The notes under the pieces: model-generated
What the model saw: only the letters and a program-made list of their open reading frames with translations
Database searches by the model: none
Told to the model about the DNA's origin: nothing
Position numbers and translations under genes: made by a program
Shown here: positions 1 through 24,962 of the stretch, in pieces
Layout of the letters: each line of letters begins with the position of its first letter
How positions within the stretch are numbered: the stretch's first letter is position 1
Source: a virus
Direction: 5' to 3' (one strand)
Length of the DNA: 24,962 nucleotides
IMG/VR virus record: IMGVR_UViG_3300047379_000111
Location: 1 to 24,962 of that record

Positions 1-65
1 ATAACTCTCCAACGGTAGCAGAAAATAATACTATTATTGGTCCAAATGGTGCATATAATGTCTGA
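1..65 (+). CDS. 3' end of upstream gene (partial)
   Basis: A frame is open from the left edge (codons in phase with base 3) to a TGA at 63-65. It encodes 20 residues ending in GPNGAYNV. The stop overlaps the ATG of the next gene by 8 bases, the close packing seen elsewhere here. By T4-like gene order it could be the end of a baseplate hub or lysozyme gene, but 20 residues are too few to assign it. It could also be chance read-through, as the other two + frames are closed within the first 20 bases. Confidence 0.5.
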   Translation, partial: NSPTVAENNTIIGPNGAYNV

Positions 66-702
66 TTTTAATTTTTATAATTCATATTATCAACCAAATC
101 CTGGTATTAAAAAGATTGTACCAGATCCGGTGTATAACCCAAATAACGCTCCTTTTATATCTTCGGGTACAAAGCTAGCTCGAGGTGTATCAATAGGAAA
201 GTTTTTAGGTGCTGTAGGTGAAAAAACAAATCTAAATCATATTACTAATGATGCTGATAGATTACAGATTGCACGTCAGTTATATCTACATGCCATGGCA
301 ATGAATACCATAAACATGGACTTAGGCCAGTTTATGAATAAAAGATTAATTGTAGTAGAAGGTTTATATAAAAAAGGTCCACAAGAGAATCTTTCCACCG
401 GAGGCCTTAACGATTTAGCAACAAAGGGTCGTGTAGTTGTATATCAATTATTAGATAGAGCTGGCATACCTGATCATATGGCAATGTTTGATTTAGCGGT
501 TTATTGGAAAGATAATATATTATTTGAGAAAGTTATATTAGATTACGACAGATATAATACTGATGGCTCATTAGAATGCCATGTAATATTACAGATGCCA
601 GCCGTTGATTCTAATTATAAAGGTAATTTTACTAAAATATTAGAAACAAGATATAACGGATCGCTACAAACTACAGGTGAACTTATAGAAATCCTCGCTT
701 AA
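58..702 (+). CDS. M15-like (degenerate peptidase fold) virion protein
   Basis: This is a 214-residue protein from the ATG at 58. TTG 37 and ATG 46 are in-frame alternatives, but the ATG at 58 overlaps the upstream stop in the usual coupled way. Residues 40-180 follow the layout of the M15 (VanY/endolysin-like) fold: a short helix opening (KLARGVSIGKFL), a strand 'RLIVVEGLY' where M15 enzymes have 'VTSGYRS', a helix-strand 'LAVYWKDNILFEKVILDY' like 'LARWIRDNLDFDQLILEF', and 'LECHVILQM' like 'GWVHVSY'. Only the last metal-ligand histidine (H175) seems kept. The SxHxxGxAxD motif is replaced by a stretch around ATKGRVVV. It is therefore probably structural rather than catalytic. Its place just before gp25 suggests a hub or baseplate role. 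The family assignment is my inference from pattern; the gene itself is secure. Confidence 0.6.
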   Translation: MSDFNFYNSYYQPNPGIKKIVPDPVYNPNNAPFISSGTKLARGVSIGKFLGAVGEKTNLNHITNDADRLQIARQLYLHAMAMNTINMDLGQFMNKRLIVVEGLYKKGPQENLSTGGLNDLATKGRVVVYQLLDRAGIPDHMAMFDLAVYWKDNILFEKVILDYDRYNTDGSLECHVILQMPAVDSNYKGNFTKILETRYNGSLQTTGELIEILA

Positions 703-706
703 AGAT

Positions 707-714
707 TATAAATA
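707..714 (+). promoter_or_regulatory. T4-type late promoter box (TATAAATA)
   Basis: An exact TATAAATA lies in the 34-base gap between the M15-like gene and gp25, 22 bases before the gp25 ATG. In T4 this octamer is the -10 element read by the phage late sigma factor gp55 with the gp45 sliding clamp. It would start a late transcript covering the wedge genes gp25, gp6 and onward. Confidence 0.8.
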
Positions 715-736
715 GTACAAATTATTTGGAACGGTC

Positions 737-1183
737 ATGGCAACGAATAGAGCATTTGCAGTAGAAGACGGAAACATTACATCATCTAGTGTTGTAACTT
801 CTCGATCTAAAAATTACGTAGACATAGATCTTTCTTTTAATGCAAAGACAAACGGAGATATATTTAAAAAGGTTGATGCTGGTGCTGTTAAGCAAGCTGT
901 AAAAAATATATTGACAACTGGATTTACAGAGAAACCATTTGCGCCTAATTTTGGTGGCGGTGTTGGTGATGCGCTTTTTGAAAATATGGATGATGGTACG
1001 GCTTTTGAAATAGAGCAATCCGTTATTGCTTCTATTAACAATTATGAACCCAGAGCGATAATAGACAAGATAGACATATCAGATAATCCAGATAATAACG
1101 CAATAGATGTAACGATTCGATTTGGCATAGCAAATGTCGGAGAACTCGTTACTGTAACTACATCTTTATCGAGGCTGAGATAA
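737..1183 (+). CDS. 25: Baseplate wedge protein gp25
   Basis: This 148-residue protein matches T4 gp25 (132 aa) and the TssE/gp25 family of contractile tails. It joins the inner baseplate wedge and helps nucleate sheath polymerisation. Visible family marks are 'PFAPNFGGGVGDALFENMD' at about residues 67-85 and the conserved EPR triad at 104-106 inside 'NNYEPRAIIDKI', followed by two beta strands ending near the C-terminus. A late promoter lies 22 bases upstream, and only one base separates its stop from gp6, matching the standard gp25-gp6 order. A GGA about 8 bases before the ATG is a modest ribosome site. No irregularity is seen. Confidence 0.93.
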   Translation: MATNRAFAVEDGNITSSSVVTSRSKNYVDIDLSFNAKTNGDIFKKVDAGAVKQAVKNILTTGFTEKPFAPNFGGGVGDALFENMDDGTAFEIEQSVIASINNYEPRAIIDKIDISDNPDNNAIDVTIRFGIANVGELVTVTTSLSRLR

Positions 1184-1184
1184 T

Positions 1185-3107
1185 ATGGCAACTACAGTAC
1201 AAAATAGTAAATTAGATTTTGATAACATCAAAAACTCTTTAAAAGTATATTTAGCTAAACAACCTGAATTCGAAGACTATAATTTTGAAGCATCAGGCCT
1301 TTCTAATATTCTTGACGTGCTTGCATATAATACGCACTATAATGCACTAACTGCTAACTTTGCCTTGAATGAATCATTTCTTACTACTGCACAATTAAGA
1401 AGCTCGGTCGTATCTCACGCCGCTACATTAGGTTACGTCCCAAGATCCCGTACTTCTTCTAGGGCTGAAGTACAATTATCAATGAATCTTTCTGGTGTTC
1501 CTAATCGGCCAGGCTCTATTGTTTTAAGCGCTGGTTACACATTTACTGCAGACGCTGACGATGTAACATATACTTTTCAAACGCTAGAAGATTATACAGC
1601 TACTGATAATGGTGAAGGTTTTTACCAGTTCTTAAATGAAAATTCTGGAACTACTATACAAATATTTGAAGGCGTACAAAAACAGAAAACATTCTTTGTC
1701 GGTGACGTAGGTGAAAGACAACTTTACGTTATTCAAGACGATACAATAGATACTACGACAGCCGCTGTTTATGTATATGAAACTCCTTCAAGTTCATTAT
1801 TTACTTCGTACGTACCAATTACTACTGCAACAACAGTTAATTCACAATCTCGGTATTATCAAATATCAGAAGCTCCGAATGGTTATTACGAATTAAACTT
1901 TGGTGACGGTATATCATTTGGTAAATCTCCGGAAGCCGGTAATAAAATCATAGTTACATATTTGTCTTGTAAAGGAGCTGCAGCCAATAATGCTTCTACC
2001 TTTGCAGCAGGTGGTCAAGTAGCAGTTCCAGGAGTAGGTAATTATCCTTTGTCAGTTGCTACAGTTGCTTCGTCAGGAGTAGGTGGCGCAAGACAGTCAA
2101 TAGAATCAATTAGACAAAACGCTCCTATTTCATTTGCAGCACAACAAAGACTTGTAACAGCCGATGATTATCGTGCAGTAATACAAAGAAATTATCCTAC
2201 AGTTACAGATGCGATTGCATGGGGCGGAGAAGATAATGTGCCAGCAGATTATGGTAAAGTATATGTTTCCCTTGTGTTTGAAGATGGTACGACTGAATCA
2301 CAAAAGACAGCAGTTAAAAACTCTATTGTCCAAGATGTATCTAATAATCTTTCGATTCTTTCTATTGATACACAATTCGAAGATCCAGTAATAACTTACC
2401 TCGAAGTCATCTTAACATTTAACTTTGATCCTAATCTTACTGGGCAGACCGTTAAGTCAACTGAATCTTCAGTATTTGCGGCATTACAATCTTATGTTAG
2501 TACTAACTTGACTCAATTCGGCGGAATATTTAGAAGATCTGAGTTGTTAGGACAAGTTGATGATATTAGTGAAGCGATTCTAAACTCACAAGCGTCAATA
2601 AAAATACAGCAAAGATTTGTTCCAGATCTATTACAATCAACGTCATATAGAATATATTTTCCTGCAGAATTAGCTTCACCGGATCCGGCAGATTATGTTG
2701 TGAATTCATCAACGTTTATTTTTAATGGTAAAGTTTGCTCTGTTAAAAATGCATTAAACTTAACTAAACTTCAGATCGTAAATTCAATAGGAGAAGTTGA
2801 AGTAGACAATATTGGTTCTTACGACGCATTAACTGGTACAATAAATTTGACAGGATTTGCTCCGACTGCTATTACTGCAGGTGTTAACTATATTAAGATG
2901 TCAGTAACTCCGGCTAATCAGTCTACAATAAGACCGCTACGAAGTTACATTTTAGATTTAGATGAAGGTCCATCTTTTGCTACAAGCGGAGTCGATAGAC
3001 AACAAACCGATGTTACCCTTGGCTCAGCTACAGGCGTTACATCTTCTAGTACGGGAGCAGCTAACACATATGTAAGATCTCCAAGCATACCTTCGTCCGG
3101 ATATTAA
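1185..3107 (+). CDS. 6: Baseplate wedge protein gp6
   Basis: This 640-residue protein is close in length to T4 gp6 (660 aa), the dimeric wedge protein (J-like in other contractile tails) that forms the inner baseplate ring. The N-terminal hallmark is clear at about residues 40-100: 'GLSNILDVLAYNTHYNAL' followed by 'LRSSVVSHAATLGYVPRSR'. A middle region with 'NAPISFAAQQRLVTADDYRAVI' is the typical J/gp6 core (QRAVTxxDY). A GAGG lies shortly before the ATG. The stop is one base from the next start, so the two are probably translated together. The last 40 residues are Ser/Thr/Gly-rich and look like a flexible tail. Confidence 0.92.
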   Translation: MATTVQNSKLDFDNIKNSLKVYLAKQPEFEDYNFEASGLSNILDVLAYNTHYNALTANFALNESFLTTAQLRSSVVSHAATLGYVPRSRTSSRAEVQLSMNLSGVPNRPGSIVLSAGYTFTADADDVTYTFQTLEDYTATDNGEGFYQFLNENSGTTIQIFEGVQKQKTFFVGDVGERQLYVIQDDTIDTTTAAVYVYETPSSSLFTSYVPITTATTVNSQSRYYQISEAPNGYYELNFGDGISFGKSPEAGNKIIVTYLSCKGAAANNASTFAAGGQVAVPGVGNYPLSVATVASSGVGGARQSIESIRQNAPISFAAQQRLVTADDYRAVIQRNYPTVTDAIAWGGEDNVPADYGKVYVSLVFEDGTTESQKTAVKNSIVQDVSNNLSILSIDTQFEDPVITYLEVILTFNFDPNLTGQTVKSTESSVFAALQSYVSTNLTQFGGIFRRSELLGQVDDISEAILNSQASIKIQQRFVPDLLQSTSYRIYFPAELASPDPADYVVNSSTFIFNGKVCSVKNALNLTKLQIVNSIGEVEVDNIGSYDALTGTINLTGFAPTAITAGVNYIKMSVTPANQSTIRPLRSYILDLDEGPSFATSGVDRQQTDVTLGSATGVTSSSTGAANTYVRSPSIPSSGY

Positions 3108-3108
3108 A

Positions 3109-4149
3109 ATGTCTCATAGCCCAGACTATAGCAGATCTAATTTAAATTTAAGAGCATACAGTATTAAAGAGGTACTACCTCAATACTACGCAAGTGCATA
3201 TCCAAATCTAATTACTTTCTTAGAAGGTTATTACGATTATATGGATTCAGATGGTACTATCGATGCTCTACAAGATTTATATAGTCTATATGATTTAGAG
3301 GCAACTAACTTAGAATACATTGAGAATATATTTGCATCGATTGCTGATGGTGCTAATTCGACATATTTTAGTGAACCGCGTGAAGTACTTCGAAACTTCG
3401 CAAATTTTTATAGAGTTAAAGGAACAAAGTATTCTGCCGAAGGTTTTTTCCGTGCGTTCTATGGCATCGATGTTGAAATAGAATATCCAAAGAATAATAT
3501 GTTTATTGTGAGTGAATCGCAAATAGGTACAGAATCTCTTCGATTTATTCAAAACAGTGCATTATATCAAATATTCTCTGTTCTTATTAAATCATCCGTT
3601 CCATTAAATACATGGAAAGATTTATATAAAAAGTTTGTACATCCAGCTGGATTCTTTTTAGGCGGATCTGTTGTTTTAGAAATGCCTTCTACAAACTCAA
3701 TTCTTTTGACTATGCCAGATAACATTGATGAACCGCCACCTCCATTATTTGTTGAAGGTACTGCGACTTATACGATACCAAATGGCTTAGTAGAAACACT
3801 TGGTGTTCTTCCGGACGATGGAGATTCAGATACAGTGGTAGAACGTATAAATCTAGATGCAAAAGTTAGCGAATATAAAGATATGCCTGCTGACGTCTTT
3901 GCTGCATCTTACGGTAAAATAGACGATGCAATGAATATTAACTCGCCGACATTCGATGATTCGGCAAAAGACTTTGCGCCATTCTACTCAGACGGAGAAG
4001 AAGGCCCAGCTCATGATCAGCATGGTGTGAGAATGAGCAATGATATAGAAAGGTTCGATAAGGCAACATGGTTCTATGACTCAGCTGCTGGAAATCCACG
4101 CTATATGACAATTGGTTATGTCGATTCAGATTACGTAGAACTTACTTAG
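3109..4149 (+). CDS. gp7 / P2 gpI-like baseplate wedge protein
   Basis: This 346-residue protein directly follows gp6. Residues 20-140 hold a helical domain: 'VLPQYYASAYPNLITFLEGY', an acidic 'IDALQDLYSLYDLEATNLEY', then 'REVLRNFANFYRVKGTKYSA' and 'EGFFRAFYGIDVEIEYPKNN'. The pattern (LPxxY, then RxxLxNFxxFYRxKGT, then FFRxxFG) recalls the tail-protein-I domain, which matches the N-terminal part of T4 gp7. Full gp7 is about 1000 residues, so this would be a strongly shortened wedge protein. The C-terminal third is acidic and low in complexity and ends in 'YVDSDYVELT'. The position between gp6 and gp8 supports a gp7 role. Structural function is likely; gp7 identity is an inference. Confidence 0.6.
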   Translation: MSHSPDYSRSNLNLRAYSIKEVLPQYYASAYPNLITFLEGYYDYMDSDGTIDALQDLYSLYDLEATNLEYIENIFASIADGANSTYFSEPREVLRNFANFYRVKGTKYSAEGFFRAFYGIDVEIEYPKNNMFIVSESQIGTESLRFIQNSALYQIFSVLIKSSVPLNTWKDLYKKFVHPAGFFLGGSVVLEMPSTNSILLTMPDNIDEPPPPLFVEGTATYTIPNGLVETLGVLPDDGDSDTVVERINLDAKVSEYKDMPADVFAASYGKIDDAMNINSPTFDDSAKDFAPFYSDGEEGPAHDQHGVRMSNDIERFDKATWFYDSAAGNPRYMTIGYVDSDYVELT

Positions 4150-4158
4150 AGGTAAAAA

Positions 4159-5748
4159 ATGGCAATTACATTACGAAATACTAAAGGGACGGCATTGACC
4201 CACGTCGAACTCGATGCCAACTTTACCACATTGCAGAACGCTGACTTAGATTCAGCTGCAATCACATCAATAGCGCAAGCTGCACAAGGTAGTATAAATT
4301 TAAATACTATCGCCGGTGATTCTGATATAAATTTTGGAACACATAAAATATTATATTCAAACAATTATGATTCAGCTGGCGCATTACCAGCTGCTGGAAC
4401 ATATCATGGTATGTTTGCTCATGTTCATTCCGAAGGTGCAGGATACATGGCACATGGCGGAGCTTGGGTGAAGCTTGCTAATTTTAGTGATGTCGGTACA
4501 GGAATCGACTCGGCTAAAACAATATCGCTTGTTGATTCGAATTATGTATCTGCTAGAATCGGTAGTGTAAGCGGACATACAGATATTAATATGTCTGGCA
4601 TTTCAAATAACCAGATCCTTAAATGGGATTCTGCTCAACAAATGTTTATAGCAGCTGCCGACGTAAGTGGCGGTGGTGGAGGCGGTGGCCTAGGATATGC
4701 TGACTTTAGTGTTTCTACAAATGCCGCAGGATCACCTACTCTATCATATAATAACGGTACAGGTGTATTCTCATATACACCTCCGGACTTGTCGAGTTAC
4801 TTAACAAGCTATACTGAAACAAACGATTTATCAGCCGCAGTTACTTGGACTAATATTCCTGATACAAATGTGCCAGAAAGTGCTGTTACTCAACACCAAG
4901 CAGCATTATCAATTACAGAAAGTCAGGTTAGCGATCTACAATCTTACATCACTGGTTATACCGTAACAGAAGGAGATGTAACTTCGCATCAAGCTGCACT
5001 ATCAATAACTGAATCTCAAATTAGTGATTTAGGAAGTTATCTTGCTAATGGTTCATCTATTGATATGAACGGAAATGAATTAGTAATGGATGCTGATGGT
5101 GATACATCATTCCATGCAAGTGTTGATGATGAGATTGACATTCGAGTCAAAGGTACAGATGTAGGTAAGTTTGACTCTGATGGTCTTATTATTAATTCGA
5201 TACGAACAAGTACAGCAGGAACACCTACGCTTACATCGTCATCTAATATTAATATGACAGTTGGCGGATCTGTTACTGTTTCGGGTGGTGGATTTAGAGT
5301 TGCTTCTCTTACCACATCTCAAAGAGGATCTTTAACTGCGGCAAACGGTGAGATAATTTATAACACTGATAATGGTCAGTTTGAGATCTATCAGCGTGGC
5401 GATTGGACAGCTATGACACGAGGCGCTTCGTTGTTTACACTTACAGCAAGCGGAAGCAGTCATTATATCTTTAATGATCCGGACGGTCATTGGTTTCCTA
5501 CAGGCGAAAACGATCCTTTGTTATATTTACGTAGAGGCGAAACATATTATTTTGTAAATAATTCTGGTGGTTCACATCCCTTTGAGATTAGAGCTAGCGC
5601 TGGTGGATCTGCATACAGTACAGGCGTAACGAATAACGGTAGCTCAAACGGTACTATTGTATTTAAAGTTCCAATGTCTGCTCCATCTACTTTATATTAC
5701 CAGTGTACTGCGCACGGATCAATGGGTAATACAATCAATATTATATAG
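4159..5748 (+). CDS. Tail fiber-like protein with C-terminal cupredoxin-like domain
   Basis: This 529-residue protein starts after a strong GAGGT site five bases before the ATG. Residues 10-27 carry the fiber N-terminal motif 'LTHVELDANFTTL'. Residues 80-106 hold a His-rich patch (H83, H88, H90, H99, with HVH = HxH) ending in 'AHGGAWVKL'. Residues 148-171 are a module also found in the large fiber at 20061. A run of glycines (171-177) is a hinge, and two 'HQAALSITESQxSDL' repeats start at 246 and 277. Residues 425-529 look like a cupredoxin: 'LRRGETYYFVNNSGGSHPFE', then 'YQCTAHGSMG'. H473, C516, H519 and M522 give the full type 1 copper ligand set with amicyanin-like CxxHxxM spacing. The fiber role is a family inference, and copper binding is predicted from the motif only. 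Confidence 0.8.
   Translation: MAITLRNTKGTALTHVELDANFTTLQNADLDSAAITSIAQAAQGSINLNTIAGDSDINFGTHKILYSNNYDSAGALPAAGTYHGMFAHVHSEGAGYMAHGGAWVKLANFSDVGTGIDSAKTISLVDSNYVSARIGSVSGHTDINMSGISNNQILKWDSAQQMFIAAADVSGGGGGGGLGYADFSVSTNAAGSPTLSYNNGTGVFSYTPPDLSSYLTSYTETNDLSAAVTWTNIPDTNVPESAVTQHQAALSITESQVSDLQSYITGYTVTEGDVTSHQAALSITESQISDLGSYLANGSSIDMNGNELVMDADGDTSFHASVDDEIDIRVKGTDVGKFDSDGLIINSIRTSTAGTPTLTSSSNINMTVGGSVTVSGGGFRVASLTTSQRGSLTAANGEIIYNTDNGQFEIYQRGDWTAMTRGASLFTLTASGSSHYIFNDPDGHWFPTGENDPLLYLRRGETYYFVNNSGGSHPFEIRASAGGSAYSTGVTNNGSSNGTIVFKVPMSAPSTLYYQCTAHGSMGNTINII
4894..5040 (+). repeat. Tandem 54-base coding repeat in fiber
   Basis: Two diverged 54-base units at 4894-4947 and 4987-5040 encode HQAALSITESQVSDLQSY and HQAALSITESQISDLGSY. 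The protein is conserved while most third codon positions differ, so this is an old in-frame duplication under protein-level selection. Such units are common spacers in phage fiber shafts. Confidence 0.75.
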
Positions 5749-5755
5749 GTAAACT

Positions 5756-7279
5756 ATGTCAGAAAAAGATTATATAATAGCAATGGAAAAAGGTCAAAGT
5801 AAAGACCTTTTAAAAGACGAACTCACAGCAGAAGCTGGAAACGATTACGTTCCGGCTCGATCTGTTGATGTAGTTTATAGCCGTGATGGTAGTAAGCGTC
5901 ATTTTAATATGGCTTTAACAGACGAAGAAGCTGAGACACTACGATCAGATCCAAGGGTTAATAGTGTACATACTCCTATTGAATGGTCTGATGACTTTTT
6001 AGATTTTGAATATAATCATAGAAATAATTGGGAACGACAAAGTAATAATACAAACCAGAATAACTGGGGATTATTGCGACATATTGAAGCAACAAATGGA
6101 TGGGGATCAAGTGTAACAAGTCAACGCGAGACTTTAAAATATACCGGGCATTTAGATGGTGAAGGCGTTGATCTAGTTGTGCATGAAGGAAATACTGCTA
6201 GATACGATCATGAGCAGTTTGCTGGTAGATATAATCAGCTTCAGTGGAATACATTACCAAATATGAGTGGTGCAAGTACTATTAATTACACAAGTTCAGA
6301 TTCATATGGCTATCACGCTACACACGTTTTAGGAACTATGGGAGGAGCGACTGTTGGTTGGGCACCGAAAGCTCAGTTATATAGTATGCCTGCTGATGCA
6401 ACAGACGGCATTGGTAATAGTACTTGGTGGTTTGATGCAGTAAAAGAATTTCATAAAAATAAATCAGTAGATCCTACTACAGGATATAGAAGACCAACCG
6501 TCGTAAATATGAGTTGGGGATATAAGACGTACCATTTTTATAGTGGCGTATCACTAGTTACTAATATTAATTATAGAGGTACTAGTACCGGAGCAACTGC
6601 TGCCAGTAGTTCATACGGTCTAATAGGAGATGGTTCTAACAGAATTAATTGCCCTATTTACGGATTACAATCTGAAGTAGAAGAAATGCAAGATGAAGGT
6701 ATCATTGTCACTAAGTCAGCCGGAAATCAATATCAAAAGCTAGACGTTGAAGGTGGCATAGACTACGATAATTATTTTACATCAAGTGCTACTCAAGGAA
6801 ACATTACTGCAGGAGATCCGCTTTATTATAATAGAGGTGCTAGTAATATCGGTGAACACACTATCGTTGTAGGTAATATGGATTCTCAATTATATTCTTA
6901 TTCAGAAGCTACAGCTACATCAAGTGAAAAAGGTCCTCGCGTTGATGTTTGGGCTGCAGGAACTGATATTGTAAGTAGTCATGATTACAGTAATAACTCG
7001 TATGCAAACCTTGATGGAACAAGTATGGCTGCACCACAAGTAGCCGGCATGGCCGCGCTATTAATGCAAATGAACCCAGGTATGACTCCAAAACAGGTCA
7101 GAGAATGGTTTATAAATAATGCTAAGACAGGCTTGATGTATGTTGGTGATACTGATAACACAAGTTATTTTACGAATAATAGAAATTTACAAGACGGATC
7201 AGGTAGAATTGCTTATTGGCCTTTTAGCGACCATAGGCCGATTAATCTCTCCGTCAACACCGAATATGTATCGTTTTAG
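5756..7279 (+). CDS. Subtilisin-family (S8) serine protease with propeptide-like N-terminus
   Basis: This 507-residue protein has an N-terminal region (about 1-77) like an inhibitor I9 propeptide: an opening strand 'KDYIIAM' and 'LTDEEAETLRSDPRVNSVH'. The S8 catalytic domain follows. The His motif is 'YHATHVLGT' (H187), the oxyanion Asn is in 'KSAGNQ' (N324), and the nucleophile is in 'LDGTSMAAPQVAGMAALLMQ' (S423). The Asp motif aligns at 'GEGVDLVVHEGNT', where E144 sits in place of the usual Asp. No signal peptide is seen. It follows the cupredoxin fiber by 7 bases (AGGT site), so the two are likely co-expressed late. Plausible roles are maturing a neighbouring fiber or cutting host surface protein. 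It is unlike the T4 prohead protease gp21. The family is certain; activity is uncertain because of the Asp change. Confidence 0.88.
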   Translation: MSEKDYIIAMEKGQSKDLLKDELTAEAGNDYVPARSVDVVYSRDGSKRHFNMALTDEEAETLRSDPRVNSVHTPIEWSDDFLDFEYNHRNNWERQSNNTNQNNWGLLRHIEATNGWGSSVTSQRETLKYTGHLDGEGVDLVVHEGNTARYDHEQFAGRYNQLQWNTLPNMSGASTINYTSSDSYGYHATHVLGTMGGATVGWAPKAQLYSMPADATDGIGNSTWWFDAVKEFHKNKSVDPTTGYRRPTVVNMSWGYKTYHFYSGVSLVTNINYRGTSTGATAASSSYGLIGDGSNRINCPIYGLQSEVEEMQDEGIIVTKSAGNQYQKLDVEGGIDYDNYFTSSATQGNITAGDPLYYNRGASNIGEHTIVVGNMDSQLYSYSEATATSSEKGPRVDVWAAGTDIVSSHDYSNNSYANLDGTSMAAPQVAGMAALLMQMNPGMTPKQVREWFINNAKTGLMYVGDTDNTSYFTNNRNLQDGSGRIAYWPFSDHRPINLSVNTEYVSF

Positions 7280-7280
7280 A

Positions 7281-7288
7281 TATAAATA
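7281..7288 (+). promoter_or_regulatory. T4-type late promoter box (TATAAATA)
   Basis: An exact TATAAATA begins two bases after the protease stop and 24 bases before the ATG at 7313, in a 33-base gap. Sequence and spacing match the boxes before gp25, 19696 and 23412. It would give the second fiber gene and the downstream gp8/DUF4815 genes their own late transcript. Confidence 0.8.
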
Positions 7289-7312
7289 CATTAAATATTT
7301 TAGAGGTTTACA

Positions 7313-8299
7313 ATGACTCGGCAGAACATATCAACTGGCACTTTTGCTAACGATGGAAGCGGTGATACGCTTCGTCAAGCTGGTCAAAAGATTAATGAAA
7401 ATTTTGTTGAGCTATACAATAAACTTGGAGGAGATAGTGATACTCTGACAGGTTCTTTGACTGTTGCTGGTGGAGGTCTTCTTTTTGAAGGCGAGACTGA
7501 TGATACAAACGAAACAATTTTAAATGCTCAGGATCCTTCACAGGATAATACTATAACTTTGCCAAATACTTCTGGTAATGTTGTGCTTGACTCGGCCACA
7601 CAAACTCTATTAAATAAAACATTAACAAGTCCTACATTAAAAACTCCGCGCATTAATGATACATCATCGACTCATAACTATTTTGTTACTGTATCTGAAT
7701 TAGCAGCAGATAGAAATATTAATTTACCTATTTTAGCAGCTGACGATGTTTTAGTATTTAATGATCACGCTGCAACTCTGACAAATAAAACTCTTACGAC
7801 TCCAACAGTATCTCAGCCAAAAATTAGTGGCTACATTGCGGATGTTAACGGAGCTGAAGTTTTTGGTATTACTTCAATAGGAAGTGCAATTAATTATGTT
7901 GGTGTGCAAAATGCTGCTACCGGAACTAATCCTGTTTTAAGTGCGAATGGAGATGATCCTAACGTTAATTTAAACATGGCAGGCAAGGGTACTGGATCAG
8001 TAGAAATTGATAAAGGCGCACATGGCGTTTCTACAATTACGGCTACTGGAGCTGCGGATACTTCTAAATCGTTTATTCTATCTAATTCAGCAACACCAAT
8101 ATCTGTTTCTGTAGCTGACGGTACAACGGTAGGAGAATATAAGATATTTACAAATAAGAATGCTGGTGCTGCTACTATCACTCCAGCCAATTTTGGACCG
8201 GGAACTAGCATAGCTTTGAATAACAATCAAGGTTGTCATATGATTTGGGATGGTGGAAATTGGCAGTTGATTGGTAACAATGGCGGAACAGTGAGCTAG
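7313..8299 (+). CDS. Fiber-like structural protein
   Basis: This 328-residue protein is preceded by GAGGT seven bases before the ATG. The first 40 residues, including 'GDTLRQAGQKINENFVELYN', form an N-terminal motif shared by many marine phage fiber or neck proteins and probably anchor it to the particle. The middle holds two 'LNKTLTSPTLKTPRI / LTNKTLTTPTVSQPKI' repeats (about residues 102-117 and 155-170), typical of beta-rich shaft segments. The last 130 residues include 'NMAGKGTGSVEIDKGAHGVS' and end in 'CHMIWDGGNWQLIGNNGG', a compact beta domain often closing such fibers. A T4 gp9/wac-type role is possible, but no specific homologue is recognised. Confidence 0.7.
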   Translation: MTRQNISTGTFANDGSGDTLRQAGQKINENFVELYNKLGGDSDTLTGSLTVAGGGLLFEGETDDTNETILNAQDPSQDNTITLPNTSGNVVLDSATQTLLNKTLTSPTLKTPRINDTSSTHNYFVTVSELAADRNINLPILAADDVLVFNDHAATLTNKTLTTPTVSQPKISGYIADVNGAEVFGITSIGSAINYVGVQNAATGTNPVLSANGDDPNVNLNMAGKGTGSVEIDKGAHGVSTITATGAADTSKSFILSNSATPISVSVADGTTVGEYKIFTNKNAGAATITPANFGPGTSIALNNNQGCHMIWDGGNWQLIGNNGGTVS

Positions 8300-8309
8300 G
8301 GAATCTAAA

Positions 8310-9689
8310 ATGGTTGCAATTATTACAGATAGATTTAAGAAACAAATTCTAAATGATCTTTTTACAGATGTCACTGATTCAGCTGACACATACTATATTG
8401 CTATTGGTAGATCGCAAGATTGGAATGCTACAGACGTAGCCGTAACACCTACTAATACAGCAAAGACTGAAAGAGATTTTAGATCTAGTATGCAAGCAAT
8501 GAAAAAAGGTGAAGATGTTTCTTATGTGATTCCTCGTTACAACTGGTCTTCAGGTACAATTTATTCTGGATATGATGATCATGTTCAAGGTTATCCAACA
8601 AATGGATATTATGTTATGACTGACGAACTTGCTGTATTCTTATGCCTACAACAAGGGCGGGATGCACAAGGAAATGCAGTTGCTTCTACTATTAAACCAT
8701 CGGGATCATCACTAGATCCTCTTACTACTTCAGATGGTTATGTATGGAAATATCTCTATGGCCAAACTGCTTTGCGGTCAACAAAGTTTACATCGGCTAA
8801 TTATATTCCTGTACAATTTATCGACTCAGCTGGTGCATCGGCTCCAGCTCTTGAGCAAGAACAAAAAACGATTCAAAATGCTGCAATTCCAGGTCAGGTC
8901 GTAGGAGTTAAAATAGACAATGGCGGTTCAGGATATACATCTGCGCCAACTGTCGGATTTACTGGTAATGGTACAAGATCTCCGATAGCTACGGCTACGG
9001 TTTACAATGGTGCAATTGTAAAAATCGAGATGAATGATTCAGGCACAGGAAAGGCCTTTGGCGCTGGATATGATTATGGATCAGTAACATTTTCTGGTGG
9101 AGGTGGTACAGGAGCACACGGCCGGATGATATTAGCTCCAGATGCTGGAATAGGTGCCGATCCAAGAGAAGATTTAAGATCTACCGCTCTTATGTTTAAT
9201 ACTAAGCTTGAAGGTGATGAAAATAATGCATTAATTACAAGCAACGATTTTAGGCAGGTAGGACTTATTAAAAATCCAGTAGAAACAGATTCAGCATCAA
9301 CCGGTGCATTATTCACTGCTCCTGCAGGTAATGTTTTAAATAAATTAAAGTTTGGTTCTATTGCACAAAATTTTAGTGAAGATAAAACCATTCAAGGATC
9401 TACAACAGCTGCAAAAGCATATGTAGATAAATTCGATTCAAACTATGTTTGGTATCATCAAACTGATTCCACCGGTTTTCTTTTATTTCAAGAAGGTGAG
9501 ACAGTTACTGAGTTAGACGGTAATGGTGAAGGCATTCTTGATTCTGCATCAGTTGATGGAGATAATGATGCATATACTAAATCTACAATAAAACCTTTCT
9601 CTGGAACACTATTATATGTAGATAATAGGGCTGCGATTGAAAGAGATCCAAACCAAACCGAAGACATTAAAGTTATTATTCAGCTGTAA
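8310..9689 (+). CDS. 8: Baseplate wedge protein gp8
   Basis: This 459-residue protein matches the gp8 family. The N-terminus 'IITDRFKKQILNDLFTDV' with 'YYIAIGRSQDW', and 'SDGYVWKYLYGQTALRSTKF' at about 141-160, are the usual landmarks. T4 gp8 has 334 residues; the excess is explained largely by a glycine-rich insert at about 204-272 with the pattern 'GGSGYTSAPTVGFTGNG' and 'VTFSGGGGTGA', a beta module found in several phage structural proteins. gp8 is a dimer at the outer wedge that helps bind gp6 and gp7 during assembly. An AGGGA site precedes the ATG. It lies 9 bases before the giant baseplate gene. gp8 identity is firm; the role of the insert is unknown. Confidence 0.88.
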   Translation: MVAIITDRFKKQILNDLFTDVTDSADTYYIAIGRSQDWNATDVAVTPTNTAKTERDFRSSMQAMKKGEDVSYVIPRYNWSSGTIYSGYDDHVQGYPTNGYYVMTDELAVFLCLQQGRDAQGNAVASTIKPSGSSLDPLTTSDGYVWKYLYGQTALRSTKFTSANYIPVQFIDSAGASAPALEQEQKTIQNAAIPGQVVGVKIDNGGSGYTSAPTVGFTGNGTRSPIATATVYNGAIVKIEMNDSGTGKAFGAGYDYGSVTFSGGGGTGAHGRMILAPDAGIGADPREDLRSTALMFNTKLEGDENNALITSNDFRQVGLIKNPVETDSASTGALFTAPAGNVLNKLKFGSIAQNFSEDKTIQGSTTAAKAYVDKFDSNYVWYHQTDSTGFLLFQEGETVTELDGNGEGILDSASVDGDNDAYTKSTIKPFSGTLLYVDNRAAIERDPNQTEDIKVIIQL

Positions 9690-9698
9690 GGCAATTAA

Positions 9699-12600
9699 AT
9701 GGCGAACAAATTTACAGATAAGATCTTTAGCGATACGTATAAAGACGACTATAAAGATAGCGACAACTATTATAGAATTTTATTTAATTCTGGTAAAGCT
9801 TTGCAAGCACGCGAACTTACTCAGATGCAAACTATTATTCAAAAAGAGATGGAGCGATTTGGTAGAAACGTTTTTAAGGAAGGAGCCTCTGTTAATCCGG
9901 GCGGACCTACGCTTAATACGAGATACGAGTTTATTAAATTAGACACGAGCACTAACACTCTACCAGCTGATCTTTCTACAATTATCAATGACGAATTTAT
10001 TGGCCAAACGTCTGCATTTAAAGTCGTTGTATTAGAAGCCATTGCTGCAACTGCTTCAGATCCTGCTACAGTATACATTCGATATACAGACACGCTTAGC
10101 GCTACATCAGATTTTTCTCAATCGCAGCGAGTAACAGCCGGTGAAAATATTGTTGGTACCGTGTCAGGTGTAACTCTCACTGTGCAAACTACAGATACAA
10201 CTGCGAATCCTGCAACTGGATTTGGTTCACGTATCTCTATAGATCGTGGAGATTTCTTTACGCAGGGTCATTTTGTATTTGCTGAAAAACAATCAAAAAT
10301 TCTTAGTAAGTATACTTCATTGCCCACAGCAACAGTAGGGTTTAAAGTACAACAGGACATTGTTTCTTCTACTGACGCAGAAGCTTTGTATGATAATCAA
10401 GGTGCAACACCTAATACTTCTGCCCCAGGCGCAGATCGTTATAGAATTCGTTTAGTATTAGCAACACAAGATGAGATAGATTCTGACGAAAACTTTGTAT
10501 ATTTTTGTAGAGTCATTAATGGTAATATATTTGACGTTGTAAGTGGACACAATGCGTTTAAATCTATTGAAGATCGTATGGCTCAACGTACAAACGATAT
10601 TAATGGTGACTTTATTATTAATCCATTTCTGCTTCAACATGAAGAAGATTCTAATGCTAATTTCTTGAGAGCTGTGGTTTCTCCGGGCCTAGCATACGTT
10701 AATGGTTACAGAGCAGAAAAAACTTACACTACAAGACTTCGTGTACCAAAAGCACAAGATACGACTACATTAGATAACCAGGTGGTGGCAGCTAATTACG
10801 GTAATTATGTAGTTATTAGTACTATGGTAGGTACCCCAAACATTGACGTGTTTCAGGTTCGTAACTTAAGATCTGCAACCGGGCATGGCGGTTCTACTAT
10901 TGGTACTTGTCGTGCAAGATATATTGAAGAAGACGCAATAGCAGGAGCAAATTTTAAACTATACATCTTCGATGTTGTTATGAATGCCGGTCAAAAGTTT
11001 TCTGACGTACGATCTATTGGTGCATCAGCCGGCGACTATGCAGATATTTTACTAGATAACGGTGAAGCAATTCTAAATGATATTGGTAATAACAACTTAC
11101 TATTTAGCTTACCGTTTGCTAGACCAAAAACATTATCAGATATTTCTCTTGAAGTACAGCGTAAATTTAACGCTTCTTTTGACGCCTCGGGTCAGGCAAC
11201 TCTTACATTAACGGCAACTGGCGAAACTTTCTCAAATACATCTGATTGGATTATATCCGTAGACTCAAGTGGTTCTATTATTAGTAACGATGTTTCTATA
11301 TCAGGTGCTGGTACACAAGCCGCAACTCTTTCTAGTGGTCCTACAAACTCTAATGTTGAGGTCATCGTTAAAGTTAATAAGGCAAACGGTTCAGTACGAA
11401 CTAAAACATTACTTGAAACTACAGTAACTGGTGTCGTAGAGTCTGATGGTGCTGGTCTTAAATTTTTAGAATTAGAAAAGCCAGACTTGTTTAAGTTAGA
11501 TCGTTTACGCGATTCAGATTCTGATGGTGCCAATAGACTAGGTGACTTTATTGTCGACAATGGTCAGCGTGATAACTGGTACTCACCATCTCGTGTAATT
11601 CTTAAAGGTAATAAAACACCTCCGTCTGGTAATTTGTTTGCACGGTTTAGATACTTTCAGCATGGTGCTTCTGGCGATTTCTTTGCAACTAACTCATATA
11701 CCGGTCAGGTTGCATATGGTGATATTCCATCGCACAGACTAAATGATGGAACTAAAGTTGAACTAAGAGACGTACTAGATTTTAGACCACGTAAGACAGA
11801 TAAAGACTCTGACTTTACTGGTGGTACTGCTCGTATTAACGAACTACCAACAAATACAGATCTTATAACTACGGATGCAGAATTTTATCTGCCGCGTTTT
11901 GATCGTTTAGTTATAGACCAAGATGCTAATTTAATAGTATTGCAAGGGCGATCTGATTTACAACCACAATATCCAGATGTAGCTGCAAATCAATTATTGC
12001 TATATGATATTGGTATGGCGCCATTTACAATTAGTGATTCTGACATTGGTGCTATTCCTATTGATAACAAAAAATTCGCTATGGGTGACATATCTTCTAT
12101 AGAGAAAAAAGTAGATAATCTTTTCGAATTGACTACCTTGTCTTTATTAGAACAAGGGTTATCTAACTTTACTGTATTTGATTCTACTGGAAATGATAGA
12201 ACAAAAGCTGGATTCTTGGTTGATAACTTTCAAGATCAATTAGCAACAGGATTTGATAACGTAGAATATAAAGCATCAATTGATCCTAAAGCTCAGATAT
12301 TAAGACCGTCTTTTACTGAAGAAAATATTAAACTAATTTATGATTCTGATCTTTCTACGAATACTATTATCAAAGGCGATAACATATATGCCAAGTATAC
12401 TGAAATAGATTATTTAAATCAGCCACAAGTTTCTGGAACAATGAACATAAACCCATTTAATGTGATTACAAATATGGGTCAAGTTACACTTTCTCCTGCA
12501 TCTGATGATTGGAGAGAAACAAGACGAACCGCAGATAATATAATTAGCGGTGGTACAGAAACAAGAATTAGTGGTAGTCAAGCACAGTTATTTAACAACT

Positions 12601-14951
12601 CGCAGTGGAACTGGGGTGGAACACAAGTAGGAGATACGAGATCTCAAGGTCTTGGATCTTCAGTATCAACTGGTACTCAAACACAATCATTTACAGGTAA
12701 TGGTGCATCAGGAAACTGGAGATCTCAGGCGGTTAGAACTGAAACAAGTAATGTTACTACAGTTACGACACGAACAGCGGTTGCTAGAGTTTCTTCTTTT
12801 TCAACTATACGAACCGTAGTCGGTGATCGAGTGGTTGATGTTGCAATGATTCCATTTATGAGATCACGCCGTGTAAGTTTTAAAGCTGAAGGACTAAAAC
12901 CAAATCACAGGTTCTTCCCATTCTTTGATGGTGTAGATGTAAGTAACTGGACACGGTCCGGATCATTTACGCGCATTGCTACTACTGATAATGAAGCTGG
13001 TAATAGATACGATAGAAACTCCGGACATCCAGACGGCGGTGGAACGTCATTATTCTCTGATGCCGAAGGTAAAGTTGAAGGTGAACTGTTTATTCCAAAC
13101 AGTGACACATTAAGATTCCGTACTGGTGTACGAGAATTTAAATTATTAGATATTACTTCTAATAATGAAGAAGCTGCTACTTCTATAGGTGTTACTACGT
13201 ATGCTGCTCAAGGTGTTTTAGAAACTCAGCAGCGAACAGTGAGATCTACAAGAATTAGAAATGTTACATCAAGCGAACAAACCTCATCTGCTTCTACCAT
13301 CAGCGGACGTAATTCAACAACATCTACTACAGCTTGGAATGTTGTAACAGGAGAACGTCGTGTCGACGGAATTCAAGTAACGCCTCCACGCACAGTAAGA
13401 CAAGCAGATCCACTCGCGCAAACATTCTTTGTATCAGATCAAGACGGCGTATTCATTACAAGTGTCGATATTTACTTTCAAAGTAAAGATACTACAATAC
13501 CAGCTCAGGTGCAAATAAGACCGACAGTGAATGGTGTTCCTGCGTCTGATGAGATTATGCCTGGTTCTGTATTATTTAAATCGCCAGCGCAAATTAATGT
13601 ATCTTCTGATGCGACAGTGGCTACAACATTCACGTTTGAAGAACCAGTATTCTTGATGCCTTATGAAGAATACTCTATTGTACTCTTAGCTGAATGCGAT
13701 AGCTATAATGTCTATATAGCAGAAACAGAACAGTTTATATTAAACTCTACTGAGAAACGTATTACATCTCAGCCTGCTATGGGATCGTTATTTAAATCGC
13801 AAAACGGCTCTACCTGGGAACCAGATCAGTCAAAAGATTTAATGTTTAAACTAAAACGAGCAAACTTTTCTACTACTGGTTCAAGTATTATTATGAGAAA
13901 CGGTACAGTTCCGCTCAGGCTTTTAGATACTGATCCTATTACTACAACTCAAGGCGATGCTACGATTCAAATTAATCACGAAGATCATGGATTTAGTGTT
14001 GGTGATGATGTAAAGATATATGGATTTGATTCTGCGCTCTTTTATTCCGGTTTAGTTGGTACACAGTATATGGGAACAAGACCAATTACAGCTGCTGATC
14101 ACGATAACTTTACGGTAGAAGCTAGCAATACGGCAACGCTTACTAAATCAATCGGCGGTACTGCAATCTTAAATAGCCAAAACATTCCGTTTGAAGAAGT
14201 ATGGCCTTATGTAGAAACTAATATTCCGCAATCAACTTCTATTGCAGTGTCTGGTAAATTTATATCAGGCGTTTCAACTGCAGGATCTGAAACTCCATAT
14301 TCTCAAGATCCAGCATTTGGTCCTTTGGCTCTTCGAAACAGAAATGTGTTTAGTACTCCAAAAGTTATTGCTGCTGATTATATTGAAAACACAAACTTAC
14401 CTACCGGAGAAAAGTCAGCTACGATTAAAGTTGATTTAACAACTGCTTCGCCTTATGTTTCTCCTGTGATCGATATGCAAAGAGCCTCATTATGGTTGAC
14501 ACATAATAGAATTGATAACGCAGATTCTGCCGGATCTGGCTTAAGCAACATTAATACTCCACTTAATCTTGTCGCTGAGACAGATAAAACTGGTGGAACA
14601 ATTATAGCTAAACATGTTACAAGACCTGTTACACTAGCATCTGCCGCAGTAGGATTAAAAGTTATACTTGGTGCAAACCGGCCGTCTGTTTCAGATTTTG
14701 AAGTTTACTTTAAGGTAATAAGCGATGATGCTAGATTTGAAGATGCCTCATGGCAAGAAGTAAGTAAAGAACAAAACTTACCATCGGATGAAAATCCTAA
14801 CGTGTTTAGAGATTATGAGTATCTTGTTGGTGGACCCGGTGGACTAGCTGTTCCATTCAACCGGTTTGTTCTTAAGATTGTAATGAAATCTTTTAACAAC
14901 GCTAAAGTTCCAACGTTTAAAGATTTAAGAGTAATAGCATTGGCGGTATAG
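9699..14951 (+). CDS. Giant DUF4815-type, gp10-like baseplate/tail protein
   Basis: At 1750 residues this is the largest gene in the window. The N-terminus, 'YYRILFNSGKALQARELTQM' followed by 'FGRNVFKEGASVNPGG', is the DUF4815 signature of marine T4-like phages. Around residues 960-1050 is a Ser/Thr/Gln-rich stretch. It is followed by the conserved block 'MIPFMRSRRVSFKAEGLKPN' and 'RFFPFFDGVDVSNW', and later by 'DPLAQTFFVSDQDGVFITSV' with 'VFLMPYEEYSIVLLAE', a beta-sandwich domain of baseplate pin-like proteins. There is no signal peptide or membrane segment. The position after gp8 is where T4 has gp9 and gp10, so it probably forms the baseplate periphery and the fiber attachment platform. 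The exact T4 equivalence is uncertain. Confidence 0.8.
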   Translation: MANKFTDKIFSDTYKDDYKDSDNYYRILFNSGKALQARELTQMQTIIQKEMERFGRNVFKEGASVNPGGPTLNTRYEFIKLDTSTNTLPADLSTIINDEFIGQTSAFKVVVLEAIAATASDPATVYIRYTDTLSATSDFSQSQRVTAGENIVGTVSGVTLTVQTTDTTANPATGFGSRISIDRGDFFTQGHFVFAEKQSKILSKYTSLPTATVGFKVQQDIVSSTDAEALYDNQGATPNTSAPGADRYRIRLVLATQDEIDSDENFVYFCRVINGNIFDVVSGHNAFKSIEDRMAQRTNDINGDFIINPFLLQHEEDSNANFLRAVVSPGLAYVNGYRAEKTYTTRLRVPKAQDTTTLDNQVVAANYGNYVVISTMVGTPNIDVFQVRNLRSATGHGGSTIGTCRARYIEEDAIAGANFKLYIFDVVMNAGQKFSDVRSIGASAGDYADILLDNGEAILNDIGNNNLLFSLPFARPKTLSDISLEVQRKFNASFDASGQATLTLTATGETFSNTSDWIISVDSSGSIISNDVSISGAGTQAATLSSGPTNSNVEVIVKVNKANGSVRTKTLLETTVTGVVESDGAGLKFLELEKPDLFKLDRLRDSDSDGANRLGDFIVDNGQRDNWYSPSRVILKGNKTPPSGNLFARFRYFQHGASGDFFATNSYTGQVAYGDIPSHRLNDGTKVELRDVLDFRPRKTDKDSDFTGGTARINELPTNTDLITTDAEFYLPRFDRLVIDQDANLIVLQGRSDLQPQYPDVAANQLLLYDIGMAPFTISDSDIGAIPIDNKKFAMGDISSIEKKVDNLFELTTLSLLEQGLSNFTVFDSTGNDRTKAGFLVDNFQDQLATGFDNVEYKASIDPKAQILRPSFTEENIKLIYDSDLSTNTIIKGDNIYAKYTEIDYLNQPQVSGTMNINPFNVITNMGQVTLSPASDDWRETRRTADNIISGGTETRISGSQAQLFNNSQWNWGGTQVGDTRSQGLGSSVSTGTQTQSFTGNGASGNWRSQAVRTETSNVTTVTTRTAVARVSSFSTIRTVVGDRVVDVAMIPFMRSRRVSFKAEGLKPNHRFFPFFDGVDVSNWTRSGSFTRIATTDNEAGNRYDRNSGHPDGGGTSLFSDAEGKVEGELFIPNSDTLRFRTGVREFKLLDITSNNEEAATSIGVTTYAAQGVLETQQRTVRSTRIRNVTSSEQTSSASTISGRNSTTSTTAWNVVTGERRVDGIQVTPPRTVRQADPLAQTFFVSDQDGVFITSVDIYFQSKDTTIPAQVQIRPTVNGVPASDEIMPGSVLFKSPAQINVSSDATVATTFTFEEPVFLMPYEEYSIVLLAECDSYNVYIAETEQFILNSTEKRITSQPAMGSLFKSQNGSTWEPDQSKDLMFKLKRANFSTTGSSIIMRNGTVPLRLLDTDPITTTQGDATIQINHEDHGFSVGDDVKIYGFDSALFYSGLVGTQYMGTRPITAADHDNFTVEASNTATLTKSIGGTAILNSQNIPFEEVWPYVETNIPQSTSIAVSGKFISGVSTAGSETPYSQDPAFGPLALRNRNVFSTPKVIAADYIENTNLPTGEKSATIKVDLTTASPYVSPVIDMQRASLWLTHNRIDNADSAGSGLSNINTPLNLVAETDKTGGTIIAKHVTRPVTLASAAVGLKVILGANRPSVSDFEVYFKVISDDARFEDASWQEVSKEQNLPSDENPNVFRDYEYLVGGPGGLAVPFNRFVLKIVMKSFNNAKVPTFKDLRVIALAV

Positions 14952-14952
14952 T

Positions 14953-15183
14953 ATGGATAAATATCAGAAAGTTAAAGGATCAGAATCTTTCTTTAGAGAT
15001 CCTAATAACGGAGCGGTATTAAATGTGAATTCGGATGAAATCAGAAGAGCAAAAAGTTTAAAGGCTGAGAGAAAAAAGAAAGCTTTAGAGTTTGAAGAAG
15101 TAAAAGATGATGTACAGACTATGAAACAAGATATGGCTGATATTAAAGGGTTACTAAAGAGATTGGTAGAAAAGAATGGCTAG
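14953..15183 (+). CDS. Small coiled-coil tail-associated protein
   Basis: This 76-residue, highly charged protein starts one base after the giant gene stops and overlaps the next gene by 8 bases (ATGGCTAG). Residues 10-27 hold 'SFFRDPNNGAVLNVNSDE', an opening seen in small proteins of marine T4-like phages. Residues 30-75 form a Lys/Glu-rich amphipathic helix with 'VKDDVQTMKQDMADIKGLLK', consistent with a coiled coil. No enzyme motif is present. It may be a connector or chaperone for the baseplate periphery; function unknown. Confidence 0.75.
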   Translation: MDKYQKVKGSESFFRDPNNGAVLNVNSDEIRRAKSLKAERKKKALEFEEVKDDVQTMKQDMADIKGLLKRLVEKNG

Positions 15184-15562
15184 AACATTTGTAGATTTAA
15201 ACGACCTCGTAAGTGCTTGGAGGGATAAGACTAACGAGATTAGTTATAAAGTCGGTGACCTTGTAAGTCTTACTACAACTGGCGATTCTGATTTAGTACA
15301 AGCAATAAACGAAATAGATGCTGATTTATCATCGCTTCAAACTCAAGTAGATGGATTTGCTTTTTTAGACTCTGCTCAGATGTTAAGTATTATCGGTGGT
15401 ACATTTCCGGTTAATACATCTGACTTAGCTGACTCGTGCGTTACTGAAGCAAAAATGGGAAATGATGCTATCACTAGTGTGCAATTAAAAAATCTACAAA
15501 CTTTAGTAATTTATGATTCCGCTGGGGCAACGTTAAAAACCTTATTTACAGCAGGTACGTAA
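15176..15562 (+). CDS. Small fiber-module structural protein
   Basis: This 128-residue protein resembles an isolated fiber head. Residues 8-45 ('DLVSAWRDKTNEISYKVGDL' through 'LVQAINEID') match a motif that starts many marine phage fibers. It ends in 'VIYDSAGATLKTLFTAGT', like the terminal segments of other structural proteins here. The ATG lies inside the stop region of the preceding gene, so translation is probably coupled. It may be a short adaptor or collar component. The fiber relationship is by pattern; function is not known. Confidence 0.7.
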   Translation: MARTFVDLNDLVSAWRDKTNEISYKVGDLVSLTTTGDSDLVQAINEIDADLSSLQTQVDGFAFLDSAQMLSIIGGTFPVNTSDLADSCVTEAKMGNDAITSVQLKNLQTLVIYDSAGATLKTLFTAGT

Positions 15563-15563
15563 C

Positions 15564-16583
15564 ATGGCAGTCGTGAGGCCAATGAAAAGAGTTGGCTCTG
15601 ATCTTGGAGTCATGACTTCAGCCGAAGTAACTCAAATCATTGATGAATGTATAAGATTATATGGCAATAGTCCTGGGGTAAGCTTAACTGTTACTCCAGA
15701 TGCTGCAGCAACATCTTATGAGCAAAAGCTAGGTACTCTTATTGACAGACGTATGCCAGCCGGTCCTGTTCAATCATCTTCTATTCCAAACGTTGCTGGT
15801 ACTAGTGTAGCTCCTTCTGCTTATATTGCCGTAAATTATATTAATACTTTACAAAGATACGAGTATGAATCTACTGCTTTTCCATATAAAGATCGTGCTG
15901 GCAGTTCATATCAAAGCTATTCTTATCCTGTATTTTATGACCACAATAGTAATTATATCAGAGCAATGAGTCGGGTAGATATATATGATACTTTTATTTC
16001 GCCGGCGCTTACGCGATTAGCGAGTGGAACCACGACTCCCGCTGATAATGCAGGAACATATTTTGTTGCAACTTCCACATTACAGCCAGATGCATCTTTA
16101 GTTTCTTCAACCCCTGTTGCAAAAGATACCATATCAGATATAACTGCTTTCGCAACTGGTAGTTTACCAGAAATTGTAGATCAGCCCGATGCAGCTGAGA
16201 CTAGTTGGTATTTACATCGCGTTAATACTCCATCCGAAGGTACAGTTCCTTTGCCTCTTACAATATTTGATGAAGGCTTAAAAACATTAGACAAACCTAA
16301 ATTTAGAGATATGCTTTTAGATTTAATGCTTTATTGGTCGTATGATCCTGCAGGTACTACTGACACGGCTATACGATATCAGTACGGCAATAGTTCTTAC
16401 CTTAGCGGACTTAGTATGAATACAAGAGGTTCCGGTATAACAGATACATATGTAGCAGGAACTGTTGAAAGAACTGATCAAAACGCACCTAATCCAAATG
16501 CGACTGCATATTACGCGCAACAAGTTCCAACCGGGACTGCGACAGTAGGAAGTACAAATTATTTAGGAATAGGTTTATTCTAA
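15564..16583 (+). CDS. Virion structural protein, unknown function
   Basis: This 339-residue protein starts one base after the preceding stop. It has no recognisable catalytic motif, signal peptide or membrane segment. It is rich in Ser, Thr, Tyr and Ala. Notable segments are 'GTLIDRRMPAGPVQSSSIPN' near residue 55, an aromatic mid-region 'SSYQSYSYPVFYDHNSNY', and a helical 'KFRDMLLDLMLYWSYDPAG' near residue 250. The composition and the location within a tail operon suggest a structural protein. I recognise no specific homologue. Confidence 0.7.
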   Translation: MAVVRPMKRVGSDLGVMTSAEVTQIIDECIRLYGNSPGVSLTVTPDAAATSYEQKLGTLIDRRMPAGPVQSSSIPNVAGTSVAPSAYIAVNYINTLQRYEYESTAFPYKDRAGSSYQSYSYPVFYDHNSNYIRAMSRVDIYDTFISPALTRLASGTTTPADNAGTYFVATSTLQPDASLVSSTPVAKDTISDITAFATGSLPEIVDQPDAAETSWYLHRVNTPSEGTVPLPLTIFDEGLKTLDKPKFRDMLLDLMLYWSYDPAGTTDTAIRYQYGNSSYLSGLSMNTRGSGITDTYVAGTVERTDQNAPNPNATAYYAQQVPTGTATVGSTNYLGIGLF

Positions 16584-16596
16584 TGAAAGGTATATT

Positions 16597-17547
16597 ATGG
16601 CAAGATTTTCAAATAAGATTGAAAGCTTAAGATACGCTGATAGACAACATAAGTCTATAGAGATCCTATACAAGAACGGCGAAACAATAAATCCATATTA
16701 CATAGAAGTTGATTATAATAACCAAGACTTTTTAGATCTCTTGGAAGAATATTCTATTGATGACATAGAAGATCAAACAAGAATATATTATGAGAATATT
16801 AATATGCGAACTGAAAATGCTGTTCTTGATAAAGCCACTGAAATGTTTAAATCGTGGATTAAAAACGCACAAATAGATTTAGATAAACAAGACGTAGAAA
16901 GATATGAGTTATTTGAAAGATATAAAGAAGGACAACTTGTTGAAGCTGATGCACAAGTAGAACGTAGAGTTCAAGAAGGATACGAAGGTGTACAAGCAGA
17001 AGTAGATCGTCAAGTAGAACAAAGATTAGAAGAAGGATATAAAGGCATTCAAGCCGCTATAGATGAACAGTATAAAGAAGTTGAAACATATAAAGAAGAA
17101 CAACTAAAAATATTACAGGCTGAAGTTGACGAACAAGTAGAAAGACGTGTTTCTGAAGGATTTGCTGATGTTGATGCATATAGAGAAAAACAATTATCAG
17201 TTCTACAAGCGGAACTCGATCAGCAAGTAGAACAAAGATATAAACAAGCTGATGAATATAAAGATAGTCAGGTTAGTATTATTCAACAAGAAATTAAAAC
17301 GGATTTATTAAGCAAATTTAATGTGCCTACTCAGCCGACTATATCATATACTCCAGAAAAAGTTGCTAAATATATGATAGATAATTTTAAAGATGAAGAT
17401 ACGGTATTTAAAACTAAATTACAAATTTTTAATTTGTCTGAGGTTAAAAACAGCAAAGACCGTGAAATGAAAATGAAAGTACGTAAAGCAAAAACCGTAC
17501 CTGAAATATTTGCAGCATATTATGATATTCAATGTAATCACAGTTAA
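16597..17547 (+). CDS. Coiled-coil repeat protein
   Basis: This 316-residue protein starts after an AAAGG site. The N-terminal 70 residues form a small acidic alpha/beta domain ('HKSIEILYKNGETINPYYIE', 'SIDDIEDQTRIYYENI'). Residues 100-235 are a long Glu/Gln/Lys/Arg-rich helix built from diverged repeats whose core reads QVExRxxEGxxxxQAExD. The C-terminal 70 residues are again compact and basic ('KDREMKMKVRKAKTVPEIFA'). The layout, two end domains joined by a rod, suggests a trimeric or dimeric stalk or whisker, or a scaffold. Its 3' end overlaps the first glycosyltransferase gene by 26 bases. No function can be assigned. Confidence 0.7.
   Translation: MARFSNKIESLRYADRQHKSIEILYKNGETINPYYIEVDYNNQDFLDLLEEYSIDDIEDQTRIYYENINMRTENAVLDKATEMFKSWIKNAQIDLDKQDVERYELFERYKEGQLVEADAQVERRVQEGYEGVQAEVDRQVEQRLEEGYKGIQAAIDEQYKEVETYKEEQLKILQAEVDEQVERRVSEGFADVDAYREKQLSVLQAELDQQVEQRYKQADEYKDSQVSIIQQEIKTDLLSKFNVPTQPTISYTPEKVAKYMIDNFKDEDTVFKTKLQIFNLSEVKNSKDREMKMKVRKAKTVPEIFAAYYDIQCNHS
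16954..17293 (+). repeat. Degenerate coiled-coil coding repeats
   Basis: Encoded residues 120-232 contain four related units: QVERRVQEGYEGVQAEVD, then QVEQRLEEGYKGIQAAID 19 residues later, then a unit starting at QVERRVSEGFADVD, then one starting at QVEQRYKQADEYKD, with linkers of the type 'YKEEQLKILQAEVDE'. Bases differ more than residues, so they are old duplications. Confidence 0.75.
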
Positions 17548-18226
17548 GTTTGGTAACAAATATGATTCTGAATTTGTTAATAGACTTTTTAGAGAAATTT
17601 GTTATTTTAGCAGAGGCTATTATGTAAACGGCTGGTTTAAGTTCTATTGCTATACAGATAATCCAGAAGGATTAATGCATGGTATTAACGTTATTCCTGC
17701 AAAAACAGATCCAACATTAAAAGGCGTATGGAATAAGCTACGCCTCTTTGATCCTTCTATGCCATATGTAAGAGAAGGACATTACAACATTTACTTAGAT
17801 TTAGACACGTTTGTGCAAGATTGCATCTTTACACGTTTCAGTCATTTCGGTGAAAAGGACTGGAGTACACTTCACGTGTGTGGCGCGCCGTGGAAAAATG
17901 ATAAAAAAAGATATGGTAGACTATCTAGTTATGATGTAAATATACATAGTTCTGTGATGTCGTGGAATGCTCTAAGCCAATTTGAAATATGGAATCATTT
18001 TAACAATCATGGTTTACGTGATTATTATATGAGAAAATACTCGGGTGGCATGGATAGATTCTTGGCTCATGAAGATGTAAATATGAAAACGTTCAAGCGT
18101 GATTTTGTAAGATCTATGAAATACGATAAAAATATAAAAGATGCAGCTATTGTATCATTTGAGGAACTAGATGTACGATTCGGAGATCTTATACCGAACT
18201 ATAAAATTAAGCGAGAAAGTGTATAA
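17522..18226 (+). CDS. Glycosyltransferase-like protein (GT-A, DxD)
   Basis: This 234-residue protein is taken from the ATG at 17522; a TTG at 17510 adds four residues. It begins with a strand typical of sugar-nucleotide folds, 'MIFNVITVKFGNKYD', and 'KFYCYTDNPEG' near residue 40, which is GT8-like. The metal and donor-binding motif is 'NIYLDLDTFV' with DLD at 93-95. 'HSSVMSWNA' and 'MDRFLAHEDV' follow at the usual acceptor-side positions. It should transfer a sugar from a nucleotide donor in the cytoplasm of the infected cell. It overlaps the coiled-coil gene by 26 bases and the methyltransferase by 56, so the genes form a coupled unit. The acceptor (virion protein, host glycan or DNA base) cannot be read from sequence. 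Confidence 0.7.
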   Translation: MIFNVITVKFGNKYDSEFVNRLFREICYFSRGYYVNGWFKFYCYTDNPEGLMHGINVIPAKTDPTLKGVWNKLRLFDPSMPYVREGHYNIYLDLDTFVQDCIFTRFSHFGEKDWSTLHVCGAPWKNDKKRYGRLSSYDVNIHSSVMSWNALSQFEIWNHFNNHGLRDYYMRKYSGGMDRFLAHEDVNMKTFKRDFVRSMKYDKNIKDAAIVSFEELDVRFGDLIPNYKIKRESV

Positions 18227-18794
18227 CGAATCTATGTATGGGGTAGATGATCTCTATCGCATAAAAGATTTATCTCACTCTATGGATTATAATCATTGGG
18301 TTGGAAAAGAACATCTTGCAAAAAAGCTTTGTGAATTATATAATCATGACGCCGGTAAATTATTAGTACTCGGCGGGTGGTACGGCATGATGGCTTATCA
18401 ATTACGTAAGCAATGGCCGCAAAAACAAATGAATATAGAATCTACCGATATGGATCCTATGTGCGAAGAGTTTGGATATGAATTATTTGGTGATGAAGAC
18501 ATTACATTCTCCACCCTCAACATAAGTGACTCTTTTATTATAACACAATATACAGGGATTGTAAACACCTCTTGTGAGCATATGGAGCAAAAAGATTTAA
18601 TTAATATAGTTAAATCAAAAGACCCTAGCTGTTGGGTTGCTTTCCAGTCAAATAACTATACTGACTTAGATTCTCATGTTAATTGTTATCCTACAGCCGA
18701 GATGTTTGCAGAAAGTTTAGGTCTCGATTGGGTTGCTGATGTTGATACTTTAGATCTAGGTGACTTTCAAAGGTTTACAGTCATTGGAAAATAA
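18171..18794 (+). CDS. Class I SAM-dependent methyltransferase-like protein
   Basis: This is a 207-residue protein with Rossmann-type methyltransferase marks. Motif I is 'LLVLGGWYGMMAYQL' at 64-78, the acidic ribose-binding position is in 'ESTDMDPMCE' at 90-99, and 'GIVNTSCEHME' at 129-139 matches a conserved motif of phage methyltransferases found with glycosyltransferases. The start at 18171 has a good GAGG six bases upstream but lies inside the preceding gene (56-base overlap). ATG 18234, eight bases after that gene's stop, would give 186 residues and keep all motifs. It is flanked on both sides by glycosyltransferases, so a sugar or glycosylated protein is the likeliest substrate. No DNA methyltransferase catalytic motif (DPPY or PC) is seen. 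Confidence 0.68.
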   Translation: MYDSEILYRTIKLSEKVYNESMYGVDDLYRIKDLSHSMDYNHWVGKEHLAKKLCELYNHDAGKLLVLGGWYGMMAYQLRKQWPQKQMNIESTDMDPMCEEFGYELFGDEDITFSTLNISDSFIITQYTGIVNTSCEHMEQKDLINIVKSKDPSCWVAFQSNNYTDLDSHVNCYPTAEMFAESLGLDWVADVDTLDLGDFQRFTVIGK

Positions 18795-19677
18795 AGTAGT
18801 ATTCAGTATTTTTATTGATATTCCTGAAGATCGTTTAGATAATCCAGGATGGTGGGAAAACGGCAAACAGGTCACGACAGATAAAAGTAAACAAACCAAG
18901 TTAGCTTTACTTAATAATGCTGAACTTGTAACTGAACGACAAAAACAATACGCAAACGATATAGGTGCTGACTATATACTATTTCAGTATGATAGTACAT
19001 ATAAAAATTTCTTCGATGATATAAAAAATAGGTTTACAGAGATCTCAGAATATGATATAGTAAACTTTTATAAGCATCGAGTAATGAGGGACTTAGCTGA
19101 TGAATATAATTATGTATGTTATCTCGATTTTGATGTTGTACCAAATACTACTGACTGTATATTTCAAGTACATAATGTAGATAAAATGTTAGCGGTTGCT
19201 GAATCTAATAGATTGGCAATACGTGGTAAAGTTATGAAAGCAGAAGATTACAGCCTTTGCATTCGTAATCCTGCCACAAAATATTGGAATACTCATGCTC
19301 TTCTCATGGAAGAAGGATATGATCCAGAAAATGACGTGTTTAATACCGGGATTATGGCGGCATCATCAGAAGTAATTAAACGACTAGATTATTTTCGTGA
19401 CTTTGATTATATTATAAAACTTATGAGTGAAGTAAAACACGATGAGTTTTCGATGTATCCAAAAAATATTCAACGAGTATTTAATTATGATAACGAAACC
19501 GTCTTTTCATACTGGGTCAAAGCTCGAGAAATTCGAATACAATATATGACAAAAGAATGGCATTGGCTAGTAGATGAATTAATAACTGAGCCAAAACATA
19601 TAGATCCTAAAGCAAAAATATATCATTTCATAAACAAGAAAATGGAGTGGATAGAAGATATAAATAAGAACAAATAA
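18784..19677 (+). CDS. Glycosyltransferase-like protein (GT-A, DxD)
   Basis: This is a 297-residue protein if started at TTG 18784, which has AAAGG ten bases upstream and places the first strand 'KVVFSIFIDIPE' at the N-terminus. GTG 18760 would add eight residues and lacks a ribosome site. The donor and metal motif is 'YVCYLDFDVVPN' (DFD at 115-117). 'VFNTGIMAASSEV' and 'NYDNETVFSYW' supply the usual downstream acidic and asparagine positions, and 'IYHFINKKMEW' closes the domain. It overlaps the methyltransferase by 11 bases. It is longer than the first glycosyltransferase and not an obvious copy, so the two probably add different sugars. The target is unknown. Confidence 0.7.
   Translation: MENKVVFSIFIDIPEDRLDNPGWWENGKQVTTDKSKQTKLALLNNAELVTERQKQYANDIGADYILFQYDSTYKNFFDDIKNRFTEISEYDIVNFYKHRVMRDLADEYNYVCYLDFDVVPNTTDCIFQVHNVDKMLAVAESNRLAIRGKVMKAEDYSLCIRNPATKYWNTHALLMEEGYDPENDVFNTGIMAASSEVIKRLDYFRDFDYIIKLMSEVKHDEFSMYPKNIQRVFNYDNETVFSYWVKAREIRIQYMTKEWHWLVDELITEPKHIDPKAKIYHFINKKMEWIEDINKNK
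19659..19666 (+). promoter_or_regulatory. T4-type late promoter box (TATAAATA)
   Basis: An exact TATAAATA lies within the last codons of the glycosyltransferase gene (encoding DIN of DINKNK), 29 bases before the ATG at 19696. The spacing matches the box before 23412, so it probably drives the beta-sandwich and large fiber genes independently of the enzyme island. Confidence 0.75.
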
Positions 19678-19695
19678 CTTAAGAGTGTTTGTCCA

Positions 19696-20046
19696 ATGGC
19701 CCAATATGAAGAACTGTCAATCGATAAAGGATCTGACATTACCTTAAAGCTAGAATTAGAAGATACTAGTGGTAATGCTAAAGATTTAAGTAATCATACA
19801 GTTGCTGGAAAATTAAAGAAAACTTATAACACCCCAGACGGTGAAGCAACTTCTTTTACGACTGAAGTTGAGGCTCCTTCAACTGGCGGTGTCGTTAATT
19901 TATCCTTAACAAATACACAAACGCAAACTCTTAAGGCCGGTAGATATGTTTATGATGTAGAGATTTCTTTCGTAGATAGTGATGCACAAACAGTGGTAGA
20001 AAGAATCCTTGAAGGCACAATCACAGTCACACCTTCCGTGACTTAA
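19696..20046 (+). CDS. Beta-sandwich (BppU-like) structural protein
   Basis: This 116-residue protein is predicted to be all-beta. The opening 'YEELSIDKGSDITLKLELED' followed by 'DLSNHTVAGKLKKTYN', and 'LKAGRYVYDVEISFVD' with 'ILEGTITVTPSVT' at the end, follow the pattern of small immunoglobulin-like or BppU N-terminal-type phage tail domains that sit beside fibers. It has its own late promoter 29 bases upstream and is followed 14 bases later by the giant fiber, so it may be an adaptor or chaperone for it. The family assignment is by pattern. Confidence 0.7.
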   Translation: MAQYEELSIDKGSDITLKLELEDTSGNAKDLSNHTVAGKLKKTYNTPDGEATSFTTEVEAPSTGGVVNLSLTNTQTQTLKAGRYVYDVEISFVDSDAQTVVERILEGTITVTPSVT

Positions 20047-20060
20047 CTCAAGGAAATCAC

Positions 20061-23000
20061 ATGAAGATTGTCGTTGGTCAAAACACGATCGTTAAAAAGA
20101 TTACTGTTGGAACTCCTCTGCGGATTGGCTCTGCAGCAAATGGATCATTAACAGGATTAGATGACGTAAATGGTTCTGTTGGTCTAGCTAACGGTACAAT
20201 TCTACAATATGATAGTGCCTCTAATAAATTTATTCATGTTACAGCTGCTAATATTACTGGTAGCGGACTTAATGTAGATAACACAGGATCTCCTTTAGGA
20301 AGACTTGCGTATGATTCTACTAACGCAATCCTAGCTTATATTGGTCCATCACAAGACAGCATACAATCTTTATTTAATGCCACTTATGATTCTGGTGCAT
20401 TAGGTACTCTTTCGTATTCTGATGGCACAGTAAATTTAACAGGACCAACTGCTGCAGAAATACGTGGTCTATTTAGTGCCGGGAACGATTTACAATATAA
20501 TCAGGCAACAGGTGAGTTTTCTGTTACCTTACCACTAGGCGGTGGCGCCATTGGTGATGGCGGACAAACCCTATCAGTTAACACATCTGGCGATTACGGA
20601 TCGTTAGCATATGATCAAGTCAATGCAGTACTTACGCATATTGGTACAAACGACTCAGACATTCGAGGATCTATATCAGCTGGCGGTGACTTAGTTTATG
20701 ATCAAACTACTGGCCAGATAAGTTATTCAAAAAGAACAGATACTGACATCAGATCGCTTTTCAGCGCTGGTGGTGATCTAACATATAATAGTACGACCGG
20801 TAATTTTAGTATTACAACGGGAGCTCACTATGCAGACAGCGATGCACGCGCAGCTATTTCTGTTAATTTTATTGGTGATACTGCTTTCGATAGTAGCCCA
20901 TATGGAGGGGCTTCTTATAATGCTAGTACCGGTGTACTTACTATTAACGGTACTACTGATTCGAACATACGTAATTCCTTAACTGTACAGGACTCTGGCG
21001 GTTTAGGATCTCTTACATATAATACTAAACAGGGTCGAATAGTTTATACCGGCCCTAGTGTTGCAGATGTTGCAGGAACACTCTCCGCAAATCTCGATCC
21101 ATTGTCCATGGGTTTCTTTAACCTTGATTCAAATACTGGTCAATTTACATTTAGATTAGAAGACGATAGTGTACGATCACTTTTCAGTGTTACTTCTGAT
21201 GACGAAGGCGGAACAAGTTTAACATATGATTCTGCTACCGGTCAGTTTACATATAGTGGACCTAGTGATTTAGATCTAAAAGGTAAAATTAGTGCGGTCG
21301 ATGCTGGCGGTGACGGATCATTCTCATACCATGAATCCTCAGGTGTATTTACCTACACAGGCCCAAGTCCTGCCGAAGTAAGAGCACACTTTGAAGGTGG
21401 TCTTGGAATTGATTATAATGAAGCTACCGGCACATTTAGATTAGATAGTTCTGCTAATATTGTTACAGGTAGCATTGTTACCGGCGATTTAACAGTAACA
21501 GACTCTGCTAATATAGAATTTGCTAAAATAAATCAAAGATTAAATGTCAAAAATATTAATTCGTTAGAATCTAACGGTGATATTATTATTACTGCAGGTG
21601 ATGATTTTGAGGTCACTGCGGTAGATAAAATCAAATTAAATACTTCACTTCTACTAACTACATCTCCAACTCTTAATTTTAGAGAAGATGATAGTGATAC
21701 AGTTGCTCTTAGTGGTACTGGAATTTACATTGGCGGTGGATCTGGCGAAAAAAGTATAGTATACGAAGACTATAGTGGTGAAGACCAGTTTAAAATAGGT
21801 GGAACAACAGGACTAGTTGTTCCAGGCGTTTTGGCTGGTACAACGATTGATTCAATAAACAAACGAATAGATGAGTTACCTGATTCTGCTCAGATGAAAG
21901 GCATTCTATCTGCCGGTCCTGGTTTATCTTATGACAATACTAACGGAATATATCGGATTATATCTTCGGGAGTAACGGCTGGAACTTACGGTGATGCAAC
22001 AAATGTTTCACAACTTACGGTTGACTCATTAGGAATTGTTACTGGAGCAGTTGATGTTCCTATATCAACAGTTAATAACTTTCAATTTGATTCTACAACT
22101 GGCAATCTTAAGATTACAACTGCGACCGATAGTTTTAATGTTGGAATTACATTAGATCCATACACAACTAACGATCTTGTAGAAGGCGCTAATAATTTAT
22201 ATTATACGCGTGCACGATTTGATAGTGCGTTAGATGATAGTACATCTGAAACAAGAATACGTCAATATTTTAGAACAGATCTTGCATCTGATTCATCTCG
22301 TCAGCAAATACGAAAATATATTAATGTCGGGCCAAGCTTATCGTATGATTCAGCAACTGGCAAATTAACAACTAACCAGGCATTAGATTCAAATAGTGAT
22401 GTAAACTTCCAAAATATCACACAGTCTGGACAGCTACGTGGTCCAGCAGAGTTCATAATCGATCCAGCGGCTATTGGTGACAATACTGGTACAGTTAAGA
22501 TCCTTGGTAACCTTCAAGTTGAAGGCGTACAGACGATTATTAATTCTACTACGGTTTCTGTCAATGACAAAAACATTGTATTAGGCGATTCGGCTGCAGA
22601 TTCTTCTGCCTTACATGGAGCTGGAATTACGTTAGGCGGAGCTAACATTGTAGACAAACCATCGTTTACATATTCTCATGCCGATAAACGATTTGTATTT
22701 AATCGCAATATTCAAGCCGACAGTTTTTATGGTGACGTCACAGGTAATGTAACAGGTAATATTGTTGGTAATCTTACTGGCAACGTAACAGGTCAAGTAT
22801 CTGATATATCAAATCATAATACAGATAGTCTTGCTGAAGGTTCTACTAATCTTTATTTTACAAATCAACGCGCTAGAAATTCTCTTTCTGTAGTTGATGC
22901 TGGTGGAGATGGTAGTTTTGCTTATGATTCTGCTGCAGGCCAGTTCACATACACAGGACCTAGTCCAACAGAAGCAAGAGCTCATTTTCAGGTAAACGAT

Positions 23001-23357
23001 ACCGGTGGAGACGGGTCATTAACATATGATTCCGCGTTAGGTACGTTTACTTACACAGGTCCATCTGAATCCGAATGGTATCAGCATTTTAAAGATAATG
23101 CAGATAGCTTTGGTGATCTTACATTTGATTCACTATACGGATCAAAAGGTGGATTATTATTACATGAACGTCACATATTAAATAAGAGAGAAGTTTACGC
23201 AGACTCTTTTATTAATAATCAAGAATATTTCCTAATGTACAGTGGTACGACCGGTGGTGAATTAGTGAAAGTTAGAGGTGACACACTTGCAAGTAAGATA
23301 GGCGGCGGAGGCGGTGGAGGAGCCGGCGGCGGTCTTTTAAGTTTCGTTAATTTGTAA
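20061..23357 (+). CDS. Large repeat tail fiber
   Basis: This 1098-residue fiber is preceded by an AAGGAAA site. Residues 41-68 ('GLANGTILQYDSASNKFIHV') repeat a module of the cupredoxin fiber. Most of the rest is built from repeats of the type YDSxTGxFxYTGPSxxEIRxxFS, clearest near residues 395-450 and 955-1001. Two 'NNLYYTRARFDSAL / TNLYFTNQRARNSL' segments lie near 715 and 935, a common pattern in marine phage fibers. 'TGNVTGNIVGNLTGNVTG' near residue 893 is a short shaft repeat. After a distinct segment containing 'HERHILNKREVYADSF', the protein ends in a glycine-rich run and LLSFVNL. It is likely a trimeric host-recognition fiber. Confidence 0.8.
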   Translation: MKIVVGQNTIVKKITVGTPLRIGSAANGSLTGLDDVNGSVGLANGTILQYDSASNKFIHVTAANITGSGLNVDNTGSPLGRLAYDSTNAILAYIGPSQDSIQSLFNATYDSGALGTLSYSDGTVNLTGPTAAEIRGLFSAGNDLQYNQATGEFSVTLPLGGGAIGDGGQTLSVNTSGDYGSLAYDQVNAVLTHIGTNDSDIRGSISAGGDLVYDQTTGQISYSKRTDTDIRSLFSAGGDLTYNSTTGNFSITTGAHYADSDARAAISVNFIGDTAFDSSPYGGASYNASTGVLTINGTTDSNIRNSLTVQDSGGLGSLTYNTKQGRIVYTGPSVADVAGTLSANLDPLSMGFFNLDSNTGQFTFRLEDDSVRSLFSVTSDDEGGTSLTYDSATGQFTYSGPSDLDLKGKISAVDAGGDGSFSYHESSGVFTYTGPSPAEVRAHFEGGLGIDYNEATGTFRLDSSANIVTGSIVTGDLTVTDSANIEFAKINQRLNVKNINSLESNGDIIITAGDDFEVTAVDKIKLNTSLLLTTSPTLNFREDDSDTVALSGTGIYIGGGSGEKSIVYEDYSGEDQFKIGGTTGLVVPGVLAGTTIDSINKRIDELPDSAQMKGILSAGPGLSYDNTNGIYRIISSGVTAGTYGDATNVSQLTVDSLGIVTGAVDVPISTVNNFQFDSTTGNLKITTATDSFNVGITLDPYTTNDLVEGANNLYYTRARFDSALDDSTSETRIRQYFRTDLASDSSRQQIRKYINVGPSLSYDSATGKLTTNQALDSNSDVNFQNITQSGQLRGPAEFIIDPAAIGDNTGTVKILGNLQVEGVQTIINSTTVSVNDKNIVLGDSAADSSALHGAGITLGGANIVDKPSFTYSHADKRFVFNRNIQADSFYGDVTGNVTGNIVGNLTGNVTGQVSDISNHNTDSLAEGSTNLYFTNQRARNSLSVVDAGGDGSFAYDSAAGQFTYTGPSPTEARAHFQVNDTGGDGSLTYDSALGTFTYTGPSESEWYQHFKDNADSFGDLTFDSLYGSKGGLLLHERHILNKREVYADSFINNQEYFLMYSGTTGGELVKVRGDTLASKIGGGGGGGAGGGLLSFVNL
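20208..23066 (+). repeat. Diverged fiber repeats (YDSxTGxFxYTGPS)
   Basis: Roughly a dozen diverged units are scattered between residues 50 and 1002 of the large fiber. Good examples are YDSATGQFTYSGPS, YHESSGVFTYTGPS, YDSAAGQFTYTGPS and YDSALGTFTYTGPS. The two units nearest the 3' end are the most alike, including the lead-in GGDGS, suggesting more recent duplication there. Confidence 0.75.
22731..22797 (+). repeat. Short shaft repeat (GNVT/GNIV units)
   Basis: Five tandem units of 12 bases encode variants of T-G-N-V (DVTGNVTGNIVGNLTGNVTG). This pattern is typical of triple beta-spiral or beta-helix fiber shafts. Unit number can change by slippage. Confidence 0.7.
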
Positions 23358-23374
23358 GTTGCAAATCAAATTTA

Positions 23375-23382
23375 TATAAATA
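23375..23382 (+). promoter_or_regulatory. T4-type late promoter box (TATAAATA)
   Basis: An exact TATAAATA lies in the 54-base gap after the large fiber, the longest gap in the window, 29 bases before the ATG at 23412. An AGGT ribosome site follows just before that ATG. I see no hairpin terminator in the gap. Confidence 0.8.
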
Positions 23383-23411
23383 AACAATAAATATCACAAA
23401 GTTTAGGTAAT

Positions 23412-23750
23412 ATGGCAGCATCATTTCAAACCAGTTTCGTTAAGAACGTAGGAAGCACAGAGGTAACTCTTTACACTGCTCCCGGCGGTCTAACTGGTAG
23501 GCATCTTATTGTTAGTCTTGTAACGACTAATATATATGGATCCGCTTTACCTATTACGGCTAAACTAATAAGAGGTTCTGATACCGTTTATATGGCATTT
23601 AATAAAAGAGTATTGCCTAATGATACAATTGATTTGTTAATAAATAACTCAAAGATAATGATTGAAGAAAATGACGAAATTAAAGTATCAGCTCCAGTCG
23701 ATGATGCATTCAGCGTTATCATGACAGTGGTAGAGGAAGTTGAAACATGA
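23412..23750 (+). CDS. Small beta-rich virion protein
   Basis: This 112-residue protein opens with 'FQTSFVKNVGSTEVTLYTAP', followed by alternating beta strands ('HLIVSLVTTNIYGSALPITA', 'TIDLLINNSKIMIEENDEIK') and an acidic end. The pattern resembles small beta-sandwich proteins encoded next to fibers in marine phages. It has its own late promoter and overlaps the next gene by 4 bases (ATGA). No catalytic residues are apparent. It may cap or decorate a fiber; function unknown. Confidence 0.7.
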   Translation: MAASFQTSFVKNVGSTEVTLYTAPGGLTGRHLIVSLVTTNIYGSALPITAKLIRGSDTVYMAFNKRVLPNDTIDLLINNSKIMIEENDEIKVSAPVDDAFSVIMTVVEEVET

Positions 23751-24058
23751 GTTATGGTCACGATAACGAAGGCGGTATCTATAATGGAACTTCTTTTTCA
23801 GATAAAACGTCGTATGGTTTTCAGCTAGATAGTGTTGGACATTTGAATATCGAAGTAATAAAACCACAAGATAGCGATACGGTAAAATTACCTTCGGCAA
23901 ACCATACTGCATATCTATCATATGTAGATTCGACAGCAACAGATTCAAACGTAACGTTTATGCATCCTGATGATTATAAAGCACATTTTTGGTCAGTAGA
24001 TGCTATCACATTTAGATTTAATAACAGTACCGGCCATATCGAAATGGTTGTGTACTAG
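23747..24058 (+). CDS. Small protein of unknown function
   Basis: This 103-residue protein's ATG overlaps the previous stop (ATGA), with GAGG a suitable distance upstream, so translation is coupled. It is acidic and rich in Ser, Asp and Thr, with a predicted beta character ('GHLNIEVIKPQDSDTVKLPS', 'VDAITFRFNNSTGHIEMVVY'). There is no signal peptide, membrane helix or known motif. The location between a small virion protein and an adhesin-like gene suggests a structural or fiber-assembly role. Confidence 0.65.
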   Translation: MSYGHDNEGGIYNGTSFSDKTSYGFQLDSVGHLNIEVIKPQDSDTVKLPSANHTAYLSYVDSTATDSNVTFMHPDDYKAHFWSVDAITFRFNNSTGHIEMVVY

Positions 24059-24075
24059 ATGGAGACATTAGTCCT

Positions 24076-24962
24076 ATGGCAACAATAATTGATTTAGGTA
24101 AAATCAGATTCGAATATCAGGGGGCATATACTGGCTCTAAGGTATACGAATGGAACGATGTAGTCAAATACGGTGGTAACCTATACGTCTACAAATACGG
24201 AACAGCGACTTCAGGTAATGTACCAACCAATACTACGTATTGGGATATGATGATGGAAGGCTTTAATTTTGAAGGAGTCTATGATGCAGCTGCAACTTAT
24301 AATATTGGAGATGGTTTCTCATATGGTGGTATTGTTTACATTGTTACTGCAAATACAGTAACAGGTCAAACTCCTCCAAATGCTTCATACTACTCAACCT
24401 TTGTTGATGGTTTACAATATGAAGGAGCATGGTCTTCAGCAACAGCTTATCAATTGTCAGACATCGTTACTCACGGTGGTAGTTCTTATGTTGCCAAAAG
24501 AGATACTACTAATGAGATACCGAGCGCAGTTGATTCTGCTTGGGACGTATTTGCTTCTGGCCTTCAAGTTGAAGGAACTTATGCTGGCGGTACTCAATAT
24601 CAGAAAGACGATATTGTAACTTATGGCGGTACAACTTATAAAGCTCTTCAAGATGTAATAGGGACAGCTCCTTCTGCAGGCGCTCCTAATTGGGAACAAT
24701 TTGTCGGTGGCTTTGAATTAAAAGATTCTTTTGATAGTGCTACATCATATGTAAAGAATGACATTGTAAAATTTGGTGGAAATCTATTTAGATCAAAGGG
24801 CGATATTGCTGGTACTCATCCTATGGATACAATTTATTGGGAACCATTTTTAGATGGATTCTCATTTATAGGAAATTACGATGCTACTAGAAAATATTAT
24901 CCAGGTGAAGTAGTTCTTGCTGGTGGTCAACTTTATGTTGCCTTGTTAGCTTCTACAGGTTC
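24076..24962 (+). CDS. Repeat carbohydrate-binding-like fiber/adhesin (3' truncated)
   Basis: The frame is open from the ATG at 24076, with GGAGA ten bases upstream, to the window edge, giving 295 residues so far. After ten residues it consists wholly of about 50-residue modules with the pattern YxxGDxVxYGGxxYxAxxxxxGxxPxxxxxWxxFxxG. Clear examples contain 'YQKDDIVTYGGTTYKALQDV' and 'YVKNDIVKFGGNLFRSKGDI'. Conserved aromatic Tyr/Trp and the GG turn recall the small carbohydrate-binding modules of families CBM5/12 (chitin or cellulose binding). The string of modules suggests a fiber that binds host surface or particle polysaccharide with high avidity. The substrate is unknown, and the C-terminal part, perhaps a receptor tip or enzyme, lies outside the window. 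Confidence 0.75.
   Translation, partial: MATIIDLGKIRFEYQGAYTGSKVYEWNDVVKYGGNLYVYKYGTATSGNVPTNTTYWDMMMEGFNFEGVYDAAATYNIGDGFSYGGIVYIVTANTVTGQTPPNASYYSTFVDGLQYEGAWSSATAYQLSDIVTHGGSSYVAKRDTTNEIPSAVDSAWDVFASGLQVEGTYAGGTQYQKDDIVTYGGTTYKALQDVIGTAPSAGAPNWEQFVGGFELKDSFDSATSYVKNDIVKFGGNLFRSKGDIAGTHPMDTIYWEPFLDGFSFIGNYDATRKYYPGEVVLAGGQLYVALLASTG
24106..24960 (+). repeat. Six tandem ~150-base coding modules
   Basis: Module boundaries in residues of the 24076 gene are 11-62, 63-112, 113-162, 163-212, 213-261 and 262 onward (cut by the window). Lengths of 49 to 52 residues are nearly constant, while sequence has diverged strongly, with modules 3 and 4 the most alike. Confidence 0.75.

Follow-up and report, generated by a model that had tools for sequence, protein, structure and literature searches.

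The last 105 residues of a protein of 529 amino acids, encoded at positions 4159 to 5748 of the viral DNA analyzed here (hereafter the window, 24,962 nucleotides in full), almost certainly form a cupredoxin-like domain with the full set of copper-ligand residues. On balance, we favor an explanation in which residues 425-529 adopt a cupredoxin fold with an intact type 1 ligand set, represent a module that has been shuffled among virion proteins, and would assist contact with the host through stabilization by copper. The predicted fold and its aligned ligands are the strongly supported part of this explanation; copper is the probable metal, because two His, one Cys and Met or Gln within a cupredoxin fold form the copper set of characterized proteins, and the combined structural and host-contact role is put forward tentatively.

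Both the fold and the ligand set are already known; what is new in the literature searched is their setting in the phage virion. Our search for cupredoxins or type 1 copper in structural proteins of phages, cyanophages and giant viruses, in which subscription journals were thinly covered, returned no prior description and found no copper centre known as a component of phage particles, and some homologues may already bear a cupredoxin label in automatic domain databases. The nearest published idea, that iron is bound at HxH motifs in phage fibers (PMC11705849), concerns a different site. If our explanation is true, the baseplates of marine T4-like cyanophages bear metalloprotein domains, adsorption acquires a concrete and testable link with copper, virions become a possible pool of copper ligands in seawater, and a function can be given to a domain for which annotation now offers no more than 'baseplate wedge tail fiber connector' or 'hypothetical protein'. 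Marine T4-like cyanophages count among the sea's most abundant viruses.

Predicted fold and ligand set of the C-terminal domain

The carrier protein, its domain and the putative ligands are located as follows.

4159..5748, + strand: fiber-like baseplate-region protein of 529 aa with the cupredoxin domain; intact ORF with N-terminus MAITLRNTKGTALTHVELDANF, matching phrog_677
5431..5745, + strand: C-terminal domain of predicted cupredoxin fold, residues 425-529 (AlphaFold2 and Foldseek)
5575..5577, + strand: His473, putative first equatorial ligand, after RGETYYFVNNSGGS in the loop that joins strands 462-467 and 475-478, with Pro474 next (HPF)
5704..5706, + strand: Cys516, putative thiolate ligand, closing strand 511-516 (YYQC)
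5713..5715, + strand: His519, putative second His ligand from the plastocyanin alignment, in the loop that leads to the final strand
5722..5724, + strand: Met522, putative axial ligand, in that loop to the final strand; Gln in one subfamily

The AlphaFold2 model of residues 421-529, built on 59 homologues, has a mean pLDDT of 94.9, a pTM of 0.87 and eight strands, in agreement with the Greek-key β-sandwich of seven to eight strands that characterizes cupredoxins; the model of the full-length protein is poor (pLDDT 57.5). Nearly all of the best 50 PDB matches listed by Foldseek are cupredoxin-fold proteins, the best being rusticyanin, plastocyanin, amicyanin, AcoP, purple cupredoxin, nitrite reductases and multicopper oxidases, with E values from 5.6e-5, a probability of 1.00 and modest TM-scores of 0.5-0.6. 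Despite these modest scores, the consistency of the list counts strongly in favor of the predicted fold. Structure prediction, which the earlier note had proposed as a check on its claim of a cupredoxin-like domain, has therefore returned such a fold, and the claim is borne out by the model together with its structural matches.

Sequence searches of Pfam, NCBIfam and PDB with the window domain yielded no decisive match, and none to PF00127 (Copper-bind) at E<=1. This profile is matched weakly by 31 of 62 relatives (best E 3.2e-5), the homologue S-SZBM1_206 scoring 14.3 bits, below the cut-off of 21.2 bits, and the family profile aligns with plastocyanin 1b3i with an E of 0.03, which is not significant alone. 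In this profile alignment, H473, C516, H519 and M522 pair with all four copper ligands of 1b3i. The domain reads ...YLRRGETYYFVNNSGGSHPFEIR...STLYYQCTAHGSMGNTINII and holds the four residues exactly where they had been placed before, with the C-x2-H-x2-M spacing of Cys516, His519 and Met522. Alignment, strand positions and co-conservation all put His, Cys, His and the axial residue where they canonically stand in the sequence, and the ligands are placed relative to the predicted strands as in a type 1 copper site. The complete type 1 set with amicyanin-like spacing that the earlier note had described is therefore upheld, being both aligned and co-conserved.

Conservation and joint loss of the ligands

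Because some search seeds contained ligands, the scan for homologues was repeated with a seed on the ligand-free motif Y-x-T-G-V-T-N-N, which lies between the ligands. H/C/H/M was found in 101 of 118 domains, query included; one additional domain has it after correction of a 1-residue misalignment, and five are cut by contig ends. A chance motif is rejected, since a scan seeded in this way still recovers the ligand set at such frequency; a random fiber domain was considered and rejected as well.

When all loci were pooled in 120 clusters at 70% identity, H, C and H were present together in 98 clusters, exactly two of them in none, one in 9 and none of them in 13, so that 22 clusters have lost two or three. 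Partial cases therefore number 9, as against 48 expected from column shuffling (minimum 38 in 5000 trials), a procedure that ignores kinship. Loss of Cys516 or His473, which was to be looked for as evidence against the domain assignment, is thus not routine among the homologues. In the same 120 clusters, C516-H519 is the strongest of 820 pairs of conserved columns, with a correlation of 0.97, followed among the ligand pairs by H519-M522 and H473-H519 (both 0.77), C516-M522 (0.74) and H473-C516 (0.72); ranks 1-7 of the 820 are taken by ligand pairs and Pro474. A tree built without the ligand columns requires 10 ligand losses, at least four of which are forced by supported branches, and in independent tree pairs H473 never changes in the direction opposite to C516/H519, with at most five supported pairs, too few for a sign test to attain 0.05.

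The axial residue is conserved in 92% of sequences, and in one subfamily of 13 sequences Met is replaced by Gln (C-x2-H-x2-Q). Gln as axial ligand is a known variation of type 1 sites, as in stellacyanin. Because the four residues are kept and lost together and rank at the top of the co-variation, we conclude from the sequences that they act as a single functional site of metal type under selection.

Members devoid of the ligands occur in several lineages, with NSNM, SSDM, ISQM, YATM or DATM at the four positions; the domain being retained in these lineages, the metal is therefore not needed everywhere. The ligandless group consists in part of a divergent second domain in wedge proteins of ~996 aa, where the alignment is less sure. 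In the Syn19 wedge subunit (L084, 6304-10503) and its relatives of ~996 aa and larger, this ligandless second cupredoxin-like domain is seen beside an intact-looking copy.

The carrier gene and its neighborhood

The protein encoded at 4159-5748 matches the profile phrog_677, 'baseplate wedge tail fiber protein connector', over residues 197-528 (E 3.8e-47). It has no match in Pfam, the cut-off of PF07880 (the N-terminal domain of T4 gp9/gp10) not being reached, no signal peptide visible in the sequence of its N-terminus (MAITLRNTKGTALTH), and no haem or other redox domain. The domain described above is the only cupredoxin domain in the window. Two genes lie downstream of its carrier.

5756..7279, + strand: subtilase (Peptidase_S8) gene, directly 3' of the cupredoxin gene (PF00082, E 1.7e-27)
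7313..8299, + strand: protein with a T4 gp9/10-like N-terminal domain (PF07880, E 3.7e-8), without cupredoxin domain

These genes belong to a T4-like baseplate block with gp25-like and gp6-like genes upstream, labels based on similarity in sequence and on matches to genes annotated as baseplate wedge. The order in the block is Baseplate_wedge/Hc2-like (3109-4149), the cupredoxin gene (4159-5748), subtilase (5756-7279), gp9/10-like (7313-8299) and gp8-like (8310-9689). Among phage records, the closest relative of the gp6-like protein is gp6 of Phage C48C1 (family Kyanoviridae), which is 42.5% identical; the window has no match to phage records at the DNA level, and a plasmid search gave no match either.

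The subtilase gene adjoins the cupredoxin gene in most close relatives, in many with a gap of 7 nt, and phrog_9158 covers both parts, which are fused in a single ORF in three loci (L382, L179 and L087). A protein of ACG-2014e (L467, 1264-3324) resembles these fusions, its protease part resting on phrog_9158 and a BFVD title of peptidase S8. In the clade of the window, the position of the catalytic Asp of the subtilase appears to be Glu (VVHEG vs. VIQDSG), while His and Ser are kept. Elsewhere in the window, at 17510-19677 inside the structural gene block, lie three consecutive overlapping genes without strong Pfam match, which by eye resemble enzymes of glycosyltransferase or methyltransferase type.

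Distribution of the module and presence in virions

The domain is found at E<=0.01 in 368 phage records, almost all of cyanophages (280 Synechococcus, 57 'Cyanophage' and 21 Prochlorococcus, redundant counts), and in hundreds of IMG/VR loci; for scale, gp6-like matches number 373 Synechococcus and 61 'Cyanophage' records, these counts also being redundant. In Syn19, ACG-2014d, RB11-B and S-SZBM1 it forms the C-terminus of a protein with a PF07880 (T4_gp9_10_N) N-terminus. Since the window has this N-terminus on the separate gene at 7313-8299 and the cultured cyanophages fuse both, the modules have been reshuffled. Larger virion proteins elsewhere carry the domain at their N-terminus or internally, and it is present in the podovirus P-GSP1 and, without ligands, in the siphovirus PSS2; in S-CREM2 it is not encoded in the three genome stretches examined (42,000 to end). 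The domain is thus a module found widely and in shuffled arrangements among the virion proteins of marine phages, typically C-terminal in a gp9-like baseplate or fiber protein of T4-like cyanophages.

Its position bears on two readings of the earlier note, namely that the domain caps the tip of a fiber and that this terminal domain is metal-binding or redox-capable. In the protein at 4159-5748 the domain is C-terminal and may lie at the tip of a fiber; its internal or N-terminal position in many other proteins weakens a universal role at the tip. The fold and ligand set that the second reading requires are retained, but not its confinement to fiber tips.

All four ligands are also present in cellular relatives (L092, L094, L095 and L098-L100), among them CHRD proteins from Flavobacteria MAGs, a small, lipoprotein-like protein in a Bdellovibrionales MAG and very large surface-type proteins of Prochlorococcus single cells; phage contigs probably account for some of the MAG matches.

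S-SZBM1_206, which has the cupredoxin domain with all four ligands, was detected by LC-MS in CsCl-purified virions with 9 peptides and 24.9% coverage (PMC9146016). As S-SZBM1 is reported to be without long tail fibers (PMC9146016), its presence there argues against a role of the protein only as a socket for such fibers. Given that many marine phages have the module on their virion proteins, copper may be carried by phage particles, as judged from the ligand sequences.

Nature of the metal and role of the site

The alternative that survives best, a purely structural site for another metal such as zinc loaded in the host cytoplasm, seems rather unlikely to us. It would agree with the folding of phage proteins in the cytoplasm, in which extremely little free copper is tolerated, with the readiness of Cys/His sites to take zinc and with the lack of a visible signal peptide; however, in all known characterized relatives two His, Cys and Met or Gln in a cupredoxin fold are the copper set, and a role for zinc would not lead one to expect conservation of an axial Met. 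Nor does this ligand set point to iron, and an iron site of the HxH kind is rejected, there being no HxH in the sequence of the domain.

In the copper-based mechanism that we favor, the trimeric fiber would be made in the cytoplasm without metal and the site in each subunit would bind one copper, either as the cell lyses or afterwards. This copper would lock the loops forming the outer end of the β-sandwich, which would face the host and either help adsorption or anchor a partner fiber.

We favor such a copper-stabilized, outward-facing baseplate module aiding host contact over electron transfer, which is less likely. A redox-active copper, by exchanging electrons on the surface of the host or within the periplasm, could trigger or tune rearrangement of the baseplate or fiber, and the full type 1 set with axial Met (or Gln) is indeed that of electron-transfer cupredoxins, with an axial residue as conserved as noted above. 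The proposal is nonetheless improbable when set against a protein with neither a known partner nor a redox domain, the Pro that follows the first His where plastocyanin, azurin and amicyanin have Asn, and the occurrence of the module in many unrelated architectures. Doubtful, too, is the broader idea that most marine T4-like phages have several type 1 copper centres facing the host on the baseplate, the redox state or occupancy of which would gate adsorption or triggering; were such gating true, copper of the host and of seawater would be a control on infection.

It is quite improbable that the domain is a metal-free β-sandwich of cupredoxin derivation, serving as adhesin or spacer with ligands that are relics or only form hydrogen bonds. 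The ligandless lineages and the existence of copper-free, ephrin-like cupredoxin folds would fit this possibility, but relics would decay singly, whereas the ligands are lost together and otherwise kept across ~100 clusters, and their pairs outrank nearly all other pairs of conserved columns. That fiber metal is offered to metal-uptake receptors of the host, a 'Trojan horse' with a precedent in the hypothesis for HxH iron sites (PMC11705849), is very improbable here, given that the ligand set differs from that motif, that a type 1 site, being buried, offers no metal for hand-over, and that none of the results points to a copper receptor on the surface of Synechococcus or Prochlorococcus.

Comparison with known systems

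With the plastocyanin/azurin family (PF00127; Prochlorothrix plastocyanin 1b3i) the window domain shares the fold and the four ligands in order, but it is part of a virion protein, shows no signal peptide, whereas soluble cupredoxins that carry electrons are exported to the periplasm or lumen and have a transfer partner, and its first His is followed by Pro rather than Asn (HP, not HN). Amicyanin has the same C-x2-H-x2-M spacing and matches the fold (1sfd, TM 0.56/0.58), whereas identity is ~17% and the phage domain is without a known redox partner system. Rusticyanin, AcoP and the type 1 domains of nitrite reductases, the best structural matches (E 5.6e-5 and up), are respiratory enzymes or carriers, with TM-scores of only 0.5-0.6 to the phage domain. 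The type 1 site of multicopper oxidases is HPxHLHGH, and with its Pro after the first ligand His the HPF of the phage domain is closer to these oxidases than to plastocyanin, although the phage domain is single and lacks a type 2/3 copper site. Stellacyanin resembles the one phage subfamily with axial Gln, while most of the family keeps Met and the phage domain belongs to a structural protein.

Regarding phage proteins, the likeness to T4 gp9/gp10 lies in the PF07880 N-terminus shared by the cultured cyanophage proteins that bear the domain; T4 gp9 is absent among the best 50 fold matches listed. The HxH motifs, repeated along the axis of the trimer, that are proposed to bind iron in the fibers of T4 (gp37) and of Alteromonas phage R22Y (PMC11705849) offer the parallel of a proposed metal site on a marine phage fiber, with a different fold, different ligands and probably a different metal. 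By structure, the model is also matched by 'beta-sandwich' proteins of Pithovirus and Marseillevirus (BFVD A0A481Z6J5, A0A481YWX9 and others), with E values of ~4e-6 to 3e-5.

Follow-up and report, generated by a model that had tools for sequence, protein, structure and literature searches.

The catalytic acid of subtilases has, to our knowledge, been treated as aspartate with no exceptions. An open reading frame on the plus strand (5756–7279) of a 24,962-nucleotide stretch of viral DNA, referred to here as the window, encodes a subtilase-like protein with glutamate at this position (Glu-type). The locus raises the question of whether the protein carries a working Ser-His-Glu triad or is a disabled protease, and the original prediction had left these two readings side by side.

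The reading frame is intact at these coordinates and encodes 507 residues. Its assignment to the subtilisin family was upheld by a match to Pfam Peptidase_S8 (PF00082) of 96.9 bits (E 1.7e-27, cut-off 21.8) and by a predicted model (mean pLDDT 71.5) with a subtilisin fold, to which aqualysin I was matched with a Z of 30.9 and an rmsd of 2.7 over 267 aligned residues. All 26 members of alignment A1 also matched Peptidase_S8, with E values up to 0.1. The best PHROG family for the window protein was 9158, of unknown function (E 1.9e-57). The protein is a subtilase homologue in which the fold has been kept; however, because the defining Asp of the canonical triad is missing, it is filed as a variant and not as a standard member of the family. 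The region ahead of the domain had been described as an I9-like propeptide. By fold this description held for residues 1–80 (5756–5995, plus strand), as this segment, modeled alone (pLDDT 79.8), is predicted to adopt a beta-alpha-beta-beta-alpha-beta order and its best PDB matches were subtilisin propeptides (3whi_B, E 4.9e-3; 1scj_B, 3cnq_P and 1spb_P). By sequence, the score for Pfam I9 (PF05922) was below the cut-off, at 14.3 bits against 21.2.

In the predicted model, strand 139–144 ends at Glu144 (codon GAA, 6185–6187), helix 186–196 begins at the catalytic base His187 (6314–6316) and helix 422–439 begins at the nucleophile Ser423 (7022–7024), a placement that agrees with expectation for a subtilase. 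The oxyanion-hole residue is Asn324 (6725–6727), and Asn251-Met252-Ser253 (6506–6514) is the counterpart of subtilisin 123–125, whose role is described in PMC11593635; all of these codons lie on the plus strand. Glu144 aligns with the catalytic Asp in each of the Asp-type homologues that cover the site. The predicted combination of Glu in the Asp motif with canonical His187, Asn324 and Ser423 was therefore confirmed by the residues, the alignment and the model. A sequencing error or chance was ruled out by the 43 distinct sequences of the Glu type, 42 of which have GAA as codon 144 and one GAG. An alignment artefact was ruled out by the aligned outgroup Asp and the identical strand end, and a single odd phage by the 61 loci of the first viral scan. 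The extra residue that had been noted before the DHEQF segment is real (Glu144 to His152). It was rejected as a hallmark, since most Glu-type relatives are without it and some Asp-type proteins have it.

Viral contigs were scanned to assess how widely the Glu type occurs. The first scan yielded 61 loci and an alignment of 61 rows (60 loci and the window), in which position 144 was Glu in 58 of the 59 rows covering it. The lone Asp row (L060) is an Asp-type paralogue located 3' of a shortened Glu-type copy, with which it shares its contig. Cyanophages and single-virus records contributed homologues of 24–33% identity, and all 18 proteins extracted from them had Asp. Pooling the window with the loci from four viral scans and with the phage records gave 218 distinct S8 rows; the contigs are mostly partial, and further states at the acid site are possible, since two of the searches retained the 80 top-ranked hits out of more than 500. 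Within that sample, 168 rows read Asp-His-Asn-Ser, 43 read Glu-His-Asn-Ser and seven lacked at least one site, with no other letters at the four sites and with His, Asn and Ser invariant in every covering row of either type. Counts of distinct sequences are unaffected by contigs fetched twice under different locus names, whereas per-locus counts are affected.

In a tree of 117 rows (<90% identity), 27 of the 28 Glu rows formed one clade inside the Asp-type family (SH-aLRT 100); the tree search was a quick one, and the clade sits on a long stem (0.57). The 28th Glu row, outside the clade, is a long-branched third S8 copy on contig L024, which carries three S8 genes. No close cellular relative was found in a genome scan. 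The cellular S8 background comprised 84 ORFs from 80 loci, a sample biased by the search pattern, with Asp identified in 62 by motif search and in 14 by eye. The remainder had Gly in the motif (1), were too short (1) or had no His-Ser pair (6). A believable Glu acid was found in none of the 84; two pattern scans produced one Glu call apiece, both spurious. The gene psbA was absent from all 11 large related contigs, a result that speaks against cyanophages without favoring a particular host. By gp6 and gp8, the nearest named phages were C48C1, Melnitz, HTVC008M and Mosig; of these, C48C1 and Melnitz have no annotated S8 gene in the baseplate region.

The Glu is fixed in the clade. Column 144 was Glu in 42 of 42 distinct clade rows and never back to Asp, a reversal for which a single base change would suffice, and both Asp and Glu occurred in 5 of the 26 mainly acidic columns of the clade. 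Median dN/dS was 0.22 for the Glu genes, 0.16 for the window's branch and about 0.28–0.29 for the Asp genes of tandem pairs. The Glu gene had the lower value in 267 of 297 contig pairs, which share sequences and are not independent. Codons for Ser423 were split between TCN (23/42) and AGY (19/42); such switching carries little weight as evidence because the tree requires only two changes.

A second substitution accompanies the Glu. Immediately after the catalytic His, where all Asp-type homologues have Gly, the window has Ala188 (6317–6319, plus strand), and Ala is found throughout the Glu clade. Among 215 rows of the pooled sample, the acid and this residue were Asp-Gly in 171, Glu-Ala in 43 and Glu-Pro in one, with no other combination; the Pro belongs to the third copy on contig L024. 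Two more residues are specific to the Glu clade, namely Gln325, which follows the oxyanion Asn, and Asn364, which replaces a Pro. The coupling is no general rule, as cellular S8 proteins (L201, L251, L231 and L254) have Ala or Ser after the His yet keep Asp. In solved subtilases, according to PMC11593635, the acid segment 31–34, His64-Gly65 and 123–125 form one locked unit, in which the carbonyl of Gly34 contacts the C-alpha of Gly65 (Table 2 there). Given this contact, the coupled change from Gly to Ala would fall where a longer acid needs room.

Many Glu-type genes are accompanied by an Asp-type gene. For 31 of the 42 distinct and full-length proteins of the Glu type, an Asp-type S8 gene lies downstream, and in 23 of the 31 pairs the stop codon shares one base with the start codon. 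Such tandem genes, mostly with overlapping stop and start, are seen at L048 (3119–6261), L053, L013 and other loci. The 11 proteins with no downstream Asp-type copy are those of the window's branch (8) and of L010, L012 and L020, all on partial contigs. In the window, no second S8 gene occurs within 17.7 kb downstream. Searches of whole records returned a single S8 match, the Glu copy, in each of nine window-branch contigs and in L010, L011, L012 and L020, which are fragments, and two S8 matches in each of three tandem controls.

A second phage S8 family was collected with the third copy of contig L024 (3455–5218) as query, giving 78 loci (L342–L419) and 72 distinct rows. It shares with the window protein a Glu alongside intact His, Asn and Ser; however, it is a separate lineage with Pro after the His, and both acids occur in it. 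Of its 72 distinct rows, 55 cover the acid site, with Glu in 44 and Asp in 11. The rest of the site did not vary (His 54/54, Asn 55/55, Ser 61/61, Pro after His 54/54). A tree built with the acid column excluded requires at least four Asp/Glu changes, and its supported branches force at least three, outgroup counted. Repeated exchange of Asp and Glu with the rest of the site intact is expected of two functional acids; a disabling Glu would not predict it.

The gene order in the window is gp25, gp6, a wedge protein, a connector-like protein, S8, a gp9/10-like protein and gp8, which bears out the claim of a baseplate operon. Directly 5' of the S8 gene lies a tail fiber/baseplate connector-like protein (phrog_677; 4159–5748), the constant neighbor of the Glu type. 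Downstream are a gp9/10-like baseplate protein (7313–8299; T4_gp9_10_N) and a gp8-like baseplate wedge protein (8310–9689), all on the plus strand. Counted per locus, with some contigs present twice, a connector homologue was directly 5' of the S8 gene in 80 of the 83 Glu-type cases for which an upstream ORF was identified. The connector's C-terminal domain (5374–5745 in the window, plus strand) was matched upstream of 80/83 Glu-type and 7/150 Asp-type genes, and 76 of the 150 Asp-type genes had another S8 gene upstream. This domain is fused to S8 in the cyanophages S-H9-1 (35% identity) and S-MbCM7 (33%), and the C-terminal part of PHROG 9158 matches it. The S-SCSM1 homologue (L066, 5657–8086), a distant Asp-type protein of 27.6% identity, has an S8 domain followed by a lectin-like Laminin_G_3 domain and carries the GenBank note 'virion protein'; in the S-SCSM1 paper, mass spectrometry is reported to have identified 45 virion proteins. 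Connector adjacency, the cyanophage fusion and the lectin-like domain and virion note of S-SCSM1 favor a protease mounted on the tail. The proposed link to the neighboring fibers gains support from adjacency and fusion, with the fibers themselves staying candidate substrates.

Several other features of these loci were observed. The C-terminus of cyanophage S8 proteins that shares the connector domain gave weak plastocyanin-like Pfam matches, and the S8 protein of S-MbCM7 (L070, 4498–5916) is extended by an esterase-like stretch, also with weak Pfam matches. A Glu-type S8 gene at about 8001 in L036 and L039 encodes 816 residues, of which about 316 form a C-terminal extension; in L039 this extension matched no Pfam or PHROG family. 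In the window, consecutive tail-region genes at 15564–19677 had no PHROG match, and those scanned had no convincing Pfam match; two of them appear glycosyltransferase-like by eye only. The gene directly 5' of gp25 (37–702) had no PHROG or Pfam match and is possibly a gp53-like wedge protein by its position.

Comparison with known systems places the Glu type within the subtilases. Canonical subtilases (PF00082, of the proteinase K/aqualysin type) share its fold, motif order, His, Ser, oxyanion Asn and I9-like propeptide fold. They have an Asp acid and Gly after the His, whereas the Glu type has Glu and Ala and has lost the Ser/Thr/Asp-Gly pair that follows the acid. The cyanophage S8 genes of PHROG 9158, such as PSSM2_297 (T4-GC 292), belong to the same family and have the same tail/baseplate neighborhood; however, members from named records have Asp in 18 of 18 extracted proteins, and several carry the connector C-terminal domain fused. 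Alpha/beta-fold hydrolases such as glucuronoyl esterases and cholinesterases are known to work with a Ser-His-Glu triad; these have an unrelated fold and are esterases and not subtilases. The S53 peptidases (kumamolysin) have a subtilisin-like fold in which a Glu is involved, and the original prediction had drawn on them. That analogy was wrong as stated. According to PMC11593635, the S53 triad is Ser-Glu-Asp, with Glu replacing the His base and an Asp acid on the base helix, and Glu32 of kumamolysin lies in the segment from which subtilases supply their acid (Table 1 there). The Glu type retains the His base, and membership in S53 (sedolisins) was rejected because His187 is kept in all rows. 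No Ser-His-Glu subtilase, natural or engineered, was found in the literature searched, which lay mostly outside subscription papers, so activity of such an enzyme would be without precedent in print.

The most likely reading, with a probability of roughly 0.57, is that the ORF encodes a protease that is made as a zymogen, associates with the tail and works through a Ser-His-Glu triad. Fixation of the Glu, the intact His, Asn and Ser, strong purifying selection and the Asp/Glu exchange in the second family all favor it. Between the two original readings, this evolutionary evidence favors the working triad, short of proof, over a pseudoprotease. In a pseudoprotease, the change to Glu would have disabled catalysis, the fold being retained for a structural or receptor-binding role in the baseplate while the Asp-type paralogue does any cutting. 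This is unlikely. The paralogue found 3' of 31 of 42 distinct Glu-type proteins could have freed the first copy from catalysis, and a structural role would likewise be compatible with the slower evolution of that copy. However, His, Asn and Ser are invariant in all Glu-type rows, the second family swaps its acid repeatedly and never loses them, and no Asp-type copy was found in the window's branch or in L010, L012 and L020 (partial contigs).

Conserved active sites can also persist for self-cleavage or binding alone. PCSK9 cleaves only its own propeptide and is thereafter a binding protein. A Glu-type enzyme that acts in this way has a slightly smaller chance than a pseudoprotease; the predicted propeptide fold and the fully conserved active site are consistent with it, and PCSK9 is among the structural matches. 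However, according to PMC11593635, PCSK9 deviates from other subtilases at the equivalent of Ser125 (Pro288), a position at which the Ser (Ser253 in the window protein) is kept by every Glu-type row. PCSK9 also has the catalytic Asp and is therefore uninformative on Glu. It is very improbable that another acidic residue completes the triad with Glu144 as a bystander. Asp292 might be considered, being invariant in 27 Glu-clade rows and variable in sister Asp-type rows, but it lies in a loop before helix 305–313 of the predicted model. Asp139 is no substitute because it is invariant in Asp-type rows too. Glu144, by comparison, occupies the Asp column at the expected strand end, and its fixation would be left unexplained.

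The lineage that changed from Asp to Glu is thus probably a naturally rewired enzyme that still works. Under this reading, a marine T4-like phage expresses a subtilisin-fold zymogen from its baseplate operon, and the change of the catalytic acid has given a Ser423-His187-Glu144 triad with a normal Asn324 oxyanion hole. Glu144 would orient and charge His187, as Asp32 does in subtilisin, and its longer side chain could be accommodated by a remodeled loop after Glu144 and by Ala in place of Gly after the His. The propeptide would aid folding and then be removed by the enzyme itself. The mature protein may be placed with the neighboring connector/fiber on the baseplate, where it would cleave host surface proteins or trim tail proteins. 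The analysis establishes the sequence, its conservation, the coupling, the gene order and a predicted fold, whereas catalysis, propeptide cleavage, virion location and substrate of the Glu-type protein are steps that we infer.

We consider the chances about even that this is the first natural subtilisin-fold lineage with a working Ser-His-Glu triad. Such a triad would have arisen at least twice in marine phages, once in a family with repeated Asp/Glu exchange and once in a family with a strictly coupled Gly-to-Ala change beside the His, with Glu and Asp enzymes often paired in one tail operon. A lineage with fixed Glu, often with an Asp sister gene, and a second family that toggles between the acids make the tolerance of the triad for its acid directly testable. 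The same two families allow a test of what compensates for the longer acid side chain. A Glu-type S8 protease would also point to the use of proteases in the tails of marine phages.
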